NCBI RefSeq assembly: GCF_014696435.1
Contig: NZ_JACJQG010000025.1
Location: 1-64,000, forward strand
DNA: 64,000 nucleotides
Origin: Calothrix anomala FACHB-343
Lineage (GTDB): Bacteria; Cyanobacteriota; Cyanobacteriia; Cyanobacteriales; Nostocaceae
Reading direction: 5' to 3'
The notes under the pieces are model-generated. The model worked only from the letters and a program-made list of their open reading frames with translations. It was not told where the DNA came from and made no database searches. Each line of letters starts with the position of its first letter. The stretch's first letter is position 1. Made by a program: the position numbers and the translations under genes. Below, one piece after another: positions 1 through 64,000 of the stretch.

Positions 1-107
1 CCCCATTGTTCAACTGCCCAAGTTTGGAGGTCTGTGAAATTTTCTAATTTCATACTCTGACTCTAATACACCCCATTTCCACTTTAAAAGATGTTGGTAA
101 TGACAAG

Positions 108-406
108 CCCTATAAGGGTGGGGCTAGAAATACGAAGCCTGCCTTCGCAGGCTAAAAGTTTGATGGGAGCATCCCAAATGTGCAAAAACGCCCTCACCCT
201 ATAAGGGTGGGGCTAGAAATACGAAGCCTGCCTTCGCAGGCTAAAAGTTTGATAGCCTGCGAAGGCAGGCTTTGTTGGTATAGCAATACCCTAGAAGGGT
301 ATTGCGTCAAAATTGGGATGCTCCCAGTTTGATAGCCTGCGAAGGCAGGCTTTGTTGGTATAGCAATACCCTAGAAGGGTATTGCGTCAAAATTGGGATG
401 CTCCCC
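108..406. repeat. Composite multi-hairpin repeat block
   Basis: The stretch before the first gene holds no coding region. It has two copies of one unit (from 108 and 197), each with the hairpin AGCCTGCCTTCGCAGGCT, then two copies of another unit 80 bp apart (from 246 and 326). The second unit has three elements: AGCCTGCGAAGGCAGGCT, ATACCCTAGAAGGGTAT and GGGATGCTCCC. The last is the reverse complement of GGGAGCATCCC at the end of the first unit. This is a cyanobacterial intergenic palindromic repeat cluster of unknown role. Confidence 0.75.
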
Positions 407-546
407 TTGGTAAGTTAATGATTGGGATACCATGCAAAGAGACAGGGAAGGGGATTGCTTAAAACTACTTTTAGGGTTTTGCTAAGATTGGTTACATAAT
501 GTAATGTTAACCTGGCAAATTGCACCCATACTTGAGCAAGACACCT

Positions 547-1860
547 ATGCAAACTGCGATCAAATCCGATGAAGAACCCAATAATCGCTTGTTTTCTAAT
601 TTGGAATTTGATGGTAAGCGGCTAAGTCATCAACCAGGAAGCGTATTAGGTAGCACAGCATTAATTGCGGGAACTACGGTAGGTGCGGGAATTCTCGCCT
701 TACCGGCGGTAACTTTACCCTCTGGTATTGTTCCATCCACAGTCTTATTAATTGCGGTTTGGGTATACACTCTAGTGTCTGGTTTATTGATTGCAGAAGC
801 CACAGTCAATACTATGAGGCTAGCAGGGCGTCCAAATGTGGGGATGTTAGCGATGATTGAGAACACCCTGGGCTTAATTGGTGGGCGAATTGCGGCGGGT
901 ACTTACTTATTTTTACACTATGCCTTACTAGTAGCTTACACCACCCAAGGCGGCGAGATTTTAGGAAATGCGATCGCTAATTTATTCGGCGTTCACAATG
1001 TTGTACCTGCATGGGTAGGAACCACTGCGTTCACCCTGGTATTTGGTGGGATTATGTATTTTGGGCGAGATAAGTTTGTCGAAAAGCTGAATAGCGTATT
1101 TGTTGCCATTGTTCTAGCTTCATTTTTAGGACTATTATTACTCGCAGGCGGACAAGTTAAGACTACACAGTTTTTCTTTCAGAATTGGAGTGCAGTAGGT
1201 AGCGCTGTATCTGTCATGGCAGTAGCCTTGTTTTACCATAACATTGTGCCAGTGGTCGTGACTCAGCTAGAAGCAGACACCAAAAAAATTCGTCAGTCGA
1301 TTGTCATTGGTTCAGCGATTCCCTTAATTATGTTCCTAGCCTGGAATGCAGTCATTTTGGGAAGTGTCAGCCCAGATATTCTGCATAATGCTGGTAATAG
1401 TCAAGGAATATTTGACCCCTTAGAAATTTTGCGCTCTGGTGGTGCGGGAGAATGGTTAGGAGTGCTAGTGTCAATTTTCTCAGAATTTGCGATCGCCACA
1501 TCATTCATCGGCTTTGTCTATGGATTGCTAGACTTTTTTCAAGAGATATTTTTATCAACTCAAATCCAATTTACCAGCCGCTTGCGCCTCTACTCCATGA
1601 TTCTTTTACCAGCGATGAGTTTCGGCGTCATCAGTCCCAAAATTTTCTTTACGGCTTTAGATTATGTTGGTACATTTAACATCTCAGTTTTAGGCGGAAT
1701 CATCCCCGCATTGATGACATGGAAACAACGACAACAACATACAAATAAAGTATATCAATCACTTGTCCCCGGTGGTAAAGCTACACTCACTATCATGATT
1801 TTCATCGCATTAACCATCATCAGCAAACAGATTTGGTCAACAATCATCAATAATTCGTAA
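547..1860 (+). CDS. Aromatic amino-acid (Tyr/Trp-type) permease, HAAAP family
   Basis: Inner-membrane transporter of about 437 residues, predicted to import tyrosine, tryptophan or a related amino acid by proton symport. Near the N-terminus it has the family signature GTTVGAGILALP in the first membrane helix, and about eleven hydrophobic segments follow. Length and signature match TyrP/Mtr-like proteins. An upstream TTG at 520 would add nine residues, but the ATG at 547 is the more natural start. Neither has a strong ribosome-binding site. The gene stands alone, with AATTCGT and TTGACTA tandem repeats just downstream. The substrate cannot be fixed from sequence. Confidence 0.85.
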   Translation: MQTAIKSDEEPNNRLFSNLEFDGKRLSHQPGSVLGSTALIAGTTVGAGILALPAVTLPSGIVPSTVLLIAVWVYTLVSGLLIAEATVNTMRLAGRPNVGMLAMIENTLGLIGGRIAAGTYLFLHYALLVAYTTQGGEILGNAIANLFGVHNVVPAWVGTTAFTLVFGGIMYFGRDKFVEKLNSVFVAIVLASFLGLLLLAGGQVKTTQFFFQNWSAVGSAVSVMAVALFYHNIVPVVVTQLEADTKKIRQSIVIGSAIPLIMFLAWNAVILGSVSPDILHNAGNSQGIFDPLEILRSGGAGEWLGVLVSIFSEFAIATSFIGFVYGLLDFFQEIFLSTQIQFTSRLRLYSMILLPAMSFGVISPKIFFTALDYVGTFNISVLGGIIPALMTWKQRQQHTNKVYQSLVPGGKATLTIMIFIALTIISKQIWSTIINNS

Positions 1861-1861
1861 T

Positions 1862-1947
1862 TCGTAATTCCTAATTCGTAATTCGTAATTTGTAATTCAT
1901 AATTAAATTAACAAATGACTATTGACTATTGACTATTGACTATTGAC
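1862..1947. repeat. Heptanucleotide tandem repeats (AATTCGT and TTGACTA types)
   Basis: A run of imperfect AATTCGT/AATTCCT units is followed by TTGACTA units reaching the start of the next gene. This is the short tandemly repeated repetitive (STRR) class of filamentous cyanobacteria. A TTG in the last unit creates a spurious in-frame start for the gene at 1955. Confidence 0.8.
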
Positions 1948-1954
1948 CAAAATA

Positions 1955-2497
1955 ATGACAAACCGTTTAATTAAAATCAGTAAATTTCTCAGCAAATATC
2001 TGCGCCATCAACCCGAAAGCCTGGGAATTAAACTAGAATCTGGTGGCTGGGTGAATGTCCAAGAATTATTATTAGCTTGTGCAAAACATCAATTCCCCAT
2101 CACATTGCGGGAATTACAAGAAGTAGTGGCTAATAATGATAAAAAACGCTTTTCCTTCGATTCTACAGGTACTATGATCCGTGCAAATCAAGGACATAGT
2201 GTAGAAGTTGATTTGCAGTTAGAACCAGTGACACCGCCAAATGTGTTGTATCACGGTACAGGACACAAATCTGTAGAGTCAATTATGCAAACAGGAATTG
2301 CCAAAATGTTACGCCATCACGTGCATTTATCTGCCAATATTGCCACAGCTAAAACCGTTGGTGCAAGACATGGAAGACCTGTAGTTTTTGCTATAGATGC
2401 GGCGTCAATGTATCAAGCCGGTTATCAATTTTATTGTTCCGATAATGGTGTTTGGTTAGTTGATAATGTACCGCCTGAATATTTGCAAATAATTTGA
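1955..2497 (+). CDS. kptA: RNA 2'-phosphotransferase, KptA/Tpt1 family
   Basis: Predicted to transfer a 2'-phosphate from RNA to NAD, giving ADP-ribose 1'',2''-cyclic phosphate. The N-terminal lobe has LSKYLRHQPESLGI, typical of the family. The NAD-binding lobe has YHGTGHKSVESIM, HVHLSANIATA and GARHGRPVVFAID. At 180 residues it has the usual length. I prefer the ATG at 1955 over the in-frame TTG at 1943, which lies inside the TTGACTA repeat. Bacteria have no known tRNA splicing that needs this enzyme, so its substrate here is unknown. There is no operon partner. Confidence 0.92.
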   Translation: MTNRLIKISKFLSKYLRHQPESLGIKLESGGWVNVQELLLACAKHQFPITLRELQEVVANNDKKRFSFDSTGTMIRANQGHSVEVDLQLEPVTPPNVLYHGTGHKSVESIMQTGIAKMLRHHVHLSANIATAKTVGARHGRPVVFAIDAASMYQAGYQFYCSDNGVWLVDNVPPEYLQII

Positions 2498-2809
2498 AAT
2501 TCTACTCTGTGTTCTCTGCGGTTCTATAAATCTAAATGCGTAGGTTGGGTTGAACGTAGACGCGGAGCGGCTTCCCGTTCGACGAAGTCGTTCCCGAAGG
2601 GTAGGGTAGTGAAACCCAACACAACCCGGAAATGTTGGGTTTCGTTCCTCAACCCAACCTACATCTAATGACTAATGACCAATGACTAATGACCAATGAC
2701 CAATGACAGCTATCTTTAATCGCGCCTATCTACTTATCAGTATTGTCACTGATTCAAGTTAGCTAAAAACTTGAATAGCATATATATGTAATGTAGTCGG
2801 GATAAAACT
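2498..2809. other. Gene-free gap with foldback repeat and heptamers
   Basis: No coding region seen. It holds a foldback element at 2540-2662 bounded by GTAGGTTGGGTT and AACCCAACCTAC, then ATGACTA/ATGACCA heptamers at about 2664-2707, then the leader of the next gene. Related foldbacks occur at 53888-53966 and 58956-59049, with a half copy at 19725. Confidence 0.7.
2540..2662. repeat. GTAGGTTGGGTT foldback repeat, copy 1
   Basis: Terminal inverted repeats GTAGGTTGGGTT and AACCCAACCTAC bound 123 bp with a second internal palindrome around AACCCAACA/TGTTGGGTT. No coding capacity. The same ends bound copies of 79 and 94 bp elsewhere in the window. Confidence 0.75.
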
Positions 2810-5269
2810 ATGTCGGAATTGTCGCTTCATTGCCAAAATTTAAAAGAACAAGTTGAGTATATCCTAAAACTTTTACAGCAAGAACCGACATTTCGCTCTT
2901 ACGATATTACACCTATTCAAACTTCTTTAGATAAAGCTATTTCTCCGCAATTTGAAATTGTCTTTGCTGGTGCATTTAGTGCTGGTAAATCAATGCTAAT
3001 TAATGCACTTTTAGAAAGAGAATTACTATATAGTGCTGAAGGACATGCTACAGGTACAGAGTGTAAAATTGCCTATGCTGAAGCCGAAAAAGAAAGAGTA
3101 GTATTCACATTTTTGAATGAAGCGGAAATTCGCGAACAAGCTTTATCTTTATGTAAAGAATTAGGATTTACCACCGTTGCTAATATTAATCAACCAGATG
3201 TCATTAATTTACTCAATCAAGGTTGTAAAGCAATTCTCCAACAAGAGGGTGGGGAAAATAAATCGGAACGCGCAAAACAAGCCAAGGCTTTAATGTTATT
3301 GCTGGAAGGATATATCGCCAATCGTCAACATATCCACACAGTAAATAATGCTACTTATTCAATGGCACAATTTAACTTTAGCAATATTAAAGAAGCAGCA
3401 AATTATGCGCGTCGTGGTAGTAATAGCGCTGTATTAAAACGAATTGAATATTATTGTCATCATCCGCTTTTACAAGATGGTAACGTACTCATCGATACGC
3501 CGGGAATTGATGCGCCAGTTGAAAAAGATGCACAGTTAGCTTACGAAAAAATTCAAAATCCAGATACTTCCGCAGTGGTATGCGTGTTGAAACCTGCGGC
3601 GGCTGGTGATATGACGAAGGAAGAAACAAAGCTGCTGGAAACGATGCGGAGTAATAATGGAATTCGCGATCGCATTTTTTATGTCTTTAACCGCATTGAT
3701 GAAACTTGGTTTAATGCGCAACTCAGACAACGCTTAGAAGATTTAATTAGCAATCAGTTCCGCGATACCCACAGAGTTTATAAAACCAGTGGCTTGTTAG
3801 GATTTTATGGCAGTCAAATTAAACAAACAAGTCAGCAAGATAGATTTGGTTTAGATTCTATTTTTGCAGCTAGTGTGAAAGCCATCAATGGTGTAGAAGA
3901 AACGCCACAGTTTGTCCATGAATTTAACCGCTACTGTGCTGGTAAGTTATCAGCGAGTAAATTCCGGATTGCGGTAAATAACTTTGAAACTCCTAACGAG
4001 AACTATATTAGAATTTTAACTGAACAAGGTACGCCATTAATTTTACAGTTAATTCAAGATAGTGGCATTGAAGAATTTAGAACCGCAATTACGCGCTATC
4101 TTACCCAAGAAAAACGCCCGCAACTTTTCTTGAATTTAGCGGAAGATTTACAATCTATTTGTATTCAACTAAAAAATCATTATCAAACTGTCTATCGGGA
4201 ATTAGCGAGTCAACCCCAAGAACTTGAGCCGATGAAGGTACAGGAATTGCAACGCCTGAACCAGCAATTACAGCAAGTTTCCAAAGACTTTACACAGCAT
4301 ATTACAGAAGAAGTCAACCATTTAGTTAATAATACCTGCGATGAATTTGAAGCAGATTTTCGCCAATTACAAGCCAGGATGATTCGCCGTTTAGATGAAT
4401 TACTAGAAAGCTTTTCTGTAGCTGATGCTTATCGCCGCGCAACTCTCAGCCATCCCCGGAATGCAACTGCACCTTTACTCGCTATTTTAGTAGAAGCATT
4501 TTATTATTTATCCAATCAATTGGAAGATAATTTAATGATGTCTTCTCAGCATTTAATTGCTAATCTATTTCAGCAGTTAATCGAAAAAATTCGCAAATCC
4601 GAATATTATCGCCAATTATATAGTTTATTAGGTAATGATGGCGGCATTGAAGCTGAAGTTAAAATTGCCGAAAAAATGGTTTCTCAAGCTTTAATTATTG
4701 CTGCGAGTGTAGAGTGCGATCGCTTTGTCAGAGAAAGTCCCAGATTTTACGATGAAGGCACTTTTTCTATCTATCAATTTCGCAAAACATTACAGCAAAC
4801 TTTTCAGGGTTACGACTGCGAAAGCATGATTGAAGCTGAACCAGCTATTAAGCAATTATTAAAATTAGATTTTGAGCCAAAAGTCTCCCACACCGTCCGT
4901 AAATCCTTCCGCCAAACTGTCAATCAAATCCTGAAAAATCAGTTATTAGAAATGGCGGATAATCAAGCAGATTATATCTTGCAGCAGAATCCCCAAGCCC
5001 GGAATTTTCTAGAAAAAACTCTCGAACAAGAAGCAGAGAAAAAGATTGCTAATAATCACCGTTTATTGCAAGAAGTGAAACAGAAAATTGCTGCATATAA
5101 TTTAGCTGCGTCCAGTATTAATACAGGTTTACAACTCATGGAAGTAAACGAGCATTTATTACCCTTAATTAAGGATATGGAAGCAGTAGAAGAAAATATC
5201 GACCCCAGGACTACTAGCAACGGTTTTCTAATTTCTGATGGTTTGTTAGATATTGTCGATAGGGCATAG
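2810..5269 (+). CDS. Dynamin-like GTPase, large bacterial type
   Basis: Predicted GTP-driven membrane-remodelling or membrane-protection protein of 819 residues. The GTPase motifs are clear: P-loop GAFSAGKS at about residues 54-61, the G3 motif DTPG at about 229-232 and a G4-like NRID near 293. The remaining 500 residues are mostly helical and rich in Gln and Leu, as expected for a dynamin stalk. There is no obvious C-terminal transmembrane pair. It is longer than the classical cyanobacterial BDLP (about 690 residues). The gene stands alone, convergent with the HAD-ATPase gene downstream. The dynamin family is secure; the cellular task is not. Confidence 0.85.
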   Translation: MSELSLHCQNLKEQVEYILKLLQQEPTFRSYDITPIQTSLDKAISPQFEIVFAGAFSAGKSMLINALLERELLYSAEGHATGTECKIAYAEAEKERVVFTFLNEAEIREQALSLCKELGFTTVANINQPDVINLLNQGCKAILQQEGGENKSERAKQAKALMLLLEGYIANRQHIHTVNNATYSMAQFNFSNIKEAANYARRGSNSAVLKRIEYYCHHPLLQDGNVLIDTPGIDAPVEKDAQLAYEKIQNPDTSAVVCVLKPAAAGDMTKEETKLLETMRSNNGIRDRIFYVFNRIDETWFNAQLRQRLEDLISNQFRDTHRVYKTSGLLGFYGSQIKQTSQQDRFGLDSIFAASVKAINGVEETPQFVHEFNRYCAGKLSASKFRIAVNNFETPNENYIRILTEQGTPLILQLIQDSGIEEFRTAITRYLTQEKRPQLFLNLAEDLQSICIQLKNHYQTVYRELASQPQELEPMKVQELQRLNQQLQQVSKDFTQHITEEVNHLVNNTCDEFEADFRQLQARMIRRLDELLESFSVADAYRRATLSHPRNATAPLLAILVEAFYYLSNQLEDNLMMSSQHLIANLFQQLIEKIRKSEYYRQLYSLLGNDGGIEAEVKIAEKMVSQALIIAASVECDRFVRESPRFYDEGTFSIYQFRKTLQQTFQGYDCESMIEAEPAIKQLLKLDFEPKVSHTVRKSFRQTVNQILKNQLLEMADNQADYILQQNPQARNFLEKTLEQEAEKKIANNHRLLQEVKQKIAAYNLAASSINTGLQLMEVNEHLLPLIKDMEAVEENIDPRTTSNGFLISDGLLDIVDRA

Positions 5270-5384
5270 GGCATGGGGAAGAATTTACCTCTGTGTACTC
5301 TGCGCCTCTGTGGTTTAATAATACCAATTTAAATAGTTTTTGCAGCGCATCAATATATTCTACAGGTCATGGCAATGTCTATTC

Positions 5385-5462
5385 GTGAGGCTCCGCCTCG
5401 AAAGCTGATAAATTGAGGCGGCAGCCCACAGATCATAGCTCCCACGCAGAGCATGGGAGCTA
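5385..5462. repeat. GAGGCTCCGCCTCG foldback repeat, copy 1
   Basis: Begins with the palindrome GAGGCTCCGCCTC, then a segment with GAGGCGGCAGCC, and ends with a GCTCCCACGCAGAGCATGGGAGC hairpin-like tail. A near-identical copy lies at 8597-8674. It fills most of the 233-bp convergent gap between the dynamin and HAD-ATPase genes. Confidence 0.7.
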
Positions 5463-5502
5463 GATGGAATCGGGGTTTCACCTTAAATATGAACGACGTT
5501 TT

Positions 5503-7215
5503 TTAACTAGGCAATGTATAATATTGAGCGATCGCGCTTTTAATTGCTTCCCGACTTTCACTAGCAGAGTTACCATTACCCTTTTCTATTTTCGCCACTT
5601 CATCTGCTAAAGATTCATCTTTAATCGCCTCTTTTAACCAACACGAATAATCTCCTTGTTGCAGGTGAAATAACCAAGTTTCATCATCAACACCTTCAGC
5701 TATTTGGGTAAATAAAATTAAATTTTGCGCGCGCAGATTTAACTTAGAATCTGGCCCCCGGAAGTAAAAGCTTTTATCTTCCCCTAACTCCCCTTCTGCG
5801 TATTTGCGTACATGACGCCGACGTTCAGTTTTTCCTGGGGTAATACGAAAGCGGAAGGGTTCTGCATCTTTTTTACTAAACCAGGCTAATGCTTCCCCTG
5901 GTTCTAAGGTTTGGGGTGTTAATTGTGGCGGACAATGACCAATAGTTTCGCAGAATAATTTGATATTCTTTTCTGGTGAGTTCCCCACAGTGAGAATCGT
6001 ATCCACCAATGATAAACCTGCTGAGGCTACATGATCGGGATGGACTGTAATTAACATCATCCCGTGGAGTTGTTGGGGTAATGTCAGAGAAGCTGGATTC
6101 CAAGATGCAGGGATGAGATGATGAGCTTCATCTACGACTATCCAGTGAGGACGACCAGTACGCGATCGCAATTCTAACAATACTGCTAAAAGTTCCGCAA
6201 AAAACGCCGGACGATCCTGTAACGCAATACCCAGCAGGTTAACTACCAAATTTTGCTGCGGCTGTTCTAATAAATCTTGTACCTCTGCAATGCGGGGCGA
6301 TCGCTCAGTATCGCCTAAAATTACTCCAGGCTCAAAGTTTTCGTAGTCTCCCTCTGGATCGATAATACAAAATTGATAGTTTTGCTCGGCAATTCGTTCT
6401 AACAAAGCTGTGGCTAAGGTGGATTTTCCGCCACCAGAAGTCCCAGCAAGTAAAATACTTGTACCGTAGGCGTTCATCTGCACTTCGGAACCGTCTGCTT
6501 GGGTACCCAACAAAATTTTGTGTCTTTGTAATTTTTCGTCAACTTCAGACACATCATCAGCAATCATTTTGTCGATTAATTCAACGACGCCATCACCCCG
6601 ATTACCTTGGGTAACAAAATCTACCCGTTCTTTCACCATCGGTAATGCATTTCCCACCGCTACAGATAACTCGCATAAATTGAGAAAAGCGTGGTCATTT
6701 TCCGCATCACCCACCCCAACAACGTTATGTGGCGATAACTTCATTTCATTTAAAGCTGCTAACAATCCGGCGGCTTTGTTAATCCCGGAAGGTAGCACCA
6801 TGACTGCACCTTTGTTAAAAATCACCTGCAATTCTAAACCTAAATCACGGATGGTTTGCAGTACAGTAGTTTCATGGGGATGCCAAGTCGCAACTATGAC
6901 TTTACCAACTGATAGCGGCTCGACATGGCGATCGCGTAATGCTTGAATAAACTCCGATGGTGGTTGAGAACCTAATAACTTTTCCTGACGAGTAGCTGGT
7001 GAATAAAGCAAAGCACCATTTTCTGCTACTACATAGTCAAATAAATCGATATGTTGAAAAACCTGCTGTAAATCATCTAACTGTCTCCCAGTTACTAATA
7101 TTAGCTTTCTACCAGAAGCCCGCAGACGTTCTAATGCTGCTAACGTGTTTTCGCGGACATGACCATCTGTAGCGAGAGTACCATCATAATCGGTAGCTAA
7201 TACAAAGTAACGCAT
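5503..7215 (-). CDS. HAD-IIB phosphatase fused to a HerA-like P-loop ATPase
   Basis: Two-domain protein of 570 residues. Residues 1 to about 215 form a Cof-type HAD phosphatase: DYDGT with nucleophile Asp9 and acid/base Asp11, VTGR near 41-44, and the metal-binding motif GVGDAENDHAFL at about 167-178. Residues from about 240 form an ATPase of the HerA/FtsK-like class: Walker A GTSGGGKST near 258-266, DPEGDY near 286-291 and Walker B WIVVDEAHHL near 358-367. The linker is short, so this is a true fusion. The function is unknown. A phosphatase whose substrate access depends on ATPase state would fit, but that is inference. Monocistronic as far as visible. Confidence 0.85.
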   Translation of the reverse strand: MRYFVLATDYDGTLATDGHVRENTLAALERLRASGRKLILVTGRQLDDLQQVFQHIDLFDYVVAENGALLYSPATRQEKLLGSQPPSEFIQALRDRHVEPLSVGKVIVATWHPHETTVLQTIRDLGLELQVIFNKGAVMVLPSGINKAAGLLAALNEMKLSPHNVVGVGDAENDHAFLNLCELSVAVGNALPMVKERVDFVTQGNRGDGVVELIDKMIADDVSEVDEKLQRHKILLGTQADGSEVQMNAYGTSILLAGTSGGGKSTLATALLERIAEQNYQFCIIDPEGDYENFEPGVILGDTERSPRIAEVQDLLEQPQQNLVVNLLGIALQDRPAFFAELLAVLLELRSRTGRPHWIVVDEAHHLIPASWNPASLTLPQQLHGMMLITVHPDHVASAGLSLVDTILTVGNSPEKNIKLFCETIGHCPPQLTPQTLEPGEALAWFSKKDAEPFRFRITPGKTERRRHVRKYAEGELGEDKSFYFRGPDSKLNLRAQNLILFTQIAEGVDDETWLFHLQQGDYSCWLKEAIKDESLADEVAKIEKGNGNSASESREAIKSAIAQYYTLPS

Positions 7216-7288
7216 AGGAAAATTAGAAAACTGGTAATTTGGTTCACTTAGGGAATTCTAGGTAAAAAATATTTTATTGCTCTTGTTC

Positions 7289-7319
7289 ACCGTCAACCGT
7301 CAACCGTCAACCGTCAACA
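7289..7319. repeat. Heptanucleotide tandem repeat (GTCAACC type)
   Basis: Four contiguous GTCAACC/GTCAACA units upstream of the HAD-ATPase gene. The same heptamer family is expanded inside the U32 peptidase gene at about 40530-40675. Confidence 0.75.
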
Positions 7320-7421
7320 ACTGAAAGCGGAATAATTTATTTTTTGGAGTTCCCTTATTAGAATGACTTGCCCTACCAGCTTTCTTTATCCAGCCTGAGA
7401 GGTAAAAATTTAGCTGAAAAA

Positions 7422-8246
7422 TCAGCCTTTGAGAAAAGATAAAATATCGTTGTTTAGCTGTTCCCTATGGGTATTGGTTAAACCGTGAGGTGCGCCGGGA
7501 TAAACCTTGAGGGTAGCATTCTTGACAATTTTAGCCGATGCGATCGCCGCCGCAGCAATCGGTACAATCTGGTCATCATCGCCATGAATAATCAAAGTTG
7601 GGACATCGAACTTTTTCAAATCTTCAGTAAAATCTGTCTCCGAGAAAGCCTGAATACAGTCAAATGTATTTTTATGACCAGCCAGCATCCCTTGCAACCA
7701 GAACCAATCAATCATACCTTGGGAGACTTGCGCACCCGGACGGTTAAAGCCGAAAAAAGGGCCGCTAGCTAAATCTTTGTAAAGTTGCGATCGGTCGCTT
7801 AGGGAAGCAGTGCGCAAACCGTCGAACACTTCAATAGGTGAACCATCGGGATTATTCTCTGTTTTCAGCATCAACGGCGGTACAGCAGATATCAATGCAG
7901 CTTTAGCGATTCTACCTGTACCATGACGACCGATATAACGCGCCACTTCACCACCACCTGTAGAGAAACCGATTAAGATAACTTCTTTTAAATCTAGGGT
8001 TTCTATCAACGTAGCCAAATCATCAGCATAGGTATCCATCTCATTCCCATCCCAGGGTTGACTTGAACGCCCATGTCCTCGTCTATCGTGTGCGATCGCG
8101 CGATAACCGCGATCGGCGACAAAAAGCATCTGATATTCCCAACTATCAGCATTCAGAGGCCAACCGTGACTAAAAATCACAGGTTGTCCAGCACCCCAGT
8201 CTTTGTAATATATCTGCGTGCCATCTTTCGTGGTAATTGTACTCAT
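7422..8246 (-). CDS. Alpha/beta hydrolase, non-haem chloroperoxidase-like
   Basis: A 274-residue serine hydrolase. The oxyanion motif is [11 protein letters not shown], the nucleophile elbow is GFSTGGGE, the acid lies in HGDDDQIVP and the catalytic His in [10 protein letters not shown]. These match bacterial cofactor-free chloroperoxidase/esterase proteins, whose perhydrolase activity is usually incidental. The start at 8246 is chosen because GAGG sits six bases upstream of that ATG. Another in-frame ATG four codons earlier (8258) has no such site. The substrate is unknown. Confidence 0.85.
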
Positions 8247-8596
8247 GAAATTCCTCATAAATGGGTAGGGATTTAATTGGATGAATGCAATTATTCAGCC
8301 AATAGAAACTCAAAGTTGCCCATAATCGCAAGCAAGCAATTAAATAAATTGCACCAATCATTAAGGTGGGGTGCTTTATGTTGCTTATTTGCCCTTTTTC
8401 ATATCCAAGCCAATTATGCAGCGTATATACCCACACTTAAAGCAAAAATAGCAATATCTATCTAAAGTAGGAATTTTTGTCCCAATTTGTAAAAAAATGC
8501 GACAGATGGTAAGGGCATGGCATTGCCCATTGGTGTCAACTTAAGTTCAAAACCTTTCTCTATCTCGTTTCCAGCCTCCGGCTGGAAATGCGTATT

Positions 8597-8674
8597 GCGA
8601 GGCTCCGCCTCGGAAGCTGATAAATTGAGGCGGCAGCCCACAGATCATCGCTCCCACGCAGAGCATGGGAACCA
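8597..8674. repeat. GAGGCTCCGCCTCG foldback repeat, copy 2
   Basis: Near-identical to 5385-5462 over about 78 bp, including GAGGCTCCGCCTCG, GAGGCGGCAGCCCACAG and the CTCCCACGCAGAGCATGGGA tail. Confidence 0.7.
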
Positions 8675-8890
8675 GTTATATATTGATGTTCTACAAAAGC
8701 TATTTAAATTAGTATTACTACAGCAGTTTTCAGCTATTTGAACCACATCTGTCGTAGTAGGGAACATAGACAATCTTTTGGTACATACAATAATTTTACT
8801 GGTGCCGTGCCCCTACAGCGTGGTCTATTTACCTAAAAATAGCTGTAAGTGCAAGTTTGCAGACAACATGAAATACAACCAAACAAAAAC

Positions 8891-8923
8891 CCTCACCTTC
8901 ATCGCAAAAAATAGAAGGTGAGG
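8891..8923 (-). terminator. Rho-independent terminator of the UbiB-like gene
   Basis: Perfect 10-bp stem CCTCACCTTC/GAAGGTGAGG with a 13-base loop. On the minus strand it is followed by GTTTTTGTTTGG, a T-rich tract. It lies 24 bp past the stop codon of the gene at 8947-11016. Confidence 0.75.
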
Positions 8924-8946
8924 ATTTTCAAATCAGAGAATTAGTT

Positions 8947-11016
8947 TTACACTCGCGCAGGTAAAGATAACCGTGCTGGCTGGGTTAAATTACCACTTGC
9001 ACTAGGATTAACCTCATCTGCTGCTAACAAATCCCGAATTAATTTAGTTAAAGCCTTTTGCAACAAGCGATTAGTAATTTGTTGCCCTAAACGCTGTACT
9101 CCAGGATTTAAAATTAATTGCGCAAGCTGAGGCGCAAATTGCACTGGATCGAAACCACGAGTATCTCGGAGAATATTCAAAATTCGTTTGATATGCTCTA
9201 AGGTTTGTTGTTGTTCAACTGTGGCTGCTGGAGTTTCGTTAATTGCTGTAATTCCTACCTGTTCGCGTAGTAAATAGGTAAAGTTATGCAAAACATTTTT
9301 ACCTACAGCATTGAGTCCATTGACAAACTCATCTACCAATTTGTCGCGAATAAAACCGCCACGTTCGGAAGCTAGAAAATCTACACCTTGATTGAGTACC
9401 AAATTGAAATCGTAGTCTTCATTACCCCGCGCATTTTTTAAGAGGTTTTCTAAGCGATTCCAACGGAATTTACCTTCTTTAAACAGTAAATCTTGCAATG
9501 ATGCTCTCAATGCTGGTGCGGGATCGGTTAACAAACGTTTGGCGACGTAAGGATAAGCTTCACTCAACACTTTAAAATTGGGATCGATAAATATTGCAAT
9601 CCCTTCTAAAGTGACTAAAGAACGAATAATTAAAGCGTAGTAAGGCGGAACGCGGAAAGGATATTCATACATCAAAGCTGAGAGTTCATCGGTGATGCTT
9701 TTAATATTCAAATCTGCAACGCTTGCACCTTGAGCATCTGCAAAGACTCTAGCAAAGGCGGGAATAATTGGTGTTAAGTCGGTTTCTGGGGAGAGAAAAT
9801 CTAACTTAACGTAGTCTTTGGCTAAACCATCAAAATCACGGTTAACAACATGGACGATCGCCTCAATTAAACCATAACGCTGGGGTGGCTTAATCTCGCT
9901 CATCATGCCAAAGTCGAGATAAGCTAATTTACCGTCAAAGGTGGCTAATAAGTTACCAGGGTGAGGATCGGCGTGGAAAAATCCATGTTCTAGCAACTGA
10001 CGCAGCGAACACTGTACCCCCACTTCAATTAAATAACGAGCGTCTATCCCTCTGGCTTTAATTTCCGGGGTTTGGGTTAATTTAATCCCGTTAATCCACT
10101 CCATCGTCAACACGCGACGATTGGTGTATTCCCAGTATATTTTCGGAACGTAAATGTCTTTAAGATGACCATATAACTGGAAAAAACGCTCGGCATTTTC
10201 TCCTTCATGTATATAGTCCATTTCTTCAAAAATGCGATCGCCTAATTCATCAAGAATCCCAACTAAATCGCTGCGTACTCGTTTAAAGCTTTTCTTTGCC
10301 CAACCAGCTATGCGACGTAAAATATATAAGTCAATGGTAATTCGTTCTTTTAAGTCAGGACGCTGGACTTTAACTGCTACTTCTTCACCAGTTTTTAGCT
10401 TACCTTTATAAACTTGTCCCAAAGAAGCCGCCGCAATTGGTGTGGCTGAAAGTTCTGTATAAATTTCCTCTGGGGGTGCGCCGAGTTCTTCTTCAATAAA
10501 TTGGTAGGCAATTTCGTTGGGAAACGGCGGTAATTGGTCTTGGAGTTTGGTAAGTTCTTCTAAGAATACAGGAGGAACCAAATCTGGTCTTGTGGATAAA
10601 GCCTGACCAATTTTGATGTACGCAGGCCCTAATTTAGTTAATAATTCTCGCAGTTGTGCAGCGCGGCGACGGTCATTTTTCACCACAGTTCCCCGTTTGC
10701 TGTCCCACCACAAACCCAAAGCAAAGGAGAGTGTCGGCCCTAAAACAGCAAAAATCCGCCCTAAAACTTGGAGAGGTCTGTCTTGATAATGTGCTGCAAT
10801 CTCTGCTGGATCGTAGCGCGTCATCTCAGTTTCTCTCTTATTAGTCAAGGCTCTTTGTTGCTCGGCTGCTATCAGTCTTGGCGATTTCACCACCAAGCCT
10901 TGGGTGTCATTTGCGGACACAACTTCAGCAACATATAGCTCGTCACGGCGGTTGTTGCTACCGCCATTGTCCTCCTCGATCGGTCGGGAAGCTGGGGGAA
11001 GTGTTTTCACAATCAT
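8947..11016 (-). CDS. ABC1/UbiB-family atypical protein kinase
   Basis: A 689-residue member of the AarF/UbiB/ADCK family, linked in cyanobacteria and plastids to prenylquinone and membrane-lipid metabolism. Visible motifs are KLGPAYIKIGQALSTRPDL (the KxGQ motif), the Ala-rich loop AAASLGQVYKG, VAVKVQRPD with the ATP-binding Lys, the catalytic FHADPHPGNLL and the metal-binding YLDFGMM. A GTG four codons upstream (11028) is possible, but ATG at 11016 is the likelier start. The C-terminal 180 residues are helical and family-specific. Divergent from the SLOG-like gene, with its own terminator. Confidence 0.93.
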   Translation of the reverse strand: MIVKTLPPASRPIEEDNGGSNNRRDELYVAEVVSANDTQGLVVKSPRLIAAEQQRALTNKRETEMTRYDPAEIAAHYQDRPLQVLGRIFAVLGPTLSFALGLWWDSKRGTVVKNDRRRAAQLRELLTKLGPAYIKIGQALSTRPDLVPPVFLEELTKLQDQLPPFPNEIAYQFIEEELGAPPEEIYTELSATPIAAASLGQVYKGKLKTGEEVAVKVQRPDLKERITIDLYILRRIAGWAKKSFKRVRSDLVGILDELGDRIFEEMDYIHEGENAERFFQLYGHLKDIYVPKIYWEYTNRRVLTMEWINGIKLTQTPEIKARGIDARYLIEVGVQCSLRQLLEHGFFHADPHPGNLLATFDGKLAYLDFGMMSEIKPPQRYGLIEAIVHVVNRDFDGLAKDYVKLDFLSPETDLTPIIPAFARVFADAQGASVADLNIKSITDELSALMYEYPFRVPPYYALIIRSLVTLEGIAIFIDPNFKVLSEAYPYVAKRLLTDPAPALRASLQDLLFKEGKFRWNRLENLLKNARGNEDYDFNLVLNQGVDFLASERGGFIRDKLVDEFVNGLNAVGKNVLHNFTYLLREQVGITAINETPAATVEQQQTLEHIKRILNILRDTRGFDPVQFAPQLAQLILNPGVQRLGQQITNRLLQKALTKLIRDLLAADEVNPSASGNLTQPARLSLPARV

Positions 11017-11043
11017 GAAGAATGCCACCGGTCGAATTGATTA

Positions 11044-11072
11044 TGTAAAGTATTGTAACAATATGTTTTACA
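11044..11072. promoter_or_regulatory. Inverted repeat upstream of the UbiB-like gene
   Basis: TGTAAA and TTTACA flank an inner ATTGT/CAAT palindrome, about 28 bp before the UbiB start codon. The geometry would suit an operator, but the sequence matches no regulator I can name. Confidence 0.3.
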
Positions 11073-11247
11073 TTCAGCACCCCGATTCAGTTAACAAAGC
11101 AGTTTTCTCTCCAGATTATCAGGATTTCTTAGCTGAGTTGCCCCTTAGCAAATAATCCTTAATCCAGGAGAGTGATTAAATTATATTTGTTATGTTTGTT
11201 AAATTTTATCCGCCTTCCGGTTAGTGGGTTAGCTTTCCCCATCTCCT

Positions 11248-11613
11248 ATGTCCAAAATTGTCAATTTCGTTAGCGGACACCTTGACCTGACACCAGTAGA
11301 GTTTGATACATACTACCGTCCGGAAATCGATCGCGCGATCGCCCAAAATGAATCCTTTATTGTTGGTGATGCCAAAGGTGCAGATACCCTTGCACAACAG
11401 TATCTCATAGAAAGAACTCAAGCTGTGACTGTTTATCACATGTTCGCCAGTCCGCGCAATAATCTTGGATTCCCCACCCGTGGCGGCTTTCACAGCGATG
11501 TTGAGCGCGATACCCAAATGACATTAGATTCCGATCGTGATATTGCTTGGGTTCGTCCTGGAAGAGAGCGATCGGGAACTCAAGCCAACCGCGATCGCCG
11601 ATTAAAAACATAA
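11248..11613 (+). CDS. Small SLOG/Rossmann-like protein
   Basis: A 121-residue protein with a Rossmann-like nucleotide-binding pattern: a beta strand and GH near the start (VNFVSGHLDL), then FIVGDAKGADTLAQQYL, which resembles the GxxxGAD loop of YspA/DUF2493 and other SLOG proteins. The C-terminus is Arg- and Asp-rich with SGTQANRDRR. SLOG proteins bind nucleotides or nucleotide-derived signals. The exact ligand is not deducible. The gene stands alone, followed by TGTTGAC heptamer repeats. Confidence 0.6.
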   Translation: MSKIVNFVSGHLDLTPVEFDTYYRPEIDRAIAQNESFIVGDAKGADTLAQQYLIERTQAVTVYHMFASPRNNLGFPTRGGFHSDVERDTQMTLDSDRDIAWVRPGRERSGTQANRDRRLKT

Positions 11614-11669
11614 ATTACGAATTACTACTAAGCTATTCTGCTTTTAAGTTGCACAATCCATCGTGAGGG

Positions 11670-11708
11670 GTGTTGACTGTTGACTGTTGACTGTTGACTG
11701 TTGACTGT
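11670..11708. repeat. Heptanucleotide tandem repeat (TGTTGAC type)
   Basis: About five uninterrupted TGTTGAC units lie in the convergent gap between the SLOG-like gene and the TPR-CHAT gene. They are the reverse complement of the GTCAACA class. Confidence 0.8.
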
Positions 11709-11745
11709 CCTTATGAGTATTTATGCAATTTAGACGCGCATTAGC

Positions 11746-14445
11746 TTACTCGGCTTCGCCAATTAACGTAAACGCAGACCAATGCAAAGGATTGGTATAT
11801 TTATCTTTTGCTGTTAACATTGCTTTTCGTAATGCTGTAGCTTTGTCAAGACCTTGTTGCAGATTTTGATAAAATTCGGTCATTAAAAATGCTGTAGAAC
11901 CATCATCTACAGCCCAGAGAGAAACCATCACGCTGGGAACACCTGCGCTAATTAAAGAACGAGATAAACCAATTACACCATCCCCAGTAATCCGACCTCT
12001 ACCCGTATCACAAGCACTGAGAACAACTAAATCTGCATTGATTTTCATATCTAAAATTTCTTCCGCATTTAGCAAACCATCATCTTTAGCAGATGGAGTT
12101 AAAGCAATAGCACTTCCCAAACCCCGGTTATCATCCAGTAAGCCATGTGTAGCTAAATGAATATATCGCGCTTGCTGCATTTTTTGCGCGATCGCTGTTT
12201 CTGTTGCCTCACCACCTGTGATAGCTTTAGTTTTGAGTAGAGGTGCGATCGCAATTGCTTCGCGTTCTGCACCCAATAACGGCGGTAACTTGATTGGTTT
12301 TTCTCCTACTTTTAAAGCTACACTCGGCATGGTAGGATTACCGACTACTAAAGCTTCTCCTGTCCCGATTTGCGCTTGCCCATGTTTCAGCTTTTGCTTG
12401 CGTGTTAAATCCAATACCTGAATTGATGGCGCAGTTAAGATAGTGTGCTTTTCAATTAAATATTTATTGTCTGCATCTTGCAGCGCTGGGAAAGGAACCA
12501 AGAACAGGGAACCCTGAGGTATAAATATTACGCGGTCGTTGGGGTTTTTGGGTAGACTGTCTGCGATCGGTTTAATTAATATTTCATGTAATTGCTTTAA
12601 GCGTTGATTTTGGTTAGCTTTATTTACATTATTATCAGCAACAAAGATACCTCTAGCCCGACTGTTAATATCTACCACACCAATAGAAGCGCGAACACTG
12701 TTAACTAATGTAGATAAATCTGTATTTTGCTTTTGCCATAAAGGCTTAAGGTCACTGCGATGAAATGAGACTTCACCTGTAGGTTTAATTACCCAAATAT
12801 ATAGTTCTGAGTCTTCCCATTGTGATTTACCTGCTATTTTGAATTCATCATAAATAATCGAATATTGGACAAGGGTAGCATTTTGTGATTTGGCGATTTG
12901 TTTAATCTCTGCAATTTTTGGTGGGGTGGGGAATTGTTGTTTGGGGTTAGCATATAACCGAGAAGTAAGTAACTCTACAAAAGCACGTCCCCGTCCGCGT
13001 TCGGCTATTTCTAAAGCTGCTTCAGTTTTATTCTGAGCAATGAGGACTTGTTGTAAAGTACGATAGGTGCTACTTTGTTGCTCAAAAATTGAGACCTTCT
13101 CACTATCTTTTAATTCTCGACCTCGCAGAGATTCTAAAACTTTTATGCCTTCAAACAAGGTACTCTCTGCTAAAGTGAGATTGCCTTGTTTGTAGAAAGC
13201 AAGACCGAGATTTCCCAGTGCTTTACCCTCACTATTACGGTCTTTAATTTCTCGTGCGATCGCCAATTTTTGTTGTAGGTACTCAATAGCTTTGGGGTAG
13301 TCTCCCAAGGAAAAGTAGGTAGTACCGAGATTTCCCAGTGCTTTACCTTCTCCTTGACGGTCTTTAATTTCCCGTGCGATCGCCAACTGTTGTTGTAAGT
13401 ACTCAATAGCTTTTTTGTAGTCTCTTAAGGAACCGTAGGTAGTACCGAGATTTCCCAGTGCTGCACCCTCACTTTGACGGTCTTTAATTTCTCGTGCGAT
13501 CGCCAACTGTTGTTGTAGGTACTCAATAGCTTTGGGGTAGTCTCTCAAGGAATAGTAGGCAATACCAAGATTTCCCAGTGCTGCACCCTCACTTTGACGG
13601 TCTTTAATTTCTCGTGCGATCGCCAACAATTGTTGAGAGTACTCAATAGCTTTGGGGTAGTCTCCCAAGGAAAAGTAGGCAATACCGAGATTTCCCAGTG
13701 CTTTACCCTCATTTTGACGGTCTTTAATTTCTCGTGCGATCGCCAACAATTGTTGTTGATACTCAATAGCTTTGGGGTAGTCTCCCAAGGAATAGTAGGT
13801 AAGACCGAGATTTCCCAGTGCTGCACCTTCACTTTGACGGTCTTTGATTTCTCTTGCGATCGCCAATTGTTGTTGTAGGTACTCAATGGCTTTTTTGTAG
13901 TCTCCCAAATCAAGGTAGGCAGCACCGAGACTTCCCAGTGCTTTACTCTCACTATTACGGTCTTTAATTTCTCGTGCGATCGCCAAGGTTTGTTGTAGGT
14001 AATCAATAGCTTTTTTGTAGTCTCCCAAGTTACGGTAGGCAACACCGAGATTTCCCAGTGCTTTACCCTCATTTTGACGGTCTTTAATTTCTCGTGCGAT
14101 CGCCAACAATTGTTGATAGTACTCAATGGCTGTTTTGTAGTCTCCCAAGTTACGGTAGGCAACACCGATATTGCCCAGTGCCCAACTCTCTCCATCACGG
14201 TCTTTGATTTCGCGATAGATAAACAGTGCTTGTTGCCAAGATTCCAATGCTGCTGTAAACTGACTGGTTTCAAACTGCTTAATACCTTGCTGAAACAATC
14301 TATCTGCTTCGGCTTTACGTGCATCTGTTGTTTGTGCCAAAACTCGCGATGCTGTTACCATTGGCAAATTAAAAACAGAAGAAGTAAAAACAATCACTAA
14401 TAAACAAACAAAAATACCAAAGCCACTTTTATAAAAACGCATCAT
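11746..14445 (-). CDS. TPR-CHAT caspase-like protein with signal peptide
   Basis: An 899-residue protein. The N-terminal hydrophobic stretch (FGIFVCLLVIVFTSSVF) ending near VLAQ looks like a signal peptide. About ten TPR repeats with a 40-residue period follow (residues about 45-440, core GNLG.AY.SLGDY.KAIEY), then a C-terminal CHAT domain with catalytic His in YIHLATHGLLDD and catalytic Cys in LSACDTGRG. TPRs should bind partners, and the CHAT domain is a predicted cysteine protease of the caspase clan. The repeats are near-identical at DNA level (120-bp period), each carrying a GCGATCGC site. It lies downstream of a related CHAT gene on the same strand. Confidence 0.93.
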   Translation of the reverse strand: MMRFYKSGFGIFVCLLVIVFTSSVFNLPMVTASRVLAQTTDARKAEADRLFQQGIKQFETSQFTAALESWQQALFIYREIKDRDGESWALGNIGVAYRNLGDYKTAIEYYQQLLAIAREIKDRQNEGKALGNLGVAYRNLGDYKKAIDYLQQTLAIAREIKDRNSESKALGSLGAAYLDLGDYKKAIEYLQQQLAIAREIKDRQSEGAALGNLGLTYYSLGDYPKAIEYQQQLLAIAREIKDRQNEGKALGNLGIAYFSLGDYPKAIEYSQQLLAIAREIKDRQSEGAALGNLGIAYYSLRDYPKAIEYLQQQLAIAREIKDRQSEGAALGNLGTTYGSLRDYKKAIEYLQQQLAIAREIKDRQGEGKALGNLGTTYFSLGDYPKAIEYLQQKLAIAREIKDRNSEGKALGNLGLAFYKQGNLTLAESTLFEGIKVLESLRGRELKDSEKVSIFEQQSSTYRTLQQVLIAQNKTEAALEIAERGRGRAFVELLTSRLYANPKQQFPTPPKIAEIKQIAKSQNATLVQYSIIYDEFKIAGKSQWEDSELYIWVIKPTGEVSFHRSDLKPLWQKQNTDLSTLVNSVRASIGVVDINSRARGIFVADNNVNKANQNQRLKQLHEILIKPIADSLPKNPNDRVIFIPQGSLFLVPFPALQDADNKYLIEKHTILTAPSIQVLDLTRKQKLKHGQAQIGTGEALVVGNPTMPSVALKVGEKPIKLPPLLGAEREAIAIAPLLKTKAITGGEATETAIAQKMQQARYIHLATHGLLDDNRGLGSAIALTPSAKDDGLLNAEEILDMKINADLVVLSACDTGRGRITGDGVIGLSRSLISAGVPSVMVSLWAVDDGSTAFLMTEFYQNLQQGLDKATALRKAMLTAKDKYTNPLHWSAFTLIGEAE
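13190..14230. repeat. 120-bp coding tandem repeats (TPR array) with HIP1 in most units
   Basis: About nine tandem 120-bp units inside the TPR-CHAT gene share long identical stretches such as TTTCCCAGTGCT and TGCGATCGCCAA. Open frames seen on other strands here are a by-product of this periodicity. The uniformity suggests recent duplication or gene conversion. Confidence 0.85.
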
Positions 14446-14525
14446 AAATTATTAATGATGAATTATGAATTATGAAATTAGCAAAAAAAGGCAGAGGAAG
14501 CATAGGAAAATAGCTATTGCCTATA

Positions 14526-14630
14526 TACAGCGAATTGCAAGTTGGTGAGATACAGATAATCGTTAATTGTAGGGGCATTGGCACTGCCATGCCCCGAAGC
14601 GCGTACCTCATTTACCTGAAATATGCTGTA
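14526..14630. repeat. 105-bp TACAGC...GCTGTA element, copy 1
   Basis: Bounded by TACAGC and GCTGTA, with the internal palindrome GGGGCATTGGCACTGCCATGCCCC-like core. A second 105-bp copy lies at 36683-36787, partial copies at 43648-43699, and an inverted partial copy at 53546-53601. It has the properties of a small non-autonomous interspersed element. Confidence 0.7.
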
Positions 14631-14668
14631 TATTCTTCTGCCATCTGCCATCTGCCTCCTGCCTTCTA

Positions 14669-16099
14669 TTACGGCAAACCCACTAATATAAACATCCCCC
14701 AATCTAAAGGGTTAGGATGTTGTTTCATTGTCGCCAACATCGCTTGACGCAAAGCTGCTGCTTTATCAGAATTTTTACTTAAATTTTTATGAAATTCCGT
14801 CATTAATTCCGCCGTTGGTGCATCAGGAATATCGCCCAAAGTTCCGATTACACTATTTGCACCCGCCACAAAAAACGCACGAGATAAGCCAATTACACCA
14901 TCACCTGTGATTTTTCCTAAAGCCGAATCACAAGTACTTAAAACCACCAAATCTGCTTTTAACTTCAGCTTATTAACTTCGCTACTAGTTAACCAACCAT
15001 CATCTTGACTCGAAGGTGTAAACGCCAATAAACCAGGAATTTCTAAAGCTTGTGCTAAAAATCCTGTGGTTGCTAAATGAATCATCCTAGCGTTGGACAT
15101 TTGCTGGACAACATTTGTCTCTGTTGCCGCATCTCCGATTAACGCTTGAGTATTATAGATATTGGCAATACTTTTTGCTTCCTTTTCTGTACCTGGTAGC
15201 GGTGGTAGTTGGTTAAATTTTTCATCCTCATATAAGGGTTTATTAGGTAAGGTAGGATTACCAACTACTAGCACATTTTCATTACCATTGGTATTTGCAG
15301 CGCTGCGTTTTGCTAATAAATCTAGAACTTGAATTGCAGGTACAGTAGAAATTGTATATTTTTCAATTAAATATTTATTATTTTCATCTTGTAGCGCTGC
15401 AAAAGGTACTAAAAATAACTTATCTTGAGGAATAAAAATTACTCTAGAATCTGGATTTTCTGGTAAAAGGTCAGCAATTGGTTGAATTAGTAATTGATGT
15501 AATTGTTTCCAGGTTAAATCAGAATTACTTTGTTTACTTTCTGTAATTTTAATTATCCCTTTATTTAACTCATTTCTCGCCTTACTTGTTGGTTGAATTT
15601 GCTTAATTAAATCTGCTAAACTCCTCTTGCTTTTTTGTTGCCAAGCTTGTAAATCAACTTTACGTAAAGAAATTTCTCCATTCGGCGGAATTACCCAAAT
15701 TACCAATTCTGAATCTTGAGTTTGTCTTTTACCATCAACAGTCACATCCGCCTGTAACAGAGAATATTGCACCAGGGTAGCATTTTGACTTTTAGCTACT
15801 TGCTTAATTTCCTCAACTCTGGGCGTATCTGCATTTTTGGTTGGTAGACTTTGAGCTAATAAATCTACTAAACCTCTTTCCCTTCCGCGTTCAGAAATTT
15901 CTAATGCATCTGTGGGTTGATTTTGTGCAATTAGAGATTTGAGGAGATTTTGAGATATAGGAGTTTGCTTTTTTAATATTGATGTTTGATTAAGATTTTT
16001 TAATGAAACTGGCGCTTTATCTAATGCTATAGTTGAGGCTAAAGGCAATGTCAAGCAAGTAACACAGCTAATAAATACCAGAGCTAATTTGCGTTGCAT
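14669..16099 (-). CDS. CHAT-domain protein lacking TPRs and the catalytic His
   Basis: A 476-residue protein with an N-terminal signal-like segment (LALVFISCVTCLTLPLAS). Only the last pre-CHAT helices remain (ALEISERGRERGLVDLLAQ); the TPR array seen in the neighbouring paralogue is absent. In the CHAT domain the His motif reads MIHLATTGFL instead of HLATHG, so the catalytic His is Thr, while the Cys motif LSTCDSALG is kept. It is predicted to be proteolytically inactive or altered. It lies between a TPR protein gene (upstream) and the TPR-CHAT gene (downstream), all on the minus strand, with gaps of 184 and 223 bp. Confidence 0.88.
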   Translation of the reverse strand: MQRKLALVFISCVTCLTLPLASTIALDKAPVSLKNLNQTSILKKQTPISQNLLKSLIAQNQPTDALEISERGRERGLVDLLAQSLPTKNADTPRVEEIKQVAKSQNATLVQYSLLQADVTVDGKRQTQDSELVIWVIPPNGEISLRKVDLQAWQQKSKRSLADLIKQIQPTSKARNELNKGIIKITESKQSNSDLTWKQLHQLLIQPIADLLPENPDSRVIFIPQDKLFLVPFAALQDENNKYLIEKYTISTVPAIQVLDLLAKRSAANTNGNENVLVVGNPTLPNKPLYEDEKFNQLPPLPGTEKEAKSIANIYNTQALIGDAATETNVVQQMSNARMIHLATTGFLAQALEIPGLLAFTPSSQDDGWLTSSEVNKLKLKADLVVLSTCDSALGKITGDGVIGLSRAFFVAGANSVIGTLGDIPDAPTAELMTEFHKNLSKNSDKAAALRQAMLATMKQHPNPLDWGMFILVGLP

Positions 16100-16256
16100 A
16101 TTTTCCTATTTGTAAATAAATTTAGTCAACATTTTTCTCTAAATCTATCATTATACCTGGGGATATAATCTCTGATGTTGTGAGAAATTTAATAATTGTA
16201 GGTGCATTGTGCTACGCGACAACACACCCCACATTATTAGCAACCATCGCGTAAAT

Positions 16257-16280
16257 TACGAATTACGAATTACGAATTAA
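16257..16280. repeat. AATTACG heptamer repeat
   Basis: Three to four AATTACG units directly after the stop codon of the TPR gene at 16284-16787. Confidence 0.6.
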
Positions 16281-16283
16281 AAT

Positions 16284-16787
16284 CTATGCATTCCGTATCC
16301 GCTCTAAAGCATCAAGAGATTTTTGAGCCAGTTCTGTTTCCCCGGCTTTTTGGAAAATATTTGCTGCTGTTTGCAAATCAGAAATTGCTTGCTGCTTACT
16401 TCCCAAGGCATAATTAGACATACCTCGGAACAAATAAGCATAACCAATATTAGAATTTAGGGAAATAGTTTGGTCGAAATCAGATTTAGCTTCTTGATAT
16501 TGTTTTAAACTAAAGTAAGCAAAACCTCTACCTAAATAAGCATAGGGATTATTAGGAGCTATGCGGATTGCTTTATTAAAAGCTTGGATAGCGCCACGAT
16601 AATCATCTTTTTCTAACAATGTAAAGCCTTCATCTATGTAGGCTTTTAGATTATCATTATCAGTTGTTGATTGAGTGAATTGAGGTTGTAAATCATTGGT
16701 GGGTAACTTTTCGGCATTAGCTTTAGGAGCGCAAACCATTAAGCCAAATACAACCATCAAAGATGCTAAACCTTTAATACCTTTCAT
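16284..16787 (-). CDS. Small secreted TPR protein
   Basis: A 167-residue protein with a signal peptide (KGLASLMVVFGLMVCAPKANAE). Three TPR-like units follow: DEGFTLLEKDDYRGAIQAFNKAI, PYAYLGRGFAYFSLKQYQEAKSDFDQ and GYAYLFRGMSNYALGSKQQAISDLQ. A good Shine-Dalgarno sequence (GGAG) precedes the ATG. It lies upstream of the two CHAT genes on the same strand, so it could be a periplasmic adaptor for them. That role is inference from position. Confidence 0.85.
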   Translation of the reverse strand: MKGIKGLASLMVVFGLMVCAPKANAEKLPTNDLQPQFTQSTTDNDNLKAYIDEGFTLLEKDDYRGAIQAFNKAIRIAPNNPYAYLGRGFAYFSLKQYQEAKSDFDQTISLNSNIGYAYLFRGMSNYALGSKQQAISDLQTAANIFQKAGETELAQKSLDALERIRNA

Positions 16788-17547
16788 TTCTACTTCTCCA
16801 ATAAGATAAATGACAAACAGTCGTGAAAATTGCTAGTAGAGACAACGTGACATTGGCTGCGTTAGTTATGCAAAACCTTGGTTTTGGTTGTCTCACTGCT
16901 CTATAGTTCTGAGCTAGTAGAACTTATGCAGTTTGAAAAAGTGAAGCAATTTTCCTTTGCTGTTTGTCTATATCTTTAGGAGTGAGGGGGTTATTTGACA
17001 TACTCCCCAGCCTAAAGGCGTGGGGATTCTGGGTTCAAACAACAGTTGCAGGCATAGCCCGTCTTACACTATCTCGCCCGACAGACAATGCCCTGCCTGT
17101 TTCCACAATTCTATCAACAAGCCGTCCTTAAAGCGGCGCACTGAGAGCTACACCCGAAGTGGACGGGGCTTTAAACCCAGGTTTTTGGTAAAAAATTGGG
17201 TATAGGGAAGCCGTGACGGGTAAGCAGGAGTCTCCCCAAGTATCTGAATCTTGCATTTGTACCCTTATACCAATTCTCCAAAATGCAGCAACAGATCCCA
17301 GATCAAAAACCCTTGCTATATATGGCTTTCTTAATTTTGAATTTTGAATTTTGAATTTTGAATTGGTATTAAAGGGTGTAGGTGCAAGATATTAAATGGG
17401 AAACTTTTGCGCCGGATTAACCAAGAAACTGCCAAAGCACTCTATCAAATAGCGCTTTCACGTTTTAAATAGTATTTTTGCGGAATCGCCATTTTTACAT
17501 TTGTAGGTTTGGGAAGAATTACGTACATAAGTAGCAAATGTAAAAAA
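16788..17547. other. 760-bp gap with transposon end remnant and tandem repeats
   Basis: No supported gene. It holds a remnant of an IS200/IS605-family right end at about 16998-17230, then GAATTTT heptamers at about 17333-17366, then the leader of the small RHH gene. Confidence 0.6.
16998..17230 (-). mobile_element. Solo right-end remnant of an IS200/IS605 (TnpB) element
   Basis: ACTCCCCAGCCTAAAGGCGT at 17002 onward is the exact reverse complement of the hairpin that ends the intact TnpB element near 38615-38645. About 200 bp beyond it, on the minus strand, resembles a structured tnpB 3' region, with GTCCACTTCGGGTGTAGCTC and the inverted GTCCTTAAAGCGG segment. No tnpB frame is left. It may be a deletion derivative or a stand-alone guide-RNA (omega RNA) locus; the exact left boundary is uncertain. 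Confidence 0.5.
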
Positions 17548-17700
17548 ATGCATATTAGCATCACGGATGACTTGAAGAAGCGATTTCATGCCAGCTGCGT
17601 TATGCGGGGTAAAAATATGAGCCAAGTAGTCATTGAGCTAATCGAGCAATGGCTGGAAAGCAACGAGGTTCACCAAGCAGGGGAGATAAAGAGACTATAG
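17548..17700 (+). CDS. Small ribbon-helix-helix (RHH) protein
   Basis: A 50-residue protein starting MHISITDDLKKRFHASC, followed by GKNMSQVVIELIEQWLES. This is the beta-strand, helix, helix pattern of a MetJ/Arc (ParG-like) DNA-binding dimer. A TTG at 17509 would extend it by 13 residues, but the ATG at 17548 fits the fold boundary. It lies 84 bp upstream of the CHAT-EAD gene on the same strand, so it is a candidate regulator of that module. That link is inference. Confidence 0.65.
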   Translation: MHISITDDLKKRFHASCVMRGKNMSQVVIELIEQWLESNEVHQAGEIKRL

Positions 17701-17784
17701 CAGTAAACGAAATTGGATGGTCTGGCTACTGCTAAAACCAGTTCTGAGAAACCTTATCAAATTACATAAATGGAGTTTAAGTAA

Positions 17785-18711
17785 ATGGTACAAACAATCT
17801 TAATTTTGACAGCAAATCCTCAAGGTACTTCACAACTACGTTTAGATCAGGAAGTGCGAGATATTGAAGAAGGACTACAGCGAGCAAAGCAACGCGATCA
17901 GTTTATCTTAGAACAGAAGTGGGCAGTGCGACCGAGAGACATCCAGAGAGCAATGCTGGATATCAATCCTTCTATTATTCATTTTTCTGGCCATGGCACA
18001 GGGGATGAGGGTTTAGTATTTGAAGATGAAACAGGTTCAGCAAAGCTAGTTGATGGCGAAGCCTTAGCGGGATTGTTTGAACTGTTTGCAGAGCAAGTTG
18101 AGTGTGTTGTTCTCAATGGCTGTTATTCGGAAGTGCAAGCAGAAGCGATCGCACAACATGTTAATTATGTAATTGGTATGAAAAAGGCGATCCCAGATAA
18201 AGCAGCAATTGAATTTGCTGTAGGTTTTTACGATGCTTTAGGTGCAGGAAAGCCCGTTGAATTTGCCCACAAATTTGGTTGTGCTGCAATTCGGTTAGCA
18301 GGTATTCCAGAGCAACTCACCCCAGTTCTCAAGAAGAAGCCAAATATTAATGAGAAGGAAAATTTACCTCTAAAGCAGCTTTCAGTCACCAATGAACCAG
18401 CATCAGAGACATCTCAAGAACTCACCGATTCTGACAGGGAAATACTTACAGAACTCTTGATACGTAGTGGACGTGCAGAATATTCGGCACGAAAAGCACT
18501 TTGTATAAAAATTGGAATTGAAGCCAATCAACTTGGATTTTTAAGACAATCAACCGATGCTGACTTTGCTTTAGAGTTAATTAGCTATTTGCATGATACA
18601 GATAACAAAAAAGCTCTTTGCCAAATCTGCAAAGAACTTGAAGTTGTGTTTAAAACAGGGAAATACGCAGCTAATTTAGAAAGTATTAAATCAAAATTAA
18701 ATTATAAATAG
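17785..18711 (+). CDS. CHAT protease with C-terminal effector-associated domain (EAD)
   Basis: A 308-residue cytoplasmic protein. Residues 1 to about 175 are a compact CHAT domain with catalytic His70 in IIHFSGHGTGDEG and Cys113 in VVLNGCYSE, both present. After a linker (about 176-215), residues about 218-305 form a small helical domain with KALCIKIGI, GFLRQSTDADF and ALCQIC. Much the same domain opens the next gene's product. In bacterial conflict systems such effector-associated domains tether effectors to partners by homotypic contact. GGAG lies about ten bases before the ATG. The next gene starts 24 bp downstream, so the two are very likely co-transcribed. Confidence 0.88.
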   Translation: MVQTILILTANPQGTSQLRLDQEVRDIEEGLQRAKQRDQFILEQKWAVRPRDIQRAMLDINPSIIHFSGHGTGDEGLVFEDETGSAKLVDGEALAGLFELFAEQVECVVLNGCYSEVQAEAIAQHVNYVIGMKKAIPDKAAIEFAVGFYDALGAGKPVEFAHKFGCAAIRLAGIPEQLTPVLKKKPNINEKENLPLKQLSVTNEPASETSQELTDSDREILTELLIRSGRAEYSARKALCIKIGIEANQLGFLRQSTDADFALELISYLHDTDNKKALCQICKELEVVFKTGKYAANLESIKSKLNYK

Positions 18712-18735
18712 TGTAAAAAGTGAGATGAAAATATT

Positions 18736-19725
18736 ATGGCTCCAAATTATTTACAAGAATCTGATATAGAAACATTAGCAAACTTATTGTTACGTAGCCA
18801 ACAATCAAGAACAAGAGAAGCACTATGTATAAGAATTGGAATCGATCCCCAGCGAATCGGATTTATAAGAGATTCTTCAGATGCTGACTTTGTTACACAA
18901 CTAATTTACTATTTAGATAATGTAGGCGATCAAGAAGCTCTTTGTAAGCTTTGTTGCCAGGAATTATTTCCTATATTTAATAAATCAACATATAGAGCCA
19001 TCTTAGAAGAGATTGCAGTAAAACTAACTTGTAATCATGACTGTGTAAAGAATTCTCCAGATTATAAAACATTAAAACAGTCAAGTTCTCTCAAGCCAAA
19101 TCTCGTTCCTGAATTCGCAGCCAATTACCCTAATCAACTAGATAAATCAAAACCTGAATCACTGTTTATAAAAATCGGTAACGTTAACAAAAAGTTACTT
19201 ATAAGTGGTGTAATACTTCTATTAGGTCTAGGAGGGTTTGCACTACATGAGGAAATCAGCCAAACTGTTGTAGATCCCAAATATAATGCCTTAACGGAAT
19301 TTCTCAAAGCAAGAAAGTGGGAAGAGGCTGATGGCGAAACAGCTACAATCACTCGCAACATAATTGGAAAAGACAAAGCTCATCCACTCTATATTAATGA
19401 TCTCAAAACTTTTCCTTGCACTGATCTACGTAACATAGAACAACTATGGCTAAAGTATAGTGACAAACGCTTTGGCTTTAGCAAGCAGAAGCAAATCATT
19501 AGCAATTTAGTTATCACACAAACGGAACAACAGAAAAAAGAAGACTATGCCTGGAAAGAATTTTCAAACCAAGTTGGTTGGTATAGGGTTATTTCCAAGC
19601 AGAATGCCCCCGACGGGCATTTTCCGGCAATAGGAACTTGGTGGAATGCGTATGAACCAGGGTGGTTGGAGGCGCTTTTCTCGCGTATCGATGCTTGTAA
19701 CGCAGATAAGGATCGCAATCCCTAG
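18736..19725 (+). CDS. EAD - transmembrane - GUN4-domain protein
   Basis: A 329-residue protein of three parts. Residues about 8-98 are an EAD-like domain closely related to the C-terminus of the upstream CHAT protein (ALCIRIGI, GFIRDSSDADF, ALCKLC). A linker leads to one membrane helix at about 153-170 (LLISGVILLLGLGGFALH). Residues about 183-300 are a GUN4-type domain: YNALTEFLKARKWEEADGET, FPCTDL, IEQLWLKYSDKRFGFS and QVGWYR. GUN4 domains bind porphyrins and, in the classical protein, activate Mg-chelatase H. Here the domain is anchored to the membrane and paired with a protease. Its stop codon overlaps the start of a GTAGGTTGGGT repeat. Confidence 0.85.
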   Translation: MAPNYLQESDIETLANLLLRSQQSRTREALCIRIGIDPQRIGFIRDSSDADFVTQLIYYLDNVGDQEALCKLCCQELFPIFNKSTYRAILEEIAVKLTCNHDCVKNSPDYKTLKQSSSLKPNLVPEFAANYPNQLDKSKPESLFIKIGNVNKKLLISGVILLLGLGGFALHEEISQTVVDPKYNALTEFLKARKWEEADGETATITRNIIGKDKAHPLYINDLKTFPCTDLRNIEQLWLKYSDKRFGFSKQKQIISNLVITQTEQQKKEDYAWKEFSNQVGWYRVISKQNAPDGHFPAIGTWWNAYEPGWLEALFSRIDACNADKDRNP

Positions 19726-20133
19726 TAGGTTGGGTGTAACGTAGCTTGCTTCCCTCAAACATCGAGTTTGCGTAATTGTTCCACTAACTCATTAGATACC
19801 ATTGTTAACCTTAGCTTTGAATAATTTAATATCAGGTTAAAGAATAGCTTTATTTAATATCAAAAATATAACGATATTTCATCATGATCTGGAACAAAAA
19901 ATTGGCATGTATCATCTCTTCAGAGAATAAGATGACTACTGTCTCAAAGACACCCAACATTTATTAATGCGATCGCAAAAACCATGTCGGGAGTCGCAAA
20001 AATAGCTTTTGATACTACAATTGCTATTTCGGGCATCGCCAAAATAGCTTTTGAGACAAAAATTGCTATTTTGGCGATGTCTACAGCAATTGATACCTAC
20101 CGAAAATATCTAGCTTGCAGTTCCGACTCAATT
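19725..20133. other. Convergent gap with half foldback and tandem hairpins
   Basis: No gene. It begins with a half copy of the GTAGGTTGGGT foldback at the GUN4 gene's stop codon. An AT-rich stretch follows, then two related hairpin units at about 19987-20034 and 20034-20079 before the stop codon of the ChlH-like gene. Confidence 0.6.
20034..20079. terminator. Strong hairpin between convergent genes
   Basis: Perfect 15-bp inverted repeat CATCGCCAAAATAGC/GCTATTTTGGCGATG with a 16-base loop that can pair partly. A degenerate copy of the unit precedes it. Its place between the convergent GUN4-type and ChlH-like genes suits a bidirectional terminator, but there is no clean T-tract. Confidence 0.5.
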
Positions 20134-23100
20134 TAAACTGTCACACCTTCTAACTCTTCATCGGTTAACTCATACAATTGACGTAACTTATCTAACTTAT
20201 CTTTATCCGCTTGCCAAAAACCCCGCCCATGCGCCTCTAACATCCTCCCTACTATATTCCGAAAGGCTTCCGGGTTGGCTTTGCGTAACTTTTCCGCCAT
20301 CTCTGCATCTAAAGCGTAAGTATCCGCAGCTTGGTCATATACCCAGTCGTCAGTAAAATCCGCAGTACCGCCCCAACCAATCAACGCTGTCATCCGTTGA
20401 GAAATTTCAAACGCCCCACCAGAACCTTGATTAGCCATAGCTTGCGCCCATTTAGGATTTACCAACTTCGTGCGGTATTCCATCCGCAGTAAATCATCTA
20501 AATTTCGCGGTGTGGTGTCTTTCGAGAAACTTTCAACAAAACTAGTGGTTATCTTCTTCCCGCGTTGCTTTTCGGCGGCTTTCTTTAACCCACCAGTATT
20601 AGCGTAATATTCTTGAATATCGGTGATACCATATTCTACCGAATCTATTTCTTGAACAATGCGATCGCTTGTTTTTAATAAAGTATTCAAAACCTCAGGT
20701 CTAGCCTGTCCCTTATCCTGTCTCCCGTAACTAAACACATTGCGACTTTGCCAAGTATTACCTAACTCCTCACCCGATTCCCAATTACCATCAACAACTT
20801 GGTCATTCACCAACGAACCAAAATCCCCAGCTGGGTTAGAAAACAACCTCGCCGATACATTCTCCACCCCTTGCGCCTTTAAAGCTAAAGCATGTTTTCT
20901 AATAAAATTCTCTTCTTCAGGTTCATCAGCATCAGCAGCCCGTTGAAATAAATCATCTAATAACTCGATGATATTCACAAAACTATCGCGGAAAATTCCC
21001 GAGAGATTTCCTAACACATCAATTCGCGGATGTCCCACATCAGCCAAAGGTTTCAACTCATAACGAACAATTCTCCCCGTTCCCTCCTTCACAGGTTCAG
21101 CACCCACCAATTCCAACAAAATCCCTAACGATTCACCCTTAGTTTTAATCGCATCTAAACCCCATAACATCACCGCCACAGTCTCCGGATATTTCCGATG
21201 TTCTTGTAAATGCTGGGCGATAATTTTTTGCGCTATTTCCCTACCCCGTTCATAGGCAGCAGGCGACGGCATTCTATAAGGGTCTAAAGCATGAATATTT
21301 CTCCCCGTAGGTAACACCCCCGGCCCATCCCTTAACAAATCACCACCAGGCGCAGGCGGAATATACTCACCATTTAAACCCCTCAACAAATTCCCCAACT
21401 CATCCCTAGATTGCATTAATAAACTTCTTATTTCTTCTCCTTCGCGCCCTTCGCGTCTTCGCGGTTCGTTCCCAAAATAAGCCTCCAAATACCCCGCCAA
21501 CTTTTCCTCATCAGGTTCCTCCCCCAAAACATGCAACCCCGAAGAAAACAAGCGCCCTTCTAAAACCTGCAAATACTCATACAACTTCACCAAATAATCA
21601 TCAAAAACATGGGCACTAAACATCCGCACATTTTCATAACTAAAAGGAATCCCCAACCTTTTTGCATCTTCTAACGGACAATCCGCATCCAACCCAGTAT
21701 CAACAATTTTTTGACAAATCCCTTCCTGCAAAACATAATTCTTTTTTGGATCTTCCCGATACTCAGAAATCAAATCCCTTAAAGCCAACAATTCCTTATA
21801 CAAACCAGCACGACCATAAGGGGGGACATTATGAGAAATTAGCACCCCATAACCGCGACGCTTCGCCAAAATTGACTCCGAAGGATTATTTGCCGCATAT
21901 ATATATAGATTAGGGATATCTCCTAATAAAATATCCGACCAAGAATAACCCGTATTTCCTAAAGGCGAACCCGGTAACCATTCCACAGTTCCGTGCATTC
22001 CAAAATGCACCACAGCATCAGCTTGAAAATCATTTTGTAACCACTTATAAAAAGCCGCATATTGAGGGTGAGGTGTTAAATCTCGCTCAAACATTAACCG
22101 CATCGGGTCGCCTTGTAAACCCAAAGGCGGCTGCACCCCTATCCAAATATTTCCTAACTGTACGCCACCAATTTGAAACTCATCACCATAAGTTTTAATC
22201 CCCGTTCCCGTGAGAGATTTCCATTGCTTCTCAATGCGAGAAGTACGGAGATAACCTAACCATTTTTCCAGGGTGCGAACGTTAACTGAAGCAGGGATTA
22301 TGTCTTTCTCTCCTTCATTGATACTTTCATCTGCTTCCTTTACCCAGCGAATTAACTCTTCCCCATCATCCGGTAAATCGCTTATGGTATAGCCTTGTTC
22401 TTTTAGTGCATTGAGGAATTTTAATAAACTGCGTGGCACATTTAATAAAGCAGCCGTACCCACAGCCCCATAACCGGGAGGAAAACCATATAAAATAATC
22501 GCTATTTTTCGTTCCGATGCAGATTTTTGGCGTAAATTAATCCAGCTTTTTACCCTACCAATTAATCGCTGTACTCGTTCGGGAATCAAATAAATATCTT
22601 CACCCACCAAACCACCCAAGGGAACCGTATCAATCGCCCCATCGAGTTCAGGTAAAGCATATAAAACTACACTTTGTAAACCCCCAATTCCTTGACGAGT
22701 CCAAGAATAAATATCTTGAATTAATAAAGGTGCAGCGACAAAATAAGGTACATTTTTCGCTGTTAAAATGCGTTTAGCAACTTCTACCTGTCGCCCTGCT
22801 TCCATTGAACCGGCGGGGCCGCCCACTAAAGGAAAACCAATTGTAGATACAACAGCATCAACTTTCACCGCTTCTTTGGAAAGAGAAGGAGTTTCAATAT
22901 TACCCAATTCTCTTTGCTGAATTTCATAATCAGTTGTCATCCAATCTCTGACAGCTACATGTCCTTCTACACCATTGATAAAAATTGGTAAAGGAATTAA
23001 ACCAGCCGCTTCAAAACGTCTAATTAATTGGGGAATATATGCTTGTTTTGTAATAACATGTTTGCGATACAGCAGAATTCCCACAACTGGATTGTTAACA

Positions 23101-23780
23101 TTGAATTTCTGCTGATACCATTCTAAATATACTTTTGGTGATTCAAAAAAACCTTGATAATCTGGATGCAATAAACCCATATTTGGCGTTTCCACAGGTG
23201 CGGGAATATCGCCAATTTTTAAGCCTAAATATTTTTCTGCTAATGTCCAAAATAATGACGCAACGTTATCTACGCCACCAGCATTCCAATAACCGTAGAT
23301 AATTAACCAGTTGCGTAAATCTTGAACTTTTTGCACGGGCACATATTTGAGTAATTTCGGCCCTACTTTTAAAAAGCTAATATAACCAGCGAGTTTATCT
23401 TCTTCTCTACCATTACTAAATTTATCGAGAATAAATTTTACTGGCTTGGGCATACCTTTGGGTTTATCGCCAATAGCAAAATCGCCCAACTTGGTTAAAC
23501 TCATTAATTCTAAAGCCGACTCAAACACCAAGCGGATGGGAATTTGGGAAATGCGATCGCGAAGCCACAAAACCTGGTCATAATCAAATATTAAACTGCC
23601 AAAAAATACCTCAGCGCCTTGGAGTGCGGTTTCTACTTCCTGACGCTTGGTGGTAATATCGCGATCGCTAAACACGCGAATATCCAAATCAGAACAGCGA
23701 GAGTTAGCTAAAAACGCCGCTTTTCTATACAAGTCAGCGTTAAAGGATTCAAACCCAGCAATCAAGACGATGCGTTTCAT
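20133..23780 (-). CDS. Magnesium chelatase H subunit paralogue (ChlH/BchH type)
   Basis: Large porphyrin-binding subunit of about 1215 residues, of the family that inserts Mg into protoporphyrin IX with ATPase subunits ChlI and ChlD. Typical segments are VLYALPELDGAIDTVPLGGL, YGFPPGYGAVGTAALLNVP, VVHFGMHGTVEWLPG and the C-terminal GGTADFTDDWVYDQ. It is shorter than the usual cyanobacterial ChlH (about 1330 residues) and nearer BchH length, so it may be a second copy. ATG at 23780 (KRIVLIAGFE) is preferred to 23843. An Arg/Glu-rich insert (EPRRREGREGEEIR) near 21440-21480 comes from an intergenic-type repeat. ChlI and ChlD are not nearby. Confidence 0.9.
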   Translation of the reverse strand: MKRIVLIAGFESFNADLYRKAAFLANSRCSDLDIRVFSDRDITTKRQEVETALQGAEVFFGSLIFDYDQVLWLRDRISQIPIRLVFESALELMSLTKLGDFAIGDKPKGMPKPVKFILDKFSNGREEDKLAGYISFLKVGPKLLKYVPVQKVQDLRNWLIIYGYWNAGGVDNVASLFWTLAEKYLGLKIGDIPAPVETPNMGLLHPDYQGFFESPKVYLEWYQQKFNVNNPVVGILLYRKHVITKQAYIPQLIRRFEAAGLIPLPIFINGVEGHVAVRDWMTTDYEIQQRELGNIETPSLSKEAVKVDAVVSTIGFPLVGGPAGSMEAGRQVEVAKRILTAKNVPYFVAAPLLIQDIYSWTRQGIGGLQSVVLYALPELDGAIDTVPLGGLVGEDIYLIPERVQRLIGRVKSWINLRQKSASERKIAIILYGFPPGYGAVGTAALLNVPRSLLKFLNALKEQGYTISDLPDDGEELIRWVKEADESINEGEKDIIPASVNVRTLEKWLGYLRTSRIEKQWKSLTGTGIKTYGDEFQIGGVQLGNIWIGVQPPLGLQGDPMRLMFERDLTPHPQYAAFYKWLQNDFQADAVVHFGMHGTVEWLPGSPLGNTGYSWSDILLGDIPNLYIYAANNPSESILAKRRGYGVLISHNVPPYGRAGLYKELLALRDLISEYREDPKKNYVLQEGICQKIVDTGLDADCPLEDAKRLGIPFSYENVRMFSAHVFDDYLVKLYEYLQVLEGRLFSSGLHVLGEEPDEEKLAGYLEAYFGNEPRRREGREGEEIRSLLMQSRDELGNLLRGLNGEYIPPAPGGDLLRDGPGVLPTGRNIHALDPYRMPSPAAYERGREIAQKIIAQHLQEHRKYPETVAVMLWGLDAIKTKGESLGILLELVGAEPVKEGTGRIVRYELKPLADVGHPRIDVLGNLSGIFRDSFVNIIELLDDLFQRAADADEPEEENFIRKHALALKAQGVENVSARLFSNPAGDFGSLVNDQVVDGNWESGEELGNTWQSRNVFSYGRQDKGQARPEVLNTLLKTSDRIVQEIDSVEYGITDIQEYYANTGGLKKAAEKQRGKKITTSFVESFSKDTTPRNLDDLLRMEYRTKLVNPKWAQAMANQGSGGAFEISQRMTALIGWGGTADFTDDWVYDQAADTYALDAEMAEKLRKANPEAFRNIVGRMLEAHGRGFWQADKDKLDKLRQLYELTDEELEGVTV

Positions 23781-24007
23781 GCAGTAAGTTATAAAATATC
23801 TCTTGATCTCGATCTTAATTCGCTTTTCAAGGTAAAACCTCACAACTTACGCACTCAGATCCCCCAACCCCCTGCAAAAGCCAGGGTCGTTTTATTGGTA
23901 TTTTGTCATTATACCTAAACTTACGGTTGCAAATTTACCTTATTTGCTGTAATAAATCTGCAAACAAGGTAATTTCTGAGATTTGTTGTTATGAGGCTGG
24001 CATAAAA

Positions 24008-25405
24008 TTACACCGCCATCCCTGGGCGATGCTGTAACCAAGGGTTAGCAGCTTCTAATTGTGCGGCTAGACTGATGAGTGTTTCTTCCCCACCAGGTTT
24101 ACCAATTAACTGTACGCTAATGGGTACGCCGTTACTATCAAAGCCGACAGGAATGGCGATCGCGGGTTGTCCTGTCGCATTTGCTACTGGGCATGGTGCA
24201 ATCCAGTTAATAATATTTTGGAATGTCTCTTCTGGACTTAAATCCGCCCATTCTCCCACTTTAATTGGTATATGTAAATATACTGGAAGTACCAACACAT
24301 CCACGTTATGAAAAAACCCGATGATTTGCCGCGATACCATCTGCATTTGCGCCACAGCTTTTAAATATTCTGCCGCCGAACCCGATCGCGCTAACAAAAA
24401 TTGGTTGAATGGTTGTAATGCTGGCGCAGGAATTCCCGCCGCACCGACTCCAGCTTGCCACACAATTTGAAATGGTTCGATTAAGCCGCTAAAATCTGGG
24501 GATTTTTGTTCTATTTTATGCCCCAGCTGTTCTAATAACTTAACAGTTTGCAATACGCCTTGCTCGCAGTTAGCATCTGCTGTACCTAGAGGCGGAATGA
24601 TAGTGGTGTAAGCAATCTGTAATTCCCCTAGTGGTTTTTCTGTCGCCGCGAGAAAAGATGACTGTGGTTCTGGTAACCAATAAGGATCGCCCAGGAAATA
24701 ACCTGATATAGTATCTAAAAGTGCTGCTGCATCCGCAACAGTACGGGCAAGGGGGCCATTAGTGGCAATTCCCGCCAAGCGATCGCCTACAGGCGCGTTT
24801 GTCACCCTTCCCCGTGATGGTTTGATACCTACCACACCACAACAAGCCGCAGGCCCCCGAATGGAACCACCCCCATCGGAACCTTGGGCGATCGCGCACA
24901 ACCCTGCGGCGACGGCTGCGGCAGCACCACCACTAGAACCGCCCGGGGTGTAATCTAAATTCCAAGGATTTCTCGCCGGAGGAAAACCCGCAGGTTCACT
25001 GTAAGGAAAAGAACCTAACTCTGAGGTGGCGGTTTTACCTAAAATCACAAACCCAGCTTGTTTAATTCGCGTTACTACCCCATCATCATAGTTGAGGATA
25101 TTGTTAATTAATGCCGGATTGCCGTAAGTACAGGGGACACCTGCGACAGCGTTTAAATCTTTGATAGAAATCGGTACGCCAAAAAATGGCGGGAGTTGGG
25201 AATTAGTGGCGAGAAATTCAGTTTTGGCTTTTGCATCTGCGATCGCTAAATCTGCCGTCACTGTAAAATAACTTCCTAATTGCGGATTTAATCGCTCAAT
25301 TCTTGCTAAATAAATATTTACCAATTCTACAGGCGAAATTTCCCGGCGACGGATTAATTGCGCCAAATCTAATGCGGGAGTAAAAGCTAAATCAGTTTCA
25401 TTCAT
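24008..25405 (-). CDS. Amidase signature family enzyme
   Basis: A 465-residue amidase. The Ser-cisSer-Lys triad is visible: Lys in VPISIKDLN, Ser in GGSSGGAAAAVAAG and Ser in GSDGGGSIRGPAA. This family includes GatA, indoleacetamide hydrolase and many general amidases. GatA normally sits in other contexts and the C-terminal part here differs, so a broad amidase call is safer. It is divergent from the coiled-coil gene at 25734 and follows the ChlH-like gene's direction with a 227-bp gap. Confidence 0.88.
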   Translation of the reverse strand: MNETDLAFTPALDLAQLIRRREISPVELVNIYLARIERLNPQLGSYFTVTADLAIADAKAKTEFLATNSQLPPFFGVPISIKDLNAVAGVPCTYGNPALINNILNYDDGVVTRIKQAGFVILGKTATSELGSFPYSEPAGFPPARNPWNLDYTPGGSSGGAAAAVAAGLCAIAQGSDGGGSIRGPAACCGVVGIKPSRGRVTNAPVGDRLAGIATNGPLARTVADAAALLDTISGYFLGDPYWLPEPQSSFLAATEKPLGELQIAYTTIIPPLGTADANCEQGVLQTVKLLEQLGHKIEQKSPDFSGLIEPFQIVWQAGVGAAGIPAPALQPFNQFLLARSGSAAEYLKAVAQMQMVSRQIIGFFHNVDVLVLPVYLHIPIKVGEWADLSPEETFQNIINWIAPCPVANATGQPAIAIPVGFDSNGVPISVQLIGKPGGEETLISLAAQLEAANPWLQHRPGMAV

Positions 25406-25733
25406 GCGTTAACTACGAGGTAGTTGCAAAATTTCTGCAAAATTCTAACTTAAGTTGTTACTTTAACAGGATTTTTGGGAACTATATCTTTACAGTTCCT
25501 GAGATTTTTTCATCAACGAGGATACTCAGCTGCAACAGGCGTGGTTTTTTTGTAATACCACATGCGGAAATAGCCTGGTTTGAGATTTTGGTAATTCCAG
25601 AGATTTTACATCCCACATCTCTCAAATCCCCCATCTAAAATCTCAAATCTCAAATCCAAAATTGCGATCGCCAAGCCGCACAGTCATTTTAATTGTTTGG
25701 CATAATCTTTCAACCCATCCCCAAGGGGTATTT
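25406..25733. other. 328-bp divergent leader region
   Basis: No gene. It contains the leaders of the divergent amidase and coiled-coil genes and imperfect ATCTCAA/ATCCCCC-type repeats at about 25612-25662. No clear operator was found. Confidence 0.5.
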
Positions 25734-27197
25734 ATGGCGAATCTGGAAAAGCTGCTACATGAATTGACAAAACTTGTTGAGAGTCTTAAGCTCACTATTG
25801 GTGATTCTCATGCGATTAAGCAAGAAATTATCCGGCTAAATTTTATTCAAGAAAAACTGCGCAATTTAAAAAGTGCGATCGCAGAAGAATTAGCTGTTGC
25901 AAAAATTAATAGTTCAGTAGGTAGCGCAGCTGCTGGAAGTACAGAAAATTCTCTATTAAGTTCTGATAGTTGTTTCGTTGCACCTTTACTCACAACTGGC
26001 GAAAAATTCATCGCCGAAAAATTTGGTACTGGTGCTAATAAGCTATCTTTCAACGATTTAGAAGCAAAAATTAGCCGTTGGTTAGAATGGGGAGAATTAC
26101 TACAGACAATTTCTGAAGATATTTTAAGTAATGCCCAATTTATTAACCAACTTAGTAGTAATATTAACTATCCTAGCTTATCCAGCCAATTCCAAAAACT
26201 CGAAGCCAAGCTGCAAATAGACTTAGCTTATGGTAAATCTAGAGTTTTACAGCAGCAACATCAGCAAATTGTTAATTCTCAAGAAGAATTATTGCAACTA
26301 CAGCAAAAATCTACAGAAGTATTTGAAAATATTAAAAATACGCAAAATATTTTATTAATACTACTCAATTTATCAGCCTTTTGCGGTAATTCTGGCTTAG
26401 AACTAGAGTGGTTTGACGATGAATATGGATTCATCATCTCTAGCGGTGGTAATTGCCAAGCATTAGCCGATATTATTTATGAGTGTGAATTATTTCAAGA
26501 AAAAATTCACAATTTAATTGTAGATACAAAGATTTTATTAGAGCAGGCAGAAATAGCCTTAAATAATCTACCAAAACATCCAACAATAGCAGGATTAAAA
26601 CAATTAATCGCTGACAACAGAACACAGAAATTTTTCGCTGTGGGTGTAAGTGTATTGGTATTAGGCTTTAGCACTTGGACAGCAACAAATTATATTATGC
26701 ATATCCAACAAGAGCAAAAGCTTAAACAGGAAAAGACTTCTGTATCTAATTTAAAATCTGCTCAAAAGCTGGGTATGGAAGCAGCAGTTTTAGTGCAAAA
26801 AACTCCCTTACCGCTCAAAGATTGGCAACAAGCACAAGATAAATGGCAACAAGCCGTCAAATTGCTAGAATCTTCGCCTCAAGGTACATCTGTTTCTAAT
26901 AAAGTTCAAACTCAATTAGCTACATATCGGGGTAACTATACGACGATTAGCAAAAGAGTAAACCTAGAGAAAAATGCAGCCTCAAAATTAGAAACTGCCG
27001 ATAAATTAGCTCAAGAAGCGGCTTTTATCATCAAAAATGCGCCTAAAGAAGCAGTAATTATGACGCAAGCTAAGGAGAAATTACAGGAAGCAATAAATTT
27101 ATTAAAAGCGATTCCTGAAGGTACGTTTGTGTCGCCACAAGTGCAAGAGAAGTTAGCTACTTATCAACAGAACTATCAGGAAATTAAGGGAGAATGA
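25734..27197 (+). CDS. Membrane-anchored coiled-coil protein with two C-terminal repeats
   Basis: A 487-residue protein. About 295 residues are helical and Gln/Leu-rich (coiled coil likely), then comes one membrane helix (FFAVGVSVLVLGFSTWTATN). Two repeats of about 65-70 residues follow, each running from A.KL..EAA through W..A or AKEKLQEAI to LATY..NY. The second repeat ends the protein. Such repeats occur in cyanobacterial membrane and kinase-associated proteins, but I know of no function. ATG at 25734 is preceded by AAGGGG, a good ribosome-binding site, so the upstream TTG at 25662 is rejected. Confidence 0.75.
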   Translation: MANLEKLLHELTKLVESLKLTIGDSHAIKQEIIRLNFIQEKLRNLKSAIAEELAVAKINSSVGSAAAGSTENSLLSSDSCFVAPLLTTGEKFIAEKFGTGANKLSFNDLEAKISRWLEWGELLQTISEDILSNAQFINQLSSNINYPSLSSQFQKLEAKLQIDLAYGKSRVLQQQHQQIVNSQEELLQLQQKSTEVFENIKNTQNILLILLNLSAFCGNSGLELEWFDDEYGFIISSGGNCQALADIIYECELFQEKIHNLIVDTKILLEQAEIALNNLPKHPTIAGLKQLIADNRTQKFFAVGVSVLVLGFSTWTATNYIMHIQQEQKLKQEKTSVSNLKSAQKLGMEAAVLVQKTPLPLKDWQQAQDKWQQAVKLLESSPQGTSVSNKVQTQLATYRGNYTTISKRVNLEKNAASKLETADKLAQEAAFIIKNAPKEAVIMTQAKEKLQEAINLLKAIPEGTFVSPQVQEKLATYQQNYQEIKGE

Positions 27198-27201
27198 ACC
27201 A

Positions 27202-27284
27202 ATTCAAAATTCAAAATTCAAAATTCAAAATTTAGGATTGTTGACTGTTGACTGTTGACTGTTGACTGTTGACTGTTGACTAAT
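27202..27284. repeat. Heptamer arrays (AAAATTC and TGTTGAC types)
   Basis: About four AAAATTC units are followed by about six TGTTGAC units in the gap between the coiled-coil and Uma2 genes. Confidence 0.8.
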
Positions 27285-27337
27285 AACAAATAAGAGACAA
27301 TAGAAAACAGTAGTCTTGAATATAGGGAGTCATAACC

Positions 27338-27895
27338 ATGACCGCTACTCAAAATCGCCTGTGGACGGTGGAAGAGTATCATCGGATGATTGATGCTGGT
27401 ATTCTGAATGCTAACGATCGCGTTGAACTCTTAGATGGTCGGATAATTCAAATGAGTCCACAAAAACCACCCCATGCGGGTACAACCCAGCGAGCATGTG
27501 ATTATTTTAAAGCCCAACTAATGGGAAAAGCTCATGTAAGAATGCAGCTACCTATTACTTTGGCGACTTCCGAACCAGAACCAGATATCGCCGTAGTCTC
27601 TATCGATCCAGCAGCCTATGGCGATCATCACCCGACATCCTCAGAAATATTACTGTTAATTGAAGTTTCTTATAGCACTTTTGACATTGATTTTAATGAA
27701 AAATCTCTGATTTATGCTAAAGCGAATATCGCAGATTACTGGATTTTAGATGTTATTGAACGCCAAGTTTATATTTTGCGTCAGCCAACAGAATCAGGCT
27801 ATCAAGATATAGTTATTTTAGCTGAAGATGCAGTTATAGCACCATTAGCTTTTGGCGAAATTACCATACCATTTTCAGAATTATTTCTTCCCTAA
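27338..27895 (+). CDS. Uma2-family (DUF820) nuclease-like protein
   Basis: A 185-residue protein of a family greatly expanded in cyanobacteria, with a PD-(D/E)XK restriction-endonuclease-like fold. Visible signatures are the N-terminal WTVEEYHRMIDAGIL and RVELLDGRIIQMSP, the core PEPDIAVV (Asp) and LLIEVSYST (Glu), and IADYWILDV. Biological targets are unknown. GGGAG precedes the ATG. A second nuclease-like gene follows 47 bp downstream on the same strand, so the two may be co-transcribed. Confidence 0.88.
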   Translation: MTATQNRLWTVEEYHRMIDAGILNANDRVELLDGRIIQMSPQKPPHAGTTQRACDYFKAQLMGKAHVRMQLPITLATSEPEPDIAVVSIDPAAYGDHHPTSSEILLLIEVSYSTFDIDFNEKSLIYAKANIADYWILDVIERQVYILRQPTESGYQDIVILAEDAVIAPLAFGEITIPFSELFLP

Positions 27896-27942
27896 TTTAA
27901 ATTTAAAATTTCATCGTTAGCACTTTAGTTATGTAAAAATCT

Positions 27943-28578
27943 ATGCCGCAAACAACAGCAATTACAGAAGCAATTACCACCCTAAAAGATGCGGAAATTC
28001 GATTTAATGTAACTCGGAATGAATCTGAGGAATTTTTTACGGAATGGTTTACAGAATTACCAGAAATTACTGAATCTGAAAAAGCTTCTCTGGATGTGTT
28101 GCGCCGTAGATATCTTTATCATCGTGGTGAAGGTGATTTATTAGAAGGGACAGTCATGTTATTGGTAGTGTCCCCCTTATTAGCATTAGCAGGTTTTTAC
28201 GACCCACCTTTTAAGATTCAGGCTGAAGCATCTGTAGAATTGGTGCTGAATGATGGGGAGGAAATATTGCGGGGAAGAATTGATGTTTTGGTGCTGCAAA
28301 ATCAGTTTTGGGTATTGGTATTAGAGTCCAAAAAAACTACGCTTTCGGCTTGGTCAGCTATACCGCAAGCACTAGCTTATCTCATGGCTAATCACCACCC
28401 CAATAAACCTGTGTTTGCAATGGTGACTAATGGAGATGATGTTTTATTTATTAAATTAACGCAAAACCCTACGCCACAATATGATTTGTCGCGGGTATTT
28501 GCTTTATTTACTTCTAATAGAGAACTGTATGCAATTCTCCAAATTCTCAAGCGAATCACTCACGCGATCGCACTTTGA
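27943..28578 (+). CDS. PD-(D/E)XK nuclease-like protein (type I R-subunit N-domain-like)
   Basis: A 211-residue protein. The core GRIDVLVLQNQFWVLVLES followed by KKT matches the D...ExK nuclease signature seen in N-terminal domains of type I restriction R subunits. The helicase part is absent and the length suits a complete stand-alone cyanobacterial protein. It may lie in an operon with the upstream Uma2 gene. Neither methylase nor specificity subunit is present, so it is not a standard restriction system. Confidence 0.75.
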   Translation: MPQTTAITEAITTLKDAEIRFNVTRNESEEFFTEWFTELPEITESEKASLDVLRRRYLYHRGEGDLLEGTVMLLVVSPLLALAGFYDPPFKIQAEASVELVLNDGEEILRGRIDVLVLQNQFWVLVLESKKTTLSAWSAIPQALAYLMANHHPNKPVFAMVTNGDDVLFIKLTQNPTPQYDLSRVFALFTSNRELYAILQILKRITHAIAL

Positions 28579-28600
28579 TTTATCTGCTTCAAATTACAAA

Positions 28601-29584
28601 CTACTTGCGCTCAAAGGTTGCAATCAAAGAATTTTTAGCTAATAACATTTGATTGAGAGCAGCGATTGCTGTTGCTTGAGAAAAAACATGAGCATCGATA
28701 AATAACTTTATTATTTCTGCAATCAAATTTCGCAGTTGTTCTTCTGGCTGGGTAGCTGGAAAATCGAGAAATGGTCTAGCTGTGGTGGAATCAAAAGGGT
28801 AGCTAAAAGAAAAATGGTTAGCTCCTTCTAGCAGCAGGAGATAACTATCACCTCTACCGCCTGCGATCGCTTCCTGGAATGTACGTATAATCGGAGTTGT
28901 TGGTTGTTCCCAAGTTACGCCATAGCGATGGCTACTGTTAGCAATTACGCCATCACAGGTACCACCAATTAGTAGTAGGGGTAAAGAATCGGGTAAAGGT
29001 AAAATTGTGCCAGACGCATACCCTAGTGCTTCACCTGCGGCTGTATGCGCACCATAAGCAAAAGCAGCTACCACTTGTGAGCAAAACTCCGGCTTTGCAC
29101 TTTCAATGGCAACTTTACCGCCAGCAGAATGCCCGCCCAGAATGATATGTTCTAAGTCGAGCAAGCCAGCTAAAACCCCTTCGGCTTGTAAACGCTCTAA
29201 CGCCTGCAGCAGTGTTGGTAAAGCGGAGGCTGTTGGAGCTTTACCATACATACTAGGAGCCATCATTTTAATATCAACACCTGGAGTTAAAGCCACCATT
29301 CCAGGGAAATTTTCCGCAATCCAAGAAAACGTTACAACAACAAGTCCATGTGCTGCTAATTTAATAGCCAGCCATTGATACTGTTCAGGGCCACAGTTAA
29401 AACCGTTGAACAGAATTACTACTTTCAAGGGAGAACGTTGGGAATCAGCCGCAACAGTACCGCGATTCTGTTCTAGCTCGCTACCTGACATCTGCGCTGG
29501 GTAGAAAACCTTCAGGTGAATATTGTTGTAAGGGGGAGATGCATCTTCAACTGTAGCAGCTTGGAAAATTGCTTTAACGTTCAC
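28601..29584 (-). CDS. Alpha/beta hydrolase, chlorophyllase/dienelactone-hydrolase-like
   Basis: A 327-residue serine hydrolase. The nucleophile elbow is ILGGHSAGGK, the oxyanion region FNGFNCGPEQY, an acid-region candidate IGGTCDGV, and the catalytic His likely in EGANHFSF. There is no clear signal peptide. Translation starts at a GTG (29584), read as GTG AAC GTT; no better ATG is available. The GHSxGG form and size resemble chlorophyllase-like and platelet-activating-factor-hydrolase-like enzymes, but the substrate cannot be assigned. PgeF is encoded 45 bp upstream on the same strand, so the two may be co-transcribed. Confidence 0.75.
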   Translation of the reverse strand: MNVKAIFQAATVEDASPPYNNIHLKVFYPAQMSGSELEQNRGTVAADSQRSPLKVVILFNGFNCGPEQYQWLAIKLAAHGLVVVTFSWIAENFPGMVALTPGVDIKMMAPSMYGKAPTASALPTLLQALERLQAEGVLAGLLDLEHIILGGHSAGGKVAIESAKPEFCSQVVAAFAYGAHTAAGEALGYASGTILPLPDSLPLLLIGGTCDGVIANSSHRYGVTWEQPTTPIIRTFQEAIAGGRGDSYLLLLEGANHFSFSYPFDSTTARPFLDFPATQPEEQLRNLIAEIIKLFIDAHVFSQATAIAALNQMLLAKNSLIATFERK

Positions 29585-29629
29585 GGTCTGCTGATACTGA
29601 AGTTCAATCCAATTTTACCCCAGCTAAAA

Positions 29630-30430
29630 CTACTCAAAACTCACAATTCCTGACCACTGAACTTTTTTCTGTTGTTCTCGGCGGTAAGAAAAGAAATGCT
29701 CTGGTGTTTGATAGGTACAATAAGGTGCGATCGCAATTTGTTCGCCGCTAATTCCCAAGCTTTCGATTTGTAAAGTATTTACCCGCCGCACATCTAATTT
29801 AACTTTACCAGCCTCATCATCAGCAATTAAGGGAGAATTAGGCAGTTCGTGCAAAGCATCAACTATTGCATTTGCGTCTTCATGTGATATAATACTACCC
29901 CCAACTTCTGCCGCTACTTCCACAGAGACTTGGTAAACCTCACCAGCGATCGCAGGCCCCATTGCAATCCGCAAATCTTCTAGTTTGCTACCTTGGGCTT
30001 GTAAACGGGCGATCGCTTGGGGGACAATTTTTTTCGCCGTTCCCCGCCAACCTGCGTGAATTGCGGCTACCTGTCCGGTTTTGAGATCGCCAATCAACAC
30101 AGGCGTACAATCAGCGCTGGCTACCCACACAGCTTGCAAAGCTTTCTCGCTAATTAAACCATCTGCAGAAGCTAAAGCAGATTCACCTTCCCCATCTACA
30201 TCATCCCCACCTGTAGTTAACTTCGTTTCAACTTCCTGTGGGGTGAGTACAGTATTGCCATGAACCTGTTTCAAGCGATAAACTGATGCCTCTGGTTGTA
30301 GCACCTGTGTTAACTCTTGGGGCGATCGCGGCCAAAATGGATGGGTAAAAAAGCCGTGTGACCAAGGTTCCAGGAGACTACAAGTAAGGTAGGGCATTCC
30401 TTGCCAATTGCGCCAGTGCCAAGCGTGCAT
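29630..30430 (-). CDS. pgeF: Peptidoglycan editing factor PgeF (multicopper-oxidase-like fold)
   Basis: A 266-residue protein of the YfiH/PgeF family, which hydrolyses wrongly incorporated residues such as L-Ser from peptidoglycan precursors. Older annotation calls it polyphenol oxidase or laccase. The metal/catalytic motifs are VWVASADCTPVLIGD with its Cys and AAIHAGWRGTAKKIV with its His, plus an earlier His in LKQVHGNTVL. Length is normal. Divergent from birA with a 73-bp gap. Confidence 0.92.
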   Translation of the reverse strand: MHAWHWRNWQGMPYLTCSLLEPWSHGFFTHPFWPRSPQELTQVLQPEASVYRLKQVHGNTVLTPQEVETKLTTGGDDVDGEGESALASADGLISEKALQAVWVASADCTPVLIGDLKTGQVAAIHAGWRGTAKKIVPQAIARLQAQGSKLEDLRIAMGPAIAGEVYQVSVEVAAEVGGSIISHEDANAIVDALHELPNSPLIADDEAGKVKLDVRRVNTLQIESLGISGEQIAIAPYCTYQTPEHFFSYRREQQKKVQWSGIVSFE

Positions 30431-30503
30431 CTTAAACCAAACCTAAACAGAAAAACATCAGCCAATTAATGCTAACTTGTAGAACGGGATTTAGGTTAAC
30501 TGC

Positions 30504-31316
30504 GTGGGATTTGATTTGCAAACTTTGACAGCAGCCTTGGATTCAGGGCGGCAGTATTCATATTTACCATTTTCTTTGCATATTTTTGATAGTGTAGCTT
30601 CAACAAATCAAACCCTCTGGAACTTGCTAGCACAGGGGGCGGAACCAGGATGCGTAGTGATTGCGACTCAGCAAACGGCTGGGCGCGGACAATGGGGTCG
30701 CCAGTGGATTTCAGCAGATGGGGGATTATATGTTTCCGTAGCTATTCACCCCAAAATAGCAGCGACAGACAGTTACCAACTCACCTTTGCTACTGCTTGG
30801 GGGATTGCAGCACAATTGCGTAACTGCGGTATCAACGTCGGAATTAAATGGCCTAACGATTTAGTTTTAGACAGTCGGAAGTTAGGTGGTATTTTAACGG
30901 AGACTAAAGTTAATCAGGGAAAAATCACCCAAGCAGTCATCGGTGTAGGAATTAACTGGGCAAATCCAGTGCCAGACACCGGAATCAACGTAGAATCATG
31001 GCAAGCCTCCCAGCTTGTAAAACCGATTGCTTGTTTAGAAATGTTAACTGCTCAAGTTTTATTAGGGATAGAATCCGGTATTCAGTGCCTTTTTGAAGAA
31101 GGAGTAAACGTACTCTTATCTCGCTATCTAGATTTACTGACGAATATGGGCGATCGCATCCAAGTTAACGACCACGTAGGCACAATAGTTGGGGTGACAC
31201 CTCAGGGTAATTTACGAGTTAATCTAGAAACTTATAATACAAAGGAAACAATTCTACCAGAAATTTACATTCAACCCGGTACAATCAGTTTGGGTTACCA
31301 AAAATCTTCGGTTTAA
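30504..31316 (+). CDS. birA: Biotin--[acetyl-CoA-carboxylase] ligase, monofunctional
   Basis: A 270-residue ligase that attaches biotin to the carboxyl-carrier protein of acetyl-CoA carboxylase. The adenylate-binding motif is TAGRGQWGRQW, followed by KWPNDLVLDSRKLGGIL and AVIGVGINW. It lacks the N-terminal helix-turn-helix of the E. coli protein, so it is not a repressor. It begins at a GTG (30504). Divergent from pgeF. Confidence 0.92.
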   Translation: MGFDLQTLTAALDSGRQYSYLPFSLHIFDSVASTNQTLWNLLAQGAEPGCVVIATQQTAGRGQWGRQWISADGGLYVSVAIHPKIAATDSYQLTFATAWGIAAQLRNCGINVGIKWPNDLVLDSRKLGGILTETKVNQGKITQAVIGVGINWANPVPDTGINVESWQASQLVKPIACLEMLTAQVLLGIESGIQCLFEEGVNVLLSRYLDLLTNMGDRIQVNDHVGTIVGVTPQGNLRVNLETYNTKETILPEIYIQPGTISLGYQKSSV

Positions 31317-31407
31317 TTTAAGGTTTGTTTAAAATTTCGCTCTTTGGGCAAGACAAACCACCGGCATCATTCTGTTTAGATTATTTAGCAAAAATTTGAG
31401 AGAACAA

Positions 31408-32976
31408 ATGACGCAGCCACATAACTCTGCCCATAAACGTTTGCTAGTGACAACAAAACGCTTTGCTTCCACGCTACCAGCACAGGGCCTCTGCTGGCTG
31501 AGTAGCTTTAGCCTTCTGGGTAATAGTTTGGTGCTAGCGCAAACGGAAACTTCTATAGACAACATCGTTCCTACTATTGAAAATTCTCAACCGACTACCC
31601 CAGTTAAAATTCCAGTTAAAAAAGATACTGTAAATTCAGAGGTAACTCGTCCCCAAGTAGAATTTTCAGAACGACGTGCCAGACTGAAAAAGAGATTACA
31701 ACGGGGGACTGTCTCCCAATCTCCACAACCAGTTAGACAGGCGCAACCAACGAAAACAGAAGCGACTGAACCTGTTGTAATCAGACAGGCTAAACCACAA
31801 GCAGAAACTTCTCAGGTAGCGCCAGCCAGAGTCAATCAAGAAAAACCTGCACCAACGCCACGCACTGTACCTGAGAAACTTCCCGAAGTTGCTCAACCAC
31901 CCCAAACTACCAAAAGCCCAGTGGGTAGCACGGAAGTAAAACCCAAGGAAGATTACAACAACGCTTATATTGACCCCACTGATTACAAAGTTGGCGGCAC
32001 TTATCAAGCGCCTAATTCTGTCATCATTACCGAACGCTCTAGTGGCTGTAAAGCGACTTTACCCACAGGACAAGCTATATCAGATAGTCTTTGTGGCAAA
32101 GCACCCAGTAGCCAGACTGTAGCTGATGGAAATAGCAAAACCCCGCCCAGTTGGTTGCGAAGAAGCCAAACTGCGAATTTAGGCAACACCAACGTTGTTA
32201 GACCAATCGCCGCTACTGGTAGCAGTCGCAGATGGCGTAATCTGCCAACTCCTACGAATAATGTTGCAAATCGGATTGCTTCTAGCGTAGGTAAGAGCGA
32301 CTATAACCCCAATCGCTTTATTCCTAGCCCTGGTTATTTTGCGAATACAACCACAGTCAGTGCAACGCCAATCGCTCCCAGTGCAGGTAGTTTATCAGCA
32401 CCAATGGCTGACGGTAACTTTGCACCCCGGCCTAGCACAGTTGCTTACGACTTTCCATTATCATCCACCTTACCGCAAATTCCTTATGCAGGTAGAGTTG
32501 CTTATAGCGGTCAGGGAATGATGTTCCCCCTATCTATTCCAGCACCAATTACCTCATTATTTGGCTGGCGGATTCACCCGATCACAGGCGATCGCCGTTT
32601 CCACGCTGGTACAGATATCGGCGCACCCACAGGTACACCAATCCTAGCTGCTGCTAGCGGTCAAGTAGAATCTGCTAACTGGATGGGTGGCTATGGTTTA
32701 GCCGTCACCATCAACCACAGTTCAGCCCAGCAAACTCTCTACGGTCACATGTCACAAATATTTGTGCGTCCCGGTCAGTTTGTGGAAGCGGGAACTGTCA
32801 TTGGTCAAGTTGGTAGCACTGGTAACTCTACAGGCCCCCACTTGCACTTTGAAGTCCGCCACCTATCACCCAATGGTTGGGTAGCAACTAACCCAGGCGT
32901 ATACTTAGAAACTGGCTTGAGCAACTTGCTCCGCAGCCTGCAGACAGCGCAGCTGGATAAGCAGCCTGGTTCGTAG
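31408..32976 (+). CDS. M23-family peptidoglycan endopeptidase, exported
   Basis: A 522-residue protein. After an N-terminal region with a signal-like segment ending at SLVLAQ comes a long Pro/Gln/Thr-rich linker. The C-terminal LytM/M23 domain has the zinc ligands in RRFHAGTDIGAP (H...D) and HLHF (HxH), plus the TLYGHMS His. It is predicted to cut peptide cross-links outside the membrane. ATG at 31408 is preferred over a TTG four codons earlier. AATTCAA and TTTTGAC heptamer repeats follow the stop codon. Confidence 0.9.
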   Translation: MTQPHNSAHKRLLVTTKRFASTLPAQGLCWLSSFSLLGNSLVLAQTETSIDNIVPTIENSQPTTPVKIPVKKDTVNSEVTRPQVEFSERRARLKKRLQRGTVSQSPQPVRQAQPTKTEATEPVVIRQAKPQAETSQVAPARVNQEKPAPTPRTVPEKLPEVAQPPQTTKSPVGSTEVKPKEDYNNAYIDPTDYKVGGTYQAPNSVIITERSSGCKATLPTGQAISDSLCGKAPSSQTVADGNSKTPPSWLRRSQTANLGNTNVVRPIAATGSSRRWRNLPTPTNNVANRIASSVGKSDYNPNRFIPSPGYFANTTTVSATPIAPSAGSLSAPMADGNFAPRPSTVAYDFPLSSTLPQIPYAGRVAYSGQGMMFPLSIPAPITSLFGWRIHPITGDRRFHAGTDIGAPTGTPILAAASGQVESANWMGGYGLAVTINHSSAQQTLYGHMSQIFVRPGQFVEAGTVIGQVGSTGNSTGPHLHFEVRHLSPNGWVATNPGVYLETGLSNLLRSLQTAQLDKQPGS

Positions 32977-32999
32977 AGGGGCTAGGGAAGGGGGACAAA

Positions 33000-33075
33000 A
33001 TCAATTCAAAATTCAAAATTCAAAATTCAAAATTCAGAAATATTTTTGACTTTTGACTTTTGACTTTTGACTTTT
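33000..33075. repeat. Heptamer arrays (AATTCAA and TTTTGAC types)
   Basis: About five AATTCAA units are followed by about four TTTTGAC units, between the convergent M23 and riboflavin synthase genes. Confidence 0.8.
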
Positions 33076-33098
33076 TATGCCCCATGCCCTATGCCCCC

Positions 33099-33779
33099 CT
33101 AAATATATCCATGTTCTGCCAGGAATCCTGGTGTAATTCCTTCAGAATGAGAATCTTCTTGAGAATTGGGATTTGGTTTGCCAGAATAAAGGAATTTCTC
33201 GACATATTTGCCGAGAATATCTCCTTCAAGATTTACCAAACTCCCAGATACTAAATAACGGAGATTGGTGTCGGCGTAGGTGAGGGGAATTACCGCCACT
33301 GTAAATTGGCACAGTTCTGGTTCGTAGGCGGCTACTGTGAGGCTAATGCCATTGACAGCAATACTACCTTTGGGCACAATGTACCGAGCGATCGCCTCAG
33401 ATGCTTTAAAGGTCATTTCCCAAGAAGTAGCTGTTTGTTCTGCTGATATTAACCAACCTACGCCATCTACATGACCCATGACAAAATGACCGCCAACTTT
33501 ACTCCCTACCCGTAACGAAGCTTCGAGGTTAACATATTTTTGTGGTGTGTCCTCTTGTCCCAATGTGGTGCGGCGTAAAGTTTCTGGTGATGCAGTGGCA
33601 ATAAAACCGTCCTTTAAAACTTCTTCTACGGTTAGACAAACACCATCAACAGCAATACTATCGCCATAAGCCAGATCCTGCATAATTAAATCAGATGACT
33701 GACTTACACAAGTGATTTGCCAAGAATCTCCCCCTAAGGGTTTCATGGTTCCTAAAGCTTGGATTAGTCCTGTAAACAC
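33099..33779 (-). CDS. ribE: Riboflavin synthase alpha chain
   Basis: A 226-residue enzyme that dismutates two 6,7-dimethyl-8-ribityllumazine molecules to riboflavin. Two lumazine-binding repeats are visible: the first opens MFTGLIQALG and has YGDSIAVDGVCLTVEE; the second has GGHFVMGHVDGVG and GSIAVNGISLTVA. Length is near normal, with a slightly long C-terminal tail. No FMN riboswitch core was recognised in its leader. Confidence 0.95.
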   Translation of the reverse strand: MFTGLIQALGTMKPLGGDSWQITCVSQSSDLIMQDLAYGDSIAVDGVCLTVEEVLKDGFIATASPETLRRTTLGQEDTPQKYVNLEASLRVGSKVGGHFVMGHVDGVGWLISAEQTATSWEMTFKASEAIARYIVPKGSIAVNGISLTVAAYEPELCQFTVAVIPLTYADTNLRYLVSGSLVNLEGDILGKYVEKFLYSGKPNPNSQEDSHSEGITPGFLAEHGYI

Positions 33780-34120
33780 AGCTTGTTCGCCAAAGTAAAT
33801 CTATTTATTGCCTAATTTTGCCTAAAATCTCCTCGTCATTCCCTCCATAAATGTTGCAAAATCAAAGTATATTTTCTGACTTTATTTAAGATAGGGATAT
33901 TATCACATTAACATCCTGAACAAGGCATACTTGGGTAATCAGGATATTGTCTAAGTAGACCACTTTGACTTAATCTGGTGTTCACATCAAGTTCAAGTTC
34001 AATATCAGCAATTATAGAGAACAAATGCCTATGTTTATTTCTGTGCCGGACTTAACCCATCAAGGGTATTATTTGTTACTTCCTAACCAAGTACTCCAAG
34101 GAGCGTAGAGGCAAGCGCCA
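33780..34120. other. 341-bp divergent gap
   Basis: Leader region for ribE (left) and the bifunctional nuclease (right). It contains a 27-codon frame at 34025-34108 (MPMFISVPDLTHQG...) ending 12 bp before the nuclease start; this may be a leader peptide or chance. No riboswitch or tRNA seen. Confidence 0.4.
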
Positions 34121-34618
34121 ATGATTGAAATGAGAGTCGCTGGCATAGCATTAGATGCCATAACCCGCAGCCCAATTGTACTTCTCAAAGATTCATCCGA
34201 TCGCCGGGCTTTACCAATTTACATTGGTCAAGAACAGGCGAGAGCGATCGCGGGAGCAATTGAGAGCCAAAAGCCTCCACGGCCTTTAACTCACGATTTA
34301 ATTGTAAATATTCTCGAAACCTGGAATTTGACTCTAGAAAAAGTAATTATTCATTCCTTGCAAAAGGATACATTTTATGCAGCATTAGTAGTCAAGCAAG
34401 GCGAGACCACAAAAGAAATCGATTCCCGTCCTAGCGATGCGATCGCCATTGCTTTGCGTACAAATACCCCCATTTGGGTAATGGAAGAAGTCATTGCTGA
34501 TGCTTCTATCCCCGTAGATCGTGACGCCGATGAAGCAGAACAACAAGCCTTCCGCGAATTTGTCTCAAATCTCCGTCCTGAAGATTTGATCAAACGCTTT
34601 GGTAACGGTGAAAGTTAG
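34121..34618 (+). CDS. Bifunctional nuclease family protein (DUF151)
   Basis: A 165-residue protein of the BFN family, with dual RNase/DNase activity reported for plant members. Signatures are ALPIYIGQEQARAI near residue 30, THDLIVNILETW, and RPSDAIAIALRTNTPIW. A C-terminal acidic tail (DRDADEAEQQAF) is typical. The gene stands alone. The assignment to the family is firm; its physiological role in cyanobacteria is unknown. Confidence 0.92.
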   Translation: MIEMRVAGIALDAITRSPIVLLKDSSDRRALPIYIGQEQARAIAGAIESQKPPRPLTHDLIVNILETWNLTLEKVIIHSLQKDTFYAALVVKQGETTKEIDSRPSDAIAIALRTNTPIWVMEEVIADASIPVDRDADEAEQQAFREFVSNLRPEDLIKRFGNGES

Positions 34619-34756
34619 AAAGTTCAGTGTTAATTGCTCAATCAAAAACAATAAACAAACTCAACAATAAACAACTAGGAAGAAGAAGTAAAGAAAAGCA
34701 CACAATTTCTTTATTTTTTCTTCTTTTAGGGCATTGGGCATTGGGCATTGGGCAAA

Positions 34757-34789
34757 AAACAAATGACTAATGACTAATGACTAATGACA
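34757..34789. repeat. ATGACTA heptamer array overlapping a start codon
   Basis: Four to five ATGACTA units, the last of which supplies the ATG of the aldo/keto reductase. No Shine-Dalgarno motif lies within the repeat. Confidence 0.75.
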
Positions 34790-35920
34790 AAATATATGCA
34801 ATATCGACGCTTTGGCAAAACTAATTTAAATTTGTCTGTTTTTTCTCTGGGAACAATGCGCTATTTAGCTAATGCTGAAAATGCATATCAAACCATTGAA
34901 AAAGCCTTGGCGTTAGGTATTAATCATATTGAAACAGCTAGAGGTTACGGCAAAAGTGAGGAGTTTTTTGGTAAAGCACTCCAAGCTGGGTTGTCTGTAC
35001 CCCGTTCCCAACTTTATATCACTACCAAAATTCCGCCGACAGTCGATGCTGATACGATGCGTCGCTATATTGATGAATCTCTAGAAAAATTGCACCTAGA
35101 TTATCTCGATTGTTTGGGAATTCATGGTTTAAATACTTGGGAACATCTCGAATTAGTGCAAGCTGGTTGTATCCAAGCTGTACAGGAAGCGATCGCGGAT
35201 GGTAAGGTGCGACATGTGGGGTTTTCTACTCACGGAGCGTTAGATCTAATTCAAGCGGCAATAAATACAGATTTATTTGAATTTGTCAATCTGCATTATT
35301 ACTATTTTTTTCAACGCCACGCACCAGCAATTCAATTAGCTGCTGAGAAAGATATAGGGATTTTTATCATTTCTCCAGCAGATAAAGGGGGAAGACTGTA
35401 TACACCACCCCAAACTTTGAAAGATTTGTGCGCACCATTTTCACCCTTAGAGTTAAATTATCGGTTTTTATTGAGCGATTGCCGTATTACCACTTTAAGT
35501 GTAGGGCCAACCAACCCAGAAGAATTAATTGCACCTTTGCAAGTTGCTGACAATATTGATGAATTAACAGCAGCAGAAATAGCAGCTTTTGAACGGTTAG
35601 CAAATCAACAGCAAATTGCTTTAGGAACCGAGAAGTGTAGCCAGTGCTATGCTTGTTTACCTTGCCCTGAAAATATTAATATTCCTGAGGTATTGCGATT
35701 ACGAAATTTAGCAGTAGCCTATGACATGACAGATTATGCTAAATATCGCTATGGCATGTTTGAAAATGCCGGTCATTGGTTCCCTGGAATGAAAGCGAAC
35801 CGTTGTACAGAATGTGGAGATTGTTTACCCAGATGTCCGGAAAATTTAGATATTCCCGCTTTGTTGGAAGATAGCCATGAGAGATTAAATGGCAAAGCTG
35901 GCAGGAGATTGTGGGGTTAA
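34784..35920 (+). CDS. Aldo/keto reductase with C-terminal 4Fe-4S ferredoxin domain
   Basis: A 378-residue protein. The N-terminal aldo/keto reductase barrel has RRFGKTNLNLSVFSLG, NHIETARGYGKSE (catalytic Tyr) and LYITTKIPP. At the C-terminus are Cys clusters CSQCYACLPCP and CTECGDCLPRCP, which would hold iron-sulphur clusters, so electron input could come from ferredoxin. The first ATG (34784) lies inside an ATGACTA heptamer array. A second ATG four codons later (34796) is equally possible. Confidence 0.9.
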   Translation: MTKYMQYRRFGKTNLNLSVFSLGTMRYLANAENAYQTIEKALALGINHIETARGYGKSEEFFGKALQAGLSVPRSQLYITTKIPPTVDADTMRRYIDESLEKLHLDYLDCLGIHGLNTWEHLELVQAGCIQAVQEAIADGKVRHVGFSTHGALDLIQAAINTDLFEFVNLHYYYFFQRHAPAIQLAAEKDIGIFIISPADKGGRLYTPPQTLKDLCAPFSPLELNYRFLLSDCRITTLSVGPTNPEELIAPLQVADNIDELTAAEIAAFERLANQQQIALGTEKCSQCYACLPCPENINIPEVLRLRNLAVAYDMTDYAKYRYGMFENAGHWFPGMKANRCTECGDCLPRCPENLDIPALLEDSHERLNGKAGRRLWG

Positions 35921-35977
35921 CCGCGTTAGACTGTTCGTTACATGCAATGTTAAATGCGATCGCTATTCCCAAAAATT

Positions 35978-36598
35978 ATGCCAGTCACACAACAGCGATA
36001 CTACACCCCAGAGGAATATTTAGAGTTAGAGGAAGCTGCTGACTACAAAAGCGAATATCTTGATGGGCAAATAATTCCAATGGCACATGAATCCATCAAT
36101 CATAATTACATTGGGGGAAATTTTGCGGCTGCGTTAAATTTTGCATTTAAAAAACTAAATTACCAAGTTTTCTTTTTTCAGATGCGGTTGTGTATACCTA
36201 AAAAAAGAATTTACACTTATCCCGATGTCATAATTGTGGCGGGTAATGTAGATTGCTATCACAAGCGTACAGATATAATCCTCAATCCACAGGTAATTAT
36301 TGAAGTATTATCAAAATCAACCAAAGCCTACGATTATCATGATAAATTTGAGGCTTACCGAACAATTCCCACTTTTAAAGAATATTTATTAATCGACCAA
36401 AACCGGATTTACGTAGAACAATTTTCTAAGACGGGTAAGAAACAATGGGCGCTGCGAGAATATGATGAAGAAGATGAAGCAATATCACTTGTAACCGTAC
36501 CTTTTGAAATTTCCTTGCAAGATTTATATAACAAAGTACGATTTGAGCTTCGAGAGTCAGAAGGTGAAAGCACTGATATGGAGATTATAGAGGGATGA
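35978..36598 (+). CDS. Uma2-family (DUF820) nuclease-like protein
   Basis: A 206-residue member of the same family as the gene at 27338, but not closely similar. Signatures are YYTPEEYLELEEAADYKSEYLDG, YPDVIIV (Asp), QVIIEVLSKST (Glu) and FKEYLLID. ATG at 35978 (PVTQQRYY) matches the usual family N-terminus; an ATG eight codons upstream (35954) is possible. Confidence 0.88.
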   Translation: MPVTQQRYYTPEEYLELEEAADYKSEYLDGQIIPMAHESINHNYIGGNFAAALNFAFKKLNYQVFFFQMRLCIPKKRIYTYPDVIIVAGNVDCYHKRTDIILNPQVIIEVLSKSTKAYDYHDKFEAYRTIPTFKEYLLIDQNRIYVEQFSKTGKKQWALREYDEEDEAISLVTVPFEISLQDLYNKVRFELRESEGESTDMEIIEG

Positions 36599-36682
36599 GA
36601 TAAAAGCGACAGATTGCTTTACCTCTCGAAAATAGTTAATTACTTTCTTTTTTAATTTGAGAATTAAGAAGTTTTGGTAATG

Positions 36683-36787
36683 TACAGCAGATTGCCAGTT
36701 GATGAGGTACAGATTATCGTTAATTGTAGGGGCACTGGCACTGCCATGCCCTGAAACGGGTACATCATTTACCTGAAATATGCTGTA
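36683..36787. repeat. 105-bp TACAGC...GCTGTA element, copy 2
   Basis: Same length and ends as 14526-14630, with a similar GGGGCACTGGCACTGCC core. Forms most of the gap between the Uma2 gene and the antitoxin-tail gene. Confidence 0.7.
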
Positions 36788-36849
36788 TCTCAACTCAATT
36801 CATGTTTAATAGTGTAGGCAATTTTCTTGCTTGTTTCAGGAAGTTTAAA

Positions 36850-36987
36850 TCACTTGTCGTACTTCTCTCTATATTTTTGAATAGCAGATTTAAGTTTTCC
36901 TTTCAGTACTGGCGGATTTTGCATTACTGACATAAACAAATCTCTGTCACGATCGCTTAACACTAAACCTTTAGATTCTTTTAACAT
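36850..36987 (-). CDS. Short DUF1778/TacA-like antitoxin tail protein
   Basis: A 45-residue frame, MLKESKGLVLSDRDRDLFMS then VMQNPPVLKGKLKSAIQKY. The LS.RD.D.F......PP....KLK.A..KY pattern is the C-terminal, toxin-binding part of DUF1778 (TacA) antitoxins. The N-terminal RHH DNA-binding half is missing, and an in-frame stop codon lies 21 bp upstream, so it is a truncated remnant or a minimal antitoxin. No GNAT toxin gene follows. ACTGTGTATACAGT, a near-palindrome, lies upstream at about 37024-37038. Confidence 0.55.
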   Translation of the reverse strand: MLKESKGLVLSDRDRDLFMSVMQNPPVLKGKLKSAIQKYREKYDK

Positions 36988-37187
36988 AGTTAATTTATAG
37001 ATTCAGCGTATTTATCTTAGTTAACACTGTATACACAGTATTTATTTTGAGCATCACATCGTGTTTTTATCTTCTCTAATGAAAAATTAAATTGTGATGG
37101 ATTAGATAACGATCGCACTTTTTACCCCACAATCCCTATCTAACTTCGATAAAATCACCAAGATAATGGGTCTGAAGCCTCGTCCTT

Positions 37188-37328
37188 CTAGGACGGCTTT
37201 TTATTGATCTTCAACTTCCGAACTAATTCTCTAAGCACGTCGGACTTTGTTCTTTTGGTTGCTTGGCAGTAATCCTCAAGGTGTGTCAACTCCTCTTGTG
37301 TTAACCGGAAAAACACGCTTTTATCCAT
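37188..37328 (-). CDS. Small RHH protein within the TnpB element
   Basis: A 46-residue protein starting MDKSVFFRLTQEELTHLEDY and continuing CQATKRTKSDVLRELVRKLK. The short strand (SVFFRLT) and two helices with TKSDVLREL match a CopG/Arc-type ribbon-helix-helix repressor. It is divergent from tnpB, the two starts being 51 bp apart. Its stop codon falls inside the left-end hairpin, so the gene belongs to the element. It could repress tnpB or the guide RNA; that is inference. The shared leader contains the near-palindrome ATATATCAAAATGATATAT, a likely operator. Confidence 0.75.
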   Translation of the reverse strand: MDKSVFFRLTQEELTHLEDYCQATKRTKSDVLRELVRKLKINKKPS

Positions 37329-37336
37329 TGTTTTAT

Positions 37337-37355
37337 ATATCAAAATGATATATAA
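37337..37355. promoter_or_regulatory. Palindrome between RHH and tnpB starts
   Basis: ATATATCAAAATGATATAT is an inverted repeat (ATATATCA/TGATATAT) between the divergent RHH and tnpB genes, placed to serve as an operator for the RHH protein. No binding evidence; inferred from symmetry and place. Confidence 0.4.
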
Positions 37356-37379
37356 TTATAACAGATTTCAACAAAAGCG

Positions 37380-38603
37380 ATGAAAGCCAGATATCAATTC
37401 CGCTTCTACCCAACAGACCAACAACAACAGCTTTTAGCCAAGTTGTTTGGCTGCGTGCGTGTAGCTTGGAATGACGCGCTGGCTATTTGCAAACAATCCG
37501 AAAAACTTCCCAAGAATAGCGAATTACAAAAGCTTGTAATTACGCAAGCCAAAAAGACTGATGAACGCTCATGGTTGTCTGATGTTTCAGTAACTCCATT
37601 ACAGCAGTCAGTAGCCGATCTAGGAGTTGCTTATAAAAACTTTTTTGATTCGCTCAAGGGTAAACGAAAAGGCACGGCAGTCGCTACAACGGGGGGAACC
37701 CCCGCAACGCGCTGCCTCAAAAAAGTAGGAACTCCGCGATTTAAGAGGAAGACAAGCAAGCAGTCTGCAAGATTCACTCTAAACAGTTTTTCAATCAAAG
37801 GAGATGAAATATATCTAGCCAAAATTGGCAATGTTAAGCCTCTAAAGTCAAGACAGTTGCCGTCTGCGCCAAGCAGTGTAACTGTTATCAAGGATTGTGC
37901 TAATCGCTATTTTCTCAGTTTTGTTGTAGAGATAGAGCCTATTCAATCTGTTAGCGCCAGCGGTAGCGAGGTACGAGCGTCAGCTAAAAACCAAAGCATT
38001 GGTATTGACTTGGGAATCAAAACTTTTGCGGTTATGAGCAATGGGGAGAAAGCAGTTAGCCCTAATTACTCAAACAAAGACCGCAAAGTTCGTAAACTAC
38101 AACGCAAGCTAGCGAGGCAACAGAAAGGTTCTAAGCGTCGTGAAATTACTCGCTTAAGAATTGCCAAGCAACACAACCAAATTGCAGATACCCGTAAAGA
38201 CTTCTTGCACAAACTCTCAACCAAAGTAGTTAGTGAAAACCAAGCTATTATTTTGGAAGATTTAAATGTGTCAGGGATGGTTAAAAACCGCAAGTTAGCA
38301 AGAGCGATTAGCTTGCAAGGTTGGCGGGAATTTCGGGTATTTTGTGAGGCTAAATCTGAAAAGCTTAATCGGGACTTCAGAGTAATTAGTAGATGGGAAC
38401 CCACTAGCCAAACTTGTTCTTGTTGTGGGTATAGGTGGGGCAAGATTGATTTATCTGTTCGCTCAGTACTGTGCTTAAACTGCAACACTGAACACGACAG
38501 AGACGAAAATGCGGCAAAAAATATAAACAAAGTCGGGATAGGGCATTGCCACGACTCTAAACGGACACGGATCGACCATAAGACTACTTCGGTAGCAAGT
38601 TGA
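37380..38603 (+). CDS. tnpB: TnpB RNA-guided nuclease of an IS200/IS605 element
   Basis: A 407-residue TnpB. The RuvC-like site is complete: Asp in IGIDLGIKTF (about 210), Glu in IILEDLNVSG (about 293) and Asp in HDRDENAAKNI (about 375). The zinc ribbon has CSCC and CLNC at about 346-368. TnpB proteins cut DNA guided by an omega RNA from the element's 3' end; here that would run from about 38500 into the right-end hairpin. Two segments, residues about 99-114 (TAVATTGGTPATRCLK) and about 191-201 (VSASGSEVRAS), look like palindromic repeat DNA inserted in frame, the second just ahead of the RuvC Asp. Confidence 0.92.
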   Translation: MKARYQFRFYPTDQQQQLLAKLFGCVRVAWNDALAICKQSEKLPKNSELQKLVITQAKKTDERSWLSDVSVTPLQQSVADLGVAYKNFFDSLKGKRKGTAVATTGGTPATRCLKKVGTPRFKRKTSKQSARFTLNSFSIKGDEIYLAKIGNVKPLKSRQLPSAPSSVTVIKDCANRYFLSFVVEIEPIQSVSASGSEVRASAKNQSIGIDLGIKTFAVMSNGEKAVSPNYSNKDRKVRKLQRKLARQQKGSKRREITRLRIAKQHNQIADTRKDFLHKLSTKVVSENQAIILEDLNVSGMVKNRKLARAISLQGWREFRVFCEAKSEKLNRDFRVISRWEPTSQTCSCCGYRWGKIDLSVRSVLCLNCNTEHDRDENAAKNINKVGIGHCHDSKRTRIDHKTTSVAS

Positions 38604-38650
38604 AATGATGTGTCAAGAATCCCCACGCCTTTAGGCTGGGGAGTATGTCA
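38500..38650 (+). ncRNA. Candidate omega RNA of the TnpB element
   Basis: Placed by analogy: TnpB guide RNAs come from the 3' end of tnpB and the right end. The right-end hairpin CCCCACGCCTTTAGGCTGGGG sits at 38616-38636, and the guide would be the sequence just after the element (about 38650 on). Inferred from family knowledge, not from a covariance match. Confidence 0.4.
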
Positions 38651-38681
38651 ATATGGTGCTACTTAAACCTTTCCTAGCCTG

Positions 38682-41393
38682 ATGAAAAGCGATCGCCCTC
38701 TCACTCCTCAACCCAACTCACTCACCCTTCAACGTCCGGAACTACTCGCACCAGCAGGTAACTGGGAATGCGCCAAAGCTGCTGTGGAAAATGGAGCAGA
38801 TGCAATTTACTTTGGCTTGGATCGGTTCAACGCCAGAATGCGGGCGGAAAATTTTACTGAGGCGGATTTACCTCAATTAATGGCTTTTCTTCACCTGCGG
38901 GGTGTGAAGGGATATGTCACAGTTAATACACTAATTTTTCCCCAGGAACTACCAGAAATAGAGCAATATTTACGTTCAATTATTGCTGCTGGTGTGGATG
39001 CAGTCATTGTGCAAGATGTCGGTTTATGTCGTCTGATTCGTCACCTATCCCCTGATTTTCCTATCCATGCTTCTACGCAGATGACTATCACTAGCGCGGC
39101 TGGGGTGGATTTTGCTAAATCTCTCGGCTGTCATTTGGTGGTGTTAGCACGTGAATGTTCTCTCAAGGAAATCAACAAAATTCAGCAGCAAATCCAGCAA
39201 AATGACGCTTCATTGCCTTTAGAAGTCTTTGTTCACGGTGCTTTGTGCGTCGCTTATTCCGGTCAATGCTTGACGAGTGAAGCGTTAGGTGGACGTTCTG
39301 CGAATCGGGGGGAATGTGCCCAAGCTTGCAGAATGCCCTACGAGTTAATCGCTGATGGAGAAAGTGTTAATTTAGGCGATCGCAAATATCTTCTTAGTCC
39401 CCAAGACTTAGCCGGGTTAGATGTTCTCCCTAAGTTGGTGAAGTCGGGGGTAACTTCTCTCAAAATTGAAGGTCGGCTGAAAACACCAGAGTATGTTGCT
39501 AATGTTACTCGCGTTTATCGGGAAGCTTTGGATCGGGTGATGGGGGAAGGGGGACAAGGAGGACAAGGGGGACAAGGGGGACAAGGGGGACAAGGGGGAC
39601 AAGGAGGACAGGAGAATAAGCGGGAACGGTATAACTTGGAAATGGCGTTTTCTCGTGGGATTTATACAGGGTGGTTTGGGGGAATTAACAATCAAGAATT
39701 GGTACATGGGCGCTTTGGGAAGAAGCGCGGGGTTTACTTGGGGGAAGTGATTCGCATTAGTAACGAACAGGTAGCTATTAAATTAGAAGCGCCTGTGAAA
39801 CCAGGGGATGGAATAGTCTTTGATTGCGGTCATCCAGAGGCGAAGGAAGAAGGCGGGCGCGTTTACGCAGTTACCCAGAAAGGAAGGGAGACATTGCTGA
39901 CATTTGGTCGCAGTGACTTAAATTTCCGGCGGGTGCATGTAGGCGATCGTGTTTGGAAAACTAGCGATCCAGAACTGGATAAGCAACTACGCCAAAGTTT
40001 TGCGGGCGAAAATCCCCAATTTCAGCGTCCCATTGATTTAGAGATTTATGGCGAACTTGATGGATTATTAACTGCGATCGCCCGCGATAAACAAGGTCAT
40101 GTAGTCCAGGTAGACTCTACAATATCCCTGGTAGAAGCACATACCAAACCCTTAACTACAGAACGTTTACAAGAACAATTTGGTCGTTTGGGTAATACTC
40201 CCTTCTGTTTAGGAAACCTCACCAATCACCTCAATGGTGCAGTAATGATACCTGTGAGTGAGTTAAACAGAATGCGGCGCGATATCGTCTCTCAATTATC
40301 AGAGTTACGCAGTCAACCCCAACGTTGGGAATTACGTTCTGATGTTTCTTTCAAAGATTTACTCCCCCCATCCCCCCATCATTCCCCATCTTCCTTCCCC
40401 TCACTCATCGTTTTAGTCCGCAACCTCAAGCAACTCCAAGCCGCACTTAAAGCTGGAATCACTACGCTGTACTGTGAATTTGAAGACCCCCGTTTTTATC
40501 GGGAAGCAGTGCAGATGGTGCGACAAGGAAGCAGTCAACAGTCAACAGTCAACAGTCAACAGTCAACAGTCAACCGTCAACAGTCAACCGTCAACCGTCA
40601 ACAGTCAACCGTCAACAGTCAACCGTCAACCGTCAACAGTCAACAGTCAACAGTCAACCGTCAACAGTCAACCGTCCCCTCTATTTGGGTTGCACCTCCG
40701 CGAATTACTAAGCCTGGGGAAAATTGGATTTTGCAACAGGTGCGTGATTGTAATGCAGATGGGTATTTGGTGCGGAATTACGATCAGCTACAATTTTTTG
40801 CGGCAGAACGCTGTATTGGTGATTTTTCTCTGAATGTGGCTAACGCTTTAACCGCAGACTACTTTCAGGGGCGTTATGGTTTGGAAAGGTTAACCGCATC
40901 CTACGACTTAAATATTAGTCAACTCGAAGATTTGCTGACTAGTTGTCCGCCCCAGTGCTTGGAAGTGACAATCCACCAACACATGCCGATGTTCCATATG
41001 GAGCATTGTGTATTTTGTGCTTTTCTTTCTAACGGGACAGATTACACTAACTGTGGCAGACCCTGTGAAAAACAGGAAGTGAAATTGCGCGATCGCGTTG
41101 GTAGCGAACATGTTCTTAAAGCAGATGTCGGTTGCCGCAATACTGTATTTAACGGCACAGCCCAAACTGGAGCAGAATACGTACAGCGCCTTATAAGCTT
41201 AGGTGTACGTCAATTTCGCATCGAGTTTGTCAATGAAACACCAGAGCAGGTGAGTAAAACCATACATTGCTACCAACAACTACTGCAAGGTGAAATTACA
41301 GGTTCTCAACTCTGGCGAGAATTAAAGTTGCAAAATCAGCTAGGTGTAACTCGCGGGCCGATGGGAGTGTCTGGGCTAGGGACTAGGGGCTAG
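38682..41393 (+). CDS. Peptidase U32 family protein (TrhP/RlhA-like) with repeat inserts
   Basis: A 903-residue protein. The U32 core has LLAPAGNWECAKAAVENGAD, IYFGLDRFNARMR, HGALCVAYSGQCL, GECAQACR and SLKIEGRLKTPEYV. A second Cys cluster (HCVFCAFLSNG, CGRPCEKQ) suits the RNA-hydroxylation members. Three low-complexity inserts interrupt it: a GGQ repeat at residues about 288-310 (from GGACAAGGG units), a PPSPHHSPSSFP stretch near 564-577, and a 7-residue repeat (QQSTVNS and variants) at about 617-667. All are kept in frame. The family is secure, but the specific substrate (tRNA or 23S rRNA) is not. Confidence 0.9.
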   Translation: MKSDRPLTPQPNSLTLQRPELLAPAGNWECAKAAVENGADAIYFGLDRFNARMRAENFTEADLPQLMAFLHLRGVKGYVTVNTLIFPQELPEIEQYLRSIIAAGVDAVIVQDVGLCRLIRHLSPDFPIHASTQMTITSAAGVDFAKSLGCHLVVLARECSLKEINKIQQQIQQNDASLPLEVFVHGALCVAYSGQCLTSEALGGRSANRGECAQACRMPYELIADGESVNLGDRKYLLSPQDLAGLDVLPKLVKSGVTSLKIEGRLKTPEYVANVTRVYREALDRVMGEGGQGGQGGQGGQGGQGGQGGQENKRERYNLEMAFSRGIYTGWFGGINNQELVHGRFGKKRGVYLGEVIRISNEQVAIKLEAPVKPGDGIVFDCGHPEAKEEGGRVYAVTQKGRETLLTFGRSDLNFRRVHVGDRVWKTSDPELDKQLRQSFAGENPQFQRPIDLEIYGELDGLLTAIARDKQGHVVQVDSTISLVEAHTKPLTTERLQEQFGRLGNTPFCLGNLTNHLNGAVMIPVSELNRMRRDIVSQLSELRSQPQRWELRSDVSFKDLLPPSPHHSPSSFPSLIVLVRNLKQLQAALKAGITTLYCEFEDPRFYREAVQMVRQGSSQQSTVNSQQSTVNRQQSTVNRQQSTVNSQPSTVNSQQSTVNRQQSTVPSIWVAPPRITKPGENWILQQVRDCNADGYLVRNYDQLQFFAAERCIGDFSLNVANALTADYFQGRYGLERLTASYDLNISQLEDLLTSCPPQCLEVTIHQHMPMFHMEHCVFCAFLSNGTDYTNCGRPCEKQEVKLRDRVGSEHVLKADVGCRNTVFNGTAQTGAEYVQRLISLGVRQFRIEFVNETPEQVSKTIHCYQQLLQGEITGSQLWRELKLQNQLGVTRGPMGVSGLGTRG
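39541..39612. repeat. GGACAAGGG tandem repeat inside the U32 gene
   Basis: Seven to eight 9-bp GGACAAGGG/GGACAAGGA units, coding for GGQ triplets and so frame-neutral. The complementary CCCTTGTCC form occurs between genes at about 62660-62725. Confidence 0.85.
40530..40677. repeat. GTCAACA/GTCAACC heptamer array inside the U32 gene
   Basis: About 21 consecutive 7-bp units. Three units make 21 bp, giving the 7-residue coding period, so only multiples of three units keep the frame. It is the same heptamer as the intergenic arrays at 7289, 11670, 27235 and 42003. Confidence 0.9.
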
Positions 41394-41569
41394 AGATTTT
41401 CTCGTGAATGGCTGATTTGCAATCAGAATTTGACAGATTGTCATTGGTCATTTGTCATTGGTCATTTGTCAAATATCTTTACCGCATACCAATTTTAAAA
41501 AAGAATGCGACAGATTGTAGGGGCATGGCACTGCCATGCCCTCTAGAATATATTGATGTGCCGCTAATT

Positions 41570-41911
41570 AATGAGTATCAAAGACTCATTCACGAGTATC
41601 AAAGACTGATTAATGAGTATCAAAGACTCATTCACGAGTATCAAAGACTGATTAATGAGTATCAAAGACTCATTCACGAGTATCAAAGACTGATTAATGA
41701 GTATTAAAGACTCATTCACGAGTATTAAAGACTGATTAATGAGTATCAAAGACTCATTCACGAGTATTAAAGACTGATTAATGAGTATCAAAGACTCATT
41801 CACGAGTATTAAAGACTGATTAATGAGTATCAAAGACTCATTCACGAGTATTAAAGACTGATTAATGAGTATCAAAGACTCATTCACGAGTATTAAAGAC
41901 TGATTAATGAG
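41570..41911. repeat. 42-bp (2 x 21) tandem array
   Basis: About eight copies of a 42-bp unit made of two related 21-mers, one with AGACTCATTCACGAGTAT and one with AGACTGATTAATGAGTAT. Later units change CAAAG to TAAAG. Both strands stay open over long stretches, but no unit carries a ribosome-binding site and the forward frame ends part-way. Confidence 0.88.
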
Positions 41912-42021
41912 ACTAAAAACTGCATAACTGCATAACCAATAGAGATATAGTAACTTGACATCAAGCTAATATAAAATCTTGACAATAAAAGCCTTTCAAC
42001 TATGTCAACAGTCAACAGTCA

Positions 42022-42084
42022 GTAGGGGCGGGTTTATAGAGAATTATCGTTGATCGGTGAGGATATTTGTGAACCCGCCCGTAC
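42022..42084. repeat. 63-bp GTAGGGGCGGGTT foldback, copy 1
   Basis: Ends GTAGGGGCGGGTT and AACCCGCCCGTAC form a near-perfect inverted repeat. A second copy of equal length lies at 53398-53460. It overlaps the upstream non-coding extension of the methyltransferase frame. Confidence 0.7.
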
Positions 42085-42128
42085 AGTTGTCAACAGTCAA
42101 CACTCAACAGTCATCAATCAACAGCTAT

Positions 42129-42890
42129 ATGTCTAATAATTGGAATACTACTCTTTATCAAGACAAACACGCCTTCGTATGGCAATATGGTGAGGACTTA
42201 TTGCAGTTACTCAACCCCCAACCTAGAGAGTTAATTTTAGATCTTGGTTGTGGAACGGGACAACTCACAGAAAAAATTGCTCAAGCTGGCGCTGAGGTAA
42301 TGGGAATTGATAACGCCGCAACGATGATTGAAAAGGCGAGACAAAACTATCCCCATATCCAGTTTAATGTTGCGGATGCGACGAACTTTCAAGTAGCACA
42401 GCTATGTGATGCGGTATTTTCTAATGCTGTTTTACATTGGGTGAAACCACCAGAAAAAGCGATCGCATCTATATACCAAGCACTTAAACCTGGCGGCAGA
42501 TTTGTGGCTGAATTTGGCGGTAAGGGAAATGTCAAAGCCATCGCCACAGCTTTAGAAAATGCGATCGCTTCTTTGGGAATTCCTGAGCCAAAAACACGCA
42601 ATCCTTGGTACTATCCCAGTATTGGCGAATATGCTACCCTCCTAGAACAGCAAGGATTTGATGTCATATATGCCAATTTACGCGATCGCCCCACTCCCCT
42701 AGCAGACAAAGCAGCAGGTTTAGCCAACTGGATTGATATGTTTGCTGGTACATTTTTTATTGGCTTATCTGCTGAACAAAAATCACAAGTAATTCGTCAA
42801 GTCGAACAACAATTAAAGCCAACTCGCTATCAAGATGAAACTTGGATAGCAGACTATCGGCGTATTCGCATCCTTGCAATCAAACTTTAG
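42129..42890 (+). CDS. Class I SAM-dependent methyltransferase
   Basis: A 253-residue methyltransferase. SAM motif I is LDLGCGTGQLTEKI; later motifs are VMGIDNAATMI (acidic residue), FNVADATNF and ALKPGGRFVAEFGG. It resembles trans-aconitate 2-methyltransferase-like and small-molecule methyltransferases. The ATG at 42129 (SNNWNTTLYQ) is chosen because the 24 codons before it are made of foldback and GTCAACA repeat DNA. Confidence 0.85.
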   Translation: MSNNWNTTLYQDKHAFVWQYGEDLLQLLNPQPRELILDLGCGTGQLTEKIAQAGAEVMGIDNAATMIEKARQNYPHIQFNVADATNFQVAQLCDAVFSNAVLHWVKPPEKAIASIYQALKPGGRFVAEFGGKGNVKAIATALENAIASLGIPEPKTRNPWYYPSIGEYATLLEQQGFDVIYANLRDRPTPLADKAAGLANWIDMFAGTFFIGLSAEQKSQVIRQVEQQLKPTRYQDETWIADYRRIRILAIKL

Positions 42891-43077
42891 AGAACAATCC
42901 CCAATTATGTCATAATTAGAACATATTTACCTATTTCTTATTTCTCATACCACTTTAAATAGTGTTTGCGGCACATCTCTATATTCTAGAGGGCATGGCA
43001 TTGCCATGCCCCTACCATCTGCCGCATTCTTTCTGTTGTCTTTGCGTAAGTCCGTAATTATTCAAAATTATAAGATT

Positions 43078-43614
43078 ATGTTTACTCAACAAAATTCTGG
43101 TCGCAAAACATCGTTACCACTATTACTATCTATCAGTCTTTGCATCACGACTTTTCTACCCATCCCTCCCACACTAGGAGAAAATAAAGATTCCCTCAAG
43201 GCTTCTACTGCACCTTTAGAACTCAGTTTATTAGCCAAACCAAATAACTCTGTAATGACATCTGCTACTATTAGCCAGAGATATTTGACTATTCCTAGTT
43301 TATGGCGTGCCCAAAAAAGTGCTGAAAATAAATTATTAGCAGATTGGATAGCATACCCAGCTTCCGCAACGGAACCAGCAAGAGTAGATATAATAGTGAA
43401 TCAGCAAATTTGGAGTTTATTAGATTATCTAGAACGCTACGACTTTATTAATCGTTTGGGTACATCTGTGAGAAAAGATAAGTATAACGTGCGCGTATTT
43501 AATTATCAGGAAGAATTTTTAGGCAGCTATACTTGTGATTTTAATGTCGAGTCGGGTTTATGTAAGATAGATATCCCGAATCAAAATAAATTTGGTTGGC
43601 AACGTTCCTCTTAA
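43078..43614 (+). CDS. Hypothetical exported protein
   Basis: A 178-residue protein I do not recognise. It has a signal-like N-terminus (LPLLLSISLCITTFLPIPPT). The mature part is soluble in character, with ISQRYLTIPSLWRAQ, WSLLDYLERYDFINRLG and a C-terminal VFNYQEEFLGSYTCDF. Two Cys near the end could pair. ATG at 43078 is preferred: the upstream extension (to 43006) runs into the interspersed GGCATTGCCATGCCCC repeat. Confidence 0.7.
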   Translation: MFTQQNSGRKTSLPLLLSISLCITTFLPIPPTLGENKDSLKASTAPLELSLLAKPNNSVMTSATISQRYLTIPSLWRAQKSAENKLLADWIAYPASATEPARVDIIVNQQIWSLLDYLERYDFINRLGTSVRKDKYNVRVFNYQEEFLGSYTCDFNVESGLCKIDIPNQNKFGWQRSS

Positions 43615-43647
43615 AATTATCTGGATTTTTAAATCTGTAATCAATGA

Positions 43648-43699
43648 TGTAGGGGCATTGGCACTGCCATGCCCCGAAGCGCGTACCTGAAATATGCTC
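43648..43699. repeat. TACAGC...GCTGTA element, partial copy 3
   Basis: Matches the 3' half of 14526-14630 (GGGGCATTGGCACTGCC, CCGAAGCGCGTACCTGAAAT) with the CATTTAC-type segment deleted. Confidence 0.6.
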
Positions 43700-43844
43700 T
43701 AAATCTAGAGTAGAGTATTGAATTTCTGAAACCATGTTTTAAAAAATTAAAACATGAGAGAAAAAGCCAAGACAACTTTTTTGCATTCTCCTTTCTTCTC
43801 CCCCTGCCCCCTGCTCCCTGCCCCTCTGCCTTTCTTTCACCCCC

Positions 43845-44963
43845 TCACGACTTCCCCGTCGGATCGGCTGCGCGAACTAATTCGGGCGCTTCTATGTTTG
43901 GTAGTTGAATAACTTGCTTGGCTGATGGCCTATCGCGACGCTGAAACTCTCCCAATTTTACAGGCTGTCTTGTTTGCGCCGATTGGTAAATAGCACGAAT
44001 AATCCGCACATCTGCCAAACCTTCTTCGCCAGATGGCTCTGGCTCTTGATTGTTCAATATACAGTCAGAAAAATAGATAATTTCTGCCGCAAACTGATTC
44101 CCTGCTGGATAAGATTTTTCTTCAATTTCATCATTAACAGTAATTTTGTGCTTCAGTTCTCCCATATAAGAATATGGTGAATCCATCTGCAAATTACCCT
44201 TGGTACCCAGAAGTTGTAAGCTGGAAGCTGATGCCGCCCCAAAACTAGAAGTAAAGTTTGCTACTCTCTCACCCGGAAAACGCAAAATTGCACTTGTCAT
44301 TTCATCAGAGTCATCAAAACGCTGATCGTCTTGGCTAGCACTGATGGCAAACACTTCATAGGGTTCATCTCTAAATAAATAACGAGCAGCATTTATACAA
44401 TAAATGCCCATATCGTAAACAGTACCGCCACCATTAGATATCGCTTCCAGGCGGACATTACCTTCGGCAACGTTTTGTGAAAATACTGAGTTGAAGATAC
44501 GGAGGTCGCCAATTTTACCAGATTGAGCAATTTCTACTGCTTGCATATTTGCTTGGTCAAAATGCAAGCGATAAGCAATCATCAGCTTAACGCCATTATT
44601 TTGAGCTGCACGAATCATCTGTTCGCACTCTTGTTCTGTCACTGCCATTGGCTTTTCGCACAGTACATGAACCCCAGCATTTGCAGCCCTCACAGTGTAA
44701 TCGCAGTGTAAATGGTTGGGGAGTGCAATATAAACTACATCAATTTCGCCACTTCTCAAGCAATTGTCATAGTCTTCATAAGCATAAGCCTTGGCTTGAT
44801 ACTGCTGGCTTAATTCTTCTCGCTTGAGTTCATCGTCAGAAAATAAGGCAACTAGTTGAGAATTGTCAGTTTCGGCAAAAGCTGGCAGTACAGTTTCCTG
44901 GGCAATCCAACCTAGTCCCACGACGGCATAACGAATTTTGCGCTTCCCGTTTGTAGCTGCCAT
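43845..44963 (-). CDS. Gfo/Idh/MocA family oxidoreductase
   Basis: A 372-residue NAD(P)-dependent dehydrogenase. The Rossmann motif is AVVGLGWIAQET, and the family signature VLCEKPMAVTEQEC includes the catalytic Lys. The substrate is likely a sugar or cyclitol derivative, but this is not deducible; similarity of form to glucose-fructose oxidoreductase is general. The gene stands alone, divergent from the cupin gene with a 161-bp gap. Confidence 0.9.
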   Translation of the reverse strand: MAATNGKRKIRYAVVGLGWIAQETVLPAFAETDNSQLVALFSDDELKREELSQQYQAKAYAYEDYDNCLRSGEIDVVYIALPNHLHCDYTVRAANAGVHVLCEKPMAVTEQECEQMIRAAQNNGVKLMIAYRLHFDQANMQAVEIAQSGKIGDLRIFNSVFSQNVAEGNVRLEAISNGGGTVYDMGIYCINAARYLFRDEPYEVFAISASQDDQRFDDSDEMTSAILRFPGERVANFTSSFGAASASSLQLLGTKGNLQMDSPYSYMGELKHKITVNDEIEEKSYPAGNQFAAEIIYFSDCILNNQEPEPSGEEGLADVRIIRAIYQSAQTRQPVKLGEFQRRDRPSAKQVIQLPNIEAPELVRAADPTGKS

Positions 44964-45124
44964 TTTTTTACCTCCGAATTAAGTATTTGTTTGCTCACAA
45001 ACTTGGCAATGCTGCTAATTTTCCAGGTTAAAAATTTACAGCTTTGGCTCCATCCTCCTACCGATTGATTCGGCTAGTTGAGGAAGTCTGTTATGCTTTG
45101 CGGTAGCTTGCACAGGGAATTGTG

Positions 45125-45589
45125 ATGAGTTTACCCATTCAAGAAATTGTACTAGCGCCAGGAGAAGGCACTCACCTAACTATTGGGAATAGCGAAGTCA
45201 TATTTAAAGCTGTTGGTGCTGATACTCATGGGCATGTGGGATTATTTGAAAATGTACTCCCACCAGGGGGAACCTCGCCTGTATTGCATATTCACCGCCA
45301 GATGGAAGAAATGTTTTATGTTCTAAAGGGAGAAGTTGAGATTCAAGTGGGTAATCAAACAGTGCAGGGTAAACCTGGAGCGTTTGTATTAGTTCCTCGT
45401 GGTACACCTCATACCTTTGCGAACCAAGGAACTACAACCGCCAAGTTATTGATTATGTTTTGTCCTGCAGGCGATCGCGAACAGTATTTTGCAGGTTTAG
45501 CCAAACTCCTGCAAATGGGACAAACGCCAGATAGGGAAGCTTTGATAGAGTTAATGCGCCAATTCGATCAAGAACCAGTAGACGGTTAA
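45125..45589 (+). CDS. Cupin-domain protein
   Basis: A 154-residue single-domain cupin. The metal-binding motifs are HIHRQMEEMFYVLKGE (His, His, Glu) and RGTPHTFANQG (His). The start at the ATG 45125 follows a GTG at 45122. Many such proteins are small isomerases or dioxygenases, but the function here is unknown. The C-terminus (LAKLLQMGQTPDREALIELM) resembles quercetin dioxygenase-like cupins. Confidence 0.85.
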   Translation: MSLPIQEIVLAPGEGTHLTIGNSEVIFKAVGADTHGHVGLFENVLPPGGTSPVLHIHRQMEEMFYVLKGEVEIQVGNQTVQGKPGAFVLVPRGTPHTFANQGTTTAKLLIMFCPAGDREQYFAGLAKLLQMGQTPDREALIELMRQFDQEPVDG

Positions 45590-46045
45590 GCACCATCTGA
45601 CCTATTACCTATTCTCTATGCCTGCATAGATTAAAGATATAAAAAAGTTGAATATTAAGTTCTCTAAACAAATTGCTTAATCCCTGCCTATTTGGGATTT
45701 TCGATGGCTAAATAATCAGCTTGCCTAATATTATTTAAGTTTTTAAATTAATCGAGCTTATATTTTACGGCTCAAATAAGAAATTTCTGCCAAGCAATAG
45801 CGATCGATATAAAAGCTTGTACTAGGTATATGAAAGCTTTACCAGGCATCTACGTATAATCACTGTATGAAATGTTTGTTTTGTCTATGATTAACGTATC
45901 CGGATTTAGAGTTGGGCTGTTGTAGAAGTAATCATGAACACAAGTAAAACTACTTGAGTTAATCACCCATAACAAAATACAGCGAAAACAAAAAAGCTGT
46001 CAAATTACAAAACACATCATTAATAACAGGTATAAGGAGCGAACA
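45590..46045. other. 456-bp gap, no gene seen
   Basis: AT-rich leader of the gene at 46046. It has direct repeats around AAAGCTT (AAAAGCTTGTACTAGG, GAAAGCTTTACCAGG, about 45812-45850) that could be regulatory. No RNA gene or palindrome of note. The length suggests a distal promoter. Confidence 0.4.
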
Positions 46046-46828
46046 ATGGCAACTTTAAATTTAATGGACGATCAAACATTAGTTAGCCAATTTGTACAAG
46101 GAAAAACCAGATTAGCATCTAACCCAAATTTCCGCATCGAATCAATCTCAACAACAGTTCAATTATTCAGTAAAAAAGGTTTATTACTAGCAAGTATTAA
46201 TTTGGCTAGCGAATCTAAATTTTTCTTGGTTCGCCAAAATTGCCAACATTTAGATTTAATCAACGCAGTGTTGCTCAAACATAATTTTCTTCCTACTGGC
46301 AAGCTTGAAAATGGCTTAATGCGTTATGAATATTACCATATTCCTGTTGGCTATAAAATGAATTATACTGAAATGAAATCTCTATGGAAGTTTTGGCGTT
46401 CTCAAATGAATTTTAGAGAAAGAAATCAGCAAAACGTTAGATTACTGATTTTCACTGGTAATGGCTTCCAAAAAGTTCTCGATATGGCATTTAACCAAGA
46501 AAGTTTCTATATCAAAACTACCAATCATGAAGTTTTAGTCCAAGTAGAAGATCGCGTGATTTGGATGAGTGCTGAACAATCCCAATCAGAACCCACAACA
46601 ATGATTCAAGCACATAAAGCACCAGGCTCAAACTTGCTAGGTTTATACCAAGAACAAATTCAGCCTAGCGAACAGTTATTTTCAATGGCTGCAATCACAA
46701 CTAATAATATTGTCCGTTTCGATCAAGGTAAACTTTATATTCAAACAACTGAAGGTGAAATTGTTGTTGAAGGTTCTAACCTCAAATATTTTCTCAACGA
46801 GCGCACAGTCGAAAATTGCAATAGATAG
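46046..46828 (+). CDS. Hypothetical protein, cyanobacterial
   Basis: A 260-residue soluble protein that I do not recognise. There is no signal peptide or membrane helix. It opens MATLNLMDDQTLVSQFVQGK and ends with a beta-rich segment, VRFDQGKLYIQTTEGEIVVE. The second half (about 130-250) is repetitive in pattern: short strands with VLVQVEDRVIW and IYIQTTEG-like motifs. AAGGAG lies seven bases before the ATG, one of the best ribosome-binding sites in the window, so it is probably well translated. A long leader precedes it. Confidence 0.65.
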   Translation: MATLNLMDDQTLVSQFVQGKTRLASNPNFRIESISTTVQLFSKKGLLLASINLASESKFFLVRQNCQHLDLINAVLLKHNFLPTGKLENGLMRYEYYHIPVGYKMNYTEMKSLWKFWRSQMNFRERNQQNVRLLIFTGNGFQKVLDMAFNQESFYIKTTNHEVLVQVEDRVIWMSAEQSQSEPTTMIQAHKAPGSNLLGLYQEQIQPSEQLFSMAAITTNNIVRFDQGKLYIQTTEGEIVVEGSNLKYFLNERTVENCNR

Positions 46829-46856
46829 TCGGTGTAACGAAAATACTGGTAAGGGT

Positions 46857-46897
46857 TGTCATTTGTCATTTGTCATTTGTCATTTGTCATTTGTCAT
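46857..46897. repeat. GTCATTT heptamer array
   Basis: Five uninterrupted GTCATTT units just after the hypothetical gene. The reverse-complement form ATGACAA recurs at 60220-60250 and 62275-62340. Confidence 0.8.
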
Positions 46898-46986
46898 GAG
46901 TGATGATGAAGCTTATCGATAATGTTAATTGCGGTTAAGCTAATTTAAATAATCTGGTTGGAGATATATCAGCATTTTAGCGATCG

Positions 46987-47223
46987 CTATTTCTCATCAT
47001 CATAGTCAAAGGTTACACAAGGACTGTCAATTTCCTGGGATGGTTGAAATGAATTGCAAAAAATTACTTGAGAACAATTAACCTGCAATTCGTCTGGGTG
47101 AATACAGTCGAGAACGCCTTCTCTGTGAATATGAAAAGCACAATCTTGGCAAATAGTTTGGCGTTGTAATGTTTTGTCATACTCGGAAATTAGTTGATAT
47201 TGATTATCGATTGAGTCTGACAT
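46987..47223 (-). CDS. Small Cys-rich protein, possible metal site
   Basis: A 78-residue protein of unknown function. Six Cys are visible: CQDC, then DCIHP, then NCSQVIFCNSF and a later SPCVTF, plus a His pair in FHIHREG. The CxxC...C...C arrangement suggests a zinc or iron-sulphur site. It is acidic (ends DYDDEK). No clear signal peptide. The frame has an ATG but a weak ribosome-binding site. Confidence 0.6.
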   Translation of the reverse strand: MSDSIDNQYQLISEYDKTLQRQTICQDCAFHIHREGVLDCIHPDELQVNCSQVIFCNSFQPSQEIDSPCVTFDYDDEK

Positions 47224-47361
47224 AAGCCAAAATTATCATGAATATTTTATACAGAGAAATAAGCGATTGATGATTTAGGGCTGAAGTCTGGAGTAGTAAC
47301 TAATTTACTCTCTCTGTGGTAAGCTCTCTTAAGGTTATCATCCGATTGCTATCAATAGTTC

Positions 47362-48162
47362 ATGATGGAGCTAGCGTTAATTAAGCTGGGAGGGTCGTTA
47401 ATTACTGATAAGGATCGACCTTATACAGCTAAACCCGAAATTATACAACAACTAGCCGGGGAAGTGAGCGCGATCGCACTTCAAAATCCCCATCTGAAAT
47501 TGATTATTGGCAATGGTGCAGGTTCTTTCGGTCATCAGTCTGCTAAAAAATACAATACCATCAATGGCATTAGCACTGATGTTGATAAATTTGGATTTTG
47601 TCTAGTTCACCAAGATGCTATTGATTTAAATCGGCTAATAGCTAAGGCTTTTTTACAAGCGGGTTTACCTGTAATTAGTCTCCCACCTGTAACTATGGGA
47701 GTGACTGAAAACAAAAAGCCAATAAAATTTAACTATTCAATTATCGAAAATACTTTAGCAGCAGGTTTGATTCCCTTAGTATTTGGGGATGTAGTTTTAG
47801 ATAAAATAATTGGCGGAACAATTCTCTCTACTGACACAGTATTAGCAGAATTAGCGAAACATTTTCATATAAAAGAAAATTTGCGCGTGCAATTAATCAA
47901 TGTTGGTAACTATCCGGGTGTGTATGATCAATATGGACAGGTAATATCTGAGATTACTTCAGCTAACTATCCACACATCAAAAATTTTCTGGGTGAAAGT
48001 AAATCGGTAGATGTTACGGGTGGTATGCTCAGGAAAGTGAAAGAATTTTTAGCTATAGCCGATTTAGGAATTGATTGTTGGATAATTGATGGTGCTGTAC
48101 CAGGTAATTTAACTAATGCTGTGTTGGGAAAGTCAGCGTTAGGTACTTTGATTAAAGCTTGA
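47362..48162 (+). CDS. Isopentenyl phosphate kinase-like, amino-acid kinase family
   Basis: A 266-residue kinase. The N-terminal LIKLGGSLITDKDRPYTAK and GNGAGSFGHQSAKKY give the phosphate-binding loop and the His diagnostic of isopentenyl phosphate kinases (GxGSFGH). The C-terminal half has VFGDVVLD, TDTVLAELA and DVTGGMLRKV. IPK phosphorylates isopentenyl phosphate to the diphosphate, an archaeal and plant step. Cyanobacteria use the MEP route, so this may be a salvage step or another alcohol phosphate kinase. Convergent with the RNA ligase gene, leaving four bases between stop codons. Confidence 0.75.
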   Translation: MMELALIKLGGSLITDKDRPYTAKPEIIQQLAGEVSAIALQNPHLKLIIGNGAGSFGHQSAKKYNTINGISTDVDKFGFCLVHQDAIDLNRLIAKAFLQAGLPVISLPPVTMGVTENKKPIKFNYSIIENTLAAGLIPLVFGDVVLDKIIGGTILSTDTVLAELAKHFHIKENLRVQLINVGNYPGVYDQYGQVISEITSANYPHIKNFLGESKSVDVTGGMLRKVKEFLAIADLGIDCWIIDGAVPGNLTNAVLGKSALGTLIKA

Positions 48163-48166
48163 TATT

Positions 48167-48943
48167 CTATCTTTGTCGTTGGCGATGGCGTTCGTAATCT
48201 TCAAAGCGTAACTTAGCGATCGCACTTCTGGTAGTTGTTCGCGCTACAATTCCTTCGGCTCTACCGCCTGCACCTGCATCCAATGCCACGTTTGTCTGTG
48301 GTAGCATGGCTTTGAGAAATTCATGGGTTTCGGAAATCGTCACGGGTAAAGATGTCACTGTTGCAATTCGCGGTGTTAGCGCAAATCTATAGTCAATACT
48401 TGCTTGAGTCAGTTGCTTTTCATCAAGAAAAACTTGTCCCCCGTTATCTCGCCATGCGGCTATTTGCTTGATAGGTTGTGCAAATAGGGTTTCTATATCT
48501 GTGATGACTGCGACATCAAATAATCGCCAGCCAACATTTTGTTGAGAAGTATATTGCTTGCTGGCTGAGGTAATTTTTCCGCCATATAATTCCAGGTAGG
48601 TAACCATAATACCCGAATGCGATCGCGCTAATGAATCTGCAATATTTTTGAGTGCAGCGACAATCCCCAGTGCAGGATTACCAATCAAATCGCCTTTAGC
48701 AAATAATAGTTCTTCTCTGCTACCTAAAACAAAGTTACCATCAGGTAAAAGAATAATACGAGAGTTTGTCCCATCTACTTTTTCTGTAAGAATTACCTCG
48801 TCATCATCAATATTAAAGTTAACTGTCTGTTCTAGCAAAGTTCCTTTATCACCTAGTGCATGATATGTAGGGATACTCGGATATTTTGTCATAGAGTTGA
48901 GTTTGTTTAAGTCACAACTCCGCAGTGAAAAATCATAACTCAT
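48167..48943 (-). CDS. RNA ligase family protein
   Basis: A 258-residue nucleotidyltransferase of the RNA ligase family. Motif I is ILTEKVDGTNSRII with the adenylated Lys; also seen are a motif III-like TYLELYGG, motif IV AEGIVART and motif V AKLRFEDYERH. It would seal RNA breaks or cap-like ends by way of a covalent AMP. It lacks the 3' extra domain of T4 Rnl2 and resembles the Deinococcus/Rnl2-like short group. A later ATG (48892, TKYPSIPTYH) is a plausible alternative start. KptA at 1955 is a separate RNA-repair type gene. Confidence 0.8.
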   Translation of the reverse strand: MSYDFSLRSCDLNKLNSMTKYPSIPTYHALGDKGTLLEQTVNFNIDDDEVILTEKVDGTNSRIILLPDGNFVLGSREELLFAKGDLIGNPALGIVAALKNIADSLARSHSGIMVTYLELYGGKITSASKQYTSQQNVGWRLFDVAVITDIETLFAQPIKQIAAWRDNGGQVFLDEKQLTQASIDYRFALTPRIATVTSLPVTISETHEFLKAMLPQTNVALDAGAGGRAEGIVARTTTRSAIAKLRFEDYERHRQRQR

Positions 48944-48998
48944 TTAGCCTAACTATATATTTTAATAATACAAATATAATACAATTATAATTTTAAAG

Positions 48999-49448
48999 TT
49001 AATGACTGTCAATTGACTTAATGAATGTGACTATTCTTTCTACTTCTTGAAAACCTACTTTGCAGTGAAATTCATAACTGGCGGTGTTTTCTAATAAAGC
49101 ATCTGAAGCGAGTTCTAAACATCCTTTTTCTCGTCCCCATTTTTGAGCATGTTCAATTAAATATCTACCTATCCCTTGTCGGCGATATTCGCTTTTTAAA
49201 TAAATTCCTTCTAAATAGGCAACGGGACTAGTAGTAGCGCCGGGTACATAATCATATCTCAAAGAGAGATTCATAAAACCAATTGCTATTTCATTGTCAT
49301 CTGCAATTAAAAATCCTGCTTCCCGTGGAGATTGGAGAATTGTGATTAGAGAATTGCGTCTTTCTTCAGGAGATTCATCTGGCCAAAGTTCTAAGGTGAG
49401 ATTTAACCATGTATCAAAGTTATTTTGGTTAATTGGGAAAATTTTCAT
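48999..49448 (-). CDS. GNAT acetyltransferase, AAC(6')-like
   Basis: A 149-residue GNAT enzyme. The layout closely follows type I aminoglycoside 6'-N-acetyltransferases: LWPDESPEERR near residue 20, RYDYVPGATTSPVAYLEGIY in the middle, the acetyl-CoA loop YRRQGIGRYLIEHAQ, and LELASDALLENTASYEFHCK. I would expect it to acetylate an amine, possibly an aminoglycoside, but chromosomal relatives may have another job. Confidence 0.78.
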   Translation of the reverse strand: MKIFPINQNNFDTWLNLTLELWPDESPEERRNSLITILQSPREAGFLIADDNEIAIGFMNLSLRYDYVPGATTSPVAYLEGIYLKSEYRRQGIGRYLIEHAQKWGREKGCLELASDALLENTASYEFHCKVGFQEVERIVTFIKSIDSH

Positions 49449-49742
49449 GGTTATTTATCTTCGGTTCAGATTCGTTTTTATTGTAAGATAAATTCGCCAT
49501 GATGCCGTTAATATTTATTTGATTAACCGCCCTTCGGGTTCAGCAGTTCGCAATCGACGCAAAGCGCCAAGACTGCGACTGCTTCACCAAGTACGCCAAG
49601 TACGCCAAGAGAAAAGAAGCTATTATTAAGTGCGAGTTTACAGAGAATTGATATAAGATGCAGACTAATGCATTGAATAATTTTATGGTGCGTTATAACG
49701 AAGTTTAACGCACCTGTACAAGTGAGAAAATAAATCTAAAAT
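49449..49742. other. 294-bp gap with short repeats
   Basis: No gene. It has a REP-like stretch with the inverted GCCCTTCGGG motif and a GTACGCCAA tandem (ACGCCAAGTACGCCAAG) at about 49590-49610. Confidence 0.4.
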
Positions 49743-50336
49743 TTAAACACGACAAGCAGCGAAACTTTTACCATTAACGGCACTTCTCATACCCAAAACA
49801 ACAGCTTTCACACGTTGTTCTGGCGTACCGTGATGGTGTCGGCTACCCCAGTCATAATCACCAATATGATAAGCTAGGCTGGCAATTTCTAGCGTATCGC
49901 GTTCGTCAAATACAATGTTAGGAATTAAGCCTAAATACACTCCAGCTAAACAATCTGCTTGCAGTTCTGATATGGGTGTAATTCTAGGTTCAAATCCATA
50001 AGCTGTTTGCATAGCATGGGCATATTCATGGGCAACTATATAGGCTAAAGCTGCATCGCCAAAATGATATGCCATTTGAATATCTTGTCTGGTTATATAG
50101 ACAGTATGGTTTAGTTTACAATACAAACTACCGTAAACTCTTCCACAGCGACTAGGAGAACCTTTGGCAACATCCCAAATTAATCTTGGTGTAGCTTTAT
50201 AGCCATGAATATGTTGAATACCTGCATAAACTCCATCAACAACGGCTTTTGGTGCCCATTCTGCTTTTACAGGAATATTTGCTAGTACAGTGCTAAGACT
50301 GACTAGTGCTGTTGTCAAGGCTTTGAGTGCTTTCAT
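49743..50336 (-). CDS. Exported zinc metallopeptidase-like protein
   Basis: A 197-residue protein with a signal peptide (ALTTALVSLSTVLANIPVKA). The zinc site is AYIVAHEYAHAMQ (HExxH), with a downstream acidic ligand candidate in ISELQADCLAGVYLG. This follows the YpfJ/neutral zinc metallopeptidase pattern. A paired Cys (CGRVYGSLYC) may form a disulphide. Periplasmic or secreted. Target unknown. Confidence 0.82.
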   Translation of the reverse strand: MKALKALTTALVSLSTVLANIPVKAEWAPKAVVDGVYAGIQHIHGYKATPRLIWDVAKGSPSRCGRVYGSLYCKLNHTVYITRQDIQMAYHFGDAALAYIVAHEYAHAMQTAYGFEPRITPISELQADCLAGVYLGLIPNIVFDERDTLEIASLAYHIGDYDWGSRHHHGTPEQRVKAVVLGMRSAVNGKSFAACRV

Positions 50337-50448
50337 TGCGTGTGTTTGACTGTTGAACTTAGGGCGAAATTATTCAAAGTCTGATGACGGATTGTTAGCG
50401 GAAAAAGTGCTGAGGCTTAAAGAATCTTGAAATATTAATATATAGACT

Positions 50449-50481
50449 AGATCCCCGATTTTTTGCAGAAGTCGGGGATCT
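50449..50481. terminator. AGATCCCCGA hairpin
   Basis: Perfect 10-bp stem AGATCCCCGA/TCGGGGATCT with a 13-base loop, 32 bp past the cheR stop codon on the minus strand. An interspersed version of this motif ends at 59080 (GTCGGGGATCTAGG). It may act as a terminator, though the T-tract is weak. Confidence 0.45.
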
Positions 50482-50512
50482 GAATGAATGCTTGTTACTA
50501 TATCAAAACAAT

Positions 50513-51346
50513 TTATTTATTTAACCGATAGCAAATAGCTTTATCAAATTGAACCCGAGTAAATGCCGAATCTAAATGAATGGTGGTTTCAGCATTGCCG
50601 AGAAATAAGTAACCATCTGGATTTAATTTATGTTTAATTTTTTTTAATAAGTCTTTTTTTGTAGCGGTATCAAAATAAATTAAAACATTGCGTAAAAAAA
50701 TTACATCTTGTTTGGGTAATGCTATCCAAGATTCTACAAGATTAAACTGGCGAAATTCTACCATCTGTATAATTTCGTTATGAATTTGCCAGTTATTATC
50801 TAGTTCTTGAAAATAGCGATCGCGTAAATTGCTCGGTAACCCACGCTGGATTTCTAGCTGGTTATAACAGCCTTGTTTCGCCTTGGCTAAGACTTTATGG
50901 GAAAAATCGCTGGCTATTAGCTTTAAAGACCATTTGCTCAGTATGGGAAAATATTCTTTAATCAGCATCGCTATGCTGTAGGGTTCCTGCCCGTTAGAGC
51001 AAGCTGCACACCAAATATTAAGCGATCGCTCTCTGCTTCTTTTAGCAATCAATTCTGGTAGTACATACTCTTTCAGCGCTTCAAAGGGATAGCGATCGCG
51101 AAAAAATGATGTTTCATTTGTTACCAATGACTCAACTACCTGGCTGTGCAGTTCGCTTAAAGGTTGAGTTTGTAGATAGTGAACTAATTCGCCAATTGAC
51201 GTAAATCCAAGCGCTTCCGTAATTGGTTGTAAATATAGTTCTGCTAAATAGGTTTTTTCGGGTTGTAAAACTACTGCCGATTGCTCGTAAACTAATTGAC
51301 AAATATATTTAAAATCAATAGTGTTTATACTCATAGTCTGTTTCAT
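50513..51346 (-). CDS. cheR: CheR-type chemoreceptor glutamate methyltransferase
   Basis: A 277-residue methyltransferase that methylates glutamates of chemotaxis receptors. Visible are NIWCAACSNGQEPYSIAM (SAM motif), LVTNETSFFRD, and NLVESWIALPKQDVIFLRNV with the following LIYFD. The start is the ATG overlapping the cheB stop codon in a TGATG arrangement, so the two genes are translationally coupled. Confidence 0.9.
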   Translation of the reverse strand: MKQTMSINTIDFKYICQLVYEQSAVVLQPEKTYLAELYLQPITEALGFTSIGELVHYLQTQPLSELHSQVVESLVTNETSFFRDRYPFEALKEYVLPELIAKRSRERSLNIWCAACSNGQEPYSIAMLIKEYFPILSKWSLKLIASDFSHKVLAKAKQGCYNQLEIQRGLPSNLRDRYFQELDNNWQIHNEIIQMVEFRQFNLVESWIALPKQDVIFLRNVLIYFDTATKKDLLKKIKHKLNPDGYLFLGNAETTIHLDSAFTRVQFDKAICYRLNK

Positions 51347-52419
51347 CACAGACCTGAAAAAGGTACTTGATTGTCACGAACCCGGTGGATAATTTCACCT
51401 GCTATTTGCTTGAGGGGAAGAACCTCATCGGCTAGCCCAGCATTGACAACAAAACTGGGCATTCCCCAGACTACGCTACTAACTTTGTCCTGGGCTAGTA
51501 TTTGTCCGCCAGCTTCCCGGATAGCTTTACAGCCATGTAAGCCATCTTGTCCCATACCTGTGAGAATAACAGCGATCGCTCTTTGACTGTAAACTTCGGC
51601 TACAGACTTAAATAGTACATCTACCGAGGGACGACAAGAATTTTCTGGTGGTGCTTGATTAATTCCCAGGCGCACTACATCATTTTGACGCTGTACCACC
51701 ATGTGAAAATCTCCTGGCGCAATCCAAGCTTGCCCAGGCTTGATTTCAGCACCAGCAACGGCTTCATCAACATGAATTTGGCATTGAGAATTTAATCTTT
51801 CTGCTAATAATTTGGTAAACATTGGTGGCATGTGTTGCACAATCAAAATCGGAACCCGGAAATCGGCTGGAAGTGCGGGAAGTATTTGGGCGAGAGCATT
51901 CGGCCCGCCTGTTGACACCCCAATTGCCACAACATCTACCTGTTCTTTACCCTTGGGGACAGCAGGAAAAAGCGAATTAGTAATTGTAGTTTGTAAGGGA
52001 AATAAACTATTTCCCAAAGCGAATAACTTAATTTTAGGAATTAATTCCTCGATAATATGTTGGTTACTAGCCTCCACACTTCCTAGATTACTAGGTTTTG
52101 TCGCATAATCAGAAGCACCTAAAGAAAGAGCTTCGATAGTAGCGATCGCTCCTGTATAGGTAGAGGTGCTAAACATAATCACAGGTAGCTTGGGATACTT
52201 TTGTTTGATAGCTGTCAAAGTTTGTAAACCATCCATCTCTGGCATTTCTACATCCAAAACAATCACATCAGGATGAAGGTGGGGTATTTTTGCCAAAGCA
52301 ATACCCCCATGAGCAGCCACGCCCACTACCTCTAATTCTGGATCGCTGGCTAAAATTTTACTGACGCGACTGCGAACTACCACAGCATCATCAACTATGA
52401 GTACCCGGATTTTTAGCAT
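51346..52419 (-). CDS. cheB: CheB-type chemotaxis response regulator methylesterase
   Basis: A 357-residue protein. The receiver domain starts LKIRVLIVDDAVV and has phosphoacceptor Asp in VIVLDVEMPEMDG and Lys in ATKPSN. The C-terminal methylesterase domain has Ser in IGVSTGGPNALA, His in LIVQHMPPMFT and Asp in LTGMGQDGL. It removes methyl groups from, or deamidates, receptor glutamines. ATG at 52419 is preferred to the TTG at 52434. No cheA, cheW or receptor gene is in this window. Confidence 0.92.
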   Translation of the reverse strand: MLKIRVLIVDDAVVVRSRVSKILASDPELEVVGVAAHGGIALAKIPHLHPDVIVLDVEMPEMDGLQTLTAIKQKYPKLPVIMFSTSTYTGAIATIEALSLGASDYATKPSNLGSVEASNQHIIEELIPKIKLFALGNSLFPLQTTITNSLFPAVPKGKEQVDVVAIGVSTGGPNALAQILPALPADFRVPILIVQHMPPMFTKLLAERLNSQCQIHVDEAVAGAEIKPGQAWIAPGDFHMVVQRQNDVVRLGINQAPPENSCRPSVDVLFKSVAEVYSQRAIAVILTGMGQDGLHGCKAIREAGGQILAQDKVSSVVWGMPSFVVNAGLADEVLPLKQIAGEIIHRVRDNQVPFSGL

Positions 52420-52504
52420 TGGGATGAGGGTCAAACCTGTCCGTAATGTAGTTTGATTTTGGGGAATTGAGATGATTTGCTTGCGCCCCTAACTCCAAAG
52501 CGCC

Positions 52505-52963
52505 TCATCTTCTAAATTTTCCAATTGTGACGTTTTCATTAGCTTTATTGATGGCCTGCTCAATTGTAAAATTAATTTCTTGACCATAGGAAACTTCTAA
52601 GGTGTGACCATCAGGATCGCGGAAAAAAGCCCAGTAACCGACAGGAAAACCCCAGTCATGGGGCCCATCTATCAACACACCTTCCAAACGTGCCTCATCG
52701 CAAAGGCGGTCTATTTCCTCACGAGTTTGACAAGCTACTCCCAGATGGGATGCAGGCGCAAGGGTGCATTTTAATTCTGCAACTTGAATTAAAACAATTA
52801 CAAATGGTCGAGTTAAATCGCTAATCCAAGCAACATCTACATGCTTTGCTTTATCAGTGCGACGATGCACCACTTGCATTGCGGCATACTTAGCATAAAA
52901 CGATAGACTGCGATCGATGTCGCTTACCCCCAGGGCGATATGAGTAAAGCCTAGATCTGACAT
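52505..52963 (-). CDS. VOC (glyoxalase/dioxygenase fold) family protein
   Basis: A 152-residue protein of the vicinal oxygen chelate fold. It opens LGFTHIALGVSDIDRSLSFY and has the paired module with FRDPDGHTLEVSYGQ, giving His and Glu metal ligands (H near the start, GHTLEVS at the end). It could be a small-molecule-binding or resistance-type protein; the substrate is unknown. Confidence 0.85.
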   Translation of the reverse strand: MSDLGFTHIALGVSDIDRSLSFYAKYAAMQVVHRRTDKAKHVDVAWISDLTRPFVIVLIQVAELKCTLAPASHLGVACQTREEIDRLCDEARLEGVLIDGPHDWGFPVGYWAFFRDPDGHTLEVSYGQEINFTIEQAINKANENVTIGKFRR

Positions 52964-53008
52964 TAGCTTTTACCTTTTCATAAATGAGCAATATCTTCCA
53001 GATTAAGA

Positions 53009-53152
53009 TTAGGACTTACGCAGTGTCATATATTTTTCATGCTTTTTGTCAATGGTCAATAGTCCATAGTCCAAAAAGCTGAATTTTGACCATTGACTTT
53101 TGACTTTTGACCACCCTTGTGAGGGTTTTTGTGTTCGGTGCGTAAGTCCTAA
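53009..53152. mobile_element. 144-bp MITE with perfect 14-bp terminal inverted repeats
   Basis: Ends are TTAGGACTTACGCA and TGCGTAAGTCCTAA, a perfect inverted pair. The inside is non-coding, with TTTTGAC heptamers. AGA flanks both sides, a possible 3-bp target duplication. The ends resemble a common cyanobacterial transposon terminus, so a full element elsewhere in the genome could mobilise it. Confidence 0.7.
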
Positions 53153-53397
53153 AGATATTGCAAATCGGTACAAGTTTGGCAGAGGGGCAGGGGGCAGGCT
53201 TCCGCCGTGAGCGTCAGCCGAACGGGAGCAGGGGGAAAGAATTAAATTAATATGAGGTATGCAGGTAGGGGCAGTACCATGCCCATTGGTGTCAACTTAA
53301 CGCGAAACCCAGTTACCGCAAGTAACTGAAGTTCCTTGCTAATAGTCAAAGTCATCGTCAGATGACTACATATCCTCAAAATCTTGAGTCTACTTCA

Positions 53398-53460
53398 GTA
53401 GGGGCGGGTTCACAGATATGCTCCAATAATTCACGACTATCTCGCTTAACCCGCCCCTAC
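53398..53460. repeat. 63-bp GTAGGGGCGGGTT foldback, copy 2
   Basis: Perfect 13-bp inverted ends GTAGGGGCGGGTT/AACCCGCCCCTAC. Same length as the copy at 42022-42084. Confidence 0.75.
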
Positions 53461-53545
53461 TTTGGCTATGAGCCTGAGAATTCATTCTCAGGCGGGTGAC
53501 AAAGCTAAGACAGAGGCTATTTTTAGCTTAAGTTGACACCAATGT

Positions 53546-53601
53546 ACCATGCCTCTACAGTCAAAGATTATCTGTATCTCACCAACTTGCAATCTGCTGT
53601 A
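53546..53601. repeat. TACAGC...GCTGTA element, inverted partial copy
   Basis: The reverse complement matches the first half of 14526-14630 (GCAAGTTGGTGAGATACAG, AGATAATC). Abuts the 21-bp array. Confidence 0.6.
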
Positions 53602-53610
53602 TGTAAAAAA

Positions 53611-53845
53611 CTTCGAGTTTCCCTTTCGGAACTCGGAGTTTGCTGTTCGGAACTCGAAGTTTCCCCTTCTGAACTCGAAGTTTCCTGTTTTGAACTCGAA
53701 GTTTCCCTTTCGGAACTCGAAGTTTCCTGTTTTGAACTCGGAGTTTGCTGTTCGGAACTCGGAGTTTGCTGTTCGGAACTCGGAGTTTGCTGTTCGGAAC
53801 TCAAAGTTTGCTGTTCGGAACTCGGAGTTCCGCGTTCCAAGCTCA
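53611..53845. repeat. 21-bp tandem array (GAACTCGGAGTTTGCTGTTC type)
   Basis: About eleven units of exactly 21 bp, mixing GAACTCGGAGTTTGCTGTT and GAACTCGAAGTTTCCTGTT variants. Frames on both strands remain open. The unit is about 15/21 identical to the reverse complement of the array at 62371-62641. Confidence 0.88.
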
Positions 53846-53887
53846 AATTATCGCCATCGCCGCTCGATTAATCGCCTTTTTTACGGG

Positions 53888-53966
53888 GTAGGTTGGGTTG
53901 AGGAACGAAACCCAACACCGAAAAACCTTGGCATAGTTGGGTTTCACTGGGTTCAACCCAACCTAC
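53888..53966. repeat. GTAGGTTGGGTT foldback repeat, copy 2
   Basis: 79 bp bounded by GTAGGTTGGGTT and AACCCAACCTAC, with an inner AAACCCAACA / AGTTGGGTTT palindrome. Overlaps the end of the GNAT gene by four bases. Confidence 0.75.
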
Positions 53967-54394
53967 ATCTGACTTAACTCGATAGTAAAGTGATAAGCTC
54001 TGATTTCTAGACGCTGCTTAAAGTAAAAACGATGAGCCGCGAAGCGCTGAACCCCGGAATCGAGGTGTAATTGTTGGCAAGCATTAGCTTGAGCATAATC
54101 TATTAGCCAATTGAGGAGATTTGAACCGTAACCTTGAGAGCGATCGCGTTCTTGAGTTACCAAATCATCCACATAAACAAACTTACCCCAAGATAAGGAT
54201 TCAGCGATTCTAAATCCGGCTACAGCCTTGATGCTTCCCCCATCTTCTAAATAAGCTAGGTGAAAACCTTGCTGTTGTTGTCTGCGAATGCGAGTGACAA
54301 ACTCACTAGCGACAAGATGGGGACGAAGCAATTGCATAGTGGGGAAACAACGCTCAATTTCTGCATCAGACTGTGCCAGATTAATGTGAGTCAT
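53963..54394 (-). CDS. GNAT-family N-acetyltransferase
   Basis: A 143-residue GNAT protein. The acetyl-CoA-binding motif is RDRSQGYGSNLLNWLIDYA (family form R/QxxGxG/A), preceded by strands FVYVDDLVTQE and VAGFRIAESL. Its start codon follows the ndhK stop codon with no spacing (54394/54395), so the two are co-transcribed. The substrate is unknown. The stop codon region overlaps the end of a foldback repeat. Confidence 0.85.
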   Translation of the reverse strand: MTHINLAQSDAEIERCFPTMQLLRPHLVASEFVTRIRRQQQQGFHLAYLEDGGSIKAVAGFRIAESLSWGKFVYVDDLVTQERDRSQGYGSNLLNWLIDYAQANACQQLHLDSGVQRFAAHRFYFKQRLEIRAYHFTIELSQM

Positions 54395-55096
54395 TTAGTC
54401 TCGGATAACTTGAGAATTTTGAGTTTTTGGTAATGCTAAGGGTAATTGCGAATCTGGATCTATAGCAAGTTCTGGCGGGTAAGTTTCTCTAGTAGAACTT
54501 CTGAGATATTGTCCATCGTTGACAGGTTCTACAGGCTTGAGGCGATGATTAATACTGTAATAGCGGTGAGTTTGTTGGCTGATATGACGTTCTTGAATGC
54601 TTTCATTCGCAATTTTCTTTCGCAATTTAATAATTGCATCGATGACAGCTTCCGGTCGAGGCGGGCATCCTGGTATATAAACATCAACTGGAATTAATTT
54701 ATCTACACCCCGCACGGCGCTAGGAGAATCAACACTAAACATTCCTCCTGTAATGGTACAAGCACCCATCGCGATGACATATTTAGGTTCCGGCATTTGT
54801 TCGTACAGCCGCACGAGATTCGGCGCATACTTCATGCTAATTGTGCCAGCCGTAATTAACAGATCTGCTTGTCGCGGAGTCGCTCTGGGAATCATCCCAT
54901 ATCGTTCTAAGTCGAAGCGCGACGCATAAGCAGCCATAAATTCCATAAAGCAACAGGCTGTACCAAACATCAAGGGATACAGACTGGACATTTTTACCCA
55001 GTTGTAGATGTCATCTACTGTGGTGAGAATTATATTTTCCGATAATTGTTGCGTAATTTCCGGACGCTCAACGGGGTTGATAATTGAACTAGTCAT
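54395..55096 (-). CDS. ndhK: NAD(P)H dehydrogenase subunit K, solitary copy
   Basis: A 233-residue subunit of the thylakoid NDH-1 complex that carries iron-sulphur cluster N2. Cys ligands are in [20 protein letters not shown] and [10 protein letters not shown]. The core is normal, with a species-specific C-terminal extension. The usual ndhC-ndhK-ndhJ operon is not here: neither partner is adjacent and a GNAT gene follows directly. It may be a second copy; a complete ndhCKJ is expected elsewhere in the genome. Confidence 0.93.
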
Positions 55097-55465
55097 AAGT
55101 TGAGTTCCCCAATAAATATTTGTAGAGCAATTTATTGCTACATCACTGCTAACGACAATTTCCGAAAACTCTCCCCTTGTAGCTTGAAAATAGGGGCTAG
55201 GGGAAAAGGATTTTTATGTTTGGTTGCGGGATTTTATCACAATCAATTTCTGGCGATCGCATACCTGCAGTCAGTGCAAAAAGCAATTAGCTAGAAGCGT
55301 TGTAGAGCGATCGCTATTTGATTTCGGAGTGAGATAACGTTACTTGCATTCCATAGTCATAACGATTATGATTTAAATACGAAGTAGTTATGAGTATGAT
55401 GTAGTTGGTTTGCAGACCAAGATTAAGTTTGGGTAATCTGACTTATATGGAGAATTTCTCTACCT
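55097..55465. other. 369-bp gap with PerR-like palindrome
   Basis: Leader of the ndhK gene (left) and of the catalase remnant (right). No coding region. The palindrome at 55357-55371 is the only clear signal. Confidence 0.5.
55357..55371. promoter_or_regulatory. PerR/Fur-like operator
   Basis: TCATAACGATTATGA is a 6-3-6 inverted repeat, close to the PerR-box consensus (TTATAATNATTATAA) in most positions. It lies 95 bp upstream of the catalase remnant. PerR represses catalase genes in bacteria, so the context fits; binding is inferred only. Confidence 0.4.
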
Positions 55466-55615
55466 ATGACTGAACTGCAAAAGTTGACCACTGCTGATGG
55501 TATCTCCGTTGCTGACAACCAGAACTCACTAACTGCTGGCCCCCGTGGCCCGGTATTAATTCAGGATTTCCACTTAATTGAAAAACTGACAATCAACAAT
55601 AATATCCAAAAATAA
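55466..55615 (+). pseudogene. Catalase N-terminal remnant
   Basis: A 49-codon frame. [20 protein letters not shown] then [14 protein letters not shown] matches the conserved N-terminus of clade catalases (LT..G.PV.DNQNS.TAGPRGP.L.QD..L.EK). The next block, HFDRERIPERVVHAKG, is missing: the reading diverges after LIEKL into TINNNIQK and a stop codon. The downstream 350 bp is AT-rich with no catalase sequence, so the rest was deleted. Not a functional enzyme. A PerR-like palindrome lies upstream. Confidence 0.8.
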
Positions 55616-55972
55616 TAGCTACATTATCAATATTTACTACTGAAGTATAGTAGTAAATATTTAGAAGTAATTATACAAATTTTTATATCTACTAAATGTG
55701 TGCAAAGGCTTGACTATACAATCAAGATAACTGTTAGTATCAGATATTTAGTATCAATTGCAGCTACAGAAAATTATTTAATAACTTTAATTGTTTTAAG
55801 TTAAAAAATATTAACTACAATTACTATACGTAAAATCATTGAAAATAATTTATCTGGCAGATCGGGAATCATTTGGCCTAAAATGTCGTCTACAGTTTAA
55901 TCAAAATTAACTTCTCCCTGATTCCAGCGAAATCTTCCTGATTTATTATTTAAAGATTAGAGGATTTGTATA
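55616..55972. other. 357-bp AT-rich gap after catalase remnant
   Basis: No coding region. Possible scar of the deletion that removed the catalase body. It contains a strong AT hairpin at 55629-55661 and the leader of the Wzc-like gene. Confidence 0.5.
55629..55661. terminator. AT-rich hairpin downstream of the catalase remnant
   Basis: Perfect 13-bp stem AATATTTACTACT/AGTAGTAAATATT with a 7-base loop, 14 bp after the remnant's stop codon. It may be the original catalase terminator or a recombination junction; there is no immediate T-tract. Confidence 0.4.
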
Positions 55973-58171
55973 GTGACTAACAGTAGTCTGAACCAAGGGC
56001 AAATGCTCAACAACTCTTCACCAAACGCGATTGATATCAAACAACTCACTACAATTCTGTATCACAGACGTTATCTCATATTAGGTATTTCCTGTGCAGT
56101 TATCTCAGTAGCTAGCGTCTTGGCTATCTTGGCGAAACCAAATTACCAAAGCTCGATGCAAATACTGGTAAGTTCCAAGTTAGATCCAGGCTTAGATGCA
56201 AATAAAGTTCAGGGAAAAACAGATAGTCAAGGAACTGAAGATCTCAACGTTCAAGTTGTAGACTATACAGCTCAACAAAAACTAATGGAAAGTTCTCCAT
56301 TAATTCAAAAAGCTGTAGATTTACTGCGTCCTAATTACCCCAACATTACTTTAGAAGATATTAAAGGTAAACCAGGACAATATGAAAAATCGCCGTTAAA
56401 TGTCACTCAGATAAAAACTGCAACGGGAATTAACGATCTAAACAATCAAATATTTGAGATTTCTTTTAAAGATAAAGACCCAGTTAAAACCCAAAAAGTG
56501 TTGCAAGCACTACAAATTGTTTATCACAATTACAACATTGAAGAACAAAAGGAGCGATTAAATCAAGGGCTGGCTTATGTTAACGCTCGCTTACCCGAAG
56601 TCAGAAAACAAGTTAGCCAATCAGAACAGAAATTAGAAAAATTTCGCAAAAAGTATAATTTAGTCGATCCAGAGGTACAAAGCAAAATTCTGCTGCAATC
56701 TTTAGCGGATATTCAAAAACAATTACAAAATACTCGCGCCCAAATTCAAGACATCAAAGCGCGCCAAGCCGGACTACAGCGAAAAATGGTGTCTTTATCC
56801 CAAAAAAGTATAGTTTCTTCGCGTTTGAGCCAATCACCGCGCTACCAAACTTTACTGAATGAAATTCAAAAAACCGAATTAGAACTTTCACAACAAAGAC
56901 TACGATATACAGAAAATTCTCCTGTAATCGAAACCCTAAAACAGCAACGCCAAAGCCAATTAGCCTTACTGCGACAAGAGGTAGGAAGATCTGCAGAAGC
57001 AAATGATACCAATACAAATAATTCTAGTCCCGGACAAATTGCTGGGGTTGATTTAAAGGTAGTAGAAGAATTAAATCAAATACAAACTACTTCTTTAGGA
57101 CTGATAGCTAATGAAAAAAGTTTAGTTGAAGCCGAACAAAAATTACGTGTTGAACTGAGCAAGTATCCTAGCATTATAGCTGAGTATAATCGTTTATTAC
57201 CAGATATAAGAAACAGTCGTCAAACCTTAGAACAATTATTGCAGCAGCAACAGTCTTTAGGAATGACAATTGCGCAAACTGGATTTGATTGGCAATTATT
57301 AGAAGCACCAGAAAAGGGAACATATATCGGTAGTGGTAGGTTGTTTTTGTTAGGTGGAGCTTTAATAACCGGGCCGATTTTAGGAATTATTACAGCTTTA
57401 ATTTGGCAAATATTTCATGATGTGATTTATTCGCCACAACAATTAAGAAGGCTGACAAATCTGCGACTATTGGGAGCAGTCCCGAAGATTGTTGAAAAGA
57501 GTCGAAAAAGACGATGTTTTAAACCATTTAAGCATCAGGAATCAATGGCAATTTTAGGAGAAACTATCCCTAGTTTGCCAGACCACGAAAATTTTGATTT
57601 AGTCTATCAAAATATTCAATTATTTAATTATCCTGTTGCTTTTAAATCGCTGATGTTGACTTCAACCCTAGCGGGTGAAGGAAAAACAACCTTAGCTTTG
57701 GGGCTGGCTGCGAGCGCATCTCACATGCATCGTCGCGTATTAGTAATTGATGCTAATTTGCAGCATCCTAACTTGCATAAAAAATTAAATCTGTCTAATG
57801 ATTGGGGTTTATCTCTGTTATTAGTTGATGAAAGTAATAATCCAGTTGCTGAGTATATTCAACCAATTCATCCCCACATTGATGTTTTAACTGCTGGCCC
57901 CGCACCAGAAGACGCTGTTAAGCTACTCAGTTCAGGGCGGATGAAAGAAATTATTGAATTGTTTGAACAAACCTACGATTTAGTGTTAATTGATGCTCCA
58001 GCAATTTTAAATAAGGTTGATGCCAGAATTCTGGCATCTTTGTGTAATGCCATTGTGTTAGTCGGGCGGATTGGTCAGGTAACTCAAAGCGAACTCATGG
58101 ATGCTAGAGAAATTTTCAGCAACTTAAATTTAATTGGCGCGATCGCTAATGATGTCAAACAAACTAAGTAG
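55973..58171 (+). CDS. Wzc-like polysaccharide chain-length / tyrosine-kinase-like protein
   Basis: A 732-residue inner-membrane protein. The N-terminal Wzz domain has a membrane helix (LILGISCAVISVASVLAILA) and PNYQSSMQILVSS. A long periplasmic coiled coil (about 190-430) follows, then a second helix (FLLGGALITGPILGIITALI). The C-terminal P-loop domain has Walker A AGEGKTTLALG, A' VLVIDANLQHP and Walker B YDLVLIDAPAI. No Tyr cluster ends the protein, so autokinase activity is doubtful. It starts at GTG (55973) after AGAGGA. It would regulate exopolysaccharide or capsule length; no glycosyltransferase genes are nearby. Confidence 0.88.
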   Translation: MTNSSLNQGQMLNNSSPNAIDIKQLTTILYHRRYLILGISCAVISVASVLAILAKPNYQSSMQILVSSKLDPGLDANKVQGKTDSQGTEDLNVQVVDYTAQQKLMESSPLIQKAVDLLRPNYPNITLEDIKGKPGQYEKSPLNVTQIKTATGINDLNNQIFEISFKDKDPVKTQKVLQALQIVYHNYNIEEQKERLNQGLAYVNARLPEVRKQVSQSEQKLEKFRKKYNLVDPEVQSKILLQSLADIQKQLQNTRAQIQDIKARQAGLQRKMVSLSQKSIVSSRLSQSPRYQTLLNEIQKTELELSQQRLRYTENSPVIETLKQQRQSQLALLRQEVGRSAEANDTNTNNSSPGQIAGVDLKVVEELNQIQTTSLGLIANEKSLVEAEQKLRVELSKYPSIIAEYNRLLPDIRNSRQTLEQLLQQQQSLGMTIAQTGFDWQLLEAPEKGTYIGSGRLFLLGGALITGPILGIITALIWQIFHDVIYSPQQLRRLTNLRLLGAVPKIVEKSRKRRCFKPFKHQESMAILGETIPSLPDHENFDLVYQNIQLFNYPVAFKSLMLTSTLAGEGKTTLALGLAASASHMHRRVLVIDANLQHPNLHKKLNLSNDWGLSLLLVDESNNPVAEYIQPIHPHIDVLTAGPAPEDAVKLLSSGRMKEIIELFEQTYDLVLIDAPAILNKVDARILASLCNAIVLVGRIGQVTQSELMDAREIFSNLNLIGAIANDVKQTK

Positions 58172-58194
58172 GTCGGCGTAACGAAAATACAGGC

Positions 58195-58233
58195 AAAGGT
58201 AGTCATTGGTCATTGGTCATTAGTCATTAGTCA
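58195..58233. repeat. Heptamer array (TCATTGG/TCATTAG type)
   Basis: About five TCATTGG or TCATTAG units between the Wzc-like and hypothetical genes. Confidence 0.7.
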
Positions 58234-58313
58234 GGGGTTGGAAACTGTAAAACTACTGACTATCCCATTCAATGCTACGATGTTGAAGTATCTGCTTGAC
58301 TAGTTGCGATCGG

Positions 58314-58778
58314 ATGAATAAACCATTGGATGCGGCGCTTTCGGTTGAAATTTCTCAACGCATCAAAAGCAAAGCCAAAAAAACCTTTGATAATGCTTAC
58401 AAAGCAGCACTGGCGACTGAGAAAGCAAAGTACGTCCAGGGGTTTGTAGTGTTTTCCGGTCAGCCATACCGACCTGTTGAACATGCTTGGATTGAATTAG
58501 ACGAGTCAATTGTCGATCCTAACCTCCCGCATCTGCAAAAAAAACCAGAGAACCTTTACTACTTCCCCGCAGAAAGCTTTTCTATTAAGAAACTCAAAGC
58601 CATTATTGAGGAATCTGAAGAAGATTATCCTGAAGATGACCCCCTACCCATTTATGGCGATCCACCTTATGAATATTATGGTGATGTCATGTTGGGTGGG
58701 AAAAATTATTTAGATGCATATCAAGCTGCTGAGGCTAAAAGCAAAGAAATTAATCAACCCAAATTGGATAGTAATTAA
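58314..58778 (+). CDS. Hypothetical protein
   Basis: A 154-residue acidic soluble protein that I do not recognise. It has GFVVFSGQPYRPVEHAWIEL and a Pro/Tyr-rich C-terminal part (PEDDPLPIYGDPPYEYYGD). The AWIELD stretch resembles small phage/host proteins of unknown use, but no firm match. ATG at 58314 is chosen over TTG 58296. No operon partner. Confidence 0.55.
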   Translation: MNKPLDAALSVEISQRIKSKAKKTFDNAYKAALATEKAKYVQGFVVFSGQPYRPVEHAWIELDESIVDPNLPHLQKKPENLYYFPAESFSIKKLKAIIEESEEDYPEDDPLPIYGDPPYEYYGDVMLGGKNYLDAYQAAEAKSKEINQPKLDSN

Positions 58779-59076
58779 TAATTCTCAGTCGGTCGGTGTA
58801 ATTAAAGATAACTAGCGAAGGCTGTCATTTGTCCTTTGTCATTGGTCATTTGGTAAGAGTTTCAAGCCAATTTACGTTTCTTAACATAGTTCGGTTTATT
58901 TCCACTGACTTACTTAGTAGTAGATTGACAAGCCTAAAATGATGCAATAGATTTTGTAGGTTGGGTCGTTCGCGTTAGCGTCACGTAGTGAAGAATGAGA
59001 CCCAACACTCAACGAATGTTGGGTTTCGCAAAGCCTCAACCCAACCTACAACTAACTTCTTGAAGAAGTCGGGGAT
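58779..59076. other. 298-bp gap with foldback repeat
   Basis: No gene. It has heptamers (TGTCATT type, 58822-58851), then the GTAGGTTGGGT foldback copy 3 at 58956-59049, then a half AGATCCCCGA hairpin to 59080. Confidence 0.5.
58956..59049. repeat. GTAGGTTGGGT foldback repeat, copy 3
   Basis: 94 bp bounded by GTAGGTTGGGT and ACCCAACCTAC, with an inner GACCCAACA/TGTTGGGTTTC palindrome. Confidence 0.75.
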
Positions 59077-60222
59077 CTAGGAAGATAACTGCATTCGCTT
59101 TAAGATTCGTCGGGCGACATTAAATAGTAAAACGCCCAGAATAATTAGCATGAGGATGGCGAACCAAACACCAGCCCAACCGGTACCGCGCACGTAAGCA
59201 TCGCGAGTAATTTCAATATAATAACGGGCGGGAATAATGGCAGAAAATAAGGATAGGGGAAAAGGAATATTACTGATAGGATAAATAAATCCTGATAGTA
59301 GTAAAGCTGTTAAAAAGCCGACTAAGGCGACAGCTTGCACAGCAGAATTTTGATTATTGACGCGCACGCCAATTAATAAACCAAACATCACACTATCAAT
59401 TAAAAATATCAGCGTACCAATGAATAATGGTGTTGGTTCTACTGCAAAGCTTAATTGCCAAATAATTGCACTCATCACCATAATTAATATAGCTTCGCTA
59501 ATGCCAATTAAAAGATAAGCCAAGCCTTTCCCTAATAGTAATTCCTCAGCAGTGAGATTAGAGGCATAAACTTGTAAAATTGTCCCTTTTTCTTTTTCTC
59601 GCACCATTGCAACTGCTGTTAATAGTGAGGGATAAATCCAAAGGATTACTGCATAAATTCCAGGGACTATATATAAAGATTCTTTTCTACCAGGGTTAAA
59701 CCAGAGGCGGATATGGGCAACGATTTTATCAAATGAGGATTGTAGTCCAGAATCTCTTAAAAAGAATCTAGTAGTTGCTTGAATACTATTTTTGATAATT
59801 CTGGCATTATTCACATCTGTTCCATCAACTAACACTTGAATATTTATAGGTAAATCTGATTTAATCTGCCGACTAAAATCTGGGGGAATAATGACAGCAG
59901 CTTTGGCAAGTCCTTTATCAATTGCTTCTTGAGGATTAGATATTTCAACTTGAGATTTATTGAGGGAATTAAACAGGGGAAATTTAAAGTTATGAATTGG
60001 TTCAAATTGATTCGTAGCAAATAAACGCTCAATATAAGAGCGACTGAGGGGACTGTTATCAAAATCTTGAATAAATATCGGAATATTTTTTGATTCTAGG
60101 CGAATCACAAATCCAAAAATAATTAAAGTCATCAAGGGTAAGAGAAACGCCAGCGCTAACGAAAGGCGATCGCGTCTAAATTGGGCTAACTCTTTACGAC
60201 ATTGGGATAGTATTCTTGTCAT
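59077..60222 (-). CDS. ABC-2 type transporter permease
   Basis: A 381-residue membrane protein of the ABC-2 class (YbhR/YbhS-like). An N-terminal membrane helix (LALAFLLPLMTLIIFGFVI) is followed by a large extracytoplasmic region, then five to six helices, the last ending VLLFNVARRIL. Its start codon lies in an ATGACAA/ATGACCA heptamer array and has no Shine-Dalgarno motif. It is the third gene of the operon with the ATPase and HlyD genes. One permease only is present; homologous systems often have two. Confidence 0.88.
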   Translation of the reverse strand: MTRILSQCRKELAQFRRDRLSLALAFLLPLMTLIIFGFVIRLESKNIPIFIQDFDNSPLSRSYIERLFATNQFEPIHNFKFPLFNSLNKSQVEISNPQEAIDKGLAKAAVIIPPDFSRQIKSDLPINIQVLVDGTDVNNARIIKNSIQATTRFFLRDSGLQSSFDKIVAHIRLWFNPGRKESLYIVPGIYAVILWIYPSLLTAVAMVREKEKGTILQVYASNLTAEELLLGKGLAYLLIGISEAILIMVMSAIIWQLSFAVEPTPLFIGTLIFLIDSVMFGLLIGVRVNNQNSAVQAVALVGFLTALLLSGFIYPISNIPFPLSLFSAIIPARYYIEITRDAYVRGTGWAGVWFAILMLIILGVLLFNVARRILKRMQLSS

Positions 60223-60284
60223 TGGTCATTTGTCATTTGTCATTTGTCAGAGACGCGATTAATTGCGTCTGTACAATTGTCCAC

Positions 60285-62279
60285 CTACCCCCTGCCCCCT
60301 CTTCCCCCAATCCCCAAAGGGGGCCCCGAGTCCCCCTGCACCCTTGCCTCTTCCTCTGTGCGTTGGACTATGCCGATGAAAGCATCTTCGAGGGAAAAGG
60401 GGATTGGACGGAGAGATTGTATATTTATGCGGTCTGTTTGCAAAATTGAGCGAATTCGGGGGATATCTGCGTCGGGATAGTCGAGGACTAGGTGGAGGCG
60501 ATCGCCAAAAATTGACACTCGCCAAGGGGCAAACTGTGTTTTAAGTAAATTAGAGGCATCTTGGGTTCTATCTGTAACTATTTCTATTAACTGGCCGGGT
60601 TGGGCGGCTTTAATTTCGCTGGGGGAACCTTGTACTACCATTTCCCCGGCTACCATAAAGCCCATGCGGTTACATTGTTCGGCTTCTTCTAAATAATGGG
60701 TGGTGACTAATACTGCTGTTCCATCTCGCGCAAACTCGTTAATTAACCGCCAAAATTGACGCCGCGCTAAGGGATCTACTCCTGATGTCGGTTCATCGAG
60801 AAATAATATCTCTGGTTCGTGCATCACGGAAGCGCCAAAGGCTACTCGCTGTTTCCATCCCCCTGGTAGTTGTCCGGTAAGCATATTTTCTCTACCAACT
60901 AAGCCACAAGTTCTCAATACCCAGTCGATTTTACTGCGACGTAATTGTCTGGCGACGCCATAAACACCACAATAAAATTCTAAGTTCTGAATAATAGTTA
61001 AATCATCGTAAAGTGTGAACTTTTGACTCATGTAACCAATGCGTTTTCTTAAGGCACTGCTGCGTAAATTCTGCGTTTCTCCAGCTAAGGAAATTTTGCC
61101 TGATGTCGGTTCTAGCAAGCCGCAGAGCATTTTAATAATTGTCGTCTTACCTGCGCCATTTGCTCCTAATAATCCATAAATTTCACCGTAGGAAATTTCT
61201 AAATCTACACCTTTAACCGCTTGAAAATCACCAAATACTTTGCTTAACTTATTGGCACCAATCGCCACAGATAAATTATGAGCATCATTAGCTATTTTTT
61301 CATCCCTAGCCCCTGTTTTTGTCCGAGGAAAAGAAATAAATTCCGGGTCATTTCCCGATGCACGGAGACGGGAGACAAATACATTTTCTAGAGTTGCATC
61401 TGCTGCTTGAATATTATTAAGTTGTAGTTGCTGTTGGGCAAAAATTTTCTCAACTGAGGCGCTTGCTTTGACAGCATCGCGAACTAATACATCTAATCTA
61501 TCGCCAAAGGTTTGCACATCGACAATAGATGTTTGCAGATTATTACTAGCATCGTGCAAAACTCGCTCGGCGGCGGCAATATTATTGGTGCGAACTTCTA
61601 AACGCTGTAAACCCAAGCTTTCGCGTAACTGGGACAGAGTACCAATTTGCTGGATTTCGCCTGCATACATTAAAGCAATGCGATCGCATCTTTCGGCTTC
61701 ATCTAAATAGGGTGTAGCAACAACTACCGTCACCCCCTCAGCAGCGATCGCCGCTAATACATCCCAAAATTCCCGCCGCGATACGGGATCTACACCTGTT
61801 GTCGGTTCATCTAATAACAAAATTTGCGGCTGAGAAATCAGCGCACAGCATAAAGCCAGCTTTTGTTTCATCCCCCCAGAGAGACGACCCGCCAAGCGAT
61901 CGCCAAATTTCTCTAAACTCATTAATCGCAGGTATTTATTGCGACGCTGCACAAAAATATTCTCAGAAACTTCACGTAAACCCGCACTATAGCGGAGATT
62001 TTCATCAATACTAAGGTCAAGATACAGAGAAAATTGCTGAGTCAGGTACCCAATAGCTAAACGCGCATCGCGAGGAAGTTTACCTAATATCTGGATATTC
62101 CCGGCTGATGCTTCCATCACCCCACTTAAAATATGAAATGTCGTAGTTTTCCCCGCACCATCAGGGCCAATTAAGCCAAAAATTTCTCCTTGGTTGACGG
62201 TAAAATCAATTCCCTTCACGGCGACTAATTTACCGTAACGTTTGTTTAAACCCTCCACCCGAATTACAATGTTTGTCAT
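60285..62279 (-). CDS. ABC transporter ATP-binding protein with two ATPase domains
   Basis: A 664-residue protein, YbhF-like. NBD1 has Walker A GPDGAGKTT, signature LSGGMKQKLAL and Walker B LLLDEPTTGVDP. NBD2 (from about 335) has GANGAGKTT, a degenerate signature LPGGWKQRVAF and LFLDEPTSGVDP. The C-terminal tail (EARVQGDSGPPLGIGGRG) is low-complexity and matches the Gly-rich reading of a CCCC-type repeat, so the end may be repeat-derived. The start codon sits in an ATGACAA repeat. Co-directional with HlyD and permease. Confidence 0.92.
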   Translation of the reverse strand: MTNIVIRVEGLNKRYGKLVAVKGIDFTVNQGEIFGLIGPDGAGKTTTFHILSGVMEASAGNIQILGKLPRDARLAIGYLTQQFSLYLDLSIDENLRYSAGLREVSENIFVQRRNKYLRLMSLEKFGDRLAGRLSGGMKQKLALCCALISQPQILLLDEPTTGVDPVSRREFWDVLAAIAAEGVTVVVATPYLDEAERCDRIALMYAGEIQQIGTLSQLRESLGLQRLEVRTNNIAAAERVLHDASNNLQTSIVDVQTFGDRLDVLVRDAVKASASVEKIFAQQQLQLNNIQAADATLENVFVSRLRASGNDPEFISFPRTKTGARDEKIANDAHNLSVAIGANKLSKVFGDFQAVKGVDLEISYGEIYGLLGANGAGKTTIIKMLCGLLEPTSGKISLAGETQNLRSSALRKRIGYMSQKFTLYDDLTIIQNLEFYCGVYGVARQLRRSKIDWVLRTCGLVGRENMLTGQLPGGWKQRVAFGASVMHEPEILFLDEPTSGVDPLARRQFWRLINEFARDGTAVLVTTHYLEEAEQCNRMGFMVAGEMVVQGSPSEIKAAQPGQLIEIVTDRTQDASNLLKTQFAPWRVSIFGDRLHLVLDYPDADIPRIRSILQTDRINIQSLRPIPFSLEDAFIGIVQRTEEEARVQGDSGPPLGIGGRGGRG

Positions 62280-62342
62280 TTGTCAATGGTCAATAGTCAA
62301 TAGTCAATGGTCAATGGTCAATTGTCATTGGTCATTTATCAT
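62275..62342. repeat. Heptamer array (GTCAATA/GTCAATG and GTCATTT types)
   Basis: About nine heptamers of the GTCAATA/GTCAATG class, with GTCATTT forms at the gene edge. The minus-strand ATGACAA unit gives the ATG of the ATPase gene. Confidence 0.75.
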
Positions 62343-62370
62343 GGGTAGGGGCGGGGTTTCCCCGCCCTTT

Positions 62371-62641
62371 GCTTGAAGTTTGATGTTCCAAAGAGGAATT
62401 TTCATGTAAAAAGGTGCAAGTTTCGAGTTCAAAGGCGCAACTTCCAAGCAAAAAGGCGCAAGTTTCCAGCAAAAAGGTGCAACTTCCGAGTTCAAAACCT
62501 CAACTTCCGAGCAAAAAGCCTCACCTTCCGAGTTCAAAGGTGCAACTTCCAAGCAAAAAACCTCAACTTCCGAGTTCAAAACCTCAACTTCCGAGTTCAA
62601 AACCTCAACTCCCAAGCAAAAAGCCTCAACGTCCAAGCTAA
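62371..62641. repeat. 21-bp tandem array (AACTTCCGAGTTCAAAACC type)
   Basis: About thirteen 21-bp units mixing CGAGTTCAAA and CAAGCAAAAA variants. The reverse complement resembles the array at 53611-53845 (GAACTCGGA shared). Open frames on both strands are a by-product. It sits between the HlyD and ATPase genes. Confidence 0.88.
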
Positions 62642-62654
62642 TTTCACAAAACAG

Positions 62655-62727
62655 CGCCTCCCCCTTGTCCCCCTTGTCCTCCTTGTCCTCCTTGTCCCCC
62701 TTCCCTTCCCTTGTCCCCCGTCCCCCT
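62655..62727. repeat. CCCCTTGTCC tandem repeats
   Basis: About seven CCCTTGTCC/TCCTTGTCC units. This is the reverse complement of the GGACAAGGG repeat found inside the U32 gene at 39541-39612. It ends next to the HlyD stop codon. Confidence 0.8.
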
Positions 62728-63985
62728 AATTTGCTGTAAGATCAATCTCAGCATCCGCCGGCATTCCGGGTTTAGCGAATCCAGCCGGGTTATCAATGGT
62801 AATTTTGACACCAAAAACTTGTTTAACTCGGTCTTGTTGGAAGTAAATATTCTCCGGGGTGAAAGATGCTTGGGTATCAATCGCCGCAATCTTGGCTGTT
62901 AGGGGTTGTTTGATTGCTGAATCTAGAAATATCTTAGCTGGTTGACCAACACGGACTTTACCAATCATACCTTGGGGGATAAAAGCACGCAGATAAACTG
63001 TATTAGGATCGATTAAGGTAAGTAAAGTTTTACCAGTGCTGACAACTACTCCAGGTTCTACGCTGCGACTGACAACTACGCCGTTAATTGGACTAGTGAC
63101 TGTGAGATTAGCAATTTTCGCTTTGATTTCTTCTACAGCCGCTTTAGCATTAAGTACATCAGCTTGGGCTGTAGAGAGTTTTAGCTGAGTTTGCGCTAAT
63201 TGCGTCTTTGAAGCATTTAATTGAACGTTGCGAATGGAGGAATTGTACCCCACACTTTTAGCTTGGGTTAATTGTCCTTGGGCAGAATTGACTAATTTTT
63301 GATAAGAAGTTACTGCTGCTTGGCGAGATTTGAGATTAGCTAATGCACTTTCTAAGTTTGCTTGGGCTTGATCGAATTGTTGTCTGGTAATAGCGCCCTG
63401 TTTAACTAATTTGATGTAGCGATCGCGGTTCATTTGCGCTAATTTTAACTCAGATTTGGCTTGTTCTACATTGGCGATCGCTTGACTGAGTTGGGCTTGG
63501 CTAGAAGCTACTGATGATTCCGCCTGTAAAATTCGTCCTTTAGCATCTTCTACAGCTTGTTTTAAGCTGATTTGATTTTCTTGGATTTGGCTGTGGAGAA
63601 AACTGATTTGTAATCTTGCTTGCTCTTCTTGTTTTTGCATCGCATCTACACGCGCAGATGCACCTTTGAGTTGTGCTTGAATCTCTGCATCATCTAACTG
63701 AACAATTACCTGTTTTTCTCGCACCGTATCCCCTTCGCGCACAGCTACCGAGGTGATGCGCCCTGCAACTTTAGCGCCAATATCAGTTTGATAGCCTTCA
63801 ATTCTTCCAGTAACTCGGATTGTATTAGCTGCAGAACGAGATGTGATTACATAAGAGGTGAAAACACCAATACCTGTGAGTAATAAACCTAATGGGATTA
63901 ATAAACGCGGTGAGAGTTTGCGCTTACCTTTAGATGTGGCGCTGGTATCAAAAGGTTCTTGGGCGGGCGAGAGTGGCGGAGCCAT
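62726..63985 (-). CDS. HlyD-family membrane-fusion / secretion protein
   Basis: A 419-residue periplasmic adaptor. It has an N-terminal membrane anchor (LLIPLGLLLTGIGVFTSYVI), the lipoyl-like half RVTGRIEGYQTDIGAKVAGR, a long coiled-coil hairpin with QKEEQARLQISFLHSQIQE and QAQLSQAIANVEQAKSEL, and the second half VTSPINGVVVSRSVEPG. It is the first gene of the export operon (HlyD, ATPase, permease) on the minus strand. The start is complete; only 15 bp of leader are in the window. Confidence 0.9.
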   Translation of the reverse strand: MAPPLSPAQEPFDTSATSKGKRKLSPRLLIPLGLLLTGIGVFTSYVITSRSAANTIRVTGRIEGYQTDIGAKVAGRITSVAVREGDTVREKQVIVQLDDAEIQAQLKGASARVDAMQKQEEQARLQISFLHSQIQENQISLKQAVEDAKGRILQAESSVASSQAQLSQAIANVEQAKSELKLAQMNRDRYIKLVKQGAITRQQFDQAQANLESALANLKSRQAAVTSYQKLVNSAQGQLTQAKSVGYNSSIRNVQLNASKTQLAQTQLKLSTAQADVLNAKAAVEEIKAKIANLTVTSPINGVVVSRSVEPGVVVSTGKTLLTLIDPNTVYLRAFIPQGMIGKVRVGQPAKIFLDSAIKQPLTAKIAAIDTQASFTPENIYFQQDRVKQVFGVKITIDNPAGFAKPGMPADAEIDLTAN

Positions 63986-64000
63986 ATTTTTTTGAGTTTA

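Follow-up and report, generated by a model that had tools for sequence, protein, structure and literature searches.

The window, that is, the whole stretch of 64,000 nucleotides from Calothrix anomala FACHB-343 analysed here, carries two genes on its forward strand that are separated by 24 bp and whose products share a homologous adaptor domain. The upstream gene (17785..18711, +) codes for a protein of 308 amino acids with a CHAT domain at about residues 1-187 and, at its C-terminus, an adaptor resembling the effector-associated domain EAD8 (residues 211-308; 18415..18708, +), as indicated by a structure model and a profile match. The downstream gene (18736..19725, +) codes for a protein of 329 amino acids in which an N-terminal copy of the adaptor (residues 5-100; 18748..19035, +) is followed by one predicted transmembrane helix (residues 154-172; 19195..19251, +) and by a C-terminal GUN4-fold domain placed by Pfam (19273..19644, +). 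In a pairwise alignment of the two proteins the adaptor copies are identical at 43 of 94 positions (46%, E = 3e-26). The architecture proposed in the first-pass annotation, which was made from the letters alone, could be recovered in all its parts: the two reading frames and their spacing, the homologous adaptors with the motifs quoted for them, the CHAT domain with its intact His70 and Cys113, the membrane helix and the GUN4 domain. A further linked gene that is absent from that annotation lies just upstream of the CHAT-EAD gene and codes for a ParG-like ribbon-helix-helix (RHH) protein (17509..17700, +; Pfam ParG, E = 7e-7), which possibly starts only at an internal ATG (17548).

The upstream product matches the Pfam CHAT family with 39.3 bits as compared to a cut-off of 24 (E = 6.9e-10), and its sole match amongst solved chains is the SAVED-CHAT protein 8tl0 (E = 7.9e-15). 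His70 and Cys113 are kept in all 20 intact CHAT-EAD proteins aligned, the one from the window amongst them, and the 21st row of the alignment, which stems from the split CHAT gene of locus L152, has a gap at these positions. By its Pfam match and its catalytic His/Cys pair, the product is a CHAT protease, with proteolysis as its predicted activity.

With respect to the family of the adaptor, a structure model of the protease-borne copy (pLDDT 91.3, pTM 0.84) consists of five helices, and a profile-profile comparison with hhalign aligned the adaptor with the EAD8 profile over 72 columns at a probability of 94.8% (E = 5.3e-8 for this single comparison), in contrast to at most 2.4% in all 23 controls (20 column-shuffles, reversed EAD8, reversed EAD1, and CHAT). 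Real EAD1 reached only 0.4% against the adaptor profile, which rules it out as the closest relative; EAD7, with a Pfam match in one of the 26 adaptor members (see below) and an occurrence in only one of 30 genomes, was set apart as well. In a plain search none of the members exceeds the curated cut-off of Pfam EAD8 (PF19961), five of the 26 matching weakly (best E = 0.0046), and on the window's own genome the EAD8 profile finds five other places and misses the CHAT-EAD/EAD-TM-GUN4 pair, the true EAD8 proteins of this genome being located on other contigs (C73, C55). Taken at the level of profiles and model, the shared adaptor is an all-helical, EAD8-like effector-associated domain; the EAD identity proposed earlier is thereby specified as EAD8-like by profile-profile comparison while lying below the Pfam cut-off in a plain search, and the two copies do align with each other in profile searches. 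Amongst known folds, the model ranks nearest to CARD, Death and Pyrin domains, at a low Z score of 5.6 with unrelated proteins next at 4.7. The adaptor possibly belongs to the death superfamily (CARD/DD/DED/PYD), the fold of which has six helices, and a search of the adaptor profile against the sequences of solved structures gave no match better than E = 0.18.

The GUN4 assignment in the downstream protein stands with 92.7 bits against a Pfam cut-off of 29.2 (E = 2.9e-26), and there are ten GUN4 matches in the genome. When aligned by sequence with the Synechocystis protein, with AP-GH-P as anchor and with the position of W192 remaining ambiguous, the window domain differs by F196->V, L209->A, N211->G, L213->W and R214->W, so that the LxNxLR motif comprising N211 and R214 is lost, and the loop preceding it is shortened. 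Phe196, Asn211 and Arg214 have been reported as needed for the binding of porphyrin or bilin. Since these known tetrapyrrole-binding residues are lost, the GUN4 fold of the window probably recognises something other than a tetrapyrrole, e.g., a protein, and this suggests that GUN4 domains may serve as generic modules once the known pigment-contact residues are gone. The label PD-T4-6, assigned to the protein by PADLOC with E = 1.5e-26, was rejected because the match covers only profile positions 304-448 of 450 and residues 176-322, which are the GUN4 part.

Adaptor-only searches yielded 19 loci, the window included, of which 14 hold an intact CHAT-EAD/EAD-X pair, one a trypsin-EAD/EAD-X pair, and four are incomplete. 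Further loci were obtained from a scan for CHAT-EAD genes in named genomes that took in the best 80 of at least 546 confirmed CHAT relatives, and the 28 loci listed reduce to 26 distinct ones after removal of the copies L099 (= L048) and L101 (= L045), with L207 (genome G580) standing outside the 26. In 21 of the 26 a CHAT-EAD gene is followed on the same strand by an EAD-X gene (20 intact, and L152 with its split CHAT gene) at distances ranging from -1 to 440 bp; in L051 a trypsin-like peptidase (Trypsin_2, E = 4.9e-14) replaces CHAT ahead of EAD-X, and L047, L049, L050 and L053 are incomplete. As far as can be read from the genes, the locus set follows the principle of EAD coupling, according to which the same domain is encoded in adjacent genes, one of them for a predicted effector enzyme. 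The organisms carrying such loci include Plectonema radiosum, Brasilonema, Scytonema, Iningainema, Nostoc, Mastigocoleus and Rhizonema.

Comparison of the proteins across these loci revealed a sharp difference between the two ends of the partner. At E < 1e-3, all 210 pairs that can be formed from the adaptor-bearing proteases (20 CHAT-EAD and one trypsin-EAD) are alike. Amongst the 24 partners of at least 200 residues (the 144-residue partner of L043 was left out) the same holds for the N-terminal adaptors of 272 out of 276 pairs, in contrast to only 20 of 276 for the C-terminal regions. The latter fall into 13 clusters, or possibly 14, as the link between L042 and L098 is weak (E = 1.3e-5). 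Above the Pfam cut-offs, GUN4 is found in the partners of the window, L097, L059 and L056, CHASE2 in those of L052, L054, L055, L162 and L171, TPR in L042 and iSTAND in L045; below them there are CVNH (L048, L050), a ricin-type lectin (L048) and DUF4214 (L047), and no Pfam name was obtained for the partners of L098, L058 and L152. Even amongst the eight loci whose CHAT-EAD proteins are 78-84% identical to that of the window, GUN4 occurs just once (L097). The protease gene is therefore constant, and the C-terminal domain of the membrane protein is exchanged between strains; the earlier expectation of a conserved gene pair is borne out for CHAT-EAD/EAD-X in the 14 of 19 loci, but not for GUN4, which is the partner domain in only 4 of 24.

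A hydrophobic segment follows the adaptor in 21 of the 24 partners, 16 of these having a mean hydropathy of at least 1.6 and five of 1.47-1.57 (1.86 over 19 residues in the window). In L056 a coiled coil joins the GUN4 domain to the adaptor without such a segment. Lysine and arginine are more numerous before than after the segment in 15 of the 21 proteins, equal in four and fewer in two; in the window there are three before and one after, as compared to none and three, respectively, for aspartate and glutamate. These flanking charges suggest that the adaptor of the window protein is cytoplasmic and its GUN4 domain outside. If the adaptor has to meet the soluble CHAT-EAD protein, the variable domain would lie outside the cytoplasm, a placement that would fit lectin-like and CHASE2 domains and would be unusual for GUN4.

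Within 22 loci, the identity between the two adaptors of the same locus averages 0.512, in contrast to 0.435 for shuffled partners, a value that none of 10,000 shuffles reached, with a correlation of 0.756 between the distance matrices of the two adaptors. By these sequence identities, adjacent copies resemble each other more than they resemble other copies, and this matching within loci makes a pairing of the two proteins, as had been supposed from the window alone, likely. However, the matching is weak within 13 close loci (226 of 10,000 shuffles), a protein's own partner carries the single closest adaptor in only four of the 22 loci, and part of the effect could come from linkage alone. In a tree of the adaptors (with long branches for L051_N, L051_C and L044_N, and with the L152 adaptor taken from one ORF piece of the split gene) the N-terminal adaptors of the receptor type form one clade, the loci with CHASE2 or with coiled-coil-joined GUN4 form another that contains both of their adaptor copies, and in L045 both copies group as sisters. 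A recent duplication of the adaptor inside the window locus can be ruled out, since its copies fall into different clades. Carriers of GUN4 are found in at least three separate parts of the tree, so that GUN4 has probably been gained or lost on more than one occasion.

The adaptor is present, the own genome being counted in each case, in 13 of 99 genomes in a sample of relatives (adaptor-only search), in at least 5 of 386 genomes across the phylum, one of which, a partial match in G372 (E = 8e-4), is treated as chance, and in at least 4 of 291 genomes across the order; at most 13 and 17 candidates per genome were scored in the phylum and order samples, respectively, and presence is perhaps undercounted. 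In the samples searched, clear matches stay within the same order, for the most part within one family. The cassette resides on a segment of 2,877 bp (17256..20132) in the place of which the closest genome of the same genus (G001) has 126 bp, this being the distance between its matches to window positions 17188-17255 and 20133 onwards (compared on one strand, with matches listed from 80 bases upwards at E <= 1e-10). In Tolypothrix sp. PCC 7910, a genome of the same genus, a CHAT-EAD/EAD-GUN4 pair (L056 by length and coordinates) lies beside relaxase genes on a mobilizable plasmid of 38.9 kb; this is the one match of the adaptor in plasmid records, and phage records gave none. The neighbouring chlH gene could be ruled out as a functional link, as it is kept in all eight other genomes of the genus examined and has the cassette beside it in none of them, seven lacking any adaptor and the eighth carrying it on another contig. 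Homologues of the ParG-like protein are encoded just upstream of CHAT-EAD in L096, L046, L042, L097 and L098 (phmmer, E <= 1.2e-16) and, more weakly similar, in L050 and L058, and none was found in the other 18 of the 26 loci (tblastn, E <= 0.01), although the DNA available upstream is short in some of these. The RHH protein may autoregulate one branch of the cassette; a scan for promoters and terminators gave nothing above shuffles.

There are also adaptor classes other than this EAD. Of 68 tails or heads of CHAT proteins without this EAD in the loci examined, 24 are matched by a homologue encoded elsewhere in their locus, not all of these being adaptor-like, and 44 have none. The clearest of these classes is TIR. 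Amongst 13 CHAT-TIR loci, six have a neighbouring gene whose TIR product contains a hydrophobic segment, behind which CHASE2 follows in three and another domain in three, and seven show no such partner. In these six the layout is that of the EAD loci, with CHAT-TIR beside TIR-TM-CHASE2 or TIR-TM-X. In a third group the shared domain is an AAA_35 ATPase domain on the CHAT side, and the one partner scanned (L142) has WD40 repeats.

Receptor clustering, with recruitment and oligomerisation of CHAT, best explains why the protease stays constant, the adaptors match within loci, and the partner domains, most of them borne on membrane proteins, are exchanged. In favour of a receptor, the Pfam-named domains behind the membrane segment are of sensor or binding types (CHASE2, GUN4 and TPR, with CVNH and the ricin-type lectin just under the cut-off). 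In such a scheme the C-terminal domain would face the periplasm and sense a ligand or a disturbance of the envelope; the ligand would cluster the membrane protein and so gather its adaptor domains, and these would recruit and oligomerise CHAT-EAD by homotypic contact, whereupon proximity would switch the protease on. The active protease might then cut host or partner proteins, leading to growth stop or cell death in the sense of a defence or programmed-death response, and the RHH protein may repress the operon. We give a probability of about one half to the reading of the locus as a minimal death-receptor-like cassette in which a homotypic adaptor joins a receptor to a caspase-like protease, encoded by two genes or, with the RHH protein, by three in some loci. 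The more far-reaching proposal that filamentous cyanobacteria carry true bacterial death receptors, i.e., single-pass proteins that have their death-fold adaptor inside and a freely swapped recognition domain outside and that activate a separate CHAT protease homotypically, the TIR class then corresponding to a Toll-receptor layout, is possible but tentative.

The main rival to receptor clustering assumes that the membrane protein is itself substrate or effector, such that CHAT-EAD docks via the EAD and cuts its partner, the released C- or N-terminal part of which then acts. CHAT-type proteases of CRISPR systems do cut dedicated partners. EADs such as EAD8 have moreover been described as recruiting effectors (PMC7159879). 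However, no effector enzyme lies behind the membrane segment in any of the Pfam-named partners (several partners are unnamed), and with 13 unlike C-terminal clusters the cut site would have to be outside them, so that we regard this as rather unlikely. Somewhat less likely again is that the pair is a plug-in of the ternary EAD conflict systems (VMAP/iSTAND/STAND), the core machinery of which would then be encoded at another place in the genome. Such an arrangement would be in line with L045, where an AAA ATPase and a WD40 protein are encoded after an EAD-iSTAND protein, with L051, where trypsin-EAD is accompanied by a NACHT-type fragment, and with the published EAD8 coupling of STAND proteins to a trypsin-like protease (PMC10907252); yet no third adaptor copy was found in the window's own genome at E <= 10 with a two-row profile, which a very divergent copy could escape, and the genome's true EAD8 proteins are, as outlined above, on other contigs and belong to a profile that misses the pair.

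CHASE2 is a general sensor domain, and together with the restriction of clear matches to one order, and mostly to one family, this could speak for an ordinary physiological role of the cassette in, e.g., development or envelope homeostasis. However, patchy presence, plasmid carriage, decayed copies and domain exchange are typical of conflict genes and render such a role improbable; on these genomic grounds the cassette probably serves defence or self-killing, and a suicide role is plausible. The idea that goes back to the first-pass annotation, in which GUN4 would respond to porphyrin, bilin or photosynthetic stress by triggering the protease, appears the least probable of all: the contact residues and the LxNxLR motif are lost and the preceding loop is shortened, GUN4 paralogues without Asn211 have already been reported (PMC10156173), the cassette keeps no company with chlH in related genomes, and GUN4 is only one of 13 C-terminal clusters, 20 of the 24 partners lacking it.

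Several elements of the receptor reading are already in print. In the EAD conflict systems of Kaur et al. 2020 (PMC7159879), GUN4 figures amongst the cyanobacterial domains, and a role in sensing tetrapyrroles has been proposed for it; fusions of GUN4 with metacaspases have been published as well (PMC2853523, PMC8283722). The earlier statement that no described system makes comparable use of GUN4 is therefore not supported. Like the systems of Kaur et al., as their text describes them, the present loci encode a small, mostly helical, non-enzymatic domain in adjacent genes, with peptidases amongst the effectors and adjacent copies closer to each other. In contrast, one copy is located there on a core component (VMAP, iSTAND, Ubl or GAP1), of which the window pair has none and its relative L045 an iSTAND, whereas here the pair is alone in the genome as searched, CHAT is the constant part, and most partners are predicted membrane proteins whose C-termini are exchanged. 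The words 'CHASE2' and 'CHAT' do not occur as whole words in the main text of that paper. EACC1/EACC2 (Kaur et al. 2021, PMC8195603) likewise consists of two genes with a caspase domain and a variable C-terminus including TM and CHASE2, but caspase and variable part are described within one EACC2 protein and the partner is TRADD-N, in contrast to separate proteins and a homotypic adaptor here. At the DGR 6 locus of Thiohalocapsa PB-PSB1 (PMC10907252), EAD8 is thought to join sensors with a nearby protease homotypically; the account given there differs from the cassette in that the sensors are STAND NTPases, the protease is trypsin-like and the targets are predicted to be cytoplasmic. In SAVED-CHAT (8tl0) the sensor SAVED, a nucleotide-ligand domain, is fused in cis and there is no adaptor pair; stacked SAVED domains served there as the template for a model of the cA4-induced oligomer of another protease (PMC11417357). 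The metacaspase/orthocaspase-GUN4 fusions link a caspase-fold protease with GUN4 as is the case here (PMC2853523, PMC8283722), whereas their protease is a Peptidase C14, the fusion is in cis, and no EAD pair is described in the portions of these papers that deal with them.

A layout of CHAT-adaptor beside adaptor-TM-sensor was not found in the open-licence literature, the search covering passages of the running text of the papers by Kaur et al., in which gene neighbourhoods are listed in figures and supplements. EAD coupling as such, GUN4 in systems of this kind and the coupling of EAD8 with proteases are thus already published, and it is the swappable-receptor layout that was not found in the open-licence literature searched. 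The natural swaps, with the same protease facing 13 partner clusters, could be used to find what each sensor recognises. In the animal death receptors (Fas/FADD/caspase-8), a receptor with a membrane helix and a death-fold adaptor is joined to an adaptor and a protease. The cassette, which is known from sequence alone, would follow the same logic, and its adaptor may be of the same fold class; no sequence homology was detected. A compact cassette of this kind could be tested directly as a bacterial counterpart to death-receptor signalling, and if the loci do encode true death receptors, the wiring of the animal extrinsic death pathway would exist in bacteria in the form of a mobile, ectodomain-swapping cassette.

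With respect to variants of the cassette in related genomes, at one locus (L051 in genome G025) the CHAT protease is replaced by a trypsin-like peptidase bearing the same adaptor as the cassette, and the peptidase gene overlaps an open reading frame that combines the adaptor with a P-loop domain of the NACHT type. At another (L045 in G058), consecutive genes encode CHAT-EAD, EAD-iSTAND, an AAA ATPase and a WD40 protein, which places the cassette adaptor within a ternary-type system. At locus L054, a CHASE2-type cassette is followed by genes for DUF928 and TPR-CHAT proteins. A solitary CHAT-EAD-type reading frame (L211/L207) is found in G580, a host of a different family of the same order. Near this solitary frame lies a gene whose encoded N-terminus, judged by eye, resembles the adaptor in a further diverged form.

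In the genome of Calothrix anomala FACHB-343 itself, four true EAD8 domains are clustered at G000:C73:75107-80417 (L064-L067) and constitute an EAD system separate from the cassette. Upstream of the latter, two further CHAT genes reside on the opposite strand (11746-16099, minus), coding for a TPR-CHAT protein of 899 aa and a CHAT protein of 476 aa; in contrast to the cassette, both are also present in G001, the closest genome of the same genus. A 193-bp segment shortly 5' of the cassette (16995-17187) is missing in G001. This segment starts with a hairpin-like motif, ACTCCCC...GGGGAT, which may resemble the ends of IS200/IS605 elements. The upstream region also contains a short tandem repeat of ATTTTGA (17334-17373). 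On the other side, the GUN4 and chlH genes converge, and the perfect 15-nt inverted repeat that separates them (20034-20079) is perhaps a two-way terminator or a small repeat.

As the final third of the PADLOC profile for PD-T4-6 matches the GUN4 part of the EAD-TM-GUN4 protein, GUN4 proteins could be mislabelled by PADLOC as this defence system.

CHAT-AAA_35 ATPase fusions, found in L142, L144, L151 and L137 together with a distant homologue of their tail in another gene of the same locus (in L142 one with WD40), possibly represent a third pairing class. In L104, L106, L110, L155, L158 and L175, finally, CHAT-TIR adjoins TIR-TM-CHASE2 or TIR-TM-X, where X is a domain other than CHASE2, an arrangement with a Toll-like layout.
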